Of a stretch of 64,000 nt of DNA, positions 1 to 64,000 are shown one piece after another (within the stretch, counting starts at the first letter, position 1; each line of letters opens with the position of its first letter). This DNA is from Candidatus Poribacteria bacterium. Its GTDB lineage: Bacteria; Poribacteria; WGA-4E; WGA-3G. A program made the translations under genes and the position numbers. The notes below the pieces were generated by a model that had not been told where the DNA came from, ran no database searches, and saw only the letters and a program-made list of their open reading frames with translations. The stretch lies in the NCBI GenBank assembly GCA_028821605.1, contig JAPPFM010000010.1, positions 62,001-126,000 on the forward strand. Direction: 5' to 3'.

Positions 1-31
1 CCTCAACAACACATCCAATTTTAACTGTCAT
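1..31 (-). CDS. DUF4276-like protein, first 10 codons only (runs off window)
   Basis: An ATG at 31 to 29 overlaps the TGA stop of the upstream ATPase gene (ATGA overlap), so the two are translationally coupled. The ten visible residues read MTVKIGCVVE. A short beta-strand ending in VVE(G) at the extreme N-terminus is how DUF4276 (TOPRIM-like) proteins begin, and these commonly follow AAA_21-type ATPases. Only 10 residues are visible, so the family call is inference from context and this short match. Confidence 0.45.
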   Translation of the reverse strand, partial: MTVKIGCVVE

Positions 32-1281
32 TCACACATTCCTTTGTTCTGGGTTTCAGCCGATTCATCTTGTTGGAAACCAAATAAATTAAGCTGCACT
101 GCCTTCTTCTCATAGGCTATAGATGCCTTTGGGTCAGGTTGCAATTGATCTTGGCGTAGAAGTTCTCCTATTGTAAACAGTTTATCGCGCACGACAGACC
201 TGCTAACTTCGTTAACAGGAGCAATTACTGTATTTCCATTATACGCTTTAACCGCGAGAATAGAATCCACATCTAAGTGTTTGTCCTCAAGGAGGTCGGG
301 GCTATGAGTGGTGGTAATCACCTGTCTCTTGTGAGCAGCGTCCCGAAGAGCATCAAGTAAGACTCCTGCGGCTGCTGGATGAAGAGCAATCTCTGGATCT
401 TCAATTCCTACGAGCGTCACGTTTTTTTGAGCGTCGTAATCTCCTTGGAATAGTGCTACGAGAATCCCCAAAGCGCGGAGTGTGCCATCAGACATATTGT
501 TTGCGAGAAATCGCCCTCGGTATCCGTTATCTGTGATCTTCGGTCTAAATGATAATGTCTGCTTGGTACCAAACGTTTTGACATCCACCTCACGAACATC
601 GAGATTGACTAATGCTAGGTACTCCTCAATGTCTTGCTTCACAGTGGATGATAACTGTTTGAAAACACTTGTCAGGTTCCGCCCATCACGAAGAAGCATA
701 TCCCCAGGATCCGGGCCTTGGAGGTCTCGGATTCTATCCGGATTGAGGTTATAAAATCCCATCCGAGAAAATGCTTCATAGACAGGACGAAATTCGGGCA
801 GTCCGGAAGCGTTCACCAAGTAGAGGCGATCTATTACAGCCGCCGGTGCGACTTTCACGCTTGTGGCCGTTACAGTCCCACTCTTAACACGAAAGTATTC
901 TTCTGACGCGCCGCACGCCCCATTTTGAATGCTACACTCTTCAGTCTGCACCTCGTAACCTCCAGGGGAACGCCTTCTGATTCGGAAAGCATAGTGCCCC
1001 GTAAAACCTTCAGGCAGAGCAAATTCAAGGCGGATGCTGAAATGGTTCGGATGGCCGCGGGAGCGGCGACGAACATCATTGATCCCTCCGCGATCGCGTA
1101 TTGCGTGTTCTAGTGATGAATTCAACGCATCTGCCACGAATCGAAGGGCATCCAGAAAATTACTTTTACCAGCACCGTTGCGACCTACAAGAAACGTCAA
1201 GGGTTGTAGCTGCACATCACACGCGGCGATGCTCTTATAGTTTTTCAGAATAACTCTTGTGATAAACGTTGAATCTTTCAT
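28..1281 (-). CDS. AAA family ATPase (AAA_21 / RecF-SMC-like)
   Basis: A 417-residue P-loop ATPase of the SMC/RecF/OLD type. It shows a Walker A motif GRNGAGKS near residues 33-40, a signature-like NNMSDGT, a Walker B strand ending in GIEDPE near residue 290 and a downstream TTTHSPDLL switch motif. There are no membrane segments or signal peptide, so it should be cytosolic. I chose the ATG at 1281; a TTG at 1293 is also open but lies too close to the GAGG upstream. It follows the PhyH gene by 18 bp and overlaps a DUF4276-like gene by the stop codon. ATPase plus TOPRIM-like nuclease pairs of this kind occur in anti-phage systems such as OLD/Gabija/PARIS-type modules. A defence role here is inference. 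Confidence 0.85.
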   Translation of the reverse strand: MKDSTFITRVILKNYKSIAACDVQLQPLTFLVGRNGAGKSNFLDALRFVADALNSSLEHAIRDRGGINDVRRRSRGHPNHFSIRLEFALPEGFTGHYAFRIRRRSPGGYEVQTEECSIQNGACGASEEYFRVKSGTVTATSVKVAPAAVIDRLYLVNASGLPEFRPVYEAFSRMGFYNLNPDRIRDLQGPDPGDMLLRDGRNLTSVFKQLSSTVKQDIEEYLALVNLDVREVDVKTFGTKQTLSFRPKITDNGYRGRFLANNMSDGTLRALGILVALFQGDYDAQKNVTLVGIEDPEIALHPAAAGVLLDALRDAAHKRQVITTTHSPDLLEDKHLDVDSILAVKAYNGNTVIAPVNEVSRSVVRDKLFTIGELLRQDQLQPDPKASIAYEKKAVQLNLFGFQQDESAETQNKGMCE

Positions 1282-1299
1282 TTCAGTATTCAAACCTCG

Positions 1300-2151
1300 T
1301 TATGCCACCGGGAACCCATCACCGACGAGGGGTTTCCCGTCCGCAACTTTGATGGTTGAAACGAGGATATGCCCCGGTGCTTGCGCGTTGTTATAGCAGA
1401 CATCCTGCGCCATGAAAATCATGACAAATGCTCGACGTTGATGGTCGGTAACATTTGGTGGTGTACCGTGCCAGTTTAGGCAGTGATGGAACATACACTC
1501 GCCTGCTTTTAACTCCACAGGAACCCCATGACTTATGTCCAAACTCCCTCTTTCTGTCCATGGATTCGCGGGTGGTTCACGTTCTTCTTCGTTTGCTTTT
1601 GCGGATTCTGCATTGAATGCTGCTCTTGCTGCAACCGAGAACCGTTCATCTTTATGACTCTTCGGCATAACGTGCATGCAACCGCTATCGACTGTCGCAT
1701 CGTCGAGAGCGAGCCAGCAGCTGACAATGTTCGGCGGGCTGAGGGGCCAGAAGAAGAAATCGTGATGGAACCCGAAATGCCCGTTGTCGTGCGGTGGTTT
1801 GGAAATCACCTGATCGTGCCAGAGACGGACTTCGGGTGTATCAAGCAGTGCGCGCGCCGTTCCAGCGATAAGCGGATGGTGAATCGCTGCCTCGTAATGT
1901 GATTCCCGCTTCCACATGTTCACGTATTGATGAATCGCGCGTGGGTGCCCGCTACCCCGATTGAGTTTGTCTTCACGCCGGTCGTGTCCATACTTGAACT
2001 CTGGTGAGGAATCGTCGCCTTCGGTGAGTTCCAGTTCAATGACAGCATCCAACCCTGCACGCATGGCTTCAACGCCATCGTTATCCAATACTCTACCAAA
2101 CTTGACATACCCGTTTTCCTGAAAAAAGTCGATCTGTTCTTGTGTTACCAT
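1300..2151 (-). CDS. Phytanoyl-CoA dioxygenase (PhyH) family protein
   Basis: A 283-residue Fe(II)/2-oxoglutarate oxygenase. The metal triad is visible as an HHD motif near residue 129 and a distal histidine in LNWHGTPPN near residue 228. An arginine pair (QRRAF) follows, as expected for 2-oxoglutarate binding. Family members hydroxylate small molecules, and the substrate cannot be read from sequence. The ATG is preceded by GGAG. The SDR gene lies 48 bp upstream on the same strand, so the two may act on one substrate (hydroxylation followed by oxidation), which is inference. Confidence 0.88.
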   Translation of the reverse strand: MVTQEQIDFFQENGYVKFGRVLDNDGVEAMRAGLDAVIELELTEGDDSSPEFKYGHDRREDKLNRGSGHPRAIHQYVNMWKRESHYEAAIHHPLIAGTARALLDTPEVRLWHDQVISKPPHDNGHFGFHHDFFFWPLSPPNIVSCWLALDDATVDSGCMHVMPKSHKDERFSVAARAAFNAESAKANEEEREPPANPWTERGSLDISHGVPVELKAGECMFHHCLNWHGTPPNVTDHQRRAFVMIFMAQDVCYNNAQAPGHILVSTIKVADGKPLVGDGFPVA

Positions 2152-2199
2152 TGTATTTCTCCGTATGTTAATTTATCGGGTCCTTCCTTCTGTATGTTG

Positions 2200-2958
2200 T
2201 CAAATCGGAAACTGATGGTTACCAGCAGTCAAACCGCCATCAATAACGAAAACTGCACCCGTTGCAAAACTGGCTTCATCGGACGCGAGGAAGAGTGCCG
2301 CGTTCGCGATGTCAACCGGTTGCCCAATCCGTCCTAACGGATACCATGGCGTGATTTCGTCCAAGATTTGCGGGTTGCGTTCAATCATTGGTTCCCAGAC
2401 TTCGGTTTGGATTGTGCCGGGACAGATACAGTTGATACGGATGTTATCTTTACCGTGTGCGACTGCCATGGAGCGGGTCAATGCGATAACGCCACCTTTC
2501 GCAGCAGAATAGGCATGGATCGCCTGCAACCCGATAAGTCCATTGACAGAAGCGATATTGACGATACTCCCACCGCCAGCCTCTTGCATTATAGGGATAA
2601 CGGCATTAGAACAGTGGCTGGTGCCTTGGAGCGCGACGGCTAAGTTTGCTTCCCAGTTGTTGTTTAGCACGTCGGCTGTGGAGCAGATGGCGTTGTTTAC
2701 CAAAATATCGACTGTTCCGTAAGTGTCAAGGGTTTCAATAATGAGTCTTTGGGCATCCTCAGCATTGGAGACATCGGCGTTGACGAAAAGTGCTTCGCCG
2801 CCTGCATCGATGATTGCAGCGACGGTCTCGGTGCCGATAGCTTCGTTGACATCATCAACGACGACTTGCGCGCCCTCTTCAGCAAACCGAAGGGCGATGG
2901 CTCTGCCGATACCGCGCCCACCGCCTGTGACAATGGCTGTTTTGTTGTTCAATCGCAT
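2200..2958 (-). CDS. Short-chain dehydrogenase/reductase (SDR)
   Basis: A 252-residue classical SDR that oxidises or reduces an alcohol/ketone with NAD(P). It has the TGGGRGIG cofactor motif at residues 11-18, NNA near residues 88-90 and the catalytic Ser137, Tyr150 (YSAAK) and Lys154. The acidic DDV after beta-2 suggests NAD(H) preference. The ATG at 2958 has AGGACG upstream and starts exactly where the family starts; an in-frame extension to 3033 is open but has no homology. It sits 48 bp upstream of PhyH in the same orientation. Substrate unknown. Confidence 0.9.
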   Translation of the reverse strand: MRLNNKTAIVTGGGRGIGRAIALRFAEEGAQVVVDDVNEAIGTETVAAIIDAGGEALFVNADVSNAEDAQRLIIETLDTYGTVDILVNNAICSTADVLNNNWEANLAVALQGTSHCSNAVIPIMQEAGGGSIVNIASVNGLIGLQAIHAYSAAKGGVIALTRSMAVAHGKDNIRINCICPGTIQTEVWEPMIERNPQILDEITPWYPLGRIGQPVDIANAALFLASDEASFATGAVFVIDGGLTAGNHQFPI

Positions 2959-3180
2959 CTTTCGTCCTACATCTTTTTCATGGGAGTTGAGGATATTATA
3001 GTAAAACCGGTAATTATCTATACACCAACACAAGGGCGAGGATACAATCCTCGCCAGCGGCGGTGGGTGCTTGTTCCCTGACGAACTGTAAAGGTATTTT
3101 CATATTTTACTATAAAAACGGCTTTTGGGTTATAAAGTTTGCCGCGTTCATTGGCGAAATGTGCAATGTGAGATAAATTC

Positions 3181-3942
3181 CTAATGTTGCAGCGTCTGTG
3201 AGATGAAAAGTTTCGTGCGTTCGTGTTGTGGATTATCAAAGAAATCTGCGGGTGCTGCTTCCTCTATAACCACACCTTCATCAAAGAACATGACGCGATC
3301 CGCCACTTCCCGAGCAAATCCCATTTCATGCGTAACAACCAACATCGTCATGCCGGAGTGTGCAAGCTCGCGCATCACGTCTAATACTTCTGAAATCATC
3401 TCTGGGTCCAACGCACTTGTCGGCTCGTCAAAGAGCATAATCTTCGGTTCCATCGCCAATGCTCTTGCGATTGCGACGCGCTGTTGTTGACCGCCCGAAA
3501 TTTCTGCGGGATACTTGTACGCTTGATCCGCAATATCCACCCGTTCCAGAAGTGATAAAGCGATCTCTTCTGCTTCGCTTTTCGTTAGTTTCCTGACCCG
3601 GATCGGACCCAAAGTTATGTTCTCCAAGTTCGTCAGATGCGGAAACAGGTTGAACTGTTGGAACACCATACCGACTTCTTGACGGATGAGGTTAATATTG
3701 CGGAGATCGTCGGTGAGTTCTACCCCGTCAATGATAATTGTGCCGCGCTGATGCTCCTCCAGACGGTTCAATGTCCGAATAAACGTAGATTTGCCTGACC
3801 CTGAGGGACCGCATATCACTGCCCTTTCGCCTTTTTGGAACGAGGTCGTAATCCCTTTGAGGACATGAAAATCGTCGAACCATTTATGTACATCCTCGCA
3901 GGTAATAATTGGATCGTTCGGTGCGTTTTCGTGTGCTGCCAT
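3181..3942 (-). CDS. aapP: Amino-acid ABC transporter ATP-binding protein
   Basis: A 253-residue ABC ATPase of the polar amino-acid (GlnQ/AapP) type. Walker [10 protein letters not shown] lies at residues 45-53. The Q-loop (FQQFNLF), signature SGGQQQR, Walker [11 protein letters not shown] and switch VTHEMGF are all present, so the protein should be active. It is the last gene of a four-gene minus-strand operon (binding protein, two permeases, ATPase) and starts 42 bp after the second permease stops. The order matches the aapJQMP general L-amino-acid importer. Confidence 0.93.
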
Positions 3943-3984
3943 TTTTTAGATTCCTTGTTAGATATTTCCAAGTGGGTCCTGAAT

Positions 3985-5175
3985 CTACAAGACCTGTCCG
4001 ATTCCCAAGTCTGTCTCAATTTTCCGGCTGCCATAAGACATCGAATAACAGAAAACAAAATAGACAACTGCCGCAAACAGATATACCTCGGCTTGCAGTC
4101 CGAGCCAGTCAGGATTATTAATAACACTTTTGGAGACACCCAAGAGTTCGATGAGTCCGACGATAGCGACGAGGGATGTATCCTTAAATAAAGCGATGAA
4201 TTGCCCAACAATCGCTGGGATGACTGACCGAAGTGCTTGTGGTAAGACGATGAACAGCGTCGTCTGCGCGTAGTTAAGTCCTACGGCTTGCGCAGCTTCG
4301 TGTTGTCCTCTGGGGATTCCTTGCAGTCCGCCTCGAACGTTCTCTGCCATATAGGCGGCGGAAAAAAAGGTTATGCCGAGCATCATCCGTAGAACTTGGT
4401 TAATATCAAGCCCCGGCATAAAGATGGGTGTTAAGACGTTGCCCATGAATAGGATTGTTATCAACGGCACCCCGCGAACCGTCTCAATATAAGTCGTTGA
4501 AACCCATCGGATGGCAGGGAGATTGCTCTGGCGGCAGAGTGCTAAAAATACACCCATCGGAAAAGAGACGACGATACCGACAACTGCTAAGATCAATGTC
4601 AGTAGGAGCCCACCCCAATAGCTTGTGAGAACACCGTTTTCCCCAAACCCACGTAATACAACCATTATCAGAGGAAAGGAGAGTATCCAACCGCCCAAGA
4701 TCCAAGGGCGTAAACCTGTTCTGCCACGTCCAAGGAAAAGGGAAATCGCTATTATGGCTATCGCGCCTAAAAATCCTCCGCGTGTTGAGAGTTCAAATCC
4801 AAACGGCAGAAGCGCACAGATCAACCAAACACCGCTAAGCGCAAGGGCAAATCGAAGGGGCAAGCCACCCCATATACCGGCACTCAAACCTGCAAGCACA
4901 CACAGAATATAGATAGCACCCCATATACGCCATATCTGTTCCCGTGGATAAGCCCCGACTGCAAAGAGTTGAAGGTTCGCAGGAATAACGCTCCACTTCG
5001 CTTCTGTGAATGCCCATGTCAAAATCCCTTTAAAGGCAAAGAATAGGAACACAAGAGCCAAGCAAGTCAAGAGCACGTTGTACCAAGTGTTAAATAGATT
5101 GTCCTTCAGCCATCGCGCGGGACCTTTTGTGTTAGTTGGCGGTTTAATTTCTTGCGTAAACTCTCGTTCTTCCAC
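3985..5175 (-). CDS. aapM: Amino-acid ABC transporter permease (AapM-like)
   Basis: A 396-residue inner-membrane permease with many hydrophobic segments. The C-terminal half holds the His/Glu/Gln/Arg permease fold with the EAA-type loop (GQHEAAQAVGLNYAQT), which contacts the ATPase. The long N-terminal extension with extra membrane segments is characteristic of Aap/BztC permeases and distinguishes it from short GlnP-type permeases. The start is GTG at 5175. It lies between the AapQ-like permease (137 bp gap filled by a repeat) and the ATPase. Confidence 0.9.
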   Translation of the reverse strand: MEEREFTQEIKPPTNTKGPARWLKDNLFNTWYNVLLTCLALVFLFFAFKGILTWAFTEAKWSVIPANLQLFAVGAYPREQIWRIWGAIYILCVLAGLSAGIWGGLPLRFALALSGVWLICALLPFGFELSTRGGFLGAIAIIAISLFLGRGRTGLRPWILGGWILSFPLIMVVLRGFGENGVLTSYWGGLLLTLILAVVGIVVSFPMGVFLALCRQSNLPAIRWVSTTYIETVRGVPLITILFMGNVLTPIFMPGLDINQVLRMMLGITFFSAAYMAENVRGGLQGIPRGQHEAAQAVGLNYAQTTLFIVLPQALRSVIPAIVGQFIALFKDTSLVAIVGLIELLGVSKSVINNPDWLGLQAEVYLFAAVVYFVFCYSMSYGSRKIETDLGIGQVL

Positions 5176-5202
5176 TGTATAATATGCCTTTTTAATTAGT
5201 TG

Positions 5203-5303
5203 TCAGTTATCGATTTTCAGTTATCAGTAAAAGAGGTTTCTGCTTATCCCATAGTCTCTTAACTGAAAACTGAGTACTCTCACTGCGAGGCAAACTGAAA
5301 ACT
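5203..5303. repeat. Palindromic intergenic repeat, family D (TCAGTTATC type)
   Basis: A stretch between the two aap permease genes built from repeated TCAGTTATC/TTTTCAGTT words, with the inverse AACTGAAAACTGAG further on, giving imperfect inverted ends. The same word set recurs at 20818-20897, and a related architecture (GCAGTCAGC...GCCGATAGC) at 45714-45792. Function unknown; it could fold in the polycistronic aap mRNA. Confidence 0.6.
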
Positions 5304-5312
5304 ATTCTTCAG

Positions 5313-6497
5313 TTATTGACCAATTCGAGTAATCCGACGGTTGTACCAATTCATGGCTGCTGATGTCGTCAAACTCATAACCAGATAACTTACCATAACC
5401 ATCGCAAAAACCGGGATTGATTGTCCGGTCTGTGTCAGTGTGGTATTTCCTACGCTAAATAGATCCGGGAAACCAATCGCAACAGCCAGGCTTGAATTTT
5501 TCGCGAGGTTCAAATACTGACTTGTAAGCGGCGGCACGATGATAGGGATAGCCTGAGGTAGAACAACTAAGCGTAAGGTCTCCCCTTCCTTCAAACCGAC
5601 GGATCTTGCGGCTTCCCGTTGTCCCTTGACGACTGATTGTATACCGCTTCTCACGATTTCTGCAATAAACGCGCTTGTATATATGGAGAGTCCAATGAGT
5701 AGGGCAGAGAACTCCGGTGTAAAACGCATCCCGCCTCTGTAGTTGAAACCTTGCAAGACTGGTAAATCAAGTATAAACGGGCTGCCTGGCGTGAGAAACC
5801 ATCCACAGAGTGCAACGATAAGGAACGCAGGCAGTGCCCATTTCGCGCGAAAGCCGGGGCGATCCAACTGTTGAAGTTGCCGCCATCGCAGAATATAAAG
5901 AATTACCGCCAAAATCAGACCCGCACTGAGAAACCATAGCCAAATTTTCAGACCTGATGTCGGTTCAGGCGAAGGTAGGTATATACCTCGGTTATTAATG
6001 AACACACCGCCAAAAAGCGAGATGCTCTCCCTGACCCTCGGAAGTTGACCGACGACTGCGGTGTACCAAAACAGAATCTGCAGCAGGAGCGGAATGTTCC
6101 TGAAACATTCAACGTAGGCGGCGGCTATCGTTCGGATTAACCAGTTACTTGACAGTCGAGCGATGCCGAAAAGGAGTCCCAGAAGTGTCGCACAGATGAT
6201 TCCTATGATACTAACCCTAAGGGTGTTTACAATCCCAACCCAGAACGCTCTGAGATATGTATCCGAAGGCTCATAGGGGATTCCCTCCGAAATGCCAAAC
6301 CCGGCTTCATCTTGAAGGAAATTAAGGTTCAGTGTCAGCCCAAGCCCGCGCAGCCCTGCTAACATATTCCTATAAAGGATCGCTAACAGCAGGATTACAC
6401 CGAGTAAAAAGATACCCTGAAACAGGACCCGCAAAACTCGAACATCTCGCCAAAAAGGGATTTTTCCCGATACAATTGTATGTGAATTATTTTCCAT
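5313..6497 (-). CDS. aapQ: Amino-acid ABC transporter permease (AapQ-like)
   Basis: A 394-residue integral membrane permease of the Aap/BztB type. After an N-terminal membrane segment (LFQGIFLLGVILLLAIL) come further transmembrane segments. The coupling loop GQREAARSVGLKEGETL lies in the C-terminal third. With the AapM-like partner it would form the heterodimeric channel of the importer. It starts with ATG at 6497, 243 bp downstream of the binding-protein gene; that gap holds two copies of a hairpin repeat. It is the first permease of the operon. Confidence 0.9.
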   Translation of the reverse strand: MENNSHTIVSGKIPFWRDVRVLRVLFQGIFLLGVILLLAILYRNMLAGLRGLGLTLNLNFLQDEAGFGISEGIPYEPSDTYLRAFWVGIVNTLRVSIIGIICATLLGLLFGIARLSSNWLIRTIAAAYVECFRNIPLLLQILFWYTAVVGQLPRVRESISLFGGVFINNRGIYLPSPEPTSGLKIWLWFLSAGLILAVILYILRWRQLQQLDRPGFRAKWALPAFLIVALCGWFLTPGSPFILDLPVLQGFNYRGGMRFTPEFSALLIGLSIYTSAFIAEIVRSGIQSVVKGQREAARSVGLKEGETLRLVVLPQAIPIIVPPLTSQYLNLAKNSSLAVAIGFPDLFSVGNTTLTQTGQSIPVFAMVMVSYLVMSLTTSAAMNWYNRRITRIGQ

Positions 6498-6583
6498 CTT
6501 TTTTCTGTCGAAACGTCACTGGGAAACGCCCCTTACATTTCATGGGTTTGAACGCTTGGTCACACTTTTTACCAGAGGGTACG

Positions 6584-6657
6584 GGGTAGGCACAAGACCT
6601 ACCCCTACGGATTTTCTTAAATTGACGATATGGGTAGGCACAAGACCTACCCATACG
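6584..6657. repeat. Two copies of a GGGTAGGCACAAGACCTACCC-type hairpin
   Basis: Copies at 6584-6604 and 6632-6652 each have arms GGTAGG and CCTACC around a CACAAGA loop, followed by CTACGG or ATACGG. They sit in the aapJ-aapQ spacer and would form stable hairpins in the operon mRNA. In such operons an intercistronic hairpin often keeps the binding-protein message more abundant than the permease message; that role here is inference. Confidence 0.75.
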
Positions 6658-6740
6658 GAGTACGGGGAAAATCTACGTTTAAACATCCGAGACTTATTAG
6701 GTAGCAACTTGGGTTGGTATAGTTAGCATGGGACTTCGTT

Positions 6741-7763
6741 CTAACGGAACGGTATTGCGTAGAGTAAGCCGCCCTGCGTCCACGGTTTATTGACCCCACG
6801 CGGTAGTCCCAGGGGTGTTAGATTGCGTTCAAAAATCTCGCCATAGTTGCCGACAGCAACAATAACTTGACGCGCCCAGTCTTTCGGCAGACCGAGTTTT
6901 TCGCCCATACCAGCCCCCTCATCCATACCCAAGAAACGCTTGATTTCGGGGTTTTCTGTTTTAAAGGTGCTAACCTTTGCTTGCGTAATACTGTGTTCTT
7001 CAGCAAAGAACGTGGCATAGACAACCCAGCTCACGACATCATTCCACTTGTTATCCCCGTGGACGGTAACCGGACCCAAGGGTTCTTTAGAAATAGTTAC
7101 GTCAAGAATAATATGGTCGTCTGGATTTTTTAAGGATTGACGGCGGGAGACCAATTGCGACTTATCGCTTGTCACCGCATCACAACGTCCCTGATCATAA
7201 CTTTGGTAAAGCGTGTCAGTTTCCTCAAAAACAATAGATTCAACTTCGATCCCTAAGGCGCGGGTAGTATCGGCGAGGTTTAACTCTGTAGTGCTACCAG
7301 CGGTGACACCGATCGTGGCACCTGCCAACTCCTTGAGCGATGTTATGCCGAGGTCCTTACGGAGCATAAATCCCTGACCGTCATAAAAGGTTGGGGGCGC
7401 GAAGTCAGCACCTAAGTCGGTGTCTCGGGTCAGCGTCCAAGTAGTGTTGCGGATTAGAACATCTATTTCACCTGTCTGAAGGGCGGGAAATCGGTCAGCA
7501 GCCTTTAGCGGACGAAACTCAACTTTGTCTGGGTCACCCAAAACAGCAGCAGCAATCGCTCTGCCGTAGTCTACGTCGAAACCTTTCCAGTTACCATCCT
7601 GCCCGAGGAAACCGAAGCCAGGCAATTCTTTGTTCACACCACAGATCAACCGTCCTCTATTTTTGACTCTATCCAATACACTCTCTTCGCCTCTTGCGAG
7701 TAGCGGTGTTACCAATGAAATCGCTAAAACTAACGCGGAAACGCGAAACAAAAATTTACGCAC
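6741..7763 (-). CDS. aapJ: Amino-acid ABC transporter substrate-binding protein (AapJ-like)
   Basis: A 340-residue periplasmic binding protein. A signal peptide covers roughly residues 1-24 (hydrophobic FRVSALVLAISLVTPLLARG, then an acidic mature start). The SBP_bac_3 fold follows, with RGRLICGVNKELPGF and GFDVDYGRAIAAAVLG near the N-terminus, LTRDTDLGADF, and a hinge region around GATIGVTAGSTTE. This matches AapJ/BztA general amino-acid binding proteins in length. The start is GTG, preceded by AGAGAGGA. It is the first gene of the operon, behind a clear promoter and a roughly 137-nt structured leader. Confidence 0.92.
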   Translation of the reverse strand: MRKFLFRVSALVLAISLVTPLLARGEESVLDRVKNRGRLICGVNKELPGFGFLGQDGNWKGFDVDYGRAIAAAVLGDPDKVEFRPLKAADRFPALQTGEIDVLIRNTTWTLTRDTDLGADFAPPTFYDGQGFMLRKDLGITSLKELAGATIGVTAGSTTELNLADTTRALGIEVESIVFEETDTLYQSYDQGRCDAVTSDKSQLVSRRQSLKNPDDHIILDVTISKEPLGPVTVHGDNKWNDVVSWVVYATFFAEEHSITQAKVSTFKTENPEIKRFLGMDEGAGMGEKLGLPKDWARQVIVAVGNYGEIFERNLTPLGLPRGVNKPWTQGGLLYAIPFR

Positions 7764-7785
7764 AAAAATCCTCTCTTTTTAGTGT

Positions 7786-7892
7786 GACCTCTGTCGCAGA
7801 GATCGTTTAATGAAGGACCTTAATTAAGGTCTTTTCTCGTTGTTAACAATTTTATTTGTGCCGCTCTTTTGAAAAAAATAGCGGAAGAGCGG
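7786..7892 (-). promoter_or_regulatory. Structured 5' leader of the aap operon (three hairpins)
   Basis: Between the aapJ promoter and its GTG start lie three inverted repeats: 7885-7892 with 7861-7868 (CCGCTCTT/AAGAGCGG), a perfect 16-bp palindrome at 7816-7831 (GACCTTAATTAAGGTC), and 7786-7793 with 7797-7804 (GACCTCTG/CAGAGATC, one mismatch). An unusually long folded leader ahead of an amino-acid importer suggests cis regulation. I do not recognise a known riboswitch class, and there is no T-run in the sense direction after the palindrome. Confidence 0.5.
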
Positions 7893-7906
7893 ATATTATA
7901 CTCTAC

Positions 7907-7935
7907 ATTTTACCAAACCCTTCCTATGTTGTCAA
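7907..7935 (-). promoter_or_regulatory. Sigma-70-type promoter of the aap operon
   Basis: On the minus strand TTGACA (7935-7930), 17 bp spacer, TAAAAT (7912-7907). The same TTGACA-N17-TAAAAT layout precedes several other genes in this window. It predicts transcription starting near 7900 and a leader of about 137 nt before aapJ. Confidence 0.75.
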
Positions 7936-7991
7936 GCGAATTAATTGAGGAGAGCGAAGTCATTCAGTTCTTCGATTTCTTAATTTCCTAC

Positions 7992-8020
7992 TTGACATCT
8001 GTCCGAAAATTTGCTAAAAT
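7992..8020 (+). promoter_or_regulatory. Sigma-70-type promoter for the LamG gene
   Basis: TTGACA at 7992-7997, 17 bp spacer, TAAAAT at 8015-8020. An AAGGAGG ribosome site follows, ending 8 bases before the ATG at 8053. It closely resembles the promoter at 11901-11929. Confidence 0.75.
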
Positions 8021-8052
8021 CTGAATTAAGTCAACACAAGGAGGCGTAACAG

Positions 8053-8838
8053 ATGAAATTAACGATAAGCGTAATCGTCTTACTCTGTTGCCTATTACCG
8101 GTGGCGACGTGGGCAGAACTGCCCCTTGATAAGCTCGCTCTCTATATGTCTTTTGATGACATTCAGGGCAACAAAGTAATGGACGGTTCAGAAAACGGGA
8201 ATGATGGCACAATTATGAAAGCATCCGTTGCGAAGGGCAAGGGAAAGTACGGCGACGCAATGGAATTTGAAGGCGGAGATAACCACGTGCTCATTAAGAG
8301 TTCTAAGTCGCTCTCGATTGCCGATGAGGTCACGATTTCCGCTTGGGTTAACTGGAACGATGCGCCTGGGAACGGCTGGTTATGTATAATGGCAAACGGG
8401 TCACAAGGTGGACCGTGGGAGAACTACGGACTCTTTGTTAACCGTGGCAGCCGCTACTTCTATTTTACACTCTCTGTAGGTGCTGAGGGTGCCCATAAGG
8501 TGATGAATTCTGGAGCCGGTACGACCGAATCTGAAAAATGGACCCACTGTGTCTGTACCTATGATGGCAAAGATGCCAAAATTTATATTGACGGCGATCT
8601 AATAAATGAAGCACCGCATGGGGGCAAATTGGTTGCTGGAGATCAAGATTTGCGGCTCGGGCATCGGGGTGGAAGTGGCCACTGGTACAACGGTTTGCTC
8701 GATGATGTTGCAGTGTTTTCAGTCGCTTTAGATGAGGATCAGGTTAAGGAAGCGAGCGGCAACATTGATGAGGCACTTGATGTTGAGGCGCGTGGAAAAC
8801 TGACAACCGTCTGGGGCAAGGTAAAGGCGGAACGATAA
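8053..8838 (+). CDS. Exported LamG-domain protein with C-terminal GK..TxWGxVK motif
   Basis: A 261-residue secreted protein. The signal peptide is residues 1-21 (MKLTISVIVLLC... cleaving near TWA). One concanavalin-type LamG/LamGL jelly roll follows from about residue 25 to 235, with the typical opening YMSFDD, ENGNDGTI, the strand VTISAWVNW and the closing LDDVAVFSVALDEDQV. Such domains bind carbohydrate or mediate adhesion. The last residues carry RGKLTTVWGKVKAER, a motif shared with two other exported proteins in the window. It has a strong promoter and an AAGGAGG ribosome site. The SUMF1-fold lipoprotein gene begins 10 bp downstream. Confidence 0.85.
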   Translation: MKLTISVIVLLCCLLPVATWAELPLDKLALYMSFDDIQGNKVMDGSENGNDGTIMKASVAKGKGKYGDAMEFEGGDNHVLIKSSKSLSIADEVTISAWVNWNDAPGNGWLCIMANGSQGGPWENYGLFVNRGSRYFYFTLSVGAEGAHKVMNSGAGTTESEKWTHCVCTYDGKDAKIYIDGDLINEAPHGGKLVAGDQDLRLGHRGGSGHWYNGLLDDVAVFSVALDEDQVKEASGNIDEALDVEARGKLTTVWGKVKAER

Positions 8839-8848
8839 TCTGACATCT

Positions 8849-9766
8849 ATGGTTGCTGTCAAAACAGTTTCTAATACAGAAGAAGGGCGGAGTGGAGCGC
8901 AACACGGATACTCGATACGGTGTTTGCTCCATTTCGCCCTTGTTTTTCTCTGTCTTGCCTGTTCCGAAGTCGAAGAAGAAGTGGCGCAACCACCCGAAGG
9001 TATGGTCCTAATCCCCGCGGGCACCTTTCAAATGGGGAGTACCACCGGCGATGTTGATGAAGCACCTGTGCACACGGTGGAACTTGATGCGTTTTATATC
9101 GACCAGCATGAAGTAACAAACGCCGAGTATCGGGCGTTCGTTACTGTTACTGGATACCCTCCGCCACGAGGAATTGGCTATACCGCTGTCTATGAACTTC
9201 TCAAACATGGTTACGAGCCGTGGAACGACCCGGATTTCAATCATCCAGACCAACCCGTCACGACAGTGACATGGTTTGATGCTGCTGCCTACTGCGAATG
9301 GGCAGGTAAACGGTTACCGACAGAGGCAGAATGGGAAAAGGCAGCACGCGGTGGCTTGGAAGGGACGCGCTACTCTTGGGGCAACGCTGAACCGAATGAC
9401 ACGACTGCCAACTTTGCCGACAGCCAAACGGAATTTGAGTGGCGGAGTCCAGACGTAAATGACGGATACCTTTTTACCGCACCTGTTGGCATGTTTCAAC
9501 CCAACGGTTACGGTTTGTTTGATATGGCGGGAAATGTATGGGAGTGGTGTGCGGATTGGTACAGCACGACCTACTATAGCGACGTGCAAGGTGCGGAAAG
9601 TCCACTCCGGAATCCGAAGGGACCTGACACCGGCAAACGTCGCGTTTTGCGTGGTGGAACGTGGTACCGTGCGGTACACACGATACGGAATGCTGAACGG
9701 ATCAGCGATTATCCGAACAATAGTCTGAACGTTGTTGGTTTTCGGTGTGCGAAGGATGCACCTTAA
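8849..9766 (+). CDS. SUMF1/FGE-fold lipoprotein lacking the catalytic cysteine pair
   Basis: A 305-residue protein. The N-terminal hydrophobic stretch ends in a lipobox (LCLAC near residue 39), so it is probably lipid-anchored. The formylglycine-generating-enzyme fold follows, with GMVLIPAGTFQMGS, LDAFYIDQHEVTNAEYRAF, VTWFDAAAYCEWAGKRLPTEAEWE, GNVWEWCADWY and a C-terminal RVLRGGTWY...VVGFRCA. In true sulfatase-maturing FGE the segment after RGGSY carries two active-site cysteines. Here that segment reads WYRAVHTIRNAER with none. It is therefore more likely a structural or ligand-binding member. It is probably cotranscribed with the LamG gene. Confidence 0.85.
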   Translation: MVAVKTVSNTEEGRSGAQHGYSIRCLLHFALVFLCLACSEVEEEVAQPPEGMVLIPAGTFQMGSTTGDVDEAPVHTVELDAFYIDQHEVTNAEYRAFVTVTGYPPPRGIGYTAVYELLKHGYEPWNDPDFNHPDQPVTTVTWFDAAAYCEWAGKRLPTEAEWEKAARGGLEGTRYSWGNAEPNDTTANFADSQTEFEWRSPDVNDGYLFTAPVGMFQPNGYGLFDMAGNVWEWCADWYSTTYYSDVQGAESPLRNPKGPDTGKRRVLRGGTWYRAVHTIRNAERISDYPNNSLNVVGFRCAKDAP

Positions 9767-9813
9767 GTCTGAAAGCGTGGGATTTTTTTATTTTTTTGTA
9801 GGATTGATTTCTA

Positions 9814-10647
9814 TCAGTAATTTTTGATGAACAATTCTTTCCCTTTTGCTGCACTTTCCTGCCTATAATTATTCATTCCATATTGTAGTGTCCACTCTTG
9901 AATCTCAGCAAAATCGAAGAGTTCCCTAATGACGGCGGAGTCGTCGTAGGTAATCAGCCATTTATGCGGACATTTCCTCATATTCTCAGCGAATCGCACA
10001 TGGTCAAATGCAGTATGCAGCGCACCTCTTACCCCGTATAGTTTTGATTCAGTTGCTTTCCAATAGGGTGGATCCAGAAAAATAAATACATCTTCGCCAT
10101 CGTGGAGAAGTGAATCCGTGTAATCTCCATTTGTAATTTTGACTCCAGAGAGATATGGACAGATGTTTTTCACGCGTTCAATGGATGATTCTGTGAAACG
10201 CTTCTCGTAAGCGGCTTGTGAATACCCTCCGGAATCCACGACCCCGGAGAAGGTAATACGATTGAGTATGAAGAAACGCACCGCGCGTTGAAATTCGCAG
10301 AGCATATCTCGGTTCTGATTCAGTTTATCTTTTCCGTGTGTTAATTCCTCAAATAGAGCGCGGCCATCTGTAGCAATGGTGTGTGTCTCTGTTAGTGTTT
10401 CAACCAGGTCCAGCGCATTGTCTCTTGCCTGTTTCCAAAAACAGTAGAGATCGTAGTTGAGGTCATTAATCCAATAAGATTTGATGCAACTTTGGAAGAG
10501 ACTTCGGATTGCAAAAAAGACGGAACCTCCACCGACGAAAGGCTCACGAAATTCCGATATATTCACCGGAATAAGTGGTAGAATCTGTTTTAGTGCCCTT
10601 GATTTACCCCCTGGGTACCGTAGTGGACTTTTTGCTAATTTAGCCAT
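9814..10647 (-). CDS. DNA adenine methyltransferase (D12 class, Dam/DpnM-like)
   Basis: A 277-residue N6-adenine methyltransferase of the alpha/D12 class. The AdoMet-binding motif I is split as LRYPGGKSRAL (residues 8-18) and FREPFVGGGSVFF. The catalytic motif IV is DPPYW near residue 195, and a C-terminal GKELFI ends the fold. Length is normal. Its start overlaps the 3' end of the nuclease gene by 8 bp, so the two form an operon with the nuclease first. The methylase would protect host DNA, with a target possibly GATC-like as in many D12 enzymes. It appears intact even though the nuclease gene is frameshifted. Confidence 0.9.
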   Translation of the reverse strand: MAKLAKSPLRYPGGKSRALKQILPLIPVNISEFREPFVGGGSVFFAIRSLFQSCIKSYWINDLNYDLYCFWKQARDNALDLVETLTETHTIATDGRALFEELTHGKDKLNQNRDMLCEFQRAVRFFILNRITFSGVVDSGGYSQAAYEKRFTESSIERVKNICPYLSGVKITNGDYTDSLLHDGEDVFIFLDPPYWKATESKLYGVRGALHTAFDHVRFAENMRKCPHKWLITYDDSAVIRELFDFAEIQEWTLQYGMNNYRQESAAKGKELFIKNY

Positions 10648-11781
10648 GACGACCTGTTATCCATATCTGTAATTTGTTATTTTCACTCGCCTCTTGATTG
10701 AGTAGGACGAGTCTTTTTTGATGGGTTTGGGTCAAGCGATTTTCTGCACAGAAACCAAATATGTGGTCTGGCGCACATGGTAAGAATAGACTTCCAATGA
10801 GATCGCCAGTTAGTTTTAATCGTGTGATAAATTGAATGTTTGTTCTCTCATTGACCGATACTTCTTCCATATTTGCAAAAAGAATCAGTTTGAACAGACC
10901 GTCCTTTATGTCATCTTCAGATGGTAGTTTTCCTTTGCTGCTATTCTTTGATTCTTGTATGACTAATTGGTTATGTTCCCAATAAACCTCATCAGCAGTT
11001 AGATAGTACTGCCCACCGAGATAATTTGAGATGCGAAATGTCCCTTTAGCATTTTCCTCAAGGGACTCCAGAATATGTGTCGTTAAGGATTCTCTATGAG
11101 CAGCCTCGTATGAGCGCGGGAGGGTTGCTTCTTTGAAGCGTGTGAGACTGAAACGATCGTCCACCTTAAATTTTTCAAGAGTTTGCAAGTGATTCTTTGG
11201 GCTGTGAACGGCGACGTTTTTCTCTTGAGATATTTTCTTGTATCCGTTAATAGCGTTCAAATAAATCGACTCAAAATCTTCCTCAAAGTGGGTTGTGTTC
11301 CAGTGTAACGCTGTCATTTGATACTGACTTACCTCACGCAATTTTTCACGCACGCCGTCAGTATTCAGAATCTGATCTGTAATTCGGTCGGTTGTCCCCG
11401 ATTTTCTTTCGGCATCCTCGTACCACGCTAAGATGATATAGATGTTTAGGAGATTCATCCATGAAAACGTAATAAAGTTAATGCGGTCATTGTTCTGTGT
11501 ACCTGCTCCCTCATCTTTAATGATTGGAATAACCGTGACCTTTTTTGTGTTGAGATGGTATGTGTTATAAATTCGGGCGAAAGGATAGGAGCGCGTCCGT
11601 TTTGGTGAAACCCATTTTGAAAAAGCTAAGTTATTTTCGGGGCACCCAAATTGATGAGTCCGTATGTTTGTACTTTGTTCACATCAAATTGTGTTATGTC
11701 ATATACATTAAGTGCCTCTGGACTGAGACAGGGCATGTATCTTACATCTCGCACGAAACCTTCAAGAGAGAGGTTTGTCAT
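10640..11781 (-). pseudogene. Type II restriction endonuclease-like gene with a -1 base frameshift
   Basis: A gene of about 380 codons broken by one frameshift. The ATG at 11781 sits 6 bases behind a perfect AGGAGG and opens 51 codons (MTNLSLEGFVRDVRYMPCLS...) that stop at TAG 11626. A second frame, open from 11683 to the stop at 10640, takes over with ENNLAFSKWVSP and later IIKDEGAGTQNNDRINF, which is clearly protein-like and has no start codon of its own until 11458. Restoring one base in the run CCCCGAAAA (about 11636-11643) joins the frames as NLGAPENNLAF. The C-terminal half has a PD-(D/E)xK-like strand pair (VYWEHNQLVIQESKNS). Position directly before and overlapping a D12 methylase supports a restriction nuclease. 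The cause may be true inactivation or a homopolymer base-call error. Confidence 0.75.
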
Positions 11782-11839
11782 TGAATGCCTCCTTGGGATA
11801 ATTTATGGGAGCTTAACTCAAAGCACACCCACTACTTAA

Positions 11840-11868
11840 AGTATAACATGCCTTACTTCAATTTTCAA
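11840..11868 (-). promoter_or_regulatory. Promoter of the restriction-modification operon
   Basis: On the minus strand TTGAAA (11868-11863), 17 bp spacer, TATACT (11845-11840), about 55 bases before the AGGAGG ribosome site and the ATG at 11781. Its position supports the long nuclease reading frame rather than the internal ATG at 11458. Confidence 0.7.
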
Positions 11869-11900
11869 ATGTTCGTCTTCTCATTATCCGAATTTTCCGC

Positions 11901-11929
11901 TTGACATCCGTCTGTAAATCCTCTAAAAT
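11901..11929 (+). promoter_or_regulatory. Sigma-70-type promoter for the sulfatase gene
   Basis: TTGACA at 11901-11906, 17 bp spacer, TAAAAT at 11924-11929, then an AGAGGAAGG ribosome site before the ATG at 11966. It is divergent from the R-M promoter. Confidence 0.75.
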
Positions 11930-11965
11930 GATATAGCTAAACTTGAACAGAGAGGAAGGAAAAAT

Positions 11966-13333
11966 ATGCCACAAACTGATGCAAATCAACCGAACGTCAT
12001 CGTCTTTTTCACCGACCAGCAGCGGTGGGACACCTCTGGTCTACACGGCAATCCGCTCGATCTGACCCCCAACTTTGATCGGATGGCGCAACGTGGAACG
12101 CATGTCCACCGATCTTTTACCTGCCAACCTGTCTGCGGTCCCGCGCGCTCATGTTTACAAACGGGATTATATGCGACGCGTACAGGGTGCTTCCGAAACG
12201 GCATCCCTTTATCGCCGAATCTCAAGACCCTCGCACATCACTTCGATGAAGCGGGTTATGCTACTGGGTACATCGGCAAATGGCATCTCTATAGCGGCGG
12301 TACTGGACCAGGACCTGTCCCCGCTGAGCACCGAGGCGGATATGACTACTGGTTGGCATCCAACGTCCTCGAATTCACTTCGGATGCATATCAAACAACA
12401 CTTTACGATAACAATAATCAACCCGTGGATCTCCCTGGTTATCGCGTGGATGCGTTGACGGATGCGGTGATTCGCTACGTTGACAGGCATCAAAACGAAC
12501 CTTTCTATCTCTTTACGTCGTACATTGAACCGCACCACCAAAACCATCTGGACGATTATCCACCTCCTGATGGGTATCGGGAACGGTACGCAGGGAAATG
12601 GATACCACCGGATCTTGCTGCGCTCGGTGGATCGACGCACCAACATTTAGGCGGCTACTACGGTATGGTGAAAAGACTGGACGAGGCACTCGGCAGACTT
12701 TTAGACGCGCTCAAGAGCCTTCACCTCCTTGATAATACTATTATCCTCTTCACTTCTGATCACGGATGTCACTTCAAAACCCGTAATGGTGAGTACAAAC
12801 GCTCATGCCATGAGAGTTCCATCCGTGTACCGACTGCGTTCCACGGAGCTGAGTTCATCGGTGGTGGGCAAATCCAAGAATTGGTTAGCCTCGTAGATCT
12901 TCCTCCGACGCTCCTTGATGCCGCAGGTTTGGAAGTTCCTGCTGAAATGCAAGGTAGGTCCATTCTGCCGCTGGTACGCGGGGAAACAGACGACTGGCCA
13001 GAAGAGGTTTTCGTCCAAATTAGCGAGGCGCAGGTTGGACGTGCTGTCCGTACCCAACGCTGGAAATACGGTGTGGATGCCCCCAATAAGAACGGCGGCA
13101 GCGATGCAGGATCTGATCGATATGTTGAGCAATATCTCTACGACCTTCAAGCGGATCCCTACGAGTTACGAAACCTTGTTGGATTGCAGTCACATGAACC
13201 TGTAACAGCAGTGATGCGGGAACGGCTTATTCGGCGGATGTTGGAGGCGGGCGAAGAGGCACCGACAGTTGAACCGGCACCGACACAAAGAAGCGGACAA
13301 CGCAGTGTCTCTGAAGCAGAGGCGAACAGTTAA
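11966..13333 (+). CDS. Type I sulfatase (arylsulfatase/alkaline phosphatase superfamily)
   Basis: A 455-residue sulfatase that hydrolyses sulfate esters. The metal-binding TDQQR sits near residue 16. The nucleophile signature CGPAR at residues 57-61 fits CxPxR, in which the cysteine becomes formylglycine, followed by the usual SCLQTG. YIGKWHL (lysine/histidine) and FTSDHG (metal ligands) lie further on. The C-terminus ends in a Pro/Glu-rich tail. No signal peptide is visible, so it is cytoplasmic as annotated. It needs a maturase (FGE or anSME), and the nearby SUMF1-like protein lacks the FGE cysteines. Substrate is unknown, perhaps a sulfated glycan. Confidence 0.93.
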   Translation: MPQTDANQPNVIVFFTDQQRWDTSGLHGNPLDLTPNFDRMAQRGTHVHRSFTCQPVCGPARSCLQTGLYATRTGCFRNGIPLSPNLKTLAHHFDEAGYATGYIGKWHLYSGGTGPGPVPAEHRGGYDYWLASNVLEFTSDAYQTTLYDNNNQPVDLPGYRVDALTDAVIRYVDRHQNEPFYLFTSYIEPHHQNHLDDYPPPDGYRERYAGKWIPPDLAALGGSTHQHLGGYYGMVKRLDEALGRLLDALKSLHLLDNTIILFTSDHGCHFKTRNGEYKRSCHESSIRVPTAFHGAEFIGGGQIQELVSLVDLPPTLLDAAGLEVPAEMQGRSILPLVRGETDDWPEEVFVQISEAQVGRAVRTQRWKYGVDAPNKNGGSDAGSDRYVEQYLYDLQADPYELRNLVGLQSHEPVTAVMRERLIRRMLEAGEEAPTVEPAPTQRSGQRSVSEAEANS

Positions 13334-13338
13334 AAAAA

Positions 13339-13412
13339 GTCAGAACTATGATTTCTGTGATTTAGAGATTTGTGTGATGTAAGTCAGATAACTCATGAAT
13401 CCCGGTTCTGAC
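13339..13412. repeat. Palindromic repeat family A, complete copy (GTCAGAAC ends)
   Basis: A 74-bp element with perfect 8-bp inverted ends GTCAGAAC/GTTCTGAC and further imperfect pairing inside (GTCAGAACtatGATT against GTCAGAACcggGATT). It begins 6 bp after the sulfatase stop codon. A related, longer copy follows the next gene at 14587-14724. It could be a MITE or a RNA hairpin acting as a 3'-end stabiliser or terminator. Confidence 0.65.
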
Positions 13413-13440
13413 TGATGAGCAAAGGACCCTAATTTAAAAT

Positions 13441-14586
13441 ATGAAGATTACAGATGTTAAGACCTTGGTCATGGGGACCAGTTGGCGTAATTTAACCTTC
13501 GTTAAAGTTGAGACTGATGAAGAGTTAACCGGTATCAGTGAGGTGCGGATGAACAACCGCACCGATGCACTTGTTGCCTACATTGATGGTGCGAAGAAGC
13601 GGCATGTCATTGGGAGCGATCCATTCAATACGGAAGACCTCTACCAACGCCTATTTCGTGACGATTACGGTCGCGCTGGCGAAATCGTCGCAACCGGCAT
13701 CAGCGTTATTGAGATCGCGTGCTGGGATATTATCGGGAAAGCACTGAATCAACCGGTCTACCGCTTACTTGGCGGTGCTTGTCGTAATAAAATTAAGGCG
13801 TATGCAAATGGATGGTATCGTGTTGAGCGCACAACTGAAGAGTTTCATGCCGCTGCTAAAAGGGTGATTGAGAAAGGCTATCGAGCACTCAAGTTCGATC
13901 CGTTCGGTGCTGGTTATTATGAACTCTCTTATGAGGAGAAGTTGAAGTCTGTTGCCCTCGTCGAAGCGGTACGTGATGCTGTCGGACCGGATGTCGAAAT
14001 TCTCGTTGAGATGCACGGTAGATTTAGTCCGTATATGGCGATTGAGATTGCCGCGGAATTGGAAAAATTCCAACCGAGTTGGGTCGAAGAACCTGTACCT
14101 CCCGATAACATCGCAGCACTCGCAAAGGCGGCAGACCATATTAACCTCCCTGTTGCCACAGGTGAGCGACTCCACAACAAGTATGAATACCGTGAGTTGA
14201 TTAATTTACAAGCAGCAGACATCCTGCAACCCGATATTACGCAAACAGGCGGTTTCTTGGAGACTAAGAAAATCGCAGCGATGGGGGATATGTGTTATAT
14301 GACGGTCGCACCGCACAATGTCGGTGGCCCCGTTTCTACCGCGATTGCCTTGCATTTCGCTACATGCACCACAAACTTCAAAATTCAGGAACACTTCAAT
14401 GATTTCTCAGAAGCGTGGGTTAAAGAGGCTGCCACTGGATGTCCTGAGGTCGTGGACGGTTATTTCAGTCTGCCAAATGGACCCGGACTCGGTATGACGT
14501 TGAATGAGGACCTTATCGCCGAGCACCCTTATCGTGAAGGTTCGTTCAATCTCTGGGAAGATGACTGGCACAAGCGCGAGTATTAG
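13441..14586 (+). CDS. Mandelate racemase/muconate lactonizing enzyme family (enolase superfamily)
   Basis: A 381-residue enolase-superfamily enzyme, probably an acid-sugar dehydratase. The N-terminal capping domain is residues 1-120. The barrel has a lysine in YRALKFDPFG, metal-ligand strands LVEMHG, WVEEPVPP and VATGERL, and a conserved histidine in VAPHNVGG. These strands abstract the alpha-proton of a Mg-bound carboxylate. Substrate not assignable. An AAAGGA lies upstream of the ATG. It follows the sulfatase and repeat A; its first 17 bases are identical to those of the paralogue at 45812. Both may feed sugar acids into central metabolism. Confidence 0.9.
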   Translation: MKITDVKTLVMGTSWRNLTFVKVETDEELTGISEVRMNNRTDALVAYIDGAKKRHVIGSDPFNTEDLYQRLFRDDYGRAGEIVATGISVIEIACWDIIGKALNQPVYRLLGGACRNKIKAYANGWYRVERTTEEFHAAAKRVIEKGYRALKFDPFGAGYYELSYEEKLKSVALVEAVRDAVGPDVEILVEMHGRFSPYMAIEIAAELEKFQPSWVEEPVPPDNIAALAKAADHINLPVATGERLHNKYEYRELINLQAADILQPDITQTGGFLETKKIAAMGDMCYMTVAPHNVGGPVSTAIALHFATCTTNFKIQEHFNDFSEAWVKEAATGCPEVVDGYFSLPNGPGLGMTLNEDLIAEHPYREGSFNLWEDDWHKREY

Positions 14587-14724
14587 TCAGAACTGTGATT
14601 GAGAGATTTGTGTGGAAAATTTGAATTTCGGCAGCATTGTGTGGTATCCTTTCAAATAGGAACATTGAAAACGAAAAACATGACCACACAATACTTTTGA
14701 AATATTCCCTGATTCAGCAGTTCT
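14587..14724. repeat. Palindromic repeat family A, longer diverged copy
   Basis: Begins GTCAGAACTGTGATTGAGAG immediately after the stop of the enolase-superfamily gene and ends in CAGCAGTTCTGAG, whose complement (CTCAGAACTGCTG) matches the start. It shares GAGATTTGTGTG with the copy at 13339-13412. The TAG stop codon of the preceding gene abuts the element. Confidence 0.5.
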
Positions 14725-14737
14725 GAGGAGAAAGAAC

Positions 14738-16403
<1,666 letters not shown>

Positions 16404-16435
16404 TCTTTAGTCGTGGGTAGTTGATGACTTTGGAC

Positions 16436-16465
16436 TTGCGAAAACATAAGTTAATACGTTACAAT
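16436..16465 (+). promoter_or_regulatory. Putative promoter of the toxin remnant-antitoxin unit
   Basis: TTGCGA (16436-16441), 18 bp spacer, TACAAT (16460-16465), followed after 5 bp by the ATG of a 20-codon toxin remnant. A promoter of this kind would still drive the downstream antitoxin gene. Confidence 0.45.
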
Positions 16466-16470
16466 AGGAT

Positions 16471-16533
16471 ATGGATCAAGAGATAACAACCCCAAGAAAC
16501 GTTCAGTGGATTGGTGATTCAAAAGAGAAGTGA
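16471..16533 (+). pseudogene. Remnant of a HigB/Gp49-like (DUF891) toxin gene
   Basis: An ATG behind AATAGGAT opens 20 codons, MDQEITTPRNVQWIGDSKEK, then TGA. The pattern of a few polar residues, PR, a hydrophobic-W-hydrophobic-G-(D/S)SK strand is how DUF891/RelE-fold toxins begin (typically V-x-W-V-G-S-S-K-K-D). The remaining roughly 90 codons are absent and the cognate-type antitoxin starts 10 bp later. This reads as an internal deletion that removed the toxin. The homology rests on a short segment. Confidence 0.55.
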
Positions 16534-16543
16534 AGAAAGGATT

Positions 16544-16873
16544 ATGAGCAGGAACATTAAGGTTGAAGAAGGCAGTGGAAATATTTTCAAGGATTTGGGT
16601 TTTTCTCATGAGGTCTCGGAGAAAGAACTCCTAAAAGCACAGTTGGGAGCTGAGATTTTCCGCATTCTAAAGGAACGTAAGCTAACTCAGATAGAAGCGG
16701 CGAAACTACTTGGTATTGAAGACGCTGAAGTTTCTTGCCTTAAAGCCGCCAAACTTTCTGACTATAGCGTTGAGCGATTGATGAGGTTTCTTAATCAGTT
16801 GAATCGCGATATTGAGATTCGGATTATTCCTTCAGAAAATAGAGAAGGACAGCAGCGGGTGGTTGCAGTTTAG
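16544..16873 (+). CDS. XRE/HigA-type antitoxin, orphan
   Basis: A 109-residue DNA-binding antitoxin of the HigA/XRE type. After an N-terminal SGNIFKDLGF segment comes a helix-turn-helix (LTQIEAAKLLGIEDAEVSCL) at about residues 45-65, and the C-terminus has the characteristic SVERLMRFLNQLNRDIEIRI. The ATG at 16544 has GAAAGGAT upstream; an in-frame ATG at 16511 is unlikely. In this family the antitoxin normally follows a DUF891 toxin, here reduced to 20 codons. It may now act only as an autoregulator or as protection against related toxins. Confidence 0.8.
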   Translation: MSRNIKVEEGSGNIFKDLGFSHEVSEKELLKAQLGAEIFRILKERKLTQIEAAKLLGIEDAEVSCLKAAKLSDYSVERLMRFLNQLNRDIEIRIIPSENREGQQRVVAV

Positions 16874-16909
16874 CTCAGGGTATGCTTCAATCATGGCAAG
16901 GCATAGTTT

Positions 16910-17130
16910 GTAGGTTGGGTTGAACTGCAACCACCAAGTAAAACGTGCCTACAAAACAGATTTCTCAACACAAGGAAACTTCAACACACCAAAGAACAGG
17001 TGAAACCCAACGCTTTTTGAGTGCCAAAGTGCTTGGATTGTTGGGTTTCGCGCACGCGCTATGAGCGAGGTATGGAGGGACCTCCGTTCTTGTATAAACA
17101 CAGATGGCTTTACCGCTCAACCCAACCTAC
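16910..17130. repeat. MITE-like repeat family B with 14-bp terminal inverted repeats
   Basis: A 221-bp element bounded by GTAGGTTGGGTTGA and its perfect complement TCAACCCAACCTAC. Inside it lies another inverted pair, GAAACCCAACG and TGTTGGGTTTCG. Its right-hand 22 bases reappear in opposite orientation at 48842-48863, and a minimal form lies at 37096-37122. It fills the gap between convergent genes and has no coding capacity. It resembles widespread GTAGGTTGGGTT intergenic repeats of environmental bacteria (from memory, unverified). Confidence 0.8.
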
Positions 17131-17168
17131 AGGACCCTTATTTGCATTTTTAATTCTCAAACTCACGT

Positions 17169-18191
17169 TTAATCTGATAATCGTTCCTCCAAGAACGCAA
17201 TTCCTGCCTCCAAATCAATCTCATGTTCACCCTGAAAATGATCCAGTACCAACCGATCACCTCGCCCCGATGCCGCGTAGATTTTTTCTACCTGTTCGAA
17301 TGCTTGTAGCGCGTCCGCTTCAATAAAACACAGATCGTCCGAACCGATCTGCACCATACACGCCCTCGGTGCTATCAATCCCGCTACTTCCGCGATGTCG
17401 CCTGCTTTCCGAAGCCCGAACATAAATTGTGAACCGCAGGTATTCCCACGCCCGCGGTCATTCAGTGCATCCGTCAATGTGCTAAGATAACAAACGATAA
17501 CAGCCGCTTTCACGCGTTGGTCTACGGCAGAAATATAAGTCGTCATCGTGCCACCGAACGAACACCCCATGCATCCCAAGCGACGACCATCGACCTCAGG
17601 ACGCGATTGGAGATAGTCCAAGCATCGCTTCCCGTCTGAGACGTTGAGTTGTAGCAGTTGATAGCCGAAGTAACCGAATGCAAGATAGGCGACGTTACAA
17701 CCATCGCGACCCGGGCGACGGACCCACTCATCCCGATCCTTCCGTTCGCCGAAGCATCGCCAATCTGGTGCGATTGTAACGAAACCTCGCTTCGCCAATT
17801 CTACAGCATACTGTTTCTGATAATCCTCTACAATGCCGACTGCGCCATCTTTACCGATTCCGTGTCCGTGTGCGCATAGGACTGCTGGTGCCGGGTTTTC
17901 GGCACTTGCACCTTCTGGGATTAAGACGTACGCTGGAATCGAAGAAAACGGATCTGGATTGAAGATGATCTTTTCCCGTGTGTAGCCATCGTACTGTGTT
18001 TGTTCCAAAGTTTCAACTTCCAACGGTATCGCCTCTGGCAAGGGGCCCAGGTCTTTAACGAGATTACGTCGAAATCTCTTTCGCCACTCTTGCCATTCCG
18101 GTTTTGTCGTCCCATTGAAATGGAGGGGTGGGGTTGCTTTCAAAAGTTGTTCAGTGCTCTGCTCAGCTGTTAGAAAACGTTGTGCTGCCAT
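17169..18191 (-). CDS. Alpha/beta hydrolase (dienelactone hydrolase / acetyl xylan esterase-like)
   Basis: A 340-residue serine hydrolase. The oxyanion strand is PAVLCAHGHG, the nucleophile elbow GCSFGG lies near residue 208, an acid appears in CMVQIGSDDLCF and the histidine in HFQGEHEIDLEAG at the C-terminus. The N-terminal helical part (residues 1-100) is typical of the abhydrolase_7 group that removes acyl groups from sugars. There is no signal peptide. A 68-residue gene with its own promoter lies 26 bp upstream on the same strand. Confidence 0.87.
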   Translation of the reverse strand: MAAQRFLTAEQSTEQLLKATPPLHFNGTTKPEWQEWRKRFRRNLVKDLGPLPEAIPLEVETLEQTQYDGYTREKIIFNPDPFSSIPAYVLIPEGASAENPAPAVLCAHGHGIGKDGAVGIVEDYQKQYAVELAKRGFVTIAPDWRCFGERKDRDEWVRRPGRDGCNVAYLAFGYFGYQLLQLNVSDGKRCLDYLQSRPEVDGRRLGCMGCSFGGTMTTYISAVDQRVKAAVIVCYLSTLTDALNDRGRGNTCGSQFMFGLRKAGDIAEVAGLIAPRACMVQIGSDDLCFIEADALQAFEQVEKIYAASGRGDRLVLDHFQGEHEIDLEAGIAFLEERLSD

Positions 18192-18217
18192 AATTGTGTC
18201 TTTCCTATCATTTTCGT

Positions 18218-18424
18218 CTATGTGAGGTCACCCTCTTCATCTGCTGCCTTACGTGCTTGTTGAATTTCCTTCACAATTGTATCAATATCAGGATCGGGAA
18301 GTTTATACCGGTCAACAGCGTAATCGCCCTGCCCATCTTTGTAACTCAGAAGTTCATCCAAAAGTGCACCGAGCTCAGGGTCACGCTGACGAAGTTCATT
18401 CAGTTTCCGATTAAGTCTATTCAT
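18218..18424 (-). CDS. Small hypothetical protein (68 aa)
   Basis: A charged 68-residue protein (MNRLNRKLNELRQRDPELGA...) with predicted helices at both ends and no cysteines, signal or membrane segment. A good promoter lies about 95 bases upstream, and the hydrolase starts 26 bp downstream, so it looks like the first gene of a two-gene unit. Its ribosome site is weak (AGATCATAGAAA). I do not recognise the family. Confidence 0.55.
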   Translation of the reverse strand: MNRLNRKLNELRQRDPELGALLDELLSYKDGQGDYAVDRYKLPDPDIDTIVKEIQQARKAADEEGDLT

Positions 18425-18519
18425 TTTCTATGATCTCTTATGCTACAAAGGTGGTAACTTAGATTAGTTAATAAACGCTGCAGGAGGGCGAATAGATGGA
18501 AGTCTGCAACCTTATTTTC

Positions 18520-18548
18520 ATTATACAACAAATTGATTTAGAGGTCAA
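18520..18548 (-). promoter_or_regulatory. Promoter for the 68-aa gene and hydrolase
   Basis: On the minus strand TTGACC (18548-18543), 17 bp spacer, TATAAT (18525-18520). The rest of the 344-bp gap between the divergent units (18425-18768) is AT-rich, with no convincing gene or repeat besides this promoter and the plus-strand one at 18734. Confidence 0.7.
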
Positions 18549-18733
18549 ATTTTTTCAAAAATTGCCCTCAGGGTCATTTAGTTTTCTCTTTTATAGCGTG
18601 AACTTTTAGTTTGCATCCTATACACGCACAGACTAACAGTCTATGCTACAAGGGTTCTCAGTATATGGGCAGCAGGTCGGCTATTGAAAATGAGTTCCCA
18701 AACTATAAAACTAAATAGTCCTGAAGATTGTCC

Positions 18734-18762
18734 TTGACACTCAGGAGTTTCTATGCTAAAGT
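18734..18762 (+). promoter_or_regulatory. Promoter giving a predicted leaderless mRNA for dppDF
   Basis: TTGACA at 18734-18739, 17 bp spacer with an extended-10 TG, then TAAAGT at 18757-18762. The ATG at 18769 lies 6 bases after the -10 box, where transcription would start. No Shine-Dalgarno sequence can fit, so translation should be leaderless. Confidence 0.65.
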
Positions 18763-18768
18763 AGTGTT

Positions 18769-20817
18769 ATGAACGATGCATTGCTCAGCGTCCAAAATCT
18801 CAAAACCTATTTCCGTACACCGGAAGGGCTTGCCCGTGCGGTTGATGGTATCTCTTTCGACATTAAACCGAACGAGATTTTTGCACTCGTCGGAGAGTCG
18901 GGGTGTGGCAAAAGTGTCACCGCGCTCTCCGTAATTCAACTCGTCGCGCAACCTGCTGGGTTCATCGCAGATGGTGCTATCTATTACAAAGGACAAGACA
19001 TCACGCGCTTGTCTGAGGTTGATAAACGGAAGATTCAGGGCAACGACATCGCCATGGTGTTCCAAGAACCGATGACAAGTCTCAACCCCGTTTTCACCAT
19101 CGGCAACCAGATTTCAGAGGCAATTCAACAACACCAAAACCTACGCGGCACTGCTGCAAGGAATGCTGTGATCGAAATGCTCGACCTCGTCGGTATTCCG
19201 GAACCTGCTGCCCGTTACGATGAATACCCGCACCAGATGTCCGGTGGCATGAAACAGCGCGTTATGATTGCGATGGCACTCTCCTGTCGCCCAGGGCTCC
19301 TCATCGCCGATGAACCGACAACAGCACTGGATGTCACCATACAGGCGCAGATTCTTGAACTCATCCAGCGGCTCCAGCAGGAGTTGCAGATGGCAGTACT
19401 TTTGATTACGCATGACTTGGGGGTTGTGGCTAACATTGCTGACCGTGTTGCTGTCATGTACGCTGGAAAGATTGCTGAGATGGGGACATGGAAGCAACTC
19501 TACGAAACTCCACAGCATCCCTACACAGTGAAACTCCTGGAATCGACACCGGCTCGCGATAAACGGGGTACGCAATTACACACAATTACCGGTAGAGTGC
19601 CGAAAGCTACCGAATACAATGATGGCTGTCGATTTGTCGATCGCTGTCCAAAGGTTATGGATGGGTGCGAAAGTATTGCTCCAACGCTGCATGCCGTTAA
19701 CGGTAGTGCACACAACGTCGCCTGCCATCTCTATAATTCTGAACCGCCGTTCAATGCTATGGTAACTGGTGCCACAAAACTGGAACTCGAAACAGATACG
19801 GATAAGATAGAGAGTGCTCCGACGCAAACGGCAGGAGCACTGCCGCAACTTCAGGTAAAGGATCTATGTGTCCACTATCCCATTCAGAAGGGTATCTTCA
19901 AACGAACCGTCGGTTATGTTTATGCTGTTGACAACGTTACACTTGAGATTCCGCGCGGCAAAACGCTTGCACTCGTTGGTGAATCGGGATCCGGCAAAAC
20001 CTCTTTCGGCAAAGCCATCCTCCGATTAGGCGTGCCTGTTAAAGGCGACCTCGTCTATGATGGGACTAATATTGCAACTGTGACGCGGGAACTTATGCAT
20101 CCCTATCGGAAGCGGATGCAGATTATCTTCCAGGACCCTTATGCATCTCTCAATCCACGGATGACCGTGGGGGCTATTATTCAGGAAGGAATGCAGGCAC
20201 ATAACATTGGTGAATCCGCTGATGAACGCCATGATCGGGTCGCAGAATTGATGCAGCGCGTGGGTTTATCGCCAGATATGGTGAACCGCTATCCACATGA
20301 ATTCTCTGGCGGTCAGAGGCAGCGCATCGGTATCGCGCGATGTCTCGCTGTCGATCCAGAGTTCATTGTCTGTGATGAGGCGACCAGTGCACTTGATGTA
20401 TCCGTGCAAGCGCAAATACTGAATCTCCTTAAATCGCTGCAAGCCGATTTTAATCTCACCTATCTCTTCATTACGCACAATCTTTCCGTTGTCGAGTATT
20501 TTGCGGATGAGGTGGCGGTAATGTATCTCGGTAGGATCGTTGAGCGTGGTACAACAGAGGAGATTTTCGATTCGCCCAAACATCCTTATACGCGTGCGCT
20601 CCTTTCCGCCGTACCGAAGATGGATGAGAAGACCGGTGTCGAAAAAATTCAGTTGAAGGGTGATGTGCCGTCCCCAATCAATCGCCCGACTGGGTGTTAT
20701 TTTCATCCGCGGTGCCCGGAAGTAATGCCGATGTGTAAAGACGAATATCCAGGTGAAACCAGTTTCACACAGACGCATACATGCAACTGTTACTTGTATC
20801 GAGATGGTTATCGGTAG
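18769..20817 (+). CDS. Fused oligo/dipeptide ABC transporter ATPase (DppD-DppF)
   Basis: A 682-residue protein with two complete ABC ATPase modules. The first half has Walker A GESGCGKS, signature MSGGMKQR and Walker B LIADEPTTALD, and ends in the oligopeptide C-terminal cysteine motif (GCRFVDRCPKVMDGC). After a linker at about residues 335-360, the second half has GESGSGKT, FSGGQRQR, VCDEATSALD and GCYFHPRCPEVMPMC. This corresponds to DppD fused to DppF; such fusions are known (e.g. GsiA-type). No permease or binding protein gene is adjacent, so it must serve a transporter encoded elsewhere. Its stop codon lies within a palindromic repeat. Confidence 0.93.
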   Translation: MNDALLSVQNLKTYFRTPEGLARAVDGISFDIKPNEIFALVGESGCGKSVTALSVIQLVAQPAGFIADGAIYYKGQDITRLSEVDKRKIQGNDIAMVFQEPMTSLNPVFTIGNQISEAIQQHQNLRGTAARNAVIEMLDLVGIPEPAARYDEYPHQMSGGMKQRVMIAMALSCRPGLLIADEPTTALDVTIQAQILELIQRLQQELQMAVLLITHDLGVVANIADRVAVMYAGKIAEMGTWKQLYETPQHPYTVKLLESTPARDKRGTQLHTITGRVPKATEYNDGCRFVDRCPKVMDGCESIAPTLHAVNGSAHNVACHLYNSEPPFNAMVTGATKLELETDTDKIESAPTQTAGALPQLQVKDLCVHYPIQKGIFKRTVGYVYAVDNVTLEIPRGKTLALVGESGSGKTSFGKAILRLGVPVKGDLVYDGTNIATVTRELMHPYRKRMQIIFQDPYASLNPRMTVGAIIQEGMQAHNIGESADERHDRVAELMQRVGLSPDMVNRYPHEFSGGQRQRIGIARCLAVDPEFIVCDEATSALDVSVQAQILNLLKSLQADFNLTYLFITHNLSVVEYFADEVAVMYLGRIVERGTTEEIFDSPKHPYTRALLSAVPKMDEKTGVEKIQLKGDVPSPINRPTGCYFHPRCPEVMPMCKDEYPGETSFTQTHTCNCYLYRDGYR

Positions 20818-20897
20818 TCAGTTATCGGTTATCGGTAACAAAAGGTGCTTTGTTTAACCAAGAACCTCTTTAACTGATAACTAATCACTGATAACTA
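20818..20897. repeat. Palindromic intergenic repeat, family D
   Basis: Begins TCAGTTATCGGTTATCGG directly after the TAG stop of dppDF and closes with AACTGATAACTAATCACTGATAACT, giving multi-step inverted ends around AACAAAAGGTGC...AGAACCTCTT. Similar words fill 5203-5303. It lies just upstream of mutL. Confidence 0.65.
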
Positions 20898-20906
20898 TTA
20901 AAAAAT

Positions 20907-22796
20907 ATGCCAAAAATTAAAATACTCTCTGCAGATGTTGCCAATAAAATCGCCGCAGGCGAAGTCGTCGAGCGTCCAGCCTCAGTCGTCAAGGAGCTCA
21001 TCGAAAATGCGCTGGACGCAGGCAGCACCTCTATCCGCGTCGAGGTCCGTGCAGGCGGAAAACGCCTCATCCGCGTCTCCGATAATGGTGGCGGCATGGA
21101 ACGCGAGGATGCGCTCCTCGCCTTGGAACGCCACGCAACCAGTAAAGTGAACGGTATTGAAGACCTTGAGTCTATTCAAACCTTTGGGTTCCGTGGCGAG
21201 GCTCTGGCAAGTATTGCCTCCGTCTCACAATTTGAACTTCTCACCCGTACGGCTGACGCGCTTGAGGGAACGAAGGTGGACGTTGAGGGTGGTGTTTTTC
21301 GTTCTGTCCAAGAGAGCGGCTGCTCCCCCGGTACCCACATGTCTGTTAACAACCTTTTTTACAATGTTCCTGCGCGCCTGAAGTTTCTGAAAACCGATAC
21401 CACGGAGATGAATCATGTCACAAATCAGGTAACGTGGGCTGCGCTGGCGCATCCGAAAATCCATTTTTCATTGACGCACAACGGCAGATCAATTCTTGAT
21501 GTTCGCGCCTGCGATTCATATCTTGAGCGGGTGCGTCTCCTCTACGGCAGGGAATTCGCTGAAAACCTCATCGAATTTACGGAGGAGTTGCCCGATCTGA
21601 AGATTTACGGTTTGCTCGGAAAACCTGAATTTACGAAGCCGAACCGAGAGTATCAACTCTTTTTCCTCAATCAGCGTCCTATTCGCAGTCGCATCATTGG
21701 GGCAGCGTTGACAGAAGCACTTGACGCAATGGTCGCTAAGGATCGGCAGCCCGTTGCGCTGCTTTTCCTAACGCTTGAACCGGAAACGGTTGATGTCAAT
21801 GTGCATCCCGCTAAAATTGAGGTACGCTTTCGGAACGAGCGGACAGTGTATAGTGGTGTCGTCCGTATGATTCGCAACGCCGTCCATAAAGCGAAGTATA
21901 TCCCCAAAATCGAAACTTCCACTGAACAGCCGCCGTCTGAAGAGGGCACTGAAAGCCGCGATGCCGATTTATCACAACGAGTTTCGACACCGAGGTCCAC
22001 AACCCCGATTGGGGGGAGGCGAGCTGCCGCAACGCCTACAGCACAAACACGGCGCGGGCAAACGCCACCTGTCCCGACACAGGAACCAGCGGACATCGAA
22101 CAAGAATCTGAAACTGTGAATACCTCGGAAACAGAAACCCCTTCCACACCCACTGAAGTCGTCGTGCAACCCCCACAGCAACAGATTCCTGAAGGTGTGA
22201 ATCTCAGTCTACTCGATTTTGAGAATGTCCAACTCAAAGCGAACCTCTTTAAGACTTATATTGTTGCTGAGGCGGGAGATAAAATCTTTTTCATCGACCA
22301 GCACGTTGCCGCCGAGCGTGTGCTTTATGAACGCTTCGTCAACCAGTTAAAAACCGATGGCATTCCTGTACAGGGGTTGTTACTGCCGGTCACTGTGGAA
22401 GCCACACCGCAGCAGCTTGGTGTTCTCAAAATCCACAGCGACATCTTCAAGAAACTCGGTTTTGATTTGGAGGAATTCGGGGACAACACTATTCTGGTCC
22501 GGGCAATCCCTTCACCACTACCAACCCGTGTCGCTTCGCAGACCGTTACGGATCTGCTTGATAAACTTCCTGAAGAGCCACATACCGATGTCCAACTCCC
22601 GGAAGCGATTGACAACGCCTTGGTAACGCTCGCGTGTAAGGCAGCGGTCAAGGCAGGGGATACATTGGATATGAAAGAAATGATGAACCTCATCAAGGAG
22701 TTATCTGAGGCGAAGCTTCCGTTCAATTGTCCGCACTCCCGTCCTATTATTGTTGAGATGGGACGCGATGAATTGGAACGCCGATTTCACCGGTAG
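20907..22796 (+). CDS. mutL: DNA mismatch repair protein MutL
   Basis: A 629-residue MutL. The GHKL ATPase domain is N-terminal, with ELIENALDAG, DNGGGM, GFRGEALASIASVS and the lid region GTHMSVNNLFYNVPARLKFL, followed by the transducer domain (VNVHPAKIEVRF). A low-complexity Ser/Thr/Pro/Glu linker spans about residues 335-425. The C-terminal dimerisation domain carries the metal-binding endonuclease motif DQHVAAERVLYE and a CPHSRP motif. This is the nicking type of MutL found in bacteria without MutH. The ATG is a few bases behind a family D repeat with no clear Shine-Dalgarno. A GH108-like gene follows after 9 bp. Confidence 0.96.
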   Translation: MPKIKILSADVANKIAAGEVVERPASVVKELIENALDAGSTSIRVEVRAGGKRLIRVSDNGGGMEREDALLALERHATSKVNGIEDLESIQTFGFRGEALASIASVSQFELLTRTADALEGTKVDVEGGVFRSVQESGCSPGTHMSVNNLFYNVPARLKFLKTDTTEMNHVTNQVTWAALAHPKIHFSLTHNGRSILDVRACDSYLERVRLLYGREFAENLIEFTEELPDLKIYGLLGKPEFTKPNREYQLFFLNQRPIRSRIIGAALTEALDAMVAKDRQPVALLFLTLEPETVDVNVHPAKIEVRFRNERTVYSGVVRMIRNAVHKAKYIPKIETSTEQPPSEEGTESRDADLSQRVSTPRSTTPIGGRRAAATPTAQTRRGQTPPVPTQEPADIEQESETVNTSETETPSTPTEVVVQPPQQQIPEGVNLSLLDFENVQLKANLFKTYIVAEAGDKIFFIDQHVAAERVLYERFVNQLKTDGIPVQGLLLPVTVEATPQQLGVLKIHSDIFKKLGFDLEEFGDNTILVRAIPSPLPTRVASQTVTDLLDKLPEEPHTDVQLPEAIDNALVTLACKAAVKAGDTLDMKEMMNLIKELSEAKLPFNCPHSRPIIVEMGRDELERRFHR

Positions 22797-22805
22797 GGAA
22801 TAACA

Positions 22806-23480
22806 ATGACTAAACCCATTATCGTGGTTTGCTCCTTGTTTACGGTGTACGCCATATTGACAAGTTACCGCGGGGTGCCAGTTGACCACGATCACGCGCT
22901 CGTATTCATTATCGCGCACGATGAGAGTGTCAACAATGCTAACAATTATGCCGGTATCACTCAGAAAAAATGGGAGATATGGCGTAGTAAACAGGGTGAT
23001 ATTCGCCACCTACCCAGATATGTCCGAGAACTTGCGGGTGACCCCAAACTCAATCCGCTAAAGGACCCAAAAGTTGATATTACCATCATTAAACGCTACT
23101 ATTATGACACACTCCATAGGTGGCACGTGTGGGACATCCACCCTGCACTCCAACTGATTTATGCCGATTTCGTCACATTGGTTGGGCGCGAGGCGGTAAA
23201 GGAAGTCCAGAAACTTGTAGGTGTTGAAGCGGACGGTATGTGGGGTGAAGGCACTGCGGAAGCTGTCAAAGCGTTCAATGCTGATTTTGAAGCGAAACGA
23301 ACTCAGAACCCAGATTATGCATGGAAGATATTCCTCCAATTTGATGCCCAAAAACGTGCCGTTTTCCAATCGCTTGCAAAAAGGGATCCAGAGAAATATG
23401 GCAGCCACCTCCAGAAGTGGCTCAAACGCTCGGATGCCTTGAAGACCTACATGCAACCGGTTTTGACAGGTAAAAAATAG
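22806..23480 (+). CDS. GH108-like / PG_binding_3 membrane-anchored protein
   Basis: A 224-residue protein with an N-terminal hydrophobic segment (residues 4-20). A region resembling GH108 N-acetylmuramidases follows: IIAHDESVNNANNYAGIT in place of the usual HEGGYVNDP...GGxTxxGIT, then YYYDTLHRWHVWD. A PG_binding_3-type segment (EVQKLVGVEADGMWGEGTAEAVKAFN) is present. Spacing around the presumed catalytic Glu is shortened, so activity is uncertain. It lies 9 bp after mutL and probably shares its transcript. Confidence 0.65.
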   Translation: MTKPIIVVCSLFTVYAILTSYRGVPVDHDHALVFIIAHDESVNNANNYAGITQKKWEIWRSKQGDIRHLPRYVRELAGDPKLNPLKDPKVDITIIKRYYYDTLHRWHVWDIHPALQLIYADFVTLVGREAVKEVQKLVGVEADGMWGEGTAEAVKAFNADFEAKRTQNPDYAWKIFLQFDAQKRAVFQSLAKRDPEKYGSHLQKWLKRSDALKTYMQPVLTGKK

Positions 23481-23610
23481 CGGAAAGCGAAAAGCAAGCT
23501 ATCTCACAAATTGTGGGAGGGAACCTTGTAAACTCGAATTGTGGGGTTTTGTAAGCTCGATTTACTGGCTAAATTTGGATGGTGACTTCCTCATGCTAGC
23601 TTTCTGCGGC

Positions 23611-23781
23611 TCAGCGAGCTTCTTCCCGATTGTATTCTATCGTTTCGCCGAGCGTGATTTCCAATGTAGTCAGCAATTCATCTCTGGTGCGTTCTTGGCA
23701 ATTGACACCGGGGATTTCTTGCACCCACCCGATCCACCAACCATTGCTTTGTTGTATAATAGCAGTATAGTTCTGTTGCAT
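23611..23781 (-). CDS. Small HicB-like protein (56 aa), no HicA partner
   Basis: An ATG at 23781 preceded by GAAGGAG opens 56 codons to TGA at 23611. The product (MQQNYTAIIQQSNGWWIGWV...) has the HicB/UPF0150 beta-sheet pattern: YTAIIQQSNGWWIGWVQEIPGVNCQERTRDEL matches 'Y.a.i....g.y.a.vPdlpGc.s.G.T.eEa' in spacing, followed by a helix. The DNA-binding C-terminal domain of full HicB is absent, as in many stand-alone UPF0150 proteins. It starts 12 bp after the GH127 stop. No hicA is found in the 130 bases downstream. Confidence 0.75.
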   Translation of the reverse strand: MQQNYTAIIQQSNGWWIGWVQEIPGVNCQERTRDELLTTLEITLGETIEYNREEAR

Positions 23782-23793
23782 TTATTTTCTCCT

Positions 23794-25680
23794 TCAAAAA
23801 ACCCACACCGCCATCTTGCCCGCGCCACGATTACACCACGCATAATACGGGATTGCGGTAACGTCCACCTGCTTCACATCGGGCTTTGTGTCCAGATAGA
23901 GATTGTCGCCCCACTCGGAGTCATCCAGCACACTGCCTGTTCCACGGATAAGCGTCACGCCGCCCAATAATTCACTGTCAAACGTTGCTGCCATAGAATT
24001 ATTATTGACAACGGACAGCGTCTGGAAAGCTCCATGGGGATTGTCGATATCTTCAAAACAGTAGACGAGCGGACCGCGGCGTAAAGCGGATCTTCCAAGA
24101 TTTTCTCTCACGAGTGGGTGCGCGTGAACGCTTGTAACAGGCATGGTCAGCTGCAGTTCTACGCGGTCGCCAGCGTGCCACGCTCGTGTGATTGAGAGAT
24201 AACCATCAGAATTCGCCTGCGGTTTATAAACTTCGCCATTGACGCGTGCCTCGAACTGTTCACACCATCCGGGAATCCGTAAATTTAGTGCAAAGGAGAC
24301 CGGTGTTTCTGGCGCGATCGTCAGGGTCATATCACCCGACCACGGGTAATCGGTCTCTTGGGTCACTTTCACTGGGACCTTTCCAGCAACAGTTGCGTTG
24401 GCTGTCCCACCGACATACAGGTTCACCCATAAACCTTCGTCCGATTGCGCATAGATGTACTCTCCAACAGAGGCGAGAAGTCGGGCAATATTCGGCGGGC
24501 AACATGCACATCCGAACCATTCATGCCGATGCCTATCACCATGGCTTGCCAATGGGTTCTGATAGAAGAAACCGGTGCCATCAAGTGAAATCCCGGAGAG
24601 CGCACCGTTGTAAAGAGCCGTCTCCAAGACATCAACAAAGCGGGACTCACCACGCAGCAGGAACATCCGATGTGCCCAAAATATTAGTCCGATTGAAGCG
24701 CACGTTTCGGCGTAGGCGGAAAAATTGGGCAGTTCATAATCTTTTGTGAAACCTTCATTGTGTCCAGAGGGACCCACACCACCGGTGATATATAAACGCT
24801 TCTCTACGTTCCGCCAGAGTGCCTCCAGCGCGCTAACGATAGCAGTATCGTCGGTTTCATAAGCGATATCGGCGGCACCGCTGTAGAGGTACATTGCACG
24901 TACCGCGTGCCCGACGCACTCTGTCTGTTCCTGTATCGGGAGATGTGCTTGTGCGTAATGTCCTTCAAATTTTCCGTCGCGTGTGAAGTGGTGCTGATAC
25001 GCACCAAGCCCGCCCGGAAGGTCAGGGTTCTCTAATTCTTTCTCGAAAATTGACGGGGAATGCCCACGCCGTGTAACGAAGTATTCCGCGAGCGACATGT
25101 AGCGTGCTTCGCCGGTCAAGCGCGCCAGTTTCACGAGTGCGAGTTCGATACCTTCATGTCCTGGGAGCCCATCTCGTTTGTCGTGTCCAAAGGTTTTGTC
25201 AATCAGATCTGCGAACCGGCATGCAACGTCTAACAGGGTCTGTTTCCCGGTCGCTTGGTAGTGTGCGACTGCTGCCTCAAACAGGTGTCCGGCGCAATAC
25301 AGTTCGTGCATCATACCGAGGTTCTGCCACCGCTTTGTCGGTTCAACCAGTGTGAAATAGGTGTTCAGATAACCGTCAGGCTGTTGGCTCGCAGCGATCT
25401 TTGCGATGACCTCATCCAGTTCTGCTTCCCATTGTGGATTCGGGTGTGTCCAGAGTGTGTACGATGCCGCCTCTACCCATTTGTGGACATCGGAATCGTT
25501 GAAGAAAATACCTTCAAATTCTCCGGGCATCAAGCCAGCGGCTTTCGCGAAGTTATCAATTCTACCGGTTGTTCGGCACTGCGCCAATTCATGTGGAATT
25601 GTTGCCTCGGAATTCGTTTTCTGTCGAGGACTCCAAAACCGGTCATTAATGGTAACAGCCGTGAACGGAATTGCTTTCAC
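23794..25680 (-). CDS. Glycoside hydrolase family 127 (beta-L-arabinofuranosidase-like)
   Basis: A 628-residue enzyme of the GH127 (formerly DUF1680) type, which releases terminal beta-L-arabinofuranose. It has the N-terminal FTAVTINDRFWSPR, an (alpha/alpha)6 barrel with HKWVEAASY and GHLFEAAVAHYQATG, and the cysteine cluster FGCACCPPNIARL in which a zinc-bound cysteine acts as nucleophile with a nearby glutamate. C-terminal beta-sandwich domains include LRIPGWCEQFEARVNG and GPLVYCFEDIDN. No signal peptide, so it acts on imported oligosaccharides. Start codon GTG at 25680, weak ribosome site. Confidence 0.93.
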   Translation of the reverse strand: MKAIPFTAVTINDRFWSPRQKTNSEATIPHELAQCRTTGRIDNFAKAAGLMPGEFEGIFFNDSDVHKWVEAASYTLWTHPNPQWEAELDEVIAKIAASQQPDGYLNTYFTLVEPTKRWQNLGMMHELYCAGHLFEAAVAHYQATGKQTLLDVACRFADLIDKTFGHDKRDGLPGHEGIELALVKLARLTGEARYMSLAEYFVTRRGHSPSIFEKELENPDLPGGLGAYQHHFTRDGKFEGHYAQAHLPIQEQTECVGHAVRAMYLYSGAADIAYETDDTAIVSALEALWRNVEKRLYITGGVGPSGHNEGFTKDYELPNFSAYAETCASIGLIFWAHRMFLLRGESRFVDVLETALYNGALSGISLDGTGFFYQNPLASHGDRHRHEWFGCACCPPNIARLLASVGEYIYAQSDEGLWVNLYVGGTANATVAGKVPVKVTQETDYPWSGDMTLTIAPETPVSFALNLRIPGWCEQFEARVNGEVYKPQANSDGYLSITRAWHAGDRVELQLTMPVTSVHAHPLVRENLGRSALRRGPLVYCFEDIDNPHGAFQTLSVVNNNSMAATFDSELLGGVTLIRGTGSVLDDSEWGDNLYLDTKPDVKQVDVTAIPYYAWCNRGAGKMAVWVF

Positions 25681-25861
25681 AATATGGTTTCTCTTTCTGG
25701 TAGTGTGGTGAGGAATTGCAGTGTAGGACTTTACAGAACACGGACATTTCGGAGTGGATTTCCACCCTTTTTTGTTGACGGGACGGGGTGTTTTTGGGTG
25801 TTTCCCTTAGCAACCCCGCCCATTTGTCATTAGAACTTTGGGCTTACTTAATAAAACGCTC

Positions 25862-26539
25862 TTAACGGCTTCTCACACTGATCGCTTGGTACGCCTCTGC
25901 GGGTAAATATTTTCCCAGCACGTTCTGAACATCTACTTCGGAGAGTTGCTGTGGTGTGATTAAGACACATTTACCCCGTGAATCCTTCTCCCAATATTTC
26001 TCAAAGTCACTGTAGCTAATTCGCCGCTTCGTGCGACTCATCGGGTTTTGGAGGTGTATCTCACTTGATTGATCGCTATAATCCGACAACGGCAAGATTT
26101 CTGGGTTTCGTCCTTCCAACTGAACCCGGACAATGGGAGCCCACCCTTTGGCAACAAATGCTTTCACGACATCGAACGATCCGCCGGAGATAATAGCGGC
26201 ATGCTGTACTTTTCCGCGGGTTCTGGCATAAAAATCATCGAGTCCGCCTATACTGGTCGTCGGTGGTTCTTTGAAAGCGTTTCTAAGATAAGGCATCTTG
26301 TCCAAACGGGCGATAGCACTTGCAGGTAAGCTGACGGCTTGGTCCTGCTCTGTTACGTTCTTCTCGGCAGCAGCAATTGCTGTTTCGGGAACGTGGAACT
26401 GTCCTTGCGGCGGCGGACCACAGCTTATTGCAAGGAGTGCGAAAACGAGCGACGCAACACACGCTTGCACCGTTGAATATGAAGAGCCCCTAAGTAACGC
26501 CTGACGAACTTCTTTTAAAAAAGACAATTGACGTTTCAT
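25862..26539 (-). CDS. Putative lipoprotein, possibly degenerate C39-peptidase-like fold
   Basis: A 225-residue protein with a hydrophobic N-terminal segment ending in a lipobox (LLAISC, about residue 40), so probably membrane-anchored. The body has KVQHAAIISGGSFDVVKAFVAKGWAPIVRVQLEG, then IHLQNPMSRTKRRISYSDFEKYW. This strand and helix order recalls C39-like domains (G-hydrophobic-PVI, DP, F..W), but no convincing Cys/His/Asp catalytic set is visible. The fold suggestion is inference at low confidence. The ATG is preceded by AAGGAGG. Confidence 0.6.
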   Translation of the reverse strand: MKRQLSFLKEVRQALLRGSSYSTVQACVASLVFALLAISCGPPPQGQFHVPETAIAAAEKNVTEQDQAVSLPASAIARLDKMPYLRNAFKEPPTTSIGGLDDFYARTRGKVQHAAIISGGSFDVVKAFVAKGWAPIVRVQLEGRNPEILPLSDYSDQSSEIHLQNPMSRTKRRISYSDFEKYWEKDSRGKCVLITPQQLSEVDVQNVLGKYLPAEAYQAISVRSR

Positions 26540-26596
26540 AATTTCATTCCTCCTTGAATATAGAAACGATTTGCGTGAGAAACAGTTTACGCTTTG

Positions 26597-27616
26597 TTAA
26601 TCGATTTTAACCTCAACTTCCCGTTTTTCTTTCCACGATTCTACAATAGCTTCGGTGATTCGTAGTGCTTGCAAACCATCTTTCCCTGTTGGGGCGGGGG
26701 ACCTGTCGGCGAGTAAGTCATCGACGAGAGCAGCCATCCGTAAGGCAAATGTTCCATCAAATGCAAGTTGTTCGGCTCTAAAAATAGACGGACGATATTC
26801 TTCAACGACCTGATTGTCCCGTCTCATCAATGTTGCGCGTGTCAGGACATTATCAACGACGATTTCGCCATCAGAGCCGCAGATTTCAAGACGCTCAATT
26901 GGATGGATGAAGTCACTATCCCAGCTCGCCATCAACGTAGCAACGACTTCCGTTTCGTAGCGGCAGGAGATGGCCATGCTGGTATAACATGCGTCTTCGC
27001 CTTCGCGCACTTCATTTTCCCGTGGTTTCGCCATTTGCGCGCAGACAGCAACAATCTCGCCGCCGAACCATCGGAGCAGGTCGATCGCATGGGTTTCGAG
27101 TTCGTAGAGAAGGTAATATTCTCCCTTCCATGTTGAGGCGGGTCCACCTTGAGATAATTTCATATCTAAGTAATAAGTTTGCCCGATAGTCCCCGCGTCG
27201 AACCATTTCCGCGCTTGGACATACCCCGGTGCGAACCGGCGGTTGTAATCAATAGCGAGGTATACACCCTTTTCTTCAGCCTTCGCGACCATTTCTTCTG
27301 CTTCGTTGATGTAGAGGGACAGAGGTTTTTCGGAGATAACGTGTTTGCCTGCTTCCAGACATTCCATTACGGGTTCAAAGTGCAGATAATCAGCAGTTAC
27401 AACGTCTACAAGGTCGCACTCTTCATGCGCGAGCATCTCTTGGATGGAGGGGTACCAATTCGCGACGCCGAGTTCTTTAGCACGTGCCTCTGCTTTAGCG
27501 GTATCTATGTCGCACACTGCTACCAATTCCGCACCCGGATGCTGAAGATAACCCAGTTGATGAAGGCGACCAATGCCACCGCACCCAACTGCTGCAACTT
27601 TCAGTTTCCCTGCCAT
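26597..27616 (-). CDS. Gfo/Idh/MocA family oxidoreductase
   Basis: A 339-residue NAD(P)-dependent oxidoreductase acting on sugars, inositols or related polyols. The Rossmann motif GCGGIGRLHQLGY is at the N-terminus, the family EKP motif (ISEKPLSLYI) near residue 95, and a long-chain substrate domain contains LETHAIDLLRWFGGE with the catalytic histidine region. The ATG is preceded by AAAGGAGAATA. It stands alone on the minus strand, with the lipoprotein gene 57 bp downstream. Confidence 0.9.
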   Translation of the reverse strand: MAGKLKVAAVGCGGIGRLHQLGYLQHPGAELVAVCDIDTAKAEARAKELGVANWYPSIQEMLAHEECDLVDVVTADYLHFEPVMECLEAGKHVISEKPLSLYINEAEEMVAKAEEKGVYLAIDYNRRFAPGYVQARKWFDAGTIGQTYYLDMKLSQGGPASTWKGEYYLLYELETHAIDLLRWFGGEIVAVCAQMAKPRENEVREGEDACYTSMAISCRYETEVVATLMASWDSDFIHPIERLEICGSDGEIVVDNVLTRATLMRRDNQVVEEYRPSIFRAEQLAFDGTFALRMAALVDDLLADRSPAPTGKDGLQALRITEAIVESWKEKREVEVKID

Positions 27617-27756
27617 AATTGTATTCTCCTTTACGCGCTGGGCGCGTCGCGAGCACAGCGGCTCCTACTAAAGTTCTGATGGGGATCTGCAACCCTCTGT
27701 TTGAAAGAAATTCGCCTTCTTTTTCTGATATTGGCTTACGAACTCCGCCTAAAGAT

Positions 27757-27785
27757 ATAATATAAGATGCAGAAAAAAATAACAA
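27757..27785 (-). promoter_or_regulatory. Putative promoter for the Gfo/Idh/MocA gene
   Basis: On the minus strand TTGTTA (27785-27780), 17 bp spacer, TATTAT (27762-27757). The leader then contains a GC-rich stretch (GGAGCCGCTGTGCTCGCGAC, about 27637-27665) that resembles another dispersed repeat. The 336-bp gap 27617-27952 otherwise holds only this and the promoter at 27886. Confidence 0.5.
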
Positions 27786-27885
27786 GGAAAAATTTTCTGT
27801 AGGTTTCCTTAGAGTATGTAACCATTTATCTGATCGGCACCCCGCTGACGGAATTTCAGAAAGTCCTAACCTAAAACTGAGTTTG

Positions 27886-27914
27886 TTGCATCATAATAAT
27901 TTTTATGGTATACT
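27886..27914 (+). promoter_or_regulatory. Promoter for the InsA-like gene
   Basis: TTGCAT (27886-27891), 17 bp spacer, TATACT (27909-27914), 38 bases before the ATG at 27953 and its GAAGAGAGG ribosome site. Confidence 0.6.
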
Positions 27915-27952
27915 TTTTCCTAATTACATTTTGTGAAGAGAGGTGCTTCGTG

Positions 27953-28366
27953 ATGAACTGTCCGCGTTGCAAACGGGAAGATGCTGTCAAGAATGGGAAA
28001 GCCAGAGGCAGCCAACGCTATAAGTGTAAAGCCTGTGGTTTTCAGTTTACGCGACTGACCTCTCGTGGGAGACCGCCGTGGCAGAGAGCTTTAGCGGTTT
28101 TCTTATACTGCCGGGGGATTTCTATAAGCACAATCGCTCGGATGTTCTCGGTCTCACCGAGTACCGTCTTCAAATGGGTGCGAAAGTTTGGTACCCCACT
28201 TGGACCTACACCAGACGCTGCTGATGGTGCGGTTCTCCTTGATGCCACTGAAATATCACAGTATCTGAAAAAACAGAGCGAAAACTGTGAATCTGGAAAG
28301 ATTTTTGTCGTCATCCCCGAGGACGTGTCTTCTGAGAATGTGGTCGTTGGCATAAAGCGAGATTAA
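27953..28366 (+). CDS. IS1 InsA-like zinc-ribbon/HTH DNA-binding protein, no transposase catalytic domain
   Basis: A 137-residue protein with an N-terminal four-cysteine zinc ribbon (CPRCKRED, then YKCKACGFQF) and a helix-turn-helix (ISISTIARMFSVSPSTVFKWVRKFG at about residues 55-80). These two parts are the InsA half of IS1-type transposases. The C-terminus (about residues 90-137) reads LLDATEISQYLKKQ... and contains neither the DDE catalytic residues nor an InsB frame. No inverted terminal repeats or target duplication were seen. It may be a remnant or a domesticated transcription factor. The ATG at 27953 is favoured by its ribosome site. Confidence 0.7.
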   Translation: MNCPRCKREDAVKNGKARGSQRYKCKACGFQFTRLTSRGRPPWQRALAVFLYCRGISISTIARMFSVSPSTVFKWVRKFGTPLGPTPDAADGAVLLDATEISQYLKKQSENCESGKIFVVIPEDVSSENVVVGIKRD

Positions 28367-28478
28367 AATGTCCGGAAACTCTAAATCATATCGTGTCCAC
28401 ACTCCCAATAACATTTGATTTTCCATTTCCCTTCAGTTTTTCTATGAAGGATGTTCCCTGCTCACACTCCAATTTACC

Positions 28479-28507
28479 TTGACAATCTCAGTAATCTATT
28501 TTAAAAT
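28479..28507 (+). promoter_or_regulatory. Sigma-70-type promoter for the DUF1349/VCBS pair
   Basis: TTGACA (28479-28484), 17 bp spacer, TAAAAT (28502-28507), then AGGAGG at 28515-28520, fourteen bases before the ATG at 28535. Confidence 0.75.
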
Positions 28508-28534
28508 TAAGAGTAGGAGGTTACAAATAAATTT

Positions 28535-29323
28535 ATGCAAATCCGACTTTTAACAACGATTTTTGGCTCACAAACTACGCCAAAATTTGAAAGAATTCTG
28601 AAATATAGTGTGAGTGTATATCTTCTCGTTTTCCTTTTCGGAGGCGTTGCGGTCGCCGCAGATTCATTCGGTGACCCGTTTGAGAAAGGCAAATTACAGA
28701 ATCCAAATTGGAAATGGCAAAACGAACCCCCGAAATGGGATGTCGGTGAAACACGTGAAAATTTCCTGTATATTGACAGCGAACCGAACCGGAATCTCTG
28801 GGCAAACGACATGTCACATTTCCTGTATCAGGAAACTGACACAGATATGTTTGATGTCGAAACCCACTTCTTTGCCAAATGGGATACCAGTTCTGGGGTG
28901 AATGGATTGGTCGTAAAAAGCCCGAAGGACGATAATTGGGTAACTATTAAATTCTGGTCGCGGGATGCAGCAGCGAAAGGTCATATCCAGTATCAAACCA
29001 AGCAAGCCGGGATGGGACCGCCTGATATCCAATGGCGATTTGGGGATTGGGGGGACATCGAAATGTCGCTCAGACTCAAAAAAGAGGGCGATACATACAC
29101 CGCTTGGTATAAAGCAGCAGAAGATAAGGATTGGATGGATATCGGACAAGGGGATTTTGAGCTGACACCTCCGTTGTGGCTTGGGATTTATGCCGGTGTT
29201 GCTGCCGGTACAGGGAGTCTGGAGGTTGAATACGAATATTTCAATGATAACCTGAACCCTTTTCCTGTTGAACCTGGTGGAAAAGTGACAACAACTTGGG
29301 CGGCAGTAAAAACCCAATATTAA
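28535..29323 (+). CDS. Exported DUF1349/LamG-like protein with C-terminal GK..TTWAAVK motif
   Basis: A 262-residue secreted protein. The signal peptide is long (hydrophobic VSVYLLVFLFGGVAVA, cleavage after AVAA near residue 42). The DUF1349 beta-sandwich follows, with opening DSFGDPFEKG..., FDVETHFFAKWD, NWVTIKFWSR, LRLKKEGDTYTAWYKAAEDKDW and LWLGIYAGVAAGTGSLEVEYEYF. Such domains are carbohydrate-binding or glycosidase-like jelly rolls. The last residues, GGKVTTTWAAVKTQY, match the tail motif of the LamG protein at 8053. The VCBS protein gene starts 15 bp downstream, so the two form an operon. Confidence 0.85.
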   Translation: MQIRLLTTIFGSQTTPKFERILKYSVSVYLLVFLFGGVAVAADSFGDPFEKGKLQNPNWKWQNEPPKWDVGETRENFLYIDSEPNRNLWANDMSHFLYQETDTDMFDVETHFFAKWDTSSGVNGLVVKSPKDDNWVTIKFWSRDAAAKGHIQYQTKQAGMGPPDIQWRFGDWGDIEMSLRLKKEGDTYTAWYKAAEDKDWMDIGQGDFELTPPLWLGIYAGVAAGTGSLEVEYEYFNDNLNPFPVEPGGKVTTTWAAVKTQY

Positions 29324-29338
29324 GGGTGGACAACGTTT

Positions 29339-31207
29339 ATGCACTACCGTCTGATTATTTTTCTGATGCTTTCTGGTGTCTCCATCTCAGTAGCCTCAAC
29401 CTTCACCGATGTCAGTCTCACTGCAAATGTCTATCAACGTGAAATTCCTGTTGACGCGGAATCCGGGGCTTGGTGGGGACCCGGTACCGCTGCTGTCGAT
29501 TATGATAATGATGGCTGTTGGCTTGACATCTTCGTTGTTGGTGATGGCGGCTTGCCCAATGCGCTTTACCACAATAATGGAGATGGCACTTTCACGGACG
29601 TAGCCGCCAAGGCAGGGGTTGCAAACACGCCAAGAGGACGTGGGTGTGTTTGGTTTGACTATAATAACGATGGCTGGCGCGACCTTTATGTTACGTGTGC
29701 TGGTCCCAATTATCTCTATCACAACAATGGAGACGGCACTTTCACGGATGTAACACAGCGAGCCGGTGTTGGTGACGAGAAACACGGCACTGGTCCCGTA
29801 ATCGCTGATTATGATCACGACGGTTGGCTTGATATTTATATCGCTAACTGGGGGCGAGCACCATCCCTCTTAAACCCAAATCCCGCTTCCAAAACCAACG
29901 TTCTCTATCGAAACCGAGGAGACGGCACCTTTGAAGAGGTGACGCAAGCCGCTGGTGTCGCCGATGATGGCATCGCTTGGGGTGCTATCTTTTTTGATTA
30001 TGACAACGACACCTGGGCAGACCTGTTCGTTGCGAATGACCACGGCCCCGATAAACTCTATCGAAATAGGGGCGATGGAACATTTCAGGATGTTTCGGAG
30101 CAGTCCGGCATCGTAACCCAAATCAACGGGAAACCGACGGGCGCGATGGGGCTCTGTGTCGGCGACTATGATAACGACACCGACTTAGACTTTTTCATCA
30201 CGAACTATGATGCTGATCTTCTCTGGCGGAATAACGGTGATGGCACGTTCACAAACGTCGCTGAGGCTGTGGGTGTCGCCAACGAAGGCGTAGGGTGGTA
30301 TGCCAGTTTTGTTGATTACGATAACGACGGTTTTCGCGACCTTTACGTTGTCAATGGGGATGTTGATAATTCACAGAAAACAAATCGCAACCGTCTCTAT
30401 CACAATCAGAACGGACAATTTGTTGACCGTGCAGACGCGCTCAACGTCACGGTTGATGCTGTCGCACGTGGTGCAACCTCTGGTGATTTTGATAACGATG
30501 GCGATGTCGATTTTTATGTCGTCAATAACACCAGTAATACCCTTCTTCAGAACGATGTCAACCCAAATACATGGTTTCCCGAAAAGTCAGATAGGACTTG
30601 GACGAAGTTTCGATTGCGCGGAACAAAAAGCAACCGCGACGGGATCGGCACCAGAGTCACCGTGGTAACCGACAACCTTGTTCAGACACAAGAGTTAATC
30701 TGCGGTACAGGTTTCTTGGGTGGTGATAGTTTAGAACTTGAATTCGGGCTCTCATCCGCTTATCAGATTGATTCTGTCACCTTGGAATGGCCCTCCGGTG
30801 CTGTGGACACTTATCATGACCTCTCACTCCCGAAGCGGAATAAAACCCTCTTTACTTTCGTTGAGGGCGGAACAGTAACGGTAGCGGTTGAACCCACTGG
30901 GAAACAGAGCACGATATGGGGAAAAGTGAAAGCTGCAGAGGTCTTTCAAAATTATCCCAATCCATTTAATCCTGAAACATGGATTCCATATCGACTTTTC
31001 GAGTCCACTGATGTTCAGATTTCGATCTATTCCCAAAATGGTGAGCTGATTCGGGACTTTAACCTCGGACATCAACCTCACGGTGAAAAGGTGCTTTATT
31101 GGGATGGCAAGAACCGCGTTGGGGAAACCGTCGCCAGTGGTATCTATTTTTACCAGTTCCGGGCAGGCGATACCCACAGTGTTCGGAAAATGTGGCTAAT
31201 GAAGTAA
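29339..31207 (+). CDS. Exported FG-GAP/VCBS repeat protein with ASPIC/UnbV domain and C-terminal sorting-like domain
   Basis: A 622-residue secreted protein. After a signal peptide (residues 1-20) come about seven VCBS/FG-GAP blades with calcium-loop sequences such as DYDNDG, DYNNDGWRDLY and NNGDGTFTDV, predicted to form an integrin-alpha-like propeller. The ASPIC/UnbV domain at about residues 420-515 contains NRDGIGTRVTVV and VTLEWPSGAVD. Then comes the motif GKQSTIWGKVKA shared with two other exported proteins, then a FlgD-like/T9SS-type C-terminal domain opening NYPNPFNPETWIPY and closing in ASGIYFYQFRAG...KMWLMK. The architecture fits a surface adhesin. Cotranscribed with the DUF1349 gene. 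Confidence 0.9.
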   Translation: MHYRLIIFLMLSGVSISVASTFTDVSLTANVYQREIPVDAESGAWWGPGTAAVDYDNDGCWLDIFVVGDGGLPNALYHNNGDGTFTDVAAKAGVANTPRGRGCVWFDYNNDGWRDLYVTCAGPNYLYHNNGDGTFTDVTQRAGVGDEKHGTGPVIADYDHDGWLDIYIANWGRAPSLLNPNPASKTNVLYRNRGDGTFEEVTQAAGVADDGIAWGAIFFDYDNDTWADLFVANDHGPDKLYRNRGDGTFQDVSEQSGIVTQINGKPTGAMGLCVGDYDNDTDLDFFITNYDADLLWRNNGDGTFTNVAEAVGVANEGVGWYASFVDYDNDGFRDLYVVNGDVDNSQKTNRNRLYHNQNGQFVDRADALNVTVDAVARGATSGDFDNDGDVDFYVVNNTSNTLLQNDVNPNTWFPEKSDRTWTKFRLRGTKSNRDGIGTRVTVVTDNLVQTQELICGTGFLGGDSLELEFGLSSAYQIDSVTLEWPSGAVDTYHDLSLPKRNKTLFTFVEGGTVTVAVEPTGKQSTIWGKVKAAEVFQNYPNPFNPETWIPYRLFESTDVQISIYSQNGELIRDFNLGHQPHGEKVLYWDGKNRVGETVASGIYFYQFRAGDTHSVRKMWLMK

Positions 31208-31264
31208 TCACGACGTGCTACTAATATCTAACCAAAACGGCTCAGACTCGGAATGGAGAGAAAA

Positions 31265-31534
31265 ATGGCTTTAATAATAGAAGAAGGAAAAATAAGCAAT
31301 GGACGCATTGTATTATCCAAACCGCTCTCCTTACCGGAGGGTACTGAAGTACGCATACAGATAGAACCGATTGCCCCTGACAACACGCAAAGCACAGCGA
31401 GAAAAGAGAACGAGGATTTTGCCAACCAGCCTTTTTTTGGGATGTGGGCGGACCGGGAGGATATGCGTGATAGTGTCGCATGGCTGCGAAAACAGAGAGA
31501 AAAATGGAAGGAACGAATTACACGAACGGAATAA
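31265..31534 (+). CDS. VapB/AF2212-like antitoxin-type small protein
   Basis: An 89-residue protein. The N-terminus forms a swapped-hairpin DNA-binding strand pattern (MALIIEEGKISNGRIVLSKP, then LPEGTEVRIQIEPI) as in DUF104/AF2212-like antitoxins. The acidic-aromatic C-terminus (FFGMWADREDMRDSVAWLRK) would wrap a PIN toxin. No VapC/PIN gene follows. Instead its TAA overlaps the ATG of a metallo-beta-lactamase-fold gene (TAATG). GGAGAG precedes the ATG at 31265; an ATG at 31253 is also in frame. Confidence 0.7.
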   Translation: MALIIEEGKISNGRIVLSKPLSLPEGTEVRIQIEPIAPDNTQSTARKENEDFANQPFFGMWADREDMRDSVAWLRKQREKWKERITRTE

Positions 31535-32424
31535 TGGAAAACATATTTTTGAGATGGTGGGGATGTGGCGCATTTGATGCTTGCTTCGGCGATGTCAATA
31601 TTGCGTTTGATCCGTATCTGTTCAATCAGAACTTAGCGGATGCCGAACCCATATACGACTACATCTTTATTTCCCACGAACACTTCGACCACTGTCACCC
31701 CGTAACCCTGCGGAAGTTATGTCGCGGCAAGCACTTCAAAAAACTATTTGTCAATCCCGGATGCATTACACCGGCAGAACCCATCGCTGAAAAATATGGG
31801 GATGCCGCATTTGCACGTGACCTACCCATTACAAAACATGTCCCCGCTGATAAAGTGCAGATTCTCTATCCGAAGCATCTCAACGAAAATCAGGGCACCT
31901 CGCGCGCTTTTCAAGGTTCAGAGACACTTGATCTCGGTGATATACAGGTCGAAACAATTGAGAGTGGCGAAAATCAGACACCAGATATCCCAACAAACGG
32001 CTACCTGATAACGCACACCGTAAAGAATGTCTCGATTTTACACACTGGAGACCTACACGAGCCTTATCCAGCGTTAGCAAACCTCCGGGGCAAAGTGGAT
32101 TTCCTGATTCACATGAAACTCGGTCTCGGTGAAGGACTCGCCTCTCGTCTTATTGAATTGGTGGAGTTGATTCAGCCGCGCTTCATCATACCGACACATT
32201 ATCGGACGGATCGGAAATCCGATCCGATACCGGCAGGGCATTGGCCTCCAAACGTCACTGACGAAATGGCGTTTATTGAGTCGATGCGTGCCATCGTTGG
32301 TGATGGAACGTGCCTTCTTCCTTTCACCGCAGGCATAGAATATGAGGTCGAGATGCCGATGAAGCAGGTTATCTGGAAATGGGAGTGGTTTAACACATGG
32401 ACGGTGCCGCCGTGGCGGGAATAA
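31534..32424 (+). CDS. Metallo-beta-lactamase-fold hydrolase (UlaG/YcbL-like)
   Basis: A 296-residue zinc hydrolase of the Lactamase_B_2 type. The metal motif HEHFDH is near residue 49, a further ligand sits in ILHTGDLH, and a C-terminal histidine in FIIPTHYRT. The compact N-terminus MENIFLRWWGCGAFD starts at an ATG overlapping the previous stop codon. UlaG-like members open lactone or phosphoester rings; the substrate here is unknown. The coupling to an antitoxin-type gene is unusual. Confidence 0.85.
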   Translation: MENIFLRWWGCGAFDACFGDVNIAFDPYLFNQNLADAEPIYDYIFISHEHFDHCHPVTLRKLCRGKHFKKLFVNPGCITPAEPIAEKYGDAAFARDLPITKHVPADKVQILYPKHLNENQGTSRAFQGSETLDLGDIQVETIESGENQTPDIPTNGYLITHTVKNVSILHTGDLHEPYPALANLRGKVDFLIHMKLGLGEGLASRLIELVELIQPRFIIPTHYRTDRKSDPIPAGHWPPNVTDEMAFIESMRAIVGDGTCLLPFTAGIEYEVEMPMKQVIWKWEWFNTWTVPPWRE

Positions 32425-32467
32425 AATTATGCTATCAGGCGATTTTTTAGAGCGAGGCGTTTTCCCA

Positions 32468-34513
32468 ATGAGACTGACACGATTTTTGATTTTAACGCTG
32501 TTTCTTGTTCCAATCCTATTTCGTATGAGCGTTTCCGCGCAGGATTATACCCAATGGCATTTACCCGAGGGTGCCAGAGCACGTCTCGGTAAAGGTGTAA
32601 TAACAGGGAACATTGCGTATTCTCCCGATGGCAGTCTGTTTGCCGTTGCCAGTTCCATCGGTGTCTGGCTTTACGATGGGGAGACCCATCAAGAGATTAA
32701 CTTGCTCATCGGACATACAGAACGGGTTTTGGTCGTTGCATTTTCTCCTGATGGCGAAACGCTTGCGAGTGGAAGTTCGGACAACACAATTCAGTTATGG
32801 AACCCGCATACAGGCGAGCAGAAATTAACGCTTGAAGGACACAGGAACGATGTTCTTTCCATCGCGTTTTCGCAACAGATAAACTTACTGGCAAGTGGCA
32901 GTTTGGACAAAACAGTTCGATTGTGGGATACGGATACCGGTGAACGTATAACGACTGTCAGGGAACATAGCGGGTCGGTCACTTCTGTCGCCTTTAGTCC
33001 AGATGGTATAACATTTGCCAGTGGTGGCGGACACAGAGACAACACGATTCGGTTATGGAGTCGTACGGGAGATGGTTTCCAGTCTACTACCCTCACTGGA
33101 CACACACAAGGGGTTGCGTCCGTTACGTTCAGTCCGGATGGGCGCACCCTTGCGAGTGGAAGTGCGGATAACACAATTCGGTTGTGGGATACACAAACTT
33201 TTAAACGCAAGGCGACTATCACCGAACATACAGGTTCGGTCACTTCCGTTGCATTTAGTCCGGATGGGCAGATGCTTGCGAGTGGGAGCGAAGATAAGAC
33301 GATTCGATTATGGGATCCACAGACTTTTGGACATAGGGCAACCCGCACAAAGCATACGGATTCGGTCACATCTGTTACATTCCGTTCAGATGGACGGACG
33401 CTTGCCAGTTCAGGTAATGATCAAGTAATTCAATTTTGGGATTATACCACCTTCCAACATAAATCTACCCTCACCGGACATACTTTTCCAGTTAATGGTA
33501 TTGCGTTCGCTCCTAATGGGAGGATTTTTGCAAGTGTAGACGATGGCAAGGCGATTCGTTTGTGGGATGCGAACACAGGGTACCTCCAGGACACGCTCAT
33601 TGGACACGAAGGGCGCGTCTTTTCCGTTGCGTTCAGTCCAGATGGTGAAACCCTCGCCAGTGCCGGAGCGAAACCGGATACTGCAATTCGATTATGGGAT
33701 GTACACGCTCGCCAACCTAAGGAGCCTATCGCAAGCCATAAGTTTGGTGTGGAGTCCATCGTGTTCAGCCGAGACGGTCAAACTCTTGCGAGTGGAAGTT
33801 GGGACAGCACAGTTCGATTGTGGGATGCAGATACAAGTGGTCACAAAGCGACTTTCAGAACCGGTGCCAATGTCTATTCTGTAATGTTCAGCCCAAATAG
33901 TCACACGCTTGCCAGTGGCGGTCAGGACAACACAATTCATTTGTGGGATGTAGAAAGCAGGGAACGCCAAGCAACTTTGAGGGGGCATTCACGTCCTGTT
34001 GATTCTGTTGCGTTTAGTCCGGATGGTGTCACACTTGCCAGTGGTAGTCGAGATAACACAGTCCGATTGTGGAATATACAGACGGAGCGGTCCTATACAA
34101 CCCTCATCGGGCATAAGTTTCGTGTTAAGTCGGTTGTGTTCTTTCCAGATGGTAAGAGGCTTGCGAGCGGAAGTTGGGACAATACGATTCGGTTGTGGGA
34201 TACACAAACTGGGGAACTCCAAGCAACACTCACGGGACATGTGTTGGGTGTTAATGTGCTTGCGCTCTCTCGAGATGGTGGGACACTTGCCAGTGGAAGT
34301 GCTGACGGCACGATTCTCTTGTGGGAATTCACACCTATTGTACTGCGAGTCGTAGAGGATGTGAATGGCGATGGCGTGGTGAACATCCAAGATTTAGTGC
34401 TGGTCGCATCGAACTTCGGGCAAACTGGCGCGAATGCAGCAGATGTGAATGGTGATGGCGTGGTGAACATCCAAGATTTAGTGCTGGTCGCATCGAACTT
34501 CGGGCAGAATTAA
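32468..34513 (+). CDS. Exported 14-repeat WD40 protein with C-terminal dockerin type I domain
   Basis: A 681-residue secreted protein with a signal peptide (MRLTRFLILTLFLVPILF..., cleavage after SVSA). Fourteen WD40 repeats can be counted, each with a core like VAFSPDGxTLASGSxDNTIRLWD, enough for two seven-bladed propellers. The last 50 residues hold two calcium-binding dockerin repeats (DVNGDGVVNIQDLVLVASNFG) encoded by an almost identical DNA duplication. Dockerins bind cohesins, none of which is encoded in this window. The ATG at 32468 is preferred because it begins the signal peptide; 32429 is also open. It begins 43 bp after the lactamase-fold gene. Confidence 0.88.
   Translation: MRLTRFLILTLFLVPILFRMSVSAQDYTQWHLPEGARARLGKGVITGNIAYSPDGSLFAVASSIGVWLYDGETHQEINLLIGHTERVLVVAFSPDGETLASGSSDNTIQLWNPHTGEQKLTLEGHRNDVLSIAFSQQINLLASGSLDKTVRLWDTDTGERITTVREHSGSVTSVAFSPDGITFASGGGHRDNTIRLWSRTGDGFQSTTLTGHTQGVASVTFSPDGRTLASGSADNTIRLWDTQTFKRKATITEHTGSVTSVAFSPDGQMLASGSEDKTIRLWDPQTFGHRATRTKHTDSVTSVTFRSDGRTLASSGNDQVIQFWDYTTFQHKSTLTGHTFPVNGIAFAPNGRIFASVDDGKAIRLWDANTGYLQDTLIGHEGRVFSVAFSPDGETLASAGAKPDTAIRLWDVHARQPKEPIASHKFGVESIVFSRDGQTLASGSWDSTVRLWDADTSGHKATFRTGANVYSVMFSPNSHTLASGGQDNTIHLWDVESRERQATLRGHSRPVDSVAFSPDGVTLASGSRDNTVRLWNIQTERSYTTLIGHKFRVKSVVFFPDGKRLASGSWDNTIRLWDTQTGELQATLTGHVLGVNVLALSRDGGTLASGSADGTILLWEFTPIVLRVVEDVNGDGVVNIQDLVLVASNFGQTGANAADVNGDGVVNIQDLVLVASNFGQN
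34358..34509 (+). repeat. Tandem 84-bp duplication encoding the two dockerin motifs
   Basis: Two units, 34358-34425 and 34442-34509, begin GATGTGAATGG(C/T)GATGGCG and are almost identical over about 67 bases, with a period of 84. Identity at synonymous positions shows recent duplication or gene conversion within the gene. Confidence 0.85.
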
Positions 34514-34559
34514 TAGGTGTCAATAGAAACCTTTATCTCAAAAAATTTGGAGAACTTTT

Positions 34560-35573
34560 ATGGTGTCTACAGCATCACGCGTTCGCGTCGCTTTCTATGG
34601 ATGTGGGAATTTCGCGAACCGAACCCGAATTCCGAACCTATTGGAAACAAAGTCGGTTGACATCGTCGCGGCGTGCGATAGCAACTTACAGACAGCGCAA
34701 GAAACGGCGACACATTTCAAGATTCCGAGCGTCTATCAAGATGCACACGAAATGCTTGACACCGAAAAAATTGACGTGTTATACTCTATCGTGCCAGCGT
34801 ATGTACGAACCGATGTTGAAGCAACCGCTGCACAGAAAGGTATCCATATCTTCAGTGAAAAGCCGCAAGCACTCACGATGCAGGTGGCACACCGAATCAA
34901 CACTGCCATTCAGCAAGCAGGCGTTATCAGCACCGTTGGGTTTCGTGAACGGTATCGTCCGATCTTTCAAGAAGCGCGCCAGTATTTGACTGATAAGTCC
35001 ATCGTGCATGTCCGATTTCAGAGTTTTGGAGGCTTACCCCCTTCAACAAGTGGTGGCCCCAAAACGTGGTGGGAAGAGATGGATAAATCTGGCGGTCGCG
35101 CCCTTGATTGGGGGGTTCACGCAACAGATTACACCCGTTTCATGACAGGTTTGAACGTTGCGAAAGTCCAAGCGTTCTATTGTGAGCACCCAGCTTATGC
35201 AAATCCGCTTTCTACCAGTTTCAATTACTGCTTTGAGAACGGCGCGACGATGACACTCAGTTTTGTCTCGTCCGGTCCAAGCCCGAAGGATGAGCCTTGG
35301 TTTGTCATTTTCTATGAAGGCGGGTGCCTTGAGATTTATGGGTACGATAGGATTGTGGTGAATGGCGAGGTGCTTTATCAGGCAGAGGAATTCGATCCGT
35401 GGTTGGAGCAGGATAAAACCTTTATCCGTGCCGTTCAGTCTGGGGACGTAAGCCTTTTACAAAGCGATTATTATGATGGGCTTTTCTCTTTAGCCCCTAT
35501 CTTGGCAGGATGGGAGTCTTCTCGCCGCGGCGGAGAGTGCATTGATCTCGTGTCGTTCATGGACGATGTATAA
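34560..35573 (+). CDS. Gfo/Idh/MocA family oxidoreductase
   Basis: A 337-residue NAD(P)-dependent oxidoreductase. The Rossmann motif is YGCGNFANRTR near the N-terminus, a SEKPQALT variant of the EKP motif is near residue 98, and the C-terminal alpha/beta domain has GGRALDWGVHATDY with the catalytic-region histidine. GGAGAAC precedes the ATG. It belongs to the same broad family as the genes at 26597 and 59733 but is not closely similar to them. Substrate unknown, probably a sugar or cyclitol. Confidence 0.88.
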   Translation: MVSTASRVRVAFYGCGNFANRTRIPNLLETKSVDIVAACDSNLQTAQETATHFKIPSVYQDAHEMLDTEKIDVLYSIVPAYVRTDVEATAAQKGIHIFSEKPQALTMQVAHRINTAIQQAGVISTVGFRERYRPIFQEARQYLTDKSIVHVRFQSFGGLPPSTSGGPKTWWEEMDKSGGRALDWGVHATDYTRFMTGLNVAKVQAFYCEHPAYANPLSTSFNYCFENGATMTLSFVSSGPSPKDEPWFVIFYEGGCLEIYGYDRIVVNGEVLYQAEEFDPWLEQDKTFIRAVQSGDVSLLQSDYYDGLFSLAPILAGWESSRRGGECIDLVSFMDDV

Positions 35574-35707
35574 TTAAAATTATAGTGAACATTTACGAGT
35601 CGTCCGCATTGTTAGGGTCAAGACATAGCCCCGTAGCGGCGGCATCTCTATAAACGTTCAGTGTCCAATTAATTCTAAAATTTATCATAAACGAAGGAGA
35701 GAAAATT

Positions 35708-35923
35708 ATGGATGCAAGATTGAAAAAAATTCAGATTACACCAATGAAATTCGATAAACAGGGTGAAATACAGCGGGAAGAGTTCGCGACGCTTACCATT
35801 GAGGTACCGATGGATAGCACAGGACAACGTGCCGCAGTTATGAACCTGTGTGAACTCCTTGACCAAGAATGGATTGTTGTGGAGGTTGAAGGTAAAACCG
35901 TCGTAGCTGTTAACACCGCCTAA
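35708..35923 (+). CDS. Small hypothetical protein (71 aa)
   Basis: A 71-residue protein (MDARLKKIQITPMKFDKQGE...) with a strong GAAGGAGAG ribosome site 7 bases upstream. It looks like an all-beta start (KKIQITPMKF, FATLTIEVPM), a helix (TGQRAAVMNLCELLDQ) and a closing hairpin (WIVVEVEGKTVVAVNT). No family recognised, no signal. The aminotransferase gene follows after 42 bp filled by a small repeat. Confidence 0.7.
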   Translation: MDARLKKIQITPMKFDKQGEIQREEFATLTIEVPMDSTGQRAAVMNLCELLDQEWIVVEVEGKTVVAVNTA

Positions 35924-35965
35924 TTTAATAGTTACGAGTTACCAGTAACTGGTTACTATCCTAAT

Positions 35966-37099
35966 ATGAAAAAGAAATGGCTTTTTACACCCGGTCCCAC
36001 GCCGATTCCGCCTGAAGCGTCATTGGCGATGGCGCAACCGATAGACTACCACCGCAGCGAAGATACTGTTGCATTAATTAAAGACGTTCTTGAAAAACTC
36101 AAACACGTCTTCCAAACCGAGAACGATGTCCTCTTTTTAACATCATCTGGGACGGGTAGTATGGAAGGCGCGATTGTGAATCTACTGTCTCGTGGGGACA
36201 AGGTAGTTGTAATTCGGAGTGGCAAATTCGGGGAGCGATGGGCAGATCTCTGCACTGCTTTCGGCGTTGAAGTTATACCGATTGACGTAAAGTATGGAAA
36301 TTCTGTTGACTCACAAGTAGTGGAAAGGTTTTTGACTGAGCATCCTGATGTAAAAGCGGTTTACGCAACGCTCTGTGAGACTTCGACAGGGGCTTTACAC
36401 GACATTGAAGCATTGGCAGGTCTGACACGCGTTCGTCCGACGCTCCTCGTTGTTGATGCCGTTAGTGCCCTCGGCGCAGATGATTTACAGATGGACAATT
36501 GGGGTGTGGACGTTGTCGTGTCCTGCTCTCAGAAAGGGTTGATGACACCGCCGGGCTTGGCGTTCGCTGCACTCAATCAGCGCGCATGGGACGCAGTTGA
36601 ACGTTCTGACCTTCCAAAGTATTACTTTGACTTCCGCAAGGCATACGAAAGCGGGTTGGAGGGTTCTGTCCCCTACACACCCGCAGTAACACTGCTTACA
36701 GCACTTCAATGTGCCTTGGATTGCATCTGTGCAGAGGGTATCCGCAATACAATCGCGCGTCACACCCGTTTGGCAGCCGCAACCCGAAGTGCAGTTAAGG
36801 CATTAGGACTCCCCCTCTTTGCGGTATCACCGGCGAATACCTTAACCTCAATCCGCCTCCCCGCAGAAATTGATGGAAAAGCGTTTGTTAATCTGATGCG
36901 CGATGCTTATGGCATTACTTATGCCGGGGGTCAGAGTCAGTTAAGTGGAAAGATCGTCCGGATTGCGCATCTCGGTTGGATGAATGAGAATGACGTTATT
37001 GTCGCTATTTCTGCGTTTGAGCGAGGCTTAGCAGAAATTGGTTACGACATCCGCCTTGGTGCGGGTGTCACAGCTGCCCAGGAAGTTTTCGTTTCGTAG
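35966..37099 (+). CDS. Class V aminotransferase (alanine-glyoxylate / serine-pyruvate type)
   Basis: A 377-residue PLP enzyme. The N-terminal FTPGPTPIPPEA and MDYHR-like IDYHRSED are typical of alanine-glyoxylate aminotransferase, and LTSSGTGSMEGAIVNL forms the cofactor-binding start. The aspartate in LLVVDAVSALGADDLQMD and the Schiff-base lysine in SCSQKGLMTPPG near residue 190 are present. It transfers an amino group from serine or alanine to glyoxylate or pyruvate. Its TAG stop lies inside a GTAGGGGTTGGG palindrome. No Shine-Dalgarno is visible upstream of the ATG. Confidence 0.9.
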   Translation: MKKKWLFTPGPTPIPPEASLAMAQPIDYHRSEDTVALIKDVLEKLKHVFQTENDVLFLTSSGTGSMEGAIVNLLSRGDKVVVIRSGKFGERWADLCTAFGVEVIPIDVKYGNSVDSQVVERFLTEHPDVKAVYATLCETSTGALHDIEALAGLTRVRPTLLVVDAVSALGADDLQMDNWGVDVVVSCSQKGLMTPPGLAFAALNQRAWDAVERSDLPKYYFDFRKAYESGLEGSVPYTPAVTLLTALQCALDCICAEGIRNTIARHTRLAAATRSAVKALGLPLFAVSPANTLTSIRLPAEIDGKAFVNLMRDAYGITYAGGQSQLSGKIVRIAHLGWMNENDVIVAISAFERGLAEIGYDIRLGAGVTAAQEVFVS

Positions 37100-37122
37100 G
37101 GGTTGGGTTACCCAACCTCTAC
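37096..37122. repeat. Minimal family B palindrome at the aminotransferase stop codon
   Basis: GTAGGGGTTGGGT followed at once by TACCCAACCTCTAC forms an almost perfect 27-bp palindrome. The gene's TAG stop (37097-37099) is part of the left arm. Confidence 0.7.
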
Positions 37123-37168
37123 GACACTACATAAGTTCCTGCCTCTGTAGGATTGGAACGAGAAAGAA

Positions 37169-38443
37169 ATGACTGAAACAACACTTTTTGATGCCTCTTA
37201 TGAACACCGAAAAAAGCCGTTGCTAACCCAAACGCTGAGACGGCTCGGTCCTATCTATAGCAAATCGGAATTGAACGCTTTGCGTATTGATGGTATGAGT
37301 CGAGAGGGTTTGGCGCAGCGCTCCGGACGCGGGTTCGTCAATCGGGACATTCTTGAAACTGTGCTCGGTAATCTGTTAGAATGTGTTGCGCCGGGTTCCC
37401 ATAATGCGCCACACCTTGAGCACCAGAAACGCGAACTCTCAGAAGCGATCGAAGAGGTAGCAGATCAGTTATATGCGATGGTCGCACAGTCCTTTTTGGC
37501 TGTCACAGACGAAACGCATCTCGATGCCGCCCTTGAAACCGTTTTTTCACTGCTTTGGGAACTGCCGCGGCTTAAGAGTCGCGCACTCTGGAATCGCTTC
37601 GCCTCTCTCAAAGACCCTGCTGTCTGGGATGCGTACCTCCTCCACAACGGTATCTCCCGTGAGAAACTCGCAGCCATTGATTTTCGCTCCCAGATTGACA
37701 CCGCAATTCAGGAACGCACCTTTGAACCGTACCAAGACTTCCTCGGCACTCTAAATCTCGTCTCCGTTTTGGATTATCAACTCCAATTGGTAGGGAGTAC
37801 CTACCCGGGATGGCGTGTGCTCTTTTACCACGATGTCGCATACGCTTTGACCCGAAGTGATGCTCCTGAGGAGAGTCCAGACCTCCACAGGGTCCCCGTT
37901 CCATTGCTGCCTCGCGCTATTTCAGAGCTCGCTGGACGCTACTATCAAGCCGATTTACATCCTGAAACACAGATAGGTGATGCCAATTTCTTGGAACACC
38001 CGCATCGTGGCGTAACAACCGGTCAAACAGGTATCATCGGCTCTGGGTGTGTTATCTATCCTTGTACCCTTGGTGGCTTGAGTGTTAAAGTTAAGCAGCG
38101 TCACCCTGGCATCGGGGACTTTGTTGAGATCGGTACAGACACGAGTCTTCTTGGCCCTGTTCAGATTGCTGAGCACTCTACTGTTGGTACGAACACGGAG
38201 ATATATGGGTTTGTTGAAACGGCCCCCCGGTGCCGCATTGGTTCTTCCGTTGTGATCGGCACTATCCGCGGTGCCTCCGAGACACCCGGCAAAATCTACA
38301 TCGGAGAAGGTGTCCGTATCGGAGATGGTACCGTTATTGAAAACACTTCAGAGATGGATTTAATCATCCCGGACCGCTCACAGATTCCAGCGCGAAGCCA
38401 CGTCGCTAACGATGGATTTGGATTCCCTCGATATGTGGTCTGA
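37169..38443 (+). CDS. Serine O-acetyltransferase-like protein with left-handed beta-helix
   Basis: A 424-residue protein. Residues 1-215 are helical and without a recognised motif. Residues 215-420 resemble serine acetyltransferase, with RYYQADLHPETQIG, FLEHPHRGVTTGQTGIIGSGCVIYPCTLGG and hexapeptide-repeat coils (VEIGTDTSLLGPVQIAEHSTVGT). It is longer than CysE at the N-terminus. The HPHRGVTTGQT segment matches the catalytic-histidine region of CysE (usually HGxVIGET), in altered form. It is placed between an aminotransferase and purH. It could acetylate serine or another hydroxy compound. Confidence 0.75.
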   Translation: MTETTLFDASYEHRKKPLLTQTLRRLGPIYSKSELNALRIDGMSREGLAQRSGRGFVNRDILETVLGNLLECVAPGSHNAPHLEHQKRELSEAIEEVADQLYAMVAQSFLAVTDETHLDAALETVFSLLWELPRLKSRALWNRFASLKDPAVWDAYLLHNGISREKLAAIDFRSQIDTAIQERTFEPYQDFLGTLNLVSVLDYQLQLVGSTYPGWRVLFYHDVAYALTRSDAPEESPDLHRVPVPLLPRAISELAGRYYQADLHPETQIGDANFLEHPHRGVTTGQTGIIGSGCVIYPCTLGGLSVKVKQRHPGIGDFVEIGTDTSLLGPVQIAEHSTVGTNTEIYGFVETAPRCRIGSSVVIGTIRGASETPGKIYIGEGVRIGDGTVIENTSEMDLIIPDRSQIPARSHVANDGFGFPRYVV

Positions 38444-38466
38444 CTTTTAAAAAATAGAGAAAAAAG

Positions 38467-40077
38467 ATGAAAAAGATAGAACGCGCTTTGATCAGCGTCT
38501 ACGACAAAACGAACCTTTTGGAAATAGCAACTGCACTTGCCCAACGTGGTGTAGAAATCCTCTCCACCGGTGGGACGGCTCAGCACCTCAGAGATGCCGG
38601 GATTGACATCCTTGATGTTTCCGATTACACCGGCTTTCCTGAAATGCTGGATGGTCGAGTCAAAACGCTCCATCCGAAAATTCATGGAGGACTCCTCGCT
38701 GAATGGGATAGGGCGGAACACAGTGCCCAAACGGAAGCGCAGGGTATCACCCCGATTGATATGGTAATCTGCAATCTATATCCGTTTGAGGCAACCGTCG
38801 CTAAACCTGATGTGACACTCCCCGAAGCGATTGAGAACATTGACATCGGCGGTCCAACGATGATTCGTGCTGCGGCGAAGAATTATCGGCATGTTGCTGT
38901 CCTCACAGCTGCGAGCCAATACCGACAAGTTATCGCTGATCTTGATGCGAATGACGGTTGCCTTTCCGAGGAAAGACGATTTGAACTGGCAAAAACAGCC
39001 TTTGCGCACACCGCACAGTATGACACCTCAATTGCCGCCTATCTCATCAATAATGATTCCCCCCTGATAAGGGGGGTTAGGGGGGTTGATAGATCAGAGG
39101 ACTCCGAACCGGACGAATTCACCGATGACCTAACGCTCTGTTTCAAGAAGGAGCGCACACTCCGCTATGGCGAAAACCCGCATCAACGTGCCGCTTTCTA
39201 TAAAACTGAAACCACCCCTGGCGCATGCGCAGCGTGGGCGAAACAAGTGAGCGGACAACCTCTTTCCTTTAATAATCTTCTTGATTTAGAAGCCGCCTTA
39301 GAGATCGTCAAAGACTTTGAGAACCCCACATGTGCTATCATAAAGCATAACAACCCGTGCGGACTCGCGACAGCTGGTACCCTACAAGATGCCTTCACAA
39401 ACGCATTGGAATGTGACCGGACCTCTGCTTTCGGTTCGATTGTGGGTTTAAATCGGAAAGTGACAATCCAGACCGCAAATATAATCCGAGAAGCCGCGAA
39501 CACAGGCGTGAAAATTGATGCGATTATCGCACCGAGTTATACCGAAAAGGCACTCCGTGCATTGTCTCGTGTCAAGCGGAGACCTATTCTTGAAGCTGGA
39601 TCGCTTTCGGGGGCGGAACCTGTGTTACAAATTCGTAATATTACCGGCGGGGTGCTGGTTCAAGACCCGGATATTCATGACTTACTTGCTGATGATTTAG
39701 AGGTGGTAACTTCCCGCGCACCAACGGAAGCGGAGATAGAATCCCTACTTTTCGCGTGGAAAGCGTGTAAGCACGTCAAGTCCAACTGTATCCTATTGGC
39801 ACAAGGCACGCAAAGTGTTGGTATCGGTGCAGGACAGATGAGCCGGGTGGATGCCGCTATTATCGCCATCCGAAAGGCAGGGGAAAAAGCGAAGGGGGCA
39901 GTGTTAGCCTCGGATGCCTACTTCCCATTTCCTGATGGTGTCGAAATTGCCGGTGAGGCGGGCATAAGTGCTATTATTCAGCCGGGTGGTTCTGTCAACG
40001 ATCCGCCTGTGATTGAGACCGCGGACGCTTACGGTATGGCAATGGTCCTGACAGGGGTCCGCCATTTCCGGCATTAG
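38467..40077 (+). CDS. purH: Bifunctional AICAR transformylase / IMP cyclohydrolase
   Basis: A 536-residue enzyme for the last two steps of IMP synthesis. The N-terminal MGS-like cyclohydrolase domain has ALISVYDKTN, STGGTAQHLRDAG, GRVKTLHPKIHGG and NIDIGGPTMIRAAAKN. The transformylase domain has LRYGENPHQRAAFY, LSFNNLLDLEAA, the catalytic lysine-histidine AIIKHNNPCG, TSAFGSIVG and FPFPDG. Between the domains, codons about 198-208 (SPLIRGVRGVD) are encoded by a C/G-run palindrome that looks like an in-frame repeat insertion. It starts 23 bp after the acyltransferase gene. Confidence 0.96.
   Translation: MKKIERALISVYDKTNLLEIATALAQRGVEILSTGGTAQHLRDAGIDILDVSDYTGFPEMLDGRVKTLHPKIHGGLLAEWDRAEHSAQTEAQGITPIDMVICNLYPFEATVAKPDVTLPEAIENIDIGGPTMIRAAAKNYRHVAVLTAASQYRQVIADLDANDGCLSEERRFELAKTAFAHTAQYDTSIAAYLINNDSPLIRGVRGVDRSEDSEPDEFTDDLTLCFKKERTLRYGENPHQRAAFYKTETTPGACAAWAKQVSGQPLSFNNLLDLEAALEIVKDFENPTCAIIKHNNPCGLATAGTLQDAFTNALECDRTSAFGSIVGLNRKVTIQTANIIREAANTGVKIDAIIAPSYTEKALRALSRVKRRPILEAGSLSGAEPVLQIRNITGGVLVQDPDIHDLLADDLEVVTSRAPTEAEIESLLFAWKACKHVKSNCILLAQGTQSVGIGAGQMSRVDAAIIAIRKAGEKAKGAVLASDAYFPFPDGVEIAGEAGISAIIQPGGSVNDPPVIETADAYGMAMVLTGVRHFRH
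39059..39090. repeat. C/G-run palindrome lying in frame inside purH
   Basis: CCCCCC TGATAA GGGGGG (39059-39076) followed by TTA and a second GGGGGG run. This is very unlike the surrounding codon use. It resembles the C-run/G-run hairpins that occur as dispersed intergenic repeats in cyanobacteria and other environmental bacteria (from memory). It contributes about 11 residues without breaking the frame. Confidence 0.75.
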
Positions 40078-40128
40078 TAACGCTGAGGCAATCAGAATGG
40101 GTGGAAAACGAAACTAAAGGAGGAACAA

Positions 40129-40434
40129 GTGAAAACGTATACATTTGAGGTTGTCATAGAAGAGGACGAGTGGATCGATGAGCGAATTAAGGATCCTGTT
40201 TGGCGAGCATATATTCCCACATTGGTGCATCAAGGTGCTTCAAGTTGGGGATATACGCAAAAAGAGGCTTTAAAGAATTTGCAAGACGCTGTTGATTTAC
40301 TTATTGAATCGCTTTTAGAACATGGCGAGGAGCATCTTTTGGAGTCAATAGTCCAGCATGAAAAAGAAATTGCTTCTAAACCCTATTCACACATTCGGGT
40401 CAGCGATGTGCCTTTAATTGCTGTAACAATCTAA
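40129..40434 (+). CDS. HicB-like antitoxin
   Basis: A 101-residue protein starting at GTG behind a perfect AAAGGAGGA. The N-terminal HicB-type sheet (YTFEVVIEEDEWIDER...WRAYIPTLVHQGASSWGYTQKEALKNLQDAVDLLIESL) has the usual strand, 'G' turn, 'G-x-T-x-x-E-A' helix order. The rest is a short charged helix and a closing beta segment rather than a classical HTH. Its stop is 1 base before the HicA-like start, so the pair is coupled. The order antitoxin-toxin is common for hicBA. Confidence 0.8.
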   Translation: MKTYTFEVVIEEDEWIDERIKDPVWRAYIPTLVHQGASSWGYTQKEALKNLQDAVDLLIESLLEHGEEHLLESIVQHEKEIASKPYSHIRVSDVPLIAVTI

Positions 40435-40435
40435 T

Positions 40436-40684
40436 ATGGCGATCAATTACAGTCGTTTACGCTCACTCAGAGCACGAAAATTGATACGCGCTTTGAAAAA
40501 AGACGGGTTTTATGAAGAAAGAAGCAAAGGAGCTCTCCGTCTATTTAAGCATCCAGATAGGCGAAGAACAACTATCCATCTCCACAACATGGGTCAAACC
40601 TTTGCCGTTGGTACGCTCAAAGCTATCATTGAGAAGCAAGCAGAGTGGACGGAGACGGACCTTGAACGTCTTGGGCTGCTTTAG
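40436..40684 (+). CDS. HicA-like protein lacking the catalytic histidine
   Basis: An 82-residue protein of HicA shape: LRARKLIRALKKDGFYEER, then GALRLFKHPDRRRTTIHLHNMG, then the C-terminal VGTLKAIIEKQ. Active HicA mRNA interferases carry a histidine in the motif GSHxxxxHP. Here that place reads GALRLFKHP, so the catalytic histidine is replaced by leucine. The protein may be an inactive toxin or use another residue. Coupled to the HicB-like gene. Confidence 0.8.
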   Translation: MAINYSRLRSLRARKLIRALKKDGFYEERSKGALRLFKHPDRRRTTIHLHNMGQTFAVGTLKAIIEKQAEWTETDLERLGLL

Positions 40685-40732
40685 TCCATTCCACACTCAG
40701 TTAAACAGTAAATCCGTATAGGAAATTGAAAA

Positions 40733-41944
40733 TTGCCTACAACACTAACACTCCCACCGACGATAATTACAGGCGCAGGGGCATCCGAGAATGTCGGCGA
40801 ACAGGCGAAGCAACTCGGTGCAACGAACGCACTCATCGTGACCGATCCGGGAATCGCTAAAATCGGATATGCCGATAAGATTGCGCAAAATTTACAAAGT
40901 GCTGGAATCAGTAGCACTTGTTTTTCCGATGTAACACCAGATCCAACTTTACAGAACGTGCGGGACGGCTTAAAGCAATACAGTGATGAAGCCTGTGATG
41001 TCATTGTGAGCATCGGCGGCGGTAGCGCAATTGACTGTGGAAAAGGCATCGCCATGATACTAACCAATGATGGCCCTTCTGGCGTAGCTTGCAAGCCAGA
41101 ACTTGCTATGGAAAAATTCGCCGATTATATGGGTGTAGATAAAATCCCGAATCCGGGTGCACCCTTGATTGCGATACCAACGACAGGCGGGACAGGCAGT
41201 GAGGTCTCCAAGGTTACTGTCATTACCGATACTGAACGAAATGTCAAAATGATGCTCAGTAGCCCTTGTCTGCTGGCGCATGTCGCTTTGGTGGATCCGT
41301 TGCTGTCTCTCACGACCCCACCGTACCTAACAGCAGCGGTCGGTGTTGATGCATTGACGCACGCCATAGAGGCCTACATCTCCAAACGCGCCCAACCGAT
41401 AACCGACGCGCTCGCGTTGAAGGCAATCGAGATGATTTCGGGTTCACTTCGACAGGCATGGGCGGATGGCGAAAACATCCCTGCCCGCACGGATATGATG
41501 ATCGGTGCGTCCATCGCAGGCATGGCTTTCAGCAATTCGTCTGTCGCTTTAGTCCATGGGATGTCCCGTCCAATCGGTGCCTATTTCCACATCCATCATG
41601 GACTCTCAAACTCGGTGCTGTTACGCGATGTGATGGAATTTAGCGTTGTCGGTGCCCCCGCGCGTTTCGCTGATATTGCATGGGCGATGGGTGAACCGAT
41701 TGATGGATTGTCCCCAATGGAGCAAGCGGACGCAGCGATTTCCGCCGTAGAACGGCTTGTCACCGATATTCAGATGCCGCGGCTCGGCGAAATCGGTATT
41801 GATATGGAAAAATTTGAAGAGGTTATCGAACAGATGGCAGCGGATGCCATTGCGAGCGGGAGTCCGGCGAATAACCCGCGGCAGGCTACGGTTGAAGAGA
41901 TAGTTGCGCTATATCGGAAATGCTTCGCCGCCCGTTGCGTCTAA
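40733..41944 (+). CDS. Iron-containing alcohol dehydrogenase
   Basis: A 403-residue group III alcohol dehydrogenase. N-terminal NAD-binding strand VSIGGGSAIDCGKG, then PTTGGTGSEVSKVTVI. The iron ligands appear as an aspartate in VGVDALTHAIEAY (also histidine) and histidines in LVHGMSRPIGAYFHIHHGLSN. It oxidises or reduces small alcohols or aldehydes with NAD. The apparent start is TTG at 40733, behind TAGGAA; it matches the family N-terminus (TLTLPPTIITGAG). Monocistronic or read from the hicBA promoter. Confidence 0.92.
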   Translation: MPTTLTLPPTIITGAGASENVGEQAKQLGATNALIVTDPGIAKIGYADKIAQNLQSAGISSTCFSDVTPDPTLQNVRDGLKQYSDEACDVIVSIGGGSAIDCGKGIAMILTNDGPSGVACKPELAMEKFADYMGVDKIPNPGAPLIAIPTTGGTGSEVSKVTVITDTERNVKMMLSSPCLLAHVALVDPLLSLTTPPYLTAAVGVDALTHAIEAYISKRAQPITDALALKAIEMISGSLRQAWADGENIPARTDMMIGASIAGMAFSNSSVALVHGMSRPIGAYFHIHHGLSNSVLLRDVMEFSVVGAPARFADIAWAMGEPIDGLSPMEQADAAISAVERLVTDIQMPRLGEIGIDMEKFEEVIEQMAADAIASGSPANNPRQATVEEIVALYRKCFAARCV

Positions 41945-41986
41945 CTACAGCCATCAGAAATTTATCTGGAATGCCAGTTGTTTCTA

Positions 41987-41995
41987 TGCTAAAAT
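41987..41995 (+). promoter_or_regulatory. Extended -10 promoter, nearly leaderless start
   Basis: TGCTAAAAT at 41987-41995 within TTTCTATGCTAAAATAG, which matches the dppDF promoter (TTTCTATGCTAAAGTAG) almost base for base. The -35 region is weak. The ATG at 42005 would be about 3 bases from the transcription start. Confidence 0.55.
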
Positions 41996-42004
41996 AGAGT
42001 ACCT

Positions 42005-42433
42005 ATGGAAGACAAAAATACAGAAGAAGATCAGCGAACATCGCTATTTACTGTTCGTAGTGCTGAAGTGGCTGTCCTAACCTTTGCAATGCTCACACTT
42101 GGTTATCTAATTATCGGCATGCTATACCAGAAAAATCTGATGGGAAAAAATTGGGTTGAGACTCTTGTCTCCGTCTATAAAAATGGCCCAACTTTCATAG
42201 CAAACGCTACAATTTTCATTCTATTTGAGGAGGGAATTGATATTATGTTTATACGTCTGCGAGAATCTCTTAAGAGAGACAAAAGACTAATTTCAAAAGG
42301 TAGAGCGGAGGCGTATCAAGAAGCATATCAAGAGATGCAAGCTGCCTGGGAGCAGCGCCGTAGAGAGGCAGAAGCGAAAGGGATTGAATTTAACGAACCG
42401 CGTCCTGAACCTCCCAAAAATAAACAGTCTTAG
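42005..42433 (+). CDS. Small two-TM membrane protein with charged helical tail
   Basis: A 142-residue protein. Two hydrophobic segments (about residues 23-41, VLTFAMLTLGYLIIGML, and 62-76, FIANATIFILF) are followed by a highly charged helix rich in Glu, Arg and Ala (about 90-130) and a Pro-rich end. No family recognised. The -10 box TAAAAT with extended TG at 41990-41995 ends only 9 bases before the ATG, with no Shine-Dalgarno, suggesting an almost leaderless message. Confidence 0.7.
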   Translation: MEDKNTEEDQRTSLFTVRSAEVAVLTFAMLTLGYLIIGMLYQKNLMGKNWVETLVSVYKNGPTFIANATIFILFEEGIDIMFIRLRESLKRDKRLISKGRAEAYQEAYQEMQAAWEQRRREAEAKGIEFNEPRPEPPKNKQS

Positions 42434-42463
42434 TTTGACTGTGATTCAGCGAAGGAATACCTT

Positions 42464-43423
42464 GTGGACCGTCTCAAGATTGTTGTACCCGGTGATTTAC
42501 CACCGCAAATCCAAGGCTCGCCGCATCTGGAACGCCTGAAACCTTATGGCGATGTTGTTCTCTACACTGACCGACCCGAAACCTCTGAAGAGAAAATTCA
42601 CCGTGCCGAAGATGCGGATATCCTCATCAATTCACGCGGAATCGTCAAATGGCCCGCGGAAATCTTGCGTCAACTTCCCAAACTCAAGTTAATCTCGCTC
42701 TGCTCCATCGGTATTGATATGATTGCCCTTGACGAGGCAAAGCAGCAGGGAATTACCGTTTGCAATCAACCCGGACGTACCGCCCCTGTTGTAGCGGAAC
42801 ACGGGTTTGGACTGATGTTTGCACTTGCCAAACGAGCAGCGTTCCTTACTGCGTCTATGAAGGCAGGTGGATGGCCCCGTATGGATAACGTTTACCTTCA
42901 AGGGAAAACCTTGGGGATTGTTGGCACTGGGCACATCGGTGCTGAGATGGCACGCCTCGGACGTGCGATTGGGATGGATGTGATCGCATGGACGTATAAC
43001 CCTTCAGAAGCACGCGCAGAGGCGTTGGGAGTTCGGTTTGTTTCTTTGGATGAACTGCTCCAGACTTCCGATGTCGTCAGTTTGCATGTTAGACTGACAG
43101 AGGAGAGTCACCACCTTATCGGTATACGTGAACTCGGTTTGATGAAACAGGAAGCACTCTTAATCAACGTCGCACGCGGCGGTGTGATTGATACAGATGC
43201 ATTGATCTCTGTTTTAAACAGTGGGCATCTCAGTGGTGCTGCGATTGATGTCTATGACGAAGAACCACTCCCTGCGAACCATCCGCTTTTGGAGTGTGAG
43301 CAGGTGATCTTAACACCGCATTGTGCCGATATGACACCAGAGGGTGTTGAACTCCTTAACGAAGGTGCAGTGGACAATATCATCGCCTTTCTGGAAGGTA
43401 CGCCGCAAAATGTGGTTGTTTGA
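42464..43423 (+). CDS. D-isomer-specific 2-hydroxyacid dehydrogenase
   Basis: A 319-residue NAD-dependent enzyme converting 2-keto acids and D-2-hydroxyacids. NAD motif GIVGTGHIG near residue 150, then the catalytic arginine in NVARGGVID, glutamate in DVYDEEPLP and histidine in TPHCADMTPE. It starts at GTG 42464, with AAGGAA upstream. It lies 30 bp after the membrane-protein gene and just before hydantoinase A. The best-fitting substrates are glycerate- or phosphoglycerate-like, but this cannot be fixed from sequence. Confidence 0.92.
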   Translation: MDRLKIVVPGDLPPQIQGSPHLERLKPYGDVVLYTDRPETSEEKIHRAEDADILINSRGIVKWPAEILRQLPKLKLISLCSIGIDMIALDEAKQQGITVCNQPGRTAPVVAEHGFGLMFALAKRAAFLTASMKAGGWPRMDNVYLQGKTLGIVGTGHIGAEMARLGRAIGMDVIAWTYNPSEARAEALGVRFVSLDELLQTSDVVSLHVRLTEESHHLIGIRELGLMKQEALLINVARGGVIDTDALISVLNSGHLSGAAIDVYDEEPLPANHPLLECEQVILTPHCADMTPEGVELLNEGAVDNIIAFLEGTPQNVVV

Positions 43424-43445
43424 GTTTTCTTTAGAAAGAGCCCTG

Positions 43446-45620
43446 ATGCAAGTAAGGGAAAAGACGCTATTGGACCCGGATAAGTCTCAATCTCATCAGA
43501 AACCGATTTTCGACAACGGAGAAAATCGAGAAGGAGTCCCCATAATTAAAAATATAGGTGTTGATACGGGTGGCACTTTCACAGACATCGTGATGCGTAT
43601 TGATGAGGACCTGTTTACGCACAAAGTCCTTTCGACCCCCCAAAATCCTGCATACGCAGTGATACAAGGCGTAGATGAAATTTTGCGCCTTCACGATACC
43701 GATGCTGAAGGATTGGAAATTGTCCACGGCTCTACAGTAGCGACAAATGCACTATTAGAGCGGAGAGGCGCGCGTATTGCTCTTGTCACGACGAAAGGCT
43801 TTGAGGACATCTTGGAAATAGGCAGACAGGCACGCCCAAATCTCTACGATTTCTTCGTGGAACGTCCAGCACCGCTCGTTCCTGCCGACAGACGTTTCGG
43901 TATATCGGAACGGACATTGCACACCGGCGAAATCCAAACCGAGATTGAACCTGCCGATTTGGATGCCCTCGCCTCTAAACTCGCCACATTGGAACTTGAT
44001 GCCATCGCGATCTGTTTCCTCTTTGCTTATGTCAACCCACAAAACGAACAGATCGTTGCGGAACACCTCGCCCAATTTGGGATACCGATTTCGTGTTCAC
44101 ACGAAGTCCTACCTGAATATCGAGAATATGCGCGTTTCAGTACCACTGTTGCGAATGCGTACATCCGTCCCACTTTGGAACGGCACCTCTCTACACTGAT
44201 AGAATCAGAACAATTCCCGAAATCATTCCGTCTGATGCTTTCCAACGGTGGCAGCGTTTCTGTAAGAATTTTTCAGCGTAGCTTGCAAGCTGAAAACTTG
44301 CTATATAGAGGCGAGGCTGCTGGTATCCGCACTGTTCTCTCGGGTCCCGCTGGGGGTGTTCTCGGTGCGTATCAGATTGCCAAAACTGCTGGCTACGACC
44401 GGATCATTACGTTTGATATGGGCGGCACTTCAACGGATGTAAGTCTCTGTCATGACGGCATATCACTGACGACGGAAAGCACGATTAGTGGACTCCCAAT
44501 CAAGGTGCCGCTCATTGACATCCACACCGTCGGTGCAGGCGGTGGCTCCATCGCGACTGTGGATACTGGTGGTGCGCTACGCGTCGGACCGGAGAGTGCA
44601 GGAGCGGCTCCGGGTCCAATCTGCTATGGGAACAGTGGCGAAGACATCACGGTAACCGACGCGAACCTCTACTTGGGACGTATCGCCGCAACGCAGTTTT
44701 TGGGCGGTGCGATGTCCCTTGACATCGATAAGCCGCGCGTGTACATTGAGAAGTTCGCAGCGCGTCTCGGTATCCCACCACTGCAAGCTGCAGACGGTAT
44801 TCTCAAAGTTGCCAACGCAGCGATGGAACGCGCGATCAAGGTTATCTCTGTGGAGCGCGGATTTGATACGCGCGATTTCACACTCGTTTCCTTTGGTGGT
44901 GCTGGTGGTTTGCACGCCGCATTTATGGCGGAAAACCTCGGCATCGGGACAATCCTGATCCCACCGAACGGCGGTTTACTCTCTGCTTATGGGATGCTTT
45001 TCGCGAATGTCGTTAAGGATTATTCGCAGACGGTGTTATGGCGATTTGAAGAGGGTGGCGAGGACGGCAGCAGTCTGGTTGAAGCGTTGAATACCGGTTT
45101 TAACGCGCTCTTAGCCCGCGCAGAGGATGAGATGAAAACCGAAAGTTTCGCCCCTCATCAACTTAAAGTCAATCACTCTCTTGATATGCGATACGAAGGG
45201 CAATCTTATGAGCTAAATATCCCGTGTTTTACCGAGAAACACGCGCGTCCAAACGAGATAGAGGCTCTTGTCGAAGAATTTCACGCAGCACATGTTCAGC
45301 GATTTGGCTATGCCCGCACCGGTGCTCCAGTGGAAGTGGTAAACCTCAGACTCACGGCTATCGGGGAGACAGACAAACCGCCCATCCAATCCTTGCCTCT
45401 CACGGATACTGAGGCTTCTGAAGCATTTACCGTTCAAAATCCTGTCGTATTTGAGGATGAAGTGCTCCCAACCAATTTCTATCGCCGCGAGGCATTACAT
45501 CCGGGAAATCGAATTGTAGGTCCTGCGATTGTAACGGAATTTAGTGCGACAACTGTAGTCCCTCCAGATTTTTCTGCTGTTGTTGATGTGTATCAGAACC
45601 TTATTTTGACCAAGAGATAG
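43446..45620 (+). CDS. Hydantoinase A / 5-oxoprolinase family ATP-dependent lactamase
   Basis: A protein of about 724 residues in the HyuA family, which cleaves cyclic amides with ATP. N-terminal Hydant_A_N opens with GVDTGGTFTDIV, HGSTVATNALLERRGARIALVTT. The central ATPase has LSGPAGGVLGAYQIA, ITFDMGGTSTDVSL and VGAGGGSIATVD, then SFGGAGGLHAAFMAENLG. No HyuB partner follows. The start is unclear: the frame is open from 43344 inside the previous gene, an ATG lies at 43446, and AAGGAG (43530-43535) sits just before a start-less GVDTGGT. Codons near 44264-44310 carry a palindromic insertion. Confidence 0.87.
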   Translation: MQVREKTLLDPDKSQSHQKPIFDNGENREGVPIIKNIGVDTGGTFTDIVMRIDEDLFTHKVLSTPQNPAYAVIQGVDEILRLHDTDAEGLEIVHGSTVATNALLERRGARIALVTTKGFEDILEIGRQARPNLYDFFVERPAPLVPADRRFGISERTLHTGEIQTEIEPADLDALASKLATLELDAIAICFLFAYVNPQNEQIVAEHLAQFGIPISCSHEVLPEYREYARFSTTVANAYIRPTLERHLSTLIESEQFPKSFRLMLSNGGSVSVRIFQRSLQAENLLYRGEAAGIRTVLSGPAGGVLGAYQIAKTAGYDRIITFDMGGTSTDVSLCHDGISLTTESTISGLPIKVPLIDIHTVGAGGGSIATVDTGGALRVGPESAGAAPGPICYGNSGEDITVTDANLYLGRIAATQFLGGAMSLDIDKPRVYIEKFAARLGIPPLQAADGILKVANAAMERAIKVISVERGFDTRDFTLVSFGGAGGLHAAFMAENLGIGTILIPPNGGLLSAYGMLFANVVKDYSQTVLWRFEEGGEDGSSLVEALNTGFNALLARAEDEMKTESFAPHQLKVNHSLDMRYEGQSYELNIPCFTEKHARPNEIEALVEEFHAAHVQRFGYARTGAPVEVVNLRLTAIGETDKPPIQSLPLTDTEASEAFTVQNPVVFEDEVLPTNFYRREALHPGNRIVGPAIVTEFSATTVVPPDFSAVVDVYQNLILTKR
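44269..44296. repeat. Palindromic element lying in frame inside the hydantoinase gene
   Basis: TTTTCAGC (44270-44277) and GCTGAAAA (44289-44296) flank a central perfect palindrome AGCTTGCAAGCT (44280-44291). The encoded segment RIFQRSLQAENLLYR separates SNGGSVS from the LSGPAGG motif, which in the family lie about 15 residues closer. This suggests an in-frame insertion. Confidence 0.65.
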
Positions 45621-45635
45621 TGATTGGGGCATCTC

Positions 45636-45664
45636 TTGACACGTTCCATCCGCTCTGATATACT
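45636..45664 (+). promoter_or_regulatory. Promoter upstream of the ManD/RspA-like gene
   Basis: TTGACA (45636-45641), 17 bp spacer with extended TG, TATACT (45659-45664). It would give a leader of about 140 nt that includes the repeat at 45714-45792 before the ATG at 45812. Confidence 0.7.
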
Positions 45665-45713
45665 TTCATCACGATCATGGTGATGACATGCTTCCGACAA
45701 TATCGCGAAAATT

Positions 45714-45792
45714 GGCAGTCAGCAGTCAGCAAGAATAGCGAAGAAACCATGAGCAGTCAGCAAAGGGGTCCTCTTGCCGATAGCCGATAGCT
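45714..45792. repeat. Palindromic intergenic repeat, GCAGTCAGC...GCCGATAGC variant
   Basis: Starts GGCAGTCAGCAGTCAGCAAG, contains a further GAGCAGTCAGCAAAGGGGTCC, and closes with TTGCCGATAGCCGATAGC. The design (doubled word at each end, purine-rich centre with AGGGGTCCTC or AGAACCTCTT) matches the family D copies at 5203 and 20818 although the words differ. Confidence 0.55.
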
Positions 45793-45811
45793 TTAAAGGA
45801 AAAATTAAAAT

Positions 45812-47005
45812 ATGAAGATTACAGATGTAAAAACGATTCTGACAGCACCGAATGGCACGAGACTCGTCGTTGTTAAAATTGAAACGAGTGAACCTGGCTT
45901 ATACGGCATCGGTTGTGCGACGTTTACACAGCGTCCGCTTGCCGTGGCGACAGCCGTCGATGAATATCTCAAACCCTTTCTCATCGGGAAAGATCCAGCG
46001 AACATAGAGGATATCTTCCAGACCAGTTTTGTCAGTTCCTATTGGCGAAATGGACCCGTCTTAAACAATGCGCTCAGCGGTGTAGACATCGCCTTGTGGG
46101 ACATCATGGGCAAGCGTGCCAACATGCCTGTCTATCAACTGCTCGGTGGTAAATGCCGTGAGGCGGCTACGCTTTATGCGCATGCAGGAGGCGGCACCTT
46201 TGAGGAGGTAGAAGAGAGCATCCGGCGTTATATGGAGCAAGGCTATCGCTATGTTCGGGCGCAGGTGGCAATACCCGGCTATTCAACGTACGGCGCAGGC
46301 GGTGGAAAACGGAGTTCACCTGCTTTTGAACCGACCCCTTATGTCAATACCATCATCAAACTCTTCGATCATTTGCGGACACATCTCGGCGATGAGGTGG
46401 AACTCCTCCACGATGTACATGAACGGATCCCACCTATCCAAGCAATTAATCTTGCGAAGGGACTGGAACCGTATAACCTCTTTTTCCTTGAAGACCCGTT
46501 TGCCCCAGAGGATGTTGACTATTTCCAACTGATGCGCCAGCAGACGAGTATCCCGATTGCGATGGGTGAATTGTTCAACAATCCGAATGAATACGTCCAC
46601 CTTATCAAGGATCGGCTTATTGATTTTATCCGGGTGCATATCTCACAGATTGGTGGTATCAGTCCGGCACGTAAACTTGCTGCATTCTGTGAATTCTTCG
46701 GCGTACGTACCGCATGGCACGGACCAGGCGATGTCTCTCCGGTCGGACATGCCGCTAATGTCGCACTGGATTTGGCGTGCTATAACTTCGGTATTCAGGA
46801 GCAGCACGTCTTCGGTGAGAATACCAAAGAGGTCTTTCCCGGTTGTCCCGAGATTCGAGATGGTTGTTTTTGGGTAAATGAGGCACCGGGACTCGGTATT
46901 GATTTAAACGAGGAACTCGCCGCACGATTCCCATTCCCGGAAGACCCACTCAATGGGAGTTGGGCACCCGTGCGTCGGATGGATGGAACGGTTATTCGAC
47001 CTTAG
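45812..47005 (+). CDS. Enolase-superfamily dehydratase, ManD/RspA-like
   Basis: A 397-residue enolase-superfamily enzyme resembling D-mannonate/D-gluconate dehydratases (RspA). N-terminal cap, then barrel motifs: VRAQVAIPGY, ELLHDVHERIPP, FFLEDPFAPEDVDYF, IPIAMGELFNNPNEY, IDFIRVHISQIGGI, and RTAWHGPGDVSPVGHAAN near the C-terminus, where the W and H line the active site. It dehydrates a sugar acid to a 2-keto-3-deoxy acid. AAAGGA precedes the ATG. Its 3' end overlaps the convergent murB gene by 14 bp. Confidence 0.92.
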   Translation: MKITDVKTILTAPNGTRLVVVKIETSEPGLYGIGCATFTQRPLAVATAVDEYLKPFLIGKDPANIEDIFQTSFVSSYWRNGPVLNNALSGVDIALWDIMGKRANMPVYQLLGGKCREAATLYAHAGGGTFEEVEESIRRYMEQGYRYVRAQVAIPGYSTYGAGGGKRSSPAFEPTPYVNTIIKLFDHLRTHLGDEVELLHDVHERIPPIQAINLAKGLEPYNLFFLEDPFAPEDVDYFQLMRQQTSIPIAMGELFNNPNEYVHLIKDRLIDFIRVHISQIGGISPARKLAAFCEFFGVRTAWHGPGDVSPVGHAANVALDLACYNFGIQEQHVFGENTKEVFPGCPEIRDGCFWVNEAPGLGIDLNEELAARFPFPEDPLNGSWAPVRRMDGTVIRP

Positions 47006-47912
47006 TGTCAAACCCCAGTCGTTTTACTTCTGTCTGGAGCGAAATGCCGGTCTTTTCGCGTACCTGTTGTTGGATATGCGCGACTAAGTCCAACACATCT
47101 GTCGCTGTCGCGTTGTCGATGTTGAGAATAAAATTTCCGTGCACCGTGGATACTTCTGCTCCACCGATGCGATAGCCTTTCAATCCGCTGATGTCTATTA
47201 GCCGTCCAGCGGAATCGCCGGGCGGATTTTTGAACATACACCCAGCATTTTCTTCGGCGAAGGGTTGTGTTTCCACTTTCTGCTTATAGAACGCTTGCAT
47301 CCGCGCCGTGATTGTGTCAGCATCTCCGGGTTCAAGTTCGATCGTCGCGCCGGTAACACAGAAATACGCGTCCAAACCGCTGTGTCGGTATTCAAACGCT
47401 GCCTCGGCGTGGGTTAAGTTGACGAGTTCACCCGTGTCGTCCATAACCGTGACGTTTGTGACGACATCTCCGAAACTACTTCCCCATGCACCAGCGTTCA
47501 TAATCAAAGCACCGCCGACGGAGCCGGGGATACCGAGCGCGAATTCCACACCGCTCAAGCCCTGTCGCGACATTGTTTTTGAGAGACGCGGCAGTGAAAG
47601 CCCTGCACCGACTGAAACAGTATTCTCATCAACTTCCGATTTCGCTAACTCACCGATTAACCTGACGCTGATGCCGCTGAAGCCGGTATCGCTCACGAGT
47701 AGATTTGATCCGCGTCCAATAATTGCAATCGGAACGTTCCACTGCTGATGAAAATGTGCCAATGCTGATAGTTCATCTGTGGTACTGACTTCGATGTAAG
47801 CGGTCGCTTCACCACCGATACCAAAATAGGTGTGTTTTGCGAGGAGTTCCTTAAACCGGATCCGTGAGTTGGGATGTGTTATGATTTCTGACAGTGCGTC
47901 TTTCCAATCCAT
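46992..47912 (-). CDS. murB: UDP-N-acetylenolpyruvoylglucosamine reductase
   Basis: A 306-residue FAD/NADPH enzyme that reduces UDP-GlcNAc-enolpyruvate to UDP-MurNAc in peptidoglycan synthesis. Residues show HTYFGIGGEATAYIEV, GRGSNLLVSDTGF, the FAD-binding ALGIPGSVGGALIMNAGAWG, and the substrate region ENAGCMFKNPPGDSAGRLID. At the position of the E. coli proton-donor serine (NAGSxFKNP) this protein has cysteine. The ATG at 47912 has GGGAGAG upstream. A longer frame to 47963 would run through the promoter and is rejected. Confidence 0.94.
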   Translation of the reverse strand: MDWKDALSEIITHPNSRIRFKELLAKHTYFGIGGEATAYIEVSTTDELSALAHFHQQWNVPIAIIGRGSNLLVSDTGFSGISVRLIGELAKSEVDENTVSVGAGLSLPRLSKTMSRQGLSGVEFALGIPGSVGGALIMNAGAWGSSFGDVVTNVTVMDDTGELVNLTHAEAAFEYRHSGLDAYFCVTGATIELEPGDADTITARMQAFYKQKVETQPFAEENAGCMFKNPPGDSAGRLIDISGLKGYRIGGAEVSTVHGNFILNIDNATATDVLDLVAHIQQQVREKTGISLQTEVKRLGFDTKVE

Positions 47913-47933
47913 GCTGTCTCTCCCTTTTTTTCT

Positions 47934-47963
47934 ATTATAACATATAGATTTAGCGGATGTCAA
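47934..47963 (-). promoter_or_regulatory. Consensus promoter of murB
   Basis: On the minus strand TTGACA (47963-47958), 18 bp spacer, TATAAT (47939-47934), perfect in both boxes. It lies 21 bp before the murB ATG. Confidence 0.8.
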
Positions 47964-48186
47964 AGGGGCAAGGGCTTTGTCCCAGAGACATTCGGTCCTT
48001 TCGTAGGAGGGATCTCCGAATTCCGACTCTCTTCTGAAATATATGTTTATATTCTTTAGTGCATAAAAAGAAAAAACGAACCTTTCCTGAACAGACCTGA
48101 CTAAAGAGGCAGAACCAAATTGTGAACGTCTTTCAAAAAGCAGTGGAGGTGTTCACACAACCAAAATTTTTATAGGAGAGATAAAA

Positions 48187-48714
48187 ATGAAGCAGAAATT
48201 TTTTGCAATCGGCGCAATCGCAGTTATCGCAATCGTAGGGGTTTTTGTCTTTGAACATGCAACATCGGCACAACGTCCTGATCGGAACGCACAAGGTGAA
48301 CGTGGTAATCGTCAGGGCGGCCAGCGCGGTGGCAACAGAGGCGGGATGGGAATGATGAATCCCATGTCTATCGTTGATAATTCGTGGATTGACTTGACAT
48401 TCGCTGTAAAAGTGGACGACGAGACGCTCCTGAAAGCGCGCCCTGTCTATCAAACGGCTCGCGATAAATTTACCGCAAAAATGGAAGAAGCACGGGCATC
48501 CGGTGATATGCGGACGGCTATGGCAGAGATGCAGAGTTTTGCCGTAACTGTGGGTAAAGAATTCCAAGCGAGTCTCAAAGAGGTTTTGACGAAAGAGCAG
48601 ATGACTAAACTCAACGAATTGACGAAAAAGCGTCAGGAAGAATCACAGCAACGTGCGAATCGCTGGCGTGGTGAAGGCAACCGTCGTGGCGGTGGTGGCG
48701 GTGGTCGTAATTAG
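48187..48714 (+). CDS. Exported Spy/CpxP-like periplasmic protein
   Basis: A 175-residue secreted protein with signal peptide MKQKFFAIGAIAVIAIVGVF... cleaving near ATSAQ (residue 29). Next come a Gly/Arg/Asn-rich segment (RGNRQGGQRGGNRGG), a helical core with MRTAMAEMQSFAVTVGKEF and LKEVLTKEQMTKLNELTKKRQEE, and a second Gly/Arg-rich tail. Helical cores with an LTxEQ repeat are typical of LTXXQ/CpxP-Spy periplasmic chaperones that sense envelope stress or metals. AGGAGAG precedes the ATG. A strong terminator follows. Confidence 0.75.
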   Translation: MKQKFFAIGAIAVIAIVGVFVFEHATSAQRPDRNAQGERGNRQGGQRGGNRGGMGMMNPMSIVDNSWIDLTFAVKVDDETLLKARPVYQTARDKFTAKMEEARASGDMRTAMAEMQSFAVTVGKEFQASLKEVLTKEQMTKLNELTKKRQEESQQRANRWRGEGNRRGGGGGGRN

Positions 48715-48779
48715 TCGTCGGACAGAAGAGATCGCGAGTCTTGTTACACTCCTCCTTCCCCGTAAGGGATAGAGACCCC

Positions 48780-48813
48780 GGGTCGGGCATGTTTGCCTGA
48801 CCCTTTTTCTTTT
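48780..48813 (+). terminator. Rho-independent terminator of the Spy-like gene
   Basis: Stem arms GGGTCGGGCA (48780-48789) and TGCCTGACCC (48794-48803), one G-T pair, loop TGTT, then TTTTTCTTTT. A textbook intrinsic terminator 65 bp after the stop codon. Confidence 0.9.
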
Positions 48814-48841
48814 CAAGGTGGCGGAAGACGGTTTTACGTAC

Positions 48842-48942
48842 GTAGGTTGGGTTGAGCGGTAAAGGACTGAAAATCCCCGTTTATACGAAAAATGTCGATT
48901 TTCAATGGATTATCCGTGTAGATAGGGATAGCGAAACCCAAC
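48842..48942. repeat. Intergenic repeat family B, second copy
   Basis: Begins GTAGGTTGGGTTGAGCGG, whose first 22 bases are the exact complement of the right end of the element at 16910-17130, and ends with GCGAAACCCAACAC. It lies in the 281-bp gap between the Spy-like terminator and the convergent TPR gene. Confidence 0.75.
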
Positions 48943-48995
48943 ACTCCAAACTAAATTGCCCTTATCAAGGGGACTTGCAATATATTTCACAGTAG

Positions 48996-51362
48996 TCAGT
49001 TGCCTCTACGTTCTTCAACCCACTCGAGAATCATCTCACGGTTTTCGGTGTCGCCGTGTTGCTGGAACCGATTAGCGAGTTGTCTGCCGGTTTCGATGAG
49101 GAGTGTATCCATCTCTTCGGATTTTGATTTCAGCGCGAGTTGATATTTTTCGACAGCGGCGGTTGTCTGTTTCCGATGCATCAAAGAGATAGCGAGAAGG
49201 CATCGAACCTTAACGAGGGTTTTCTCTCTCGTTTTATTCCCGCGCCTACGGATCAACTGCGATTCCAACGACAACAGATTCCTAAAGGCAGGCATGTTAA
49301 TTGGGTCTTTCTGGAGGACGGTTTCAAAACCAACAAAGGCTTCCGCGTGTTTGCCTTCGACGAGGTAGAGATAACCGATGGTGTTGTAGATTTCAATGTC
49401 GCGCTTGGCTTCAGGGATTGCCTCGAATTCAGCGAGCGCGGCGGCGTATTGCCGTTGCCGCATGAGCGAATTCCCACGTCGGATTTGCAGGTTAATCTGT
49501 TCTTCTTTTGCCTGTCGGTTTTCCGGTTCTTGTGCCAAAATGCGGGATACTTCGACAGCGGCACGTTCATAGTCTCCAGCACCCTGATAGGCATTCGCAA
49601 GGCTTAAACGTAGGTTCAGATCGGTCGGCGCGAGTCGAAGTGCCTCCACAAGCAGCTGGATCGCTGTCGTGTAGTCTTCCGTATCGCTGAGGCTTCGCGC
49701 ATAGTGGTGATACGCGGCGATGAGGTTGTGCATCGCGTGATCAGCGTTAGGATCGACATTGTAAACGTGCTGAAATACGGACAGTGCGTCGGCATAGTCG
49801 CCTTTTTTCAGATATAATTCACCGAGCAGATTACGGATGTGCATTTCGTCTGGATGAAGTTTCTGCAGTTCGAGATACGCTTCCACCGCTTCGTCAAGTT
49901 CATCGGCTTCGCTGTGAGCATTTGCCTTACGGGTAAATGCATCGCTCAGGTTTGTTCGGGCAATGTGAAGCGTGGGCATCAACCGTAAAGCGTTACGATA
50001 GGCGTCAATCGCCTCGTCCCATTTCTCACGATTTCGGAGGGCTACGCCGTAGTTGTTGTAGCATTGTGCAAGGTTTTGTTGTGTCAGCGCGTCAACGGGA
50101 TTGAGGTCGATTGCTTTCTGGTAGTAGTTGATCGCCTTTTCAAACTGCCCAACCTGGGCATATCCGTTGCCCATGAGTTGATATGTGGGCGCATCGAGCG
50201 GCTCCATCTGCAGCACCCTTTCAAAGGTGGTAGTAGCGGTCTCGAAGTCTTTTAATGCTAACGTTCTAAATCCCTTTTCTCGGAGGAGTTGATGCAGATT
50301 TCGCCGTGCGGCTTTGTGGTATGGGGCAATGTGGAGTGCTTTTTCAAACGCTTGTATTGCCTTCTCAATATCTTTTTTCTCGTAATAGAAGATACCGAGT
50401 GTGTTGTAATCTGCTGGAGACGGTTTTAGGGTTATCCGTTTCTCAAGGAGAGCGATCGCCTCGTGGGTTTCACCTGTTTCATGATAGGCTTGGATCAGCT
50501 TTTCTATTGCGGATTGAAACTTGGGGTCCAGTTGTCTACAAGTCTGGAAGCTTGCGATTGCTGACGCTGTATCCCCTTTATCGAAGTAGACGGTTCCGAG
50601 GAGGTAGTGTGAACGGAGATGTTTTTTAACGTCTGCGTGAGGTTTCTCTTCAATCTCGGCTTTCAACATTTTTATCGCGATGTCGTGTTGTGGTGTATCA
50701 AGCGGCGTCCTATAAAGTTTCCGTAAGGTGGTTATATCACGTGGTGATGGGTATTGTGCTGTTGCCGTCGGATAGTTGATGTCCCCTGGATGTGGACTAT
50801 GTCCCCATAAGCCGATTGCGTGTCCGAACTCATGAAGACATACGGTACGCATCTCTTCCTGTGATAGTTCACCGATGGTCGCGTCGCCTTCTAACATCAG
50901 GATTACCTCGACTGTGAAAGGACGTGTGGAAGTGGAGACAGACTGATTTTGCTCGACAGTTTGGGTTGTCTCTTTGAGGCGCGTGAGTTCTGCACTGCCG
51001 AGTCTGGTGTCCTGAAAATCGGTGAGGAGACCAGTGTAGCCCCAACTCACACGAATGTCTGCGTTCTGAGGTGTCTCAGTTTCTTCAAATTGAATGTCGC
51101 CGTCACTGGTAGTCTGCCATGTCTGCATGGCGTATCGGATTTCAGGTAGATATGGACTGTCCTTTAAAACAGGTGAGATATACACCCGGATCGGCATCTC
51201 TGTGAAACGGGTGATTCTTCCCTGAGAGAAGAGCGTGATATAGTCGAAATAGTCCGCGTTCGCTAATTGGGAGACTTCTTGTGCTGTTACGTTATTGAGA
51301 AATATGAAAGCAAAAACTATCAGGATAATGGCAAAATAGTTTTTTAGAATTCTCGTTTGCAC
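48996..51362 (-). CDS. Exported matrixin-type metalloprotease with TPR array
   Basis: A 788-residue secreted protein. The signal peptide (LKNYFAIILIVFAFIFLNNVTA) is followed by a zinc metzincin domain at about residues 40-215 with the motif HEFGHAIGLWGH, whose three histidines bind zinc and whose Glu is the base. From about residue 220 to the end there are roughly 12 TPR units (e.g. YNTLGIFYYEKKDIEKAIQAFEKALHIAP). The combination suggests a protease with a protein-binding scaffold in the periplasm or outside. I take GTG at 51362 as start, 6 bases behind GGAGG; TTG at 51365 is also possible. It is the last gene of the caspase cluster. Confidence 0.87.
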   Translation of the reverse strand: MQTRILKNYFAIILIVFAFIFLNNVTAQEVSQLANADYFDYITLFSQGRITRFTEMPIRVYISPVLKDSPYLPEIRYAMQTWQTTSDGDIQFEETETPQNADIRVSWGYTGLLTDFQDTRLGSAELTRLKETTQTVEQNQSVSTSTRPFTVEVILMLEGDATIGELSQEEMRTVCLHEFGHAIGLWGHSPHPGDINYPTATAQYPSPRDITTLRKLYRTPLDTPQHDIAIKMLKAEIEEKPHADVKKHLRSHYLLGTVYFDKGDTASAIASFQTCRQLDPKFQSAIEKLIQAYHETGETHEAIALLEKRITLKPSPADYNTLGIFYYEKKDIEKAIQAFEKALHIAPYHKAARRNLHQLLREKGFRTLALKDFETATTTFERVLQMEPLDAPTYQLMGNGYAQVGQFEKAINYYQKAIDLNPVDALTQQNLAQCYNNYGVALRNREKWDEAIDAYRNALRLMPTLHIARTNLSDAFTRKANAHSEADELDEAVEAYLELQKLHPDEMHIRNLLGELYLKKGDYADALSVFQHVYNVDPNADHAMHNLIAAYHHYARSLSDTEDYTTAIQLLVEALRLAPTDLNLRLSLANAYQGAGDYERAAVEVSRILAQEPENRQAKEEQINLQIRRGNSLMRQRQYAAALAEFEAIPEAKRDIEIYNTIGYLYLVEGKHAEAFVGFETVLQKDPINMPAFRNLLSLESQLIRRRGNKTREKTLVKVRCLLAISLMHRKQTTAAVEKYQLALKSKSEEMDTLLIETGRQLANRFQQHGDTENREMILEWVEERRGN

Positions 51363-51397
51363 CAAGTGCCTCCTAATTGTGAATTGAGTAAGTTGAG

Positions 51398-51430
51398 GTG
51401 AAACTCAACGTGTTACGCGTTAAGTTTCAC
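51398..51430. repeat. Intercistronic 13-bp inverted repeat
   Basis: GTGAAACTCAACG (51398-51410) and CGTTAAGTTTCAC (51418-51430), one mismatch, 7-base loop, in the gap between the DUF4384 gene and the TPR-protease gene. There is no T-run, so it is more likely an mRNA-processing or stabilising hairpin, or another short repeat, than a terminator. Confidence 0.6.
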
Positions 51431-51448
51431 TTCGTCTAATCGATCTGC

Positions 51449-53113
51449 TTATTTTTCTGCTGTTGTTACCACAATCCGTACCTCGCTCTGTAAGAAGTCG
51501 GAATGTGGTTCATCTGTGTCAGGTGGTATCGGCTTCAGTCCCCGAAAACGTTGAGCCGCCAACTTTGGGTCTGAATCAGTCAGATAGAAATAGCCGTTTG
51601 CCTCATGCGTTTCGATGGGTGGGAACTCCTCTGTTCGTGCTGCAACGACTAAAAATTCTGTGCCAAACGGTGCCGCACATATAAATTCTCCGATTTCGAC
51701 AACACTGTTGGCTTGGGAAGCATCAATATAATAGTTATCTTGTAGCAGTGTGCGTTTTCTATCGGCAAGGGTATAAAGCAATCGGACATAAGCAGTTTGA
51801 TTCACGCGTACAAAAATTTTGACTTTTTCATCTTGAACGTAACGCTGGGAACCTTTTCCTCGGTTGGTCCATACTTCAACCTCTAACTCTTCAAGAGGTA
51901 TAGCGTTTTCTGGGTCCCTAGCAAGTGGTGGATAATTTTGAGGATCGAAAGCGTCTATCTCAGGACGCATCTGTTCATAATTGATGGGTTGGTAGATGAT
52001 GGATTCGCCACGAATTTGCGAACGTAAAAACCGCACAACAGCTGTTGCTACAAAGTCGCCGGTGTTTAGATTGCGCACCGTTGTCCTAATTGTAATTTCA
52101 TCGCCGTTTTCCCAACATGAGCAGGTAATTCGATTCTGCGGAGCCATTAGGTCTATTTTGTTGATGTCGGGCGCGGTCTGTTTAAAATTGTGCATGGACC
52201 CAATAATGGGCCAGTTAAGGTGTGTTAGCAGTGCTTCACTAAACCTTTGTGAAAATGGACAAATCATCTCGGAATCTTCATAGGTAACCGGTTCTATCCA
52301 ACATTTGCGAGGCCCGGTATCGCGCTGCCGTGAAAGTTGAAATTCGATAACTTTGGCAACGTCATCAGCGGAAACGATCATTGGTGAATCAAGTTCTGTG
52401 ACACGCTTGATTACCTCTCTGTGTGACATCTGTAATGTACCGCTGGTACTTGTTGCCGCTTTTGCCAATCGCTTGAATGCCTCTGTCGAATTAATGTGGT
52501 ATCTATATTCGGCCCCGATCTGAATAATCTCTGCTTCTTTCAATGCTTCGTAGAGCGGATAGGTTTGCAGATATTTCCTCACCGCGACTTCGATCTCGAA
52601 TACTTCCTCTGCAAATTTGGCGGACTCAAGGAGGTGGTTAATCTCTTTGGAGAGTTCTGAGACGTGTTCGGCATAATGCTGCTTGAGTTTGTCCCGGTCA
52701 ATGTAGAAAAGAGCATATGTATCTGGGTCTGTACGCGCCAAATCGACAGAGAGATTTCGGACACTAAATCCTCTTAGTCTCATTGCTGGTTGCTCTTGAC
52801 GTGAGTCGCAGTAGTCTTCCATGACTGCGCTATAGTGTTCCTGTACCACATCGTGTTGCAATTCGGATTTGTTAGCAAGAAAGATGCGCTCTGCATTGTC
52901 GAGAATCCTTGAAGTGACTTTTCTATGAGCAACAGCGGTCGCTGCTTTAAAGGCTGGCTCTCCTGTTCCTAGACTTTGGCCTATATGAAAAAGATATTTC
53001 TCAATTGGATATTTCTTTAATTCAGGTGCAATCCAATCAGGTAGTGCCGAATTCGCTGTTAAGGTGTAGATTGTTGTCAGGACAATCAAGGAATAAAAAA
53101 ATAATTTTCGCAT
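51449..53113 (-). CDS. Exported LPP20-like protein with C-terminal DUF4384 domain
   Basis: A 554-residue protein with a signal peptide (MRKLFFYSLIVLTTIYTLTANSA). The N-terminal half has an LPP20-like layout (YLFHIGQSLGTGEPAFKAATAVAHRKV, then long helices), while the C-terminal 150 residues fit DUF4384: VEVWTNRGKGSQRYVQDEKVKI, then VRVNQTAYVRLLYTLADRKR and LLQDNYYIDASQ. DUF4384 domains are often encoded next to, or fused to, caspase-fold proteins. It starts 26 bp after the WD40-caspase gene, in one operon. Confidence 0.7.
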   Translation of the reverse strand: MRKLFFYSLIVLTTIYTLTANSALPDWIAPELKKYPIEKYLFHIGQSLGTGEPAFKAATAVAHRKVTSRILDNAERIFLANKSELQHDVVQEHYSAVMEDYCDSRQEQPAMRLRGFSVRNLSVDLARTDPDTYALFYIDRDKLKQHYAEHVSELSKEINHLLESAKFAEEVFEIEVAVRKYLQTYPLYEALKEAEIIQIGAEYRYHINSTEAFKRLAKAATSTSGTLQMSHREVIKRVTELDSPMIVSADDVAKVIEFQLSRQRDTGPRKCWIEPVTYEDSEMICPFSQRFSEALLTHLNWPIIGSMHNFKQTAPDINKIDLMAPQNRITCSCWENGDEITIRTTVRNLNTGDFVATAVVRFLRSQIRGESIIYQPINYEQMRPEIDAFDPQNYPPLARDPENAIPLEELEVEVWTNRGKGSQRYVQDEKVKIFVRVNQTAYVRLLYTLADRKRTLLQDNYYIDASQANSVVEIGEFICAAPFGTEFLVVAARTEEFPPIETHEANGYFYLTDSDPKLAAQRFRGLKPIPPDTDEPHSDFLQSEVRIVVTTAEK

Positions 53114-53139
53114 GGGTTGAATTCTCCTTATTTATAGTT

Positions 53140-55701
53140 TTATTTTGCAATAAATAGAAAATCACTCCCAGGGGCATTTCGACCAAATTCGTCAAAACAC
53201 GGCGTTGGATCGCTGAGGTCCTCGAGGTAGGTTAAAATTTCCTTTATAGTTAAAACGTTATCGCGACCACCTTTGCTTCGTAGAGCCTCAAGCAGTGCTC
53301 GAACGAATAATGAATCGTCGGGAACCTGTTCCTTAGCCCCTGAAGTCAAATACCAGCGAGTTGTATATGTCAACTTTTGCTTAATATCTTCGCTGGAGAG
53401 TATTTCTGGCAAATTTTCCAATTCGCCACGCATGGCGAGCCGTTCATCAAATGTCCCACTATAGCAGGTATCCATTACCAAAAAGATGTGTTCACATGCC
53501 ATTCTGTCAATAATATCTCGGAAATGAGAGTGGGATAAATAACTCAACAGCCTGCCGCTATCGTTAGGACGTTGGGTATCTTGGGCGACAAGGTATCCTA
53601 TTTTAAATCCCTCGTTGAAGTAACCGTGTCCAGCAAAGAAGATGAGCAGCTGATCTTCGGGTGCATATTCTTTCTGCGCGTACCTATCTAATACCTCAAG
53701 TACTTCTGTCTCTGTCGGGTTTTCAATCAATTCAACTTGAAAGCCGTAGATCTGCTCCAAATCTTGCTTGATGTTTATCGCGTCAACACGCGGATATTGA
53801 AGTCCGAGCCAGTGATCATAAGTGTCCACGGCGAACAACAACGCGTAATCTTTTCGAGTCGGCGGTGGTGGTTCAACAGTTATTTCCTTAATTGATTGGT
53901 TGCTCCATGTGTCTATTGCTGTTACTCGAATGAGGTTGTTACCTTCAACCAATGAGACTGTTGTTTTGAACCTATTCTCTTTAACCTCTGCTCCTATGCC
54001 ATTCACCTTGACTTCAGCAATCCCACTTGGATCAGTAACTGTACCTGAAACAAGGACAGACTCGGCTATGATTATAGGCTGGAACCCACGCCGGTCGCTG
54101 TACTCCGGAGAGAGGATTTGAATCTCGGGTCCCTCGATATCTTCTCGATGGACCGTGAGGATGTTCGTGTCTATTTTATGCTGAGTATCAGTTGCGGTGA
54201 CATGGATCTCGTTTTCTCCAAAATCGAGTAGGATCGTTGCAGTGAATTCACCTACTTCCGAAACCATCATTTTCACATCGTTGACCCAAACTTCGGCAAT
54301 ACCCGCGTCATCGATGACACTGCCTTCAACAGTAAACTGCTCGGTAGTTACACGGACAGAATGTGATGTGGGCGAATGGATAACAATCTCAGGCGGTATT
54401 GGGACAATGGGTTTGGGTTTAGGTTCTTCACGAACGATGGTGAATCGGTGTGTCCCGGTGTTACTGTATACATCTGTTGCAGTGATACGGATTTCATTTT
54501 CGCCGTGATTGAGTGGTACTGTTCGTCTGAATACATCCACCTCTAAAATAGATGCTTCCTTACCATTAATCCATACATTGGCAATCCTGCTGTCGTCAGT
54601 AACGTTGACTTTAACCTGAACCTCCCTGGCAGTCGATTTCACGATACCTTCCATAGGCGAATGAATAACAATTTCAGGTGGCATGATATCTTGAAGTTGT
54701 GGCTTAAACCCGAAGTGGGAGAGATCCCAGAGTAAAACGGTGCGGTCCCTGCTACCGCTGGCAAGCATTCTGCCATCAGGCGAAAACGCAACAGAGGTTA
54801 CCCCACCGTGGTGTCTGATGAGCGTGGGAACCTCGCGATGATTGACAACATCCCACAGTTTAACAGTGTAATCAACACAAGCAGAGGCAAGTAATTTTCC
54901 ATCTGGCGAAAACGCTACTGCTTCAGCGTAAACATAGAGGTTGTTCCTAATTTCAAAGGTAGCGGAGTTTTCTCCAGAAGAGACCTTCCAGAGTTTGATA
55001 GTATTATCTCGACTTGCCGAAGCGAGTGTCTCACCATCTGGTGAAAATACAACGGCGTGAACGACACTACTGTGTCCAGAAAGGGTTTTGTGTAATTGCT
55101 GGTCCGCGACATCCCAGAGTTTGATAGTCTTGTCACGACTTGCTGATGCAACCAACTGTCCATTGGGTGAAAACGCAACGGATTCGACGATACTTTCGTG
55201 TCCAGGGAAAGTAGCGATATCGCGTTTTTGAGAGACATTCCATAACTTAACAGAACCCTCTTGATCTTCTCCACCGCTAACCAGCGTTTTCCCATCGGGT
55301 GAAAACGCGACTGACTCCACCCAACCGCCGTGTCTAAGAGAAATGCGTCTGCCTTCAGAAGAAACATGCCACAATCTCACATAGCCATCAAGACTTGTCG
55401 ATGCAAGCAATTTCCCATCGGGCGAAAACGCAACCGATGTCACCGATTTGCTATGTTCTATGAAAGTCTCGCGTTCACTTCTCTCGGCAATATTCCACAA
55501 TATAACGGCGTTATCATCACCACCGCTCGCGAGTAGTTTTCCATCGGGTGAAAATGCAATAGTATACACCGAAGCCCCGGGGCTAAATCGCGCTATCGCC
55601 CCATCAGGAAGGCGGTCAGTAGGTGCCTGTCCATCTGCAGCAGTGAGACTTGCCAGATACATCAGAAGTGTCGCATTGAAAAGGAAAATTTTTCGTTTCA
55701 T
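53140..55701 (-). CDS. Exported WD40-Ig-like-caspase (peptidase C14) protein
   Basis: An 853-residue protein. The signal peptide is residues 1-24. Seven WD40 repeats (about 35-335, core VAFSPDGKLLAS...IKLWD) make one propeller. Three Ig-like/bacterial beta-sandwich repeats (about 345-610) each open PPEIVIHSP or GPEIQILSP and end GENEIxxTATD. A C14 caspase domain follows from about residue 615, with the histidine in FFAGHGYF and the nucleophile in MDTCYSGTF. Both catalytic residues are present, so it should be an active cysteine protease, probably cleaving after basic or acidic residues. Being exported, it would act outside the cytoplasm. Confidence 0.9.
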   Translation of the reverse strand: MKRKIFLFNATLLMYLASLTAADGQAPTDRLPDGAIARFSPGASVYTIAFSPDGKLLASGGDDNAVILWNIAERSERETFIEHSKSVTSVAFSPDGKLLASTSLDGYVRLWHVSSEGRRISLRHGGWVESVAFSPDGKTLVSGGEDQEGSVKLWNVSQKRDIATFPGHESIVESVAFSPNGQLVASASRDKTIKLWDVADQQLHKTLSGHSSVVHAVVFSPDGETLASASRDNTIKLWKVSSGENSATFEIRNNLYVYAEAVAFSPDGKLLASACVDYTVKLWDVVNHREVPTLIRHHGGVTSVAFSPDGRMLASGSRDRTVLLWDLSHFGFKPQLQDIMPPEIVIHSPMEGIVKSTAREVQVKVNVTDDSRIANVWINGKEASILEVDVFRRTVPLNHGENEIRITATDVYSNTGTHRFTIVREEPKPKPIVPIPPEIVIHSPTSHSVRVTTEQFTVEGSVIDDAGIAEVWVNDVKMMVSEVGEFTATILLDFGENEIHVTATDTQHKIDTNILTVHREDIEGPEIQILSPEYSDRRGFQPIIIAESVLVSGTVTDPSGIAEVKVNGIGAEVKENRFKTTVSLVEGNNLIRVTAIDTWSNQSIKEITVEPPPPTRKDYALLFAVDTYDHWLGLQYPRVDAINIKQDLEQIYGFQVELIENPTETEVLEVLDRYAQKEYAPEDQLLIFFAGHGYFNEGFKIGYLVAQDTQRPNDSGRLLSYLSHSHFRDIIDRMACEHIFLVMDTCYSGTFDERLAMRGELENLPEILSSEDIKQKLTYTTRWYLTSGAKEQVPDDSLFVRALLEALRSKGGRDNVLTIKEILTYLEDLSDPTPCFDEFGRNAPGSDFLFIAK

Positions 55702-55845
55702 CGGATTAGCGTACTTTCATTACTAACCTGTGTATATACAGGTTATCGCTAAGGCGTATCAAAGATAGTCTGGGTATAGACAAATTTCATATTAATTATA
55801 CATAAGAGGGCGGATAAGTCAAGTCTTTTCGCGCGGGACAGTATT

Positions 55846-56922
55846 TCACTCTACAATGTAGAGTCTTTTCTTAATTTCCGAATGGGTTAAGTCGTTGGAT
55901 GCTTCAAAACGCAAAGTAACATGTACTTCTTGAGGTGCCATCTCTGAGTCCGTACTGAAACCTAATGATCTTGTTGCTGACGTTCCGGGCGCGATGTTAC
56001 CGAATTTTAGATTCCAATTGTTGAAGTGAGAGGTGGAACTGACCGTTATAACAGTGAATTCTGTCAGCGCGGTTTCGCTGGTATTTTTCAACGTGATTTT
56101 TAATGTTGCCTTTTCACCGGCGCGCAAACGGTTTTCAACCCACTGTGCGTTTATTTCGACTTGTGGTGTAGGGGAAGGATCGGGTTCAGGTGGAGAATCT
56201 GGTGGCGTAACGGAAAGGTTAGATAGAGACGGGATAATAATTCCTGAGACTGTGTAATGTTTGCTGTGCTTTTTTTTTCCTACTTGGGTAGAAGCTTGAA
56301 ACTGGAGTGATATAATATCCTGTGATTTAATATCTTGGAGGACTGAGTGATTCCCGAGTTTGTTCAAAAAATCCTTGATTTCAATATACTCAGTTCCGCT
56401 TACTGTTCTATAATCTATACCAATATTATCATAATCCAGAAGTTCAATACGGTATGGATGATCTATAAGAGGCTTTCTTTCAGTCCTTATGGCCTTTCGA
56501 TCAAATGGATATGAAAAAGCCCAGTAGAGTAGAATATCCGCTGGTACTCCAATCATCACCGCTTTTTCCCAGGGTTCTGAGCCGTACCAATCGAACGTAT
56601 CATCGGCAAAGGTGAATGTATAGTCGTGATCCCAATTATCATACAGAACCTTTCCCAAAAGGCCCAGGGAGGCGAGACCAACACCGAGATCGGTGAGGGT
56701 TATCCGAGGTTTATATATGGTATAAGGCTGATGTTCCAGAGTTACACTGAGGCTATGGTTTGTTACATTAAATCCGAGTTGAAAATCCAGATCCATCTTG
56801 GTTTTATTGGCTTTCTTAACTCCGTACCCAATCCGGGTTTCGGCGAACCGAACCACCGAGCACCCTGTGATATTTATTAGTATCAAAACCGTAAATGTGA
56901 ACACGGTTAAACTTTGTTTCAT
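55846..56922 (-). CDS. Lipoprotein with CARDB-like C-terminal domain
   Basis: A 358-residue protein. The lipobox NITGC at about residue 20 follows a hydrophobic stretch. The middle contains a hydrophobic segment (ADILLYWAFSYPF) and a KKANKTKMD region of unknown fold. A Pro/Ser linker (PPDSPPEPDPSPTP) precedes a C-terminal CARDB/NPCBM-associated-like beta-sandwich (GEKATLKITLKNTSETALTEFTVI, GNIAPGTSA). I prefer ATG at 56922, directly behind AGGAGG; GTG at 56928 overlaps that site. It lies 144 bp upstream of the caspase gene on the same strand. Confidence 0.75.
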   Translation of the reverse strand: MKQSLTVFTFTVLILINITGCSVVRFAETRIGYGVKKANKTKMDLDFQLGFNVTNHSLSVTLEHQPYTIYKPRITLTDLGVGLASLGLLGKVLYDNWDHDYTFTFADDTFDWYGSEPWEKAVMIGVPADILLYWAFSYPFDRKAIRTERKPLIDHPYRIELLDYDNIGIDYRTVSGTEYIEIKDFLNKLGNHSVLQDIKSQDIISLQFQASTQVGKKKHSKHYTVSGIIIPSLSNLSVTPPDSPPEPDPSPTPQVEINAQWVENRLRAGEKATLKITLKNTSETALTEFTVITVSSTSHFNNWNLKFGNIAPGTSATRSLGFSTDSEMAPQEVHVTLRFEASNDLTHSEIKKRLYIVE

Positions 56923-56946
56923 AGACACCTCCTTTTTTCTAGTGAA

Positions 56947-58104
56947 TTAACTGCGACTCGCCAGTTTATTTGAGAAGATACTGATTAACCCACCTAACAT
57001 CAAATACCCAAAAATGACTTCCAACGTAACGAGGAAACGCGCAGCGGTATTGTCCGCGACGATATCACCAAAACCGAGCGTTGTGAAGGTGACAACGCTA
57101 AAGTAGAAACAGTTCCAAAAGGTTAAAGGTTCACCGCTGTAAATACCCGTCGTCTGATGAAAGCGGGGCGACCAGTCCTGCATCCAAGTGGGTGTCCACG
57201 CTGGGAGGGGCATGTACGCAAGCGCGAACAGAAACGCGAAGAAGAGGGACCAGGATGCCCAGAGTACAAGACTCCGTCCATAGTCGGAGCTCCATCGCCA
57301 TAACTTTGCCAGTATAGGGTTTGCCTGATTGAACGCACGTGTGAACTGTTGATCGGCGACATACCGTTTAAAAAAAGGGTTCGCGACTTCGTCTACATGT
57401 CGGCTCTCCAGATAGAACGCGGTGGGACGATGCTGTTTTCTACTGAGTTTCGCTTTCACTGCATGAAGGAGTGTGTCTGGAATATACTGAACATCGCGGA
57501 AGGCAGCGACAGAGACAAATTGCGCGGCAGTAAAGTTGGCGGTGCCGAAAAATGTGGCGTTGTTAAACGCTGTCGCTTCAGGAAACCATGTGCCTGTGCA
57601 ATCGAGTATCCCTTGGAACAACGCACGCCGAAAATTGACTTCGATTAGGAAGTTAGCCTCATGAAAAATGGCGTTTTCGCTGAATTGTGTCCTGTGGAAG
57701 TCGGCGACGTTGTGAAATCTTGCCCGCCAAAAACTGGCACTTTTGTGGAAGACTGCACTATGAAAGTCAGCACGCCTCTGAAAGATAGCTTCGCGAAATG
57801 CGCACGGACCGTGTAAAATGGCTTCATCGAAGTCAAGATCTGCCTCAAAGAGGGAGCGACGAAAATTCACCTCTTCTTGGAAGACGACTGTCCGGAAATT
57901 AACGATGTTTTTAAACGTGCACCCGATGCAGGAAAGTTTCTTATTGAGAAGAATCCGGTGGTTTTCGTCCCGTTCCCATTCTCTAAAAAAGAAATCGACG
58001 ACCCCTTCAATCGTGCAATTCGTGAAAGTGACTGATGCAGCGTCGCTTTGTAATGCGTCAAGGAAGATTTGCGCTTTGATTGTTTCTCCGTGCTTCTCGT
58101 ACAT
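56947..58104 (-). CDS. Pentapeptide-repeat protein fused to a two-TM potassium channel
   Basis: A 385-residue membrane protein. Residues about 20-215 are pentapeptide-type repeats with the A(D/N)(L/F)xx pattern (NFRRSLFEADLDFDEAIL...ADFHSAVFHKSASFWRARF), predicted to form a right-handed quadrilateral helix. A membrane helix at about 277-300 is followed by a pore loop with the K+ selectivity signature TLGFGD near residues 342-347 and a second membrane helix to the end. This is a minimal Ion_trans_2 channel. It starts 43 bp after the upstream ATPase gene, so the two are probably cotranscribed. Confidence 0.87.
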   Translation of the reverse strand: MYEKHGETIKAQIFLDALQSDAASVTFTNCTIEGVVDFFFREWERDENHRILLNKKLSCIGCTFKNIVNFRTVVFQEEVNFRRSLFEADLDFDEAILHGPCAFREAIFQRRADFHSAVFHKSASFWRARFHNVADFHRTQFSENAIFHEANFLIEVNFRRALFQGILDCTGTWFPEATAFNNATFFGTANFTAAQFVSVAAFRDVQYIPDTLLHAVKAKLSRKQHRPTAFYLESRHVDEVANPFFKRYVADQQFTRAFNQANPILAKLWRWSSDYGRSLVLWASWSLFFAFLFALAYMPLPAWTPTWMQDWSPRFHQTTGIYSGEPLTFWNCFYFSVVTFTTLGFGDIVADNTAARFLVTLEVIFGYLMLGGLISIFSNKLASRS

Positions 58105-58147
58105 CTGTCTCTTTTACCTTGATTTTGTAGGGTGAGGTGGCGGGCAG

Positions 58148-59617
58148 TTAAAATTCCGTAAGAAGGTCCGCAAGCGGATTTTCGAGAACCGGTTCCTTTT
58201 CAGGTCGAACAATGGGATGACTTATCCCATCTTTGAGGTGATAGACTTCGACATCGTCGGGCGTTAACCAACATAACTTTGGGACGCGCGCTTCTATCTC
58301 AGCAGCATCCCCTGGATTCCTTTTTGACAGTTGTTCAGCGGTCAAGAGGTTGTTAAGAGCCGCCAAAAGATATGGACTATGGGTTGTCAGGACGATTTGG
58401 CTGTCAATGTGGTTTCGCATCAAGGCGATGATGTGCATGAGATGTTTCTGTGTTTTTGGGTGTAAATGGGCTTCCGGTTCTTCAATCACGCGAAAAATCA
58501 TTTCGTTGTAAAGCATGCTCATGAACACATCTTGTAGGATCCGGATGACGTTTTGCTGTCCTGTTGATGCGTGTTCTAAAAAAGTTGTATTCTCGCCGGT
58601 TGGGTGCGAAAAAAGCCGAGATTGGGAAATTTCGTCGATTGTTTCATATCTACTGTTTAAAATACGAGAAATTTTTTTCAGTAGGAATTCCATCATTGGT
58701 TTATCAATTTCATCTGATTCCTCCTCGATTCTCTGGTCAAAGAGATTCCGAAAGTTCTGTGTGCTGAAGGTATCCAGGAATTCCTCATTTTTTTCCAAAA
58801 AGCGTGCGATGAGATGAAGATTCGCGCGTGAACGGGTTGCAGCGCGCGTGTGAAGATCGCTTTTTATGCCACCATAAAAAATCCTTTTAAGGGCATCTGG
58901 GTAGTTGGCAGCAATATTTCTATCTGCAGGAATAAAAAGGCTGTCGCGATATTTACCGGCTAATTTCTCAGTGATGTCACTCATTCCGATCGCCATGTTC
59001 AGAATATAATAGAACCGATCGGCATTTTGGGTGTCTTGGGCGTTTTCTGAAGTTGTATCTGTTTGTACGGGTGAGTTGGTCTCTGTTAAGGCACTCTCGA
59101 GTTGTTTTAAGTTAACCTCTTTCAACTTCTCCAGTAAGTTGTAGCAGAGGCTTTCGACTTCGTCCATAACATCGGGTAACGCAATATGGAGCGTTTTCTC
59201 TTCGGTTAACGTCAGCCTGATGGTGCTTTCCCTTGTATAGTGGTAAGTGATTTCAAACGGTTTTGTGGCTTCCTCTTTTTCCTGAGTCGGTTTTTGTGTG
59301 GTAGGGTCTTTACTTTTCAGAACGGGTTTTGAGAACTCCTTGACATCACCAAAAAACTCTCGGAATTTGCGGGCAATTTGCGTCTGGAGTACCGTTGACA
59401 TTTCTTGTCCGGGGGTTTTCAGATATTCCGGCGGGTGTGTATTAATTTGTCTGAGGTGTTGGCGAAAATCGCGGATTAACTCTTGGAAAAGGTACAATAA
59501 CTTCGCGAGGACACTCTTCCCGCTGGCTGTTTCACCGATAAAAACCACTAAGGTTTTATCCATGTCGATCTCTGCTTCACGGATATTTATGAAGTTCTTG
59601 ACAACCAGTTTAGGCAT
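58148..59617 (-). CDS. AAA family ATPase (RecF/OLD-like), partner of the channel gene
   Basis: A 489-residue P-loop ATPase of the SMC/RecF type. Walker A GETASGKS lies at residues 28-35, a long helical insertion follows, then a signature-like ASTGQQNVIRIL, Walker B VIEEPEAHLHP and TTHSPYLLAAL, then a C-terminal tail. There is no nuclease domain. TGGAGG precedes the ATG. The next gene in the same direction is the pentapeptide-channel, so the pair looks like sensor ATPase plus membrane effector. A defence role is inference. Confidence 0.85.
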   Translation of the reverse strand: MPKLVVKNFINIREAEIDMDKTLVVFIGETASGKSVLAKLLYLFQELIRDFRQHLRQINTHPPEYLKTPGQEMSTVLQTQIARKFREFFGDVKEFSKPVLKSKDPTTQKPTQEKEEATKPFEITYHYTRESTIRLTLTEEKTLHIALPDVMDEVESLCYNLLEKLKEVNLKQLESALTETNSPVQTDTTSENAQDTQNADRFYYILNMAIGMSDITEKLAGKYRDSLFIPADRNIAANYPDALKRIFYGGIKSDLHTRAATRSRANLHLIARFLEKNEEFLDTFSTQNFRNLFDQRIEEESDEIDKPMMEFLLKKISRILNSRYETIDEISQSRLFSHPTGENTTFLEHASTGQQNVIRILQDVFMSMLYNEMIFRVIEEPEAHLHPKTQKHLMHIIALMRNHIDSQIVLTTHSPYLLAALNNLLTAEQLSKRNPGDAAEIEARVPKLCWLTPDDVEVYHLKDGISHPIVRPEKEPVLENPLADLLTEF

Positions 59618-59732
59618 GATACCTCCAGAAGAGTGAAGGTGTCGGATGCCGTTTGTAAATTAAGGTTGTAGTAGATTTCATAATTTATTTCGGTGTTGTT
59701 TCCGTGTTTGGTAGGGCGGGGTGACCCAGCCC

Positions 59733-60926
59733 TTACAGGATCTGTGTCCATCCTTTGCTTGTCCGAATTGCATCAATGGCGACTTGATAACGCCAGCCGT
59801 CCTGAAAAGTCAGATAGGATTCGTGTGGACGGTTCTCGATATCCGCGAGAAAATCCCGAACGAGTGCAGTCCACTTATTTTGGATGTCGTCGCCAATGCG
59901 GGGCAAGTCATCGATGTGTTGCTTTGGCACAGATAATTCCTTAGCAGTCTCATCAATATTTTTAGGTGTGATTTGCGAGTCCATATTATACAACGTAATC
60001 GGAGATAAGATATGTCTGCCTCCGCCGACGAGCGTTCCGCTACTACCGTAGAAATACCAGCCTCCGGTAGGTGTATGCGTCGGTACACCCGGATGTGTCC
60101 GCATGGTCACCAAGATTTTTTGTGGAGACTTCGTTTGGTTAGTGGTGTCGGTTGCCATCCAGAACAATGCCGAAAAATCACTCTCAGCATCGCAGACCCG
60201 CCATTCAAATTTGGATGCTTCTTCGACCGTAAGTTCTTTACGACTCCACACTCGAAAATCACGAATCTCTGGCACGACCGGTGCTTCCCTGATAAAGGTT
60301 CTGGCTTCACCGACAGCAGAAACAATTTTCATGCCTGTCATCCGTTCTAGCATACCGAGCTGATGTGTGAGTCCGTTGTTCAACACTCCGCCACCGTGCG
60401 CCAATGAGGTCATCCAATTCCACGGTTTTACCATCTTTGAAGAGGTTGCACTTGACATCCGACGCTTGTATCCAATATCAATCTCCTTTAGTGCGCCGAT
60501 GATTTTTTGCTGTGTCAGCAATTGGCGGACGTAAGCAACACTTGGATCGTATAGATGTGTCGCAGCAAAACCGTGTTTCAGTCCCGTGTCTTTGATGAGG
60601 TTGTAGATGTGTCCTGCTTCCTCTGCGGTGAGTGCTAAGGGTTTTTCACTGATGATATGGCATCCGAGTTCTACGGCAAGTTCGATGACCTCGGTCCGCA
60701 AAATCGCAGGTGTTGTGAGTGCAACGATATCCGGTTTGTGTTGCAACAGGCTTTCACGCCAATCGATTGAAGCTTCACCGACATCTAATCGAGAAGCAAC
60801 TTTTTGCACGACATCCGGTTTCCGGGCACAGATAGCTAAGACTTCAACACCGTAGTGTTGGAACGCTTTTGTGTGTCCTTCAGCCGACCAGCCGGCACCA
60901 ACAACAACTGCTTTTAATTTTTTCAT
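59733..60926 (-). CDS. Gfo/Idh/MocA family oxidoreductase
   Basis: A 397-residue NAD(P)-dependent oxidoreductase, longer than the two other paralogues. Rossmann motif VGAGWSAEGHTKAF, EKP motif in ISEKPLALTAEEAG near residue 97, and a C-terminal domain with GGGVLNNGLTHQLGML, where an N-H pair replaces the more usual D-x-x-x-H. AGGAATT precedes the ATG. It lies between the DUF1501 gene and the ATPase, all on the minus strand. Confidence 0.88.
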   Translation of the reverse strand: MKKLKAVVVGAGWSAEGHTKAFQHYGVEVLAICARKPDVVQKVASRLDVGEASIDWRESLLQHKPDIVALTTPAILRTEVIELAVELGCHIISEKPLALTAEEAGHIYNLIKDTGLKHGFAATHLYDPSVAYVRQLLTQQKIIGALKEIDIGYKRRMSSATSSKMVKPWNWMTSLAHGGGVLNNGLTHQLGMLERMTGMKIVSAVGEARTFIREAPVVPEIRDFRVWSRKELTVEEASKFEWRVCDAESDFSALFWMATDTTNQTKSPQKILVTMRTHPGVPTHTPTGGWYFYGSSGTLVGGGRHILSPITLYNMDSQITPKNIDETAKELSVPKQHIDDLPRIGDDIQNKWTALVRDFLADIENRPHESYLTFQDGWRYQVAIDAIRTSKGWTQIL

Positions 60927-61010
60927 CCAATTCCTAAGTTTTAATTGGCGTGCTTAAGAAGCAATATCTCCAAGCTCACCGATAGCATATCTACCATTTC
61001 TCAGCAAATA

Positions 61011-61030
61011 GGCGCGCCTGAAAGCGCGCC
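61011..61030 (-). terminator. GC-rich hairpin after the DUF1501 gene
   Basis: GGCGCGC and GCGCGCC arms (61011-61018 with 61024-61030) around a 6-base loop, 17 bases past the DUF1501 stop on the minus strand. The T-run after it is weak (TATTTG), so it may be bidirectional or only a pausing hairpin. Confidence 0.5.
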
Positions 61031-61046
61031 AAAATACTGTTTCGGA

Positions 61047-62525
61047 TTATGCCAAGAGTTCAGTGACAATACGTGCTTTTTCTTCAACGCCTGTCAATCG
61101 ATGGTCAAGCCCTTGGAATTTAAAGGTTAACCGCTCGTGGTCGATGCCGAGTAGGTGGAGAATTGTGGCATTGATATCCCGAACATGAACAGGATCTTTA
61201 ACGATATTGTAGCTGAAATCATCGGTTTCGCCGTGGACAACGCCACCCTTAATACCGCCGCCAGCCATCCAGCGTGTAAAGCATTTCGGATGGTGGTCGC
61301 GTCCGTAGTTGTCGGGCGTAAGCGTGCCTTGGCAGTAGACGGTTCGTCCGAATTCACCGCCCCAGACGACTAAGGTTTCGTCCAGCATCCCGCGCTGTTT
61401 CAAGTCTTGAACGAGTCCAGCCGAAGGTTGGTCAATGTCGCGCGCCTGATTACGGATGTTCGTGGGCAGCTGACCGTGTTGATCCCAACCGCGATGGAAG
61501 ATCTGTGCGAGACGGACATCACGCTCCATCATCCGGCGTGCGAGGATACAGCAATTGGCGAATGTGCCGGGAGTTTTGACTTCAGGTCCGTACATCTCCA
61601 AGACGTGCTCGGGTTCATCCGACAGATCGGCAAGTTCGGGAACACTTGTCTGCATGCGGAACGCCATTTCGTATTGAGAGATACGAGCGTGTGTTTCTGG
61701 ATCGCCTACTTCCTCATAAAGCTCCTTGTTGAGTTCAACGAGGGTGTCCAGCATCTGTTTCCTTGTTTTCTCGTTAACCCCTTCTGGATTCGAGAGGAAC
61801 AGCACCGGATCGCCTTGGCTCCGCAACAGCACGCCTTGGTGTTCCGATGGAAGGAAGCCAGATCCCCAGAGACGGTTATAGAGTGCTTGTGCACCCTTTG
61901 GACCGCTCCATGTCGCATTCATCACAATAAAGGCAGGTAGGTTCCTGTTTTCACTGCCGAGTCCATAGCTAAGCCACGCGCCGAGACTCGGTTTACCGGG
62001 ACTTTCATCACCCGTACAGAAGAAGGTGATCGCTGGATCGTGATTAATCGCCTCAGTGTGTACCGTCTTGATAATCGCAAGGTCTTTCGCCATTGATCCA
62101 GTATGCGGTAACAACTCGCTGATCCATACACCGTCGCCACCGTTGTCGTACTTCTTGAATTCAAATATAGAGGGGGCGATTGGGAACTTATCCTGTCCTG
62201 ATGTCATCGTTGTGAGACGTTGACCCATCCGGACGGATTCTGGGAGGTCGGTGTCAAACCATTTTCCCATATCCGGTTTGTAATCGTAGAGATCCAATTG
62301 GGACGGGGCACCGGACATGAATAAGTAGATAGCACGTTTCGCCTTCGGCGCAAAGTGTGGTAACTCTGGTAGACCTCCGAATCTCGGTTTCGCTTGGCTT
62401 TCGAGCGCATTGGCGACGACGTTGGGTAGCAGCGAGGCGAGTGCTGCACCACCGAGTCCTGACGCACATTTCCCGAAGAATTGGCGACGGGTTTCAAGTT
62501 TCAGATATTCCTTAATTGGGTCCAT
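61047..62525 (-). CDS. DUF1501 family protein with twin-arginine signal
   Basis: A 492-residue exported protein of the alkaline-phosphatase superfamily (sulfatase-like) family DUF1501. The twin-arginine signal TRRQFF followed by a hydrophobic stretch ([18 protein letters not shown]) is at residues 12-40. The body carries [33 protein letters not shown] and [16 protein letters not shown], with metal-binding candidate residues. In Planctomycetes and Poribacteria these genes normally lie beside a DUF1549/DUF1553 gene, as here (62670). AAGGAG precedes the ATG. The pair is thought to act on extracellular carbohydrate, unproven. Confidence 0.92.
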
Positions 62526-62587
62526 TGTGTACTAACTCCTTGCGCGGTTACAAACCGCACTGACGCAAGCCGCGTGTGGGCTTGCGG

Positions 62588-62641
62588 TTAACCATCTACT
62601 CATCTCTGATACAATATTTAAATGCACGAGTAGATGGTTAA
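62588..62641. repeat. Inverted repeat between DUF1553 and DUF1501 genes
   Basis: TTAACCATCTACTC (62588-62601) and GAGTAGATGGTTAA (62628-62641), 14 bp perfect, 26-base loop. Two more hairpins lie just before it: GCGGTT/AACCGC at 62545-62558 and GCAAGCC/GGCTTGC at 62565-62585. The whole 144-bp gap is hairpin-forming. Confidence 0.8.
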
Positions 62642-62669
62642 AATGTAGAAGGGCAAGTGATATGTCCTG

Positions 62670-64000
62670 CTATCCCTTATTTAGGACTTCGTCCAGATTG
62701 AGAATCAGATTTGCAATCATCGTCCATGCAGCGACTTCGACTGCATCTAAGGTTTCATCAGGCGGTGATTCACCGACAGCAATCAGTTCTTTGGCTGCTT
62801 CTGGGTTCGCCTCAAACTCTTGATAGTGGATTTGGAACGTCTCCAGTAGCAATGTTTCCTCCTTCGGTTTCGGGAGACGGGCAGTTGCCATCTCAAAGAT
62901 GTAAGCGATGCGTGCTTCCGGTGTTTCGCCACCCTCCTTGATGGTGCGTTCTGCAAAAGCGCGCGCCGCTTCAAAGAACTGCGGATCGTTCATCAGCATT
63001 AACGCCTGCATCGGTGTATTGGTACGTTCACGACGGATTGTGCAAGCTTCACGCGATGGTGCGTCCAGAATGTTCATCTGTGGCGGCGGTGCAGTACGTT
63101 TCCAGAATGTGTAGAGGCTCCGGCGATACACTTTATCAGCACCGGTATCTTTAACAAACGTGTCGGTGTTGGATCCGGTAAACCCGACTGCTTTCCAGAG
63201 TCCGTCCGGTTGCGGCGGTTTGACGCTCGGACCCCCAACTTTAGTATACAACAAATTGCTGAGGGCAAGCGCGTTATCACGCACGATTTCGGCATCAAGC
63301 CGGTATCTTGGACTGCGGGAGAGCAAGGCGTTATCCGCATCACGCTCCAGTTTTTCAGGTGTGACCTGTGCGCTCTGTCGGTATGTTGCCGAGGTGAGCA
63401 TCAATTTCAACATCGTTTGCACATCCCATCCAGACGCAATAAATTCGGTCGCGAGCCAATCGAGAAGTTCCGGATGCACCGGCGGTGTGCCTTGTGTGCC
63501 GAAATCCTCTGATGTTTTCACAATCCCCATGCCGAAGACGTTTTGCCAGAATCGGTTAATGGCGACACGCGCAGTAAGCGGGTGTTCCGGTGAAAGGAGC
63601 CATTTCGCAAAGCCGAGACGGTTCGGTGTTGCGTCTTCCGGCATCGGTGATAGTATTGCCGGGGTTTGCGGATAAACCTGTTCCTCTCGGTTTTGGTATT
63701 CACCGCGTGCTAAGACATAAGCACCTCTCGGTTCCTCTCGCTCTTGCATCACGAGTGTAGTCGTGAGGGACCCATCGAGTGTATTCCGCTTTCCCTGGAC
63801 CTCTGATAAGTCAGCGAATAGATCTTTCAGATCTGCGAATGCGCGCTGTGCATTTTCATTGACTGTCTTATCAAGTGGGATATTCCTTCGATAATAATCC
63901 CGAATTTGGTCTTTCTGTGCAGTCTCACGTTCGCCGCGAGATGTGCCAGCGATATCGACAATATTTGATGGAATCATCGGTGGCGCGCTTTCGAGACGGA
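62670..64000 (-). CDS. DUF1553 (PSD1) domain protein, 5' part outside window
   Basis: The visible C-terminal 443 codons belong to a Planctomycete-type DUF1549/DUF1553 protein. Motifs include MLTSATYRQSAQVTPEK, LDAEIVRDNALALSNLLYTKVGGPSVKPPQP, RRSLYTFWKRTAPPPQMNILDAPSREACTIRRERTNTPMQALMLMNDPQFFEAARAFAERTI, given here only as landmarks. The frame stays open to the window edge (R-L-E-S-A-P-P before the first ATG at 63977), so the gene continues and probably includes DUF1549 and a cytochrome c-like PSCyt1 domain. It is cotranscribed with DUF1501. Confidence 0.9.
   Translation of the reverse strand, partial: RLESAPPMIPSNIVDIAGTSRGERETAQKDQIRDYYRRNIPLDKTVNENAQRAFADLKDLFADLSEVQGKRNTLDGSLTTTLVMQEREEPRGAYVLARGEYQNREEQVYPQTPAILSPMPEDATPNRLGFAKWLLSPEHPLTARVAINRFWQNVFGMGIVKTSEDFGTQGTPPVHPELLDWLATEFIASGWDVQTMLKLMLTSATYRQSAQVTPEKLERDADNALLSRSPRYRLDAEIVRDNALALSNLLYTKVGGPSVKPPQPDGLWKAVGFTGSNTDTFVKDTGADKVYRRSLYTFWKRTAPPPQMNILDAPSREACTIRRERTNTPMQALMLMNDPQFFEAARAFAERTIKEGGETPEARIAYIFEMATARLPKPKEETLLLETFQIHYQEFEANPEAAKELIAVGESPPDETLDAVEVAAWTMIANLILNLDEVLNKG

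Follow-up and report, generated by a model that had tools for sequence, protein, structure and literature searches.

A three-gene cassette encoding an exported caspase-type protease is patchily present at a conserved site in Candidatus Poribacteria

Prokaryotic caspases are numerous, few of them have a known purpose, and some are exported, which raises the question of why. The DNA under study, hereafter the window, is a 64,000-nucleotide stretch from a Candidatus Poribacteria genome of 6.0 Mb in 60 contigs (G000 in our genome set), in which a single gene encodes a C14 caspase domain. Four consecutive minus-strand open reading frames (ORFs) are present in the window, just as the original prediction had stated, and the domains it assigned to them (a lipoprotein, a WD40-Ig-caspase, an LPP20/DUF4384 protein, and a TPR-matrixin) were all recovered, with the LPP20 label holding only by way of relatives of that protein. 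The coordinates of these genes and their associated features are listed in Table 1. A type II methyltransferase/restriction pair is also found in the window, 40 kb from the cassette described below.

Table 1. Genes, promoter, and junctions at the caspase locus, in positions of the window
Feature	Coordinates	Strand	Remarks
Left flank, outside the cassette: pentapeptide-repeat/ion-channel protein	56947..58104	-	
Left junction, from the stop codon of the channel gene to the start of the lipoprotein gene	56923..56946	-	RBS AGGAGG just upstream of the lipoprotein start, ATG 56922
Lipoprotein, cassette member 1	55846..56922	-	Lipobox ITGC; hydrophobic segments 76-94 and 124-142; C-terminal Ig-like (CARDB/ASH) domain
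Sigma-70-like promoter 5' of the caspase gene	55795..55822	-	TTGACT-N16-TATAAT
Exported WD40 propeller, three Ig-like (Glucodextran_B) domains, and caspase (C14) protease, cassette member 2	53140..55701	-	
Exported LPP20-like, LpoB/FlgO-like, DUF4384 protein, cassette member 3	51449..53113	-	Allele type A
Right junction, from the stop codon of LPP20 to the start of the matrixin gene	51366..51448	-	Contiguous with the left side where the site is empty (28 genomes)
Right flank, outside the cassette: exported matrixin-like-TPR protein	48996..51365	-	Genus core gene

The caspase protein consists of seven WD40 stretches followed by three Glucodextran_B Ig-like domains and a C14 domain, with Pfam matches of 254.5 bits for WD40, 115 bits for Glucodextran_B, and 61.5 bits for Peptidase_C14 (PF00656; cut-off 21.4). 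Its GHG and DTCYSG motifs, with the catalytic residues H692 and C746, were invariant in 12 caspase orthologs, as was D744, located two residues before the catalytic Cys. An Asp at this position is a feature of basic-specific paracaspases and metacaspases, and its invariance fits a predicted cleavage after basic residues. Since orthocaspases cleave after single basic residues (PMC6426788), a search for cleavage sites in the partner proteins would have no resolving power. The C14 domain exhibited low dN/dS values (0.10-0.23), and its score against the EACC1-associated caspase model NF047832 was 58.5 bits, below the 140-bit threshold. Solved structures (PDB) included nothing closely related to the caspase domain, the best and marginal match (E 0.02) being the MALT1 paracaspase, which similarly combines Ig-like and caspase domains. 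The cassette caspase differs from MALT1 in being bacterial and exported and in having WD40 in place of a death domain, and the likeness need not reflect descent. The locus had also been credited with two proteases with intact catalytic motifs, which is correct for the invariant HG/DTCYSG dyad of the caspase and too strong for the metalloprotease. The latter matches Matrixin (PF00413) with 32.8 bits against a cut-off of 24, yet its zinc motif HEFGHAIGLWGH has the form HExxHxxGxxxH, with one residue more than the HExxHxxGxxH of metzincins, and all 45/45 matrixin orthologs have N, C, or S at the Met-turn position, so the canonical pairing of zinc motif and Met-turn is absent.

The third cassette member scored 21.5 bits against DUF4384 (PF14326), under the cut-off of 27, and all 16 aligned homologs matched this family at E values up to 0.1 (best 4e-10). 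LPP20 (PF02169) had no match in the window protein and was matched by 3/16 homologs (best E 2.6e-5). In a structure model with a pLDDT of 76, the middle domain resembles LpoB (Foldseek E 8e-4), while the C-terminal part forms a beta-sandwich. The LPP20 proteins fall into two types: type A, to which the window protein belongs, has an ordinary signal sequence and type B has the lipobox TIGC. The middle domains of the two types are ~40% identical, versus 57-84% within one type. The contig ends inside the LPP20 gene in G008, G019, and G047; such breaks may reflect strain variation. Most LPP20 loci have a caspase gene within 500 bp, and none was found beside the LPP20 homologs of G083 and G084, the latter lying on a contig of only 5 kb. 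A search of an annotated phage collection returned no match for LPP20, and the named relatives carrying the gene are all Candidatus Poribacteria MAGs. Likewise, relatives of the cassette proteins were found only in MAGs of this phylum when a named genome collection was searched with two short peptide patterns of limited reach.

In the lipoprotein, the two hydrophobic segments flank a highly conserved aromatic/acidic loop. The structure model of this protein (pLDDT 65, pTM 0.38) was too poor for a fold search, and the protein had no match in an annotated plasmid collection. In five other genomes (G040, G005, G054, G036, and G070), a caspase carries the lipoprotein as a fusion at its N-terminal side, and those fusions that were scanned have no WD40 part. 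Therefore, the fusions in these relatives point to a direct cooperation of lipoprotein and caspase. The promoter between the two genes was retained in all eight of the compared cassettes that have a lipoprotein-caspase gap.

Export was judged by hydropathy and motif reading, using the hydropathy of an 11-residue N-terminal stretch as the measure. Hydrophobic N-terminal cores were present in every full-length ortholog of all four proteins (11/11 lipoproteins, 11/11 caspases, 10/10 LPP20 proteins, and 45/45 matrixin orthologs), and the lipobox was invariant in 11/11 lipoproteins. The minimum value in the exported set was 1.8, compared with 0.2-1.9 in the cytosolic controls GFO, AAA, and MurB from the same loci, such that the two ranges overlap slightly at their edge. 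By these cores and the lipobox, all four products carry putative export signals, as had been claimed, and these signals are conserved. The accompanying premise that prokaryotic caspases usually act in the cytoplasm was overstated, as a 2012 survey recorded at least one transmembrane helix in 15% of metacaspases, many of them N-terminal and probably signal peptides (PMC3501461).

To define the conserved unit, the site was scored in 36 genomes of the window's genus, with two more not scorable. In 28/36 genomes, the channel gene is followed directly by the matrixin-TPR gene at a distance of tens of bases to ~200 bases, whereas the lipoprotein, WD40-Ig-caspase, and LPP20/DUF4384 genes lie between them in the remaining eight, window included (three of the eight were joined across contig breaks). 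The trio also occurs in the same order at other places in G035, in G055, and on a phage contig, while in G039 and G047 it adjoins the matrixin gene without the channel gene. The matrixin-TPR gene was present in all genus genomes examined and in 81/118 genomes overall, mostly without a caspase. Thus, the conserved unit is a three-gene cassette and the matrixin is a core neighbor. The four-gene unit of the original prediction was rejected because the matrixin is separable from the trio. The channel-matrixin gap of G055 holds other exported WD40 and LRR/LDL-receptor-repeat proteins. Occupied genomes were scattered on the host (matrixin) tree, with at least seven changes of state among 36 tips, a count that cannot separate gain from loss, and a single clade of occupied genomes was rejected (p-AU 1e-80). 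The on-site cassettes themselves form one clade, and outside of the swapped tracts their divergence is about that of the flanks. Therefore, the simpler reading is that most of the on-site cassettes are probably old residents subject to repeated loss and recombination, rather than recent arrivals. Neither mobility genes, tRNA genes, nor Rfam elements were found when searched for at the cassette, and no direct repeats were seen at its junctions upon inspection by eye.

Comparisons among the on-site cassettes showed that individual parts have been exchanged. Between G000 and its sister G008, dS was 0.2-0.4 in the flanks as well as in the caspase's WD40 half, versus 1.0-1.7 from the caspase Ig domains through LPP20. 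Conversely, the LPP20 genes of G000 and G012 differ by a dS of only 0.23 (0.18-0.30), versus 0.8-1.1 for the flanks. The gene trees agree with these values, as the lipoprotein pairs G000 with G008 and LPP20 pairs G000 with G012, both with 100/100 support. By these sequence comparisons, recombination replaced the LPP20 gene, together with the Ig-caspase half in one sister pair, and the flanks were inherited. Since dN/dS was <0.45 everywhere, this is replacement with no demonstrable positive selection.

The off-site copies keep different company. The trio of G035 is preceded by two CAP12/Pycsar-type TIR proteins, and the channel-matrixin site of this genome is empty. In G055, the trio lies between a DNA methyltransferase with its likely partner gene and homologs of DruF, DruL, and DruE (Druantia operon). 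These two genomes come from different genera, and synonymous sites in their host genes have reached or nearly reached saturation (channel dS 2.8), whereas their cassettes differ by a dS of 0.9-1.35. In addition, the G035 cassette is distant from that of its near relative G021, even though their channel genes are 93% identical. As cassette dS is far below host-gene dS, the trio was transferred as a whole in these off-site copies. The phage contig (IMG/VR 3300012932_000188; 33.9 kb) encodes terminase, portal, head protease, major head, neck, and tape-measure genes and shares its gene order with prophage segments in G020 and G003, both of the same genus (e.g., terminase 91.5% identical). On this contig, the trio is located directly 3' of the tape-measure gene on the same strand, with a GC-rich hairpin and its own TTGACA-N16-GATAAT promoter, the latter between the tape-measure and lipoprotein genes. 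This copy is sister to that of G035 in the caspase tree (100/98). The G020 and G003 prophages have other genes behind the tape-measure gene and lack the trio at that place. As for a phage moron, the trio thus has its own promoter, late-gene orientation, and is absent from related phages at that place. The contig stops at the LPP20 stop codon, with phage genes seen on the tape-measure side and the right border out of view, and therefore a prophage edge or a chimera is possible. No defense genes were recognized among the listed neighbors of the fused copies and the g3 on-site copies. Defense genes accompany only two chromosomal copies, and phage carriage is seen on only one contig. Given this small sample and the restriction pair in the window itself, the defense link is a lead rather than a statistic.

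Patchy presence, allele swapping, and the company of phage and defense genes together suggest a role in envelope conflict. Our preferred reading, which we hold tentatively and at slightly less than even confidence, is that the trio is a mobile cassette whose caspase module is anchored in the envelope and serves conflict or lysogenic conversion. A surface weapon or shield is suggested by the distribution more than a housekeeping function is, and the opponent may be phage, bacteria, or the sponge. The lipoprotein would tether the protease to a membrane, using both its lipid and its two hydrophobic segments, while the WD40 and Ig domains would sense a periplasmic or surface signal, placing the trigger outside of the cytoplasm. 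The variable LPP20/DUF4384 protein could be the cognate regulator or the substrate. Upon activation, the caspase would cut envelope or incoming proteins after Arg/Lys, and the output might be exclusion of other phages, self-sacrifice upon infection, or attack on neighboring cells. Several observations count against conflict, however. In PADLOC-DB 2.0.0, no model names the trio and the caspase matches only a generic caspase model (30 bits), defense genes are not rare here, as the restriction pair in the window shows, and most of the on-site cassettes seem to be long-term residents. Furthermore, the known caspase-type defense proteins act in the cytoplasm. A bolder version, which we consider rather doubtful, is that the trio represents a new class of extracytoplasmic, phage-related conflict system in which a caspase tethered by the lipoprotein, with a propeller as sensor and an LPP20/DUF4384 partner that can be exchanged, would sense an envelope event and answer by proteolysis, with prophages and defense islands spreading the set.

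The main rival to the conflict reading, possible though unlikely in our estimation, is a host-facing symbiosis factor, in which a surface caspase would act on sponge proteins or cells to tune recognition or phagocytosis, like the ankyrins of ankyphages. In its favor, the named LPP20 relatives all come from Candidatus Poribacteria, a phylum that dominates in marine sponges and has many exported eukaryote-like repeat proteins (PMC3909097), and the G055 gap holds further exported repeat proteins. Moreover, sponge-symbiont phages are described to encode secreted ankyrins that suppress the sponge immune response (PMC7064744), and one phage-derived contig carries the cassette. However, the cassette is missing at the site in most of the scorable genus genomes and is therefore not needed for the lifestyle these genomes share, retention at the bacterial membrane is favored by the lipidation and the pair of hydrophobic segments, a search for secretion signals beyond Sec/lipobox found none, and the off-site neighbors are anti-phage genes. 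We regard as improbable a constitutive envelope quality control, in which the LpoB/FlgO-like protein would act as an adaptor for caspase degradation of damaged proteins in the periplasm; the conserved caspase promoter, the low C14 dN/dS, and the resemblance to LpoB, an envelope factor, would all suit this role, but patchiness, allele replacement, phage carriage, and defense neighbors are unexpected for housekeeping. Finally, the caspase-matrixin proteolytic cascade originally proposed as a four-gene unit is very improbable and largely refuted by the separability of the matrixin: the trio and matrixin are adjacent in the eight on-site genomes and in G039 and G047, G038 has another caspase-LPP20 set adjoining its matrixin, and all of the products are exported, but the matrixin mostly stands without a caspase, no matrixin accompanies the trio in G035, in G055, or on the phage contig (as far as it reaches), and the metalloprotease motif is non-canonical.

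Bacterial gasdermin-protease systems employ a caspase-type protease in prokaryotic conflict. The same is true of Craspase (TPR-CHAT; PMC9729208), and the cassette differs from both in that those systems are cytoplasmic and it has no gasdermin or CRISPR gene. With phage morons, lysogenic conversion genes, and ankyphage ankyrins, it shares its own promoter, an exported product, and a position as cargo behind the tail gene of a symbiont phage, while differing in having three genes including a caspase and in also being a chromosomal resident. Exported prokaryotic caspases and the caspase-DUF4384 and caspase-WD40 links are already known; exported and WD40-bearing examples were recorded in 2012, when a surface or fratricidal action was suggested (PMC3501461). 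In a literature search with subscription journals mostly outside its coverage, the trio, its empty site, the allele exchange, and the phage copy were not found described. The compact trio, the natural empty site in sister genomes, the phage-derived copy, the fusions, and the two LPP20 allele types render the caspase-export question testable in laboratory strains, and should the trio act upon phages or the sponge, no earlier caspase module is known to us that has been demonstrated to operate at a bacterial envelope. Prokaryotic metacaspases and orthocaspases (C14, PF00656) share with the cassette the HC dyad, the p20-type domain, WD40 fusion, and an N-terminal membrane or export segment (PMC3501461), whereas the cassette is distinguished by N-terminal WD40 followed by three Ig-like domains, the constant lipoprotein and LPP20/DUF4384 company, and the mobility of the trio. 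Cyanobacterial and proteobacterial caspase-DUF4384 and caspase-WD40 proteins similarly link DUF4384 with a caspase (PMC7475262, PMC6426788), except that in the cassette DUF4384 belongs to an exported protein of its own, which also has LPP20-like and LpoB/FlgO-like parts. Other subfamilies of LPP20/DUF4384 genes likewise adjoin caspase genes, including those in caspase-PEGA-FGE-sulfatase arrays.

The site between the pentapeptide-repeat/ion-channel gene and the exported matrixin-like-TPR gene accepts further exported cargo of eukaryote-like type, as indicated by one of the compared genomes (G055), in which this gap is occupied by two other exported proteins, one made of WD40 repeats and the other combining LRR, LDL-receptor class B repeats, and a dockerin. 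In a second genome (G017), the channel gene itself is split by an IS605-type OrfB (TnpB-like) element. The AAA ATPase scoring against AriA is a core neighbor of the channel gene and is also found at empty sites, in which the channel gene is directly followed by the matrixin gene. For the HEC-01A-like ATPase, any partner genes would fall beyond the window edge.

At other loci, LPP20/DUF4384 genes adjoin caspase-PEGA-FGE-sulfatase arrays or genes for small lipoproteins (see the table); the three of these lipoproteins that were scanned had no Pfam matches above the cut-off.

Features in the window and at loci (L) of other genomes
Location	Strand	Feature
Window 28-1293	minus	AAA ATPase, 512 bits against the PADLOC HEC-01A model
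Window 9814-11458	minus	Type II restriction-modification pair (D12 methyltransferase, restriction enzyme)
Window 32429-34513	plus	Long exported WD40 protein, dockerin-like C-terminus (read from sequence)
Window 58148-59617	minus	AAA ATPase, 115 bits against AriA
L162:1929-8835		Two exported proteins in the channel-matrixin gap (G055)
L157:1477-2598		IS605-type element in the channel gene (G017)
L078:9247-16193, L081, L082, L077, L075		Caspase-PEGA-FGE-sulfatase gene arrays adjoining LPP20/DUF4384 genes (other Poribacteria)
L064:11687, L083:7730, L084:7538, L088:10616		Small lipoproteins containing a stretch that resembles GSWE(L/M/V)V, repeatedly adjoining LPP20/DUF4384 genes
L100:9499-14165, L101:14144-18341		Lipoprotein-caspase fusion genes near paired DnaK-like ORFs (from inspection of the sequence)
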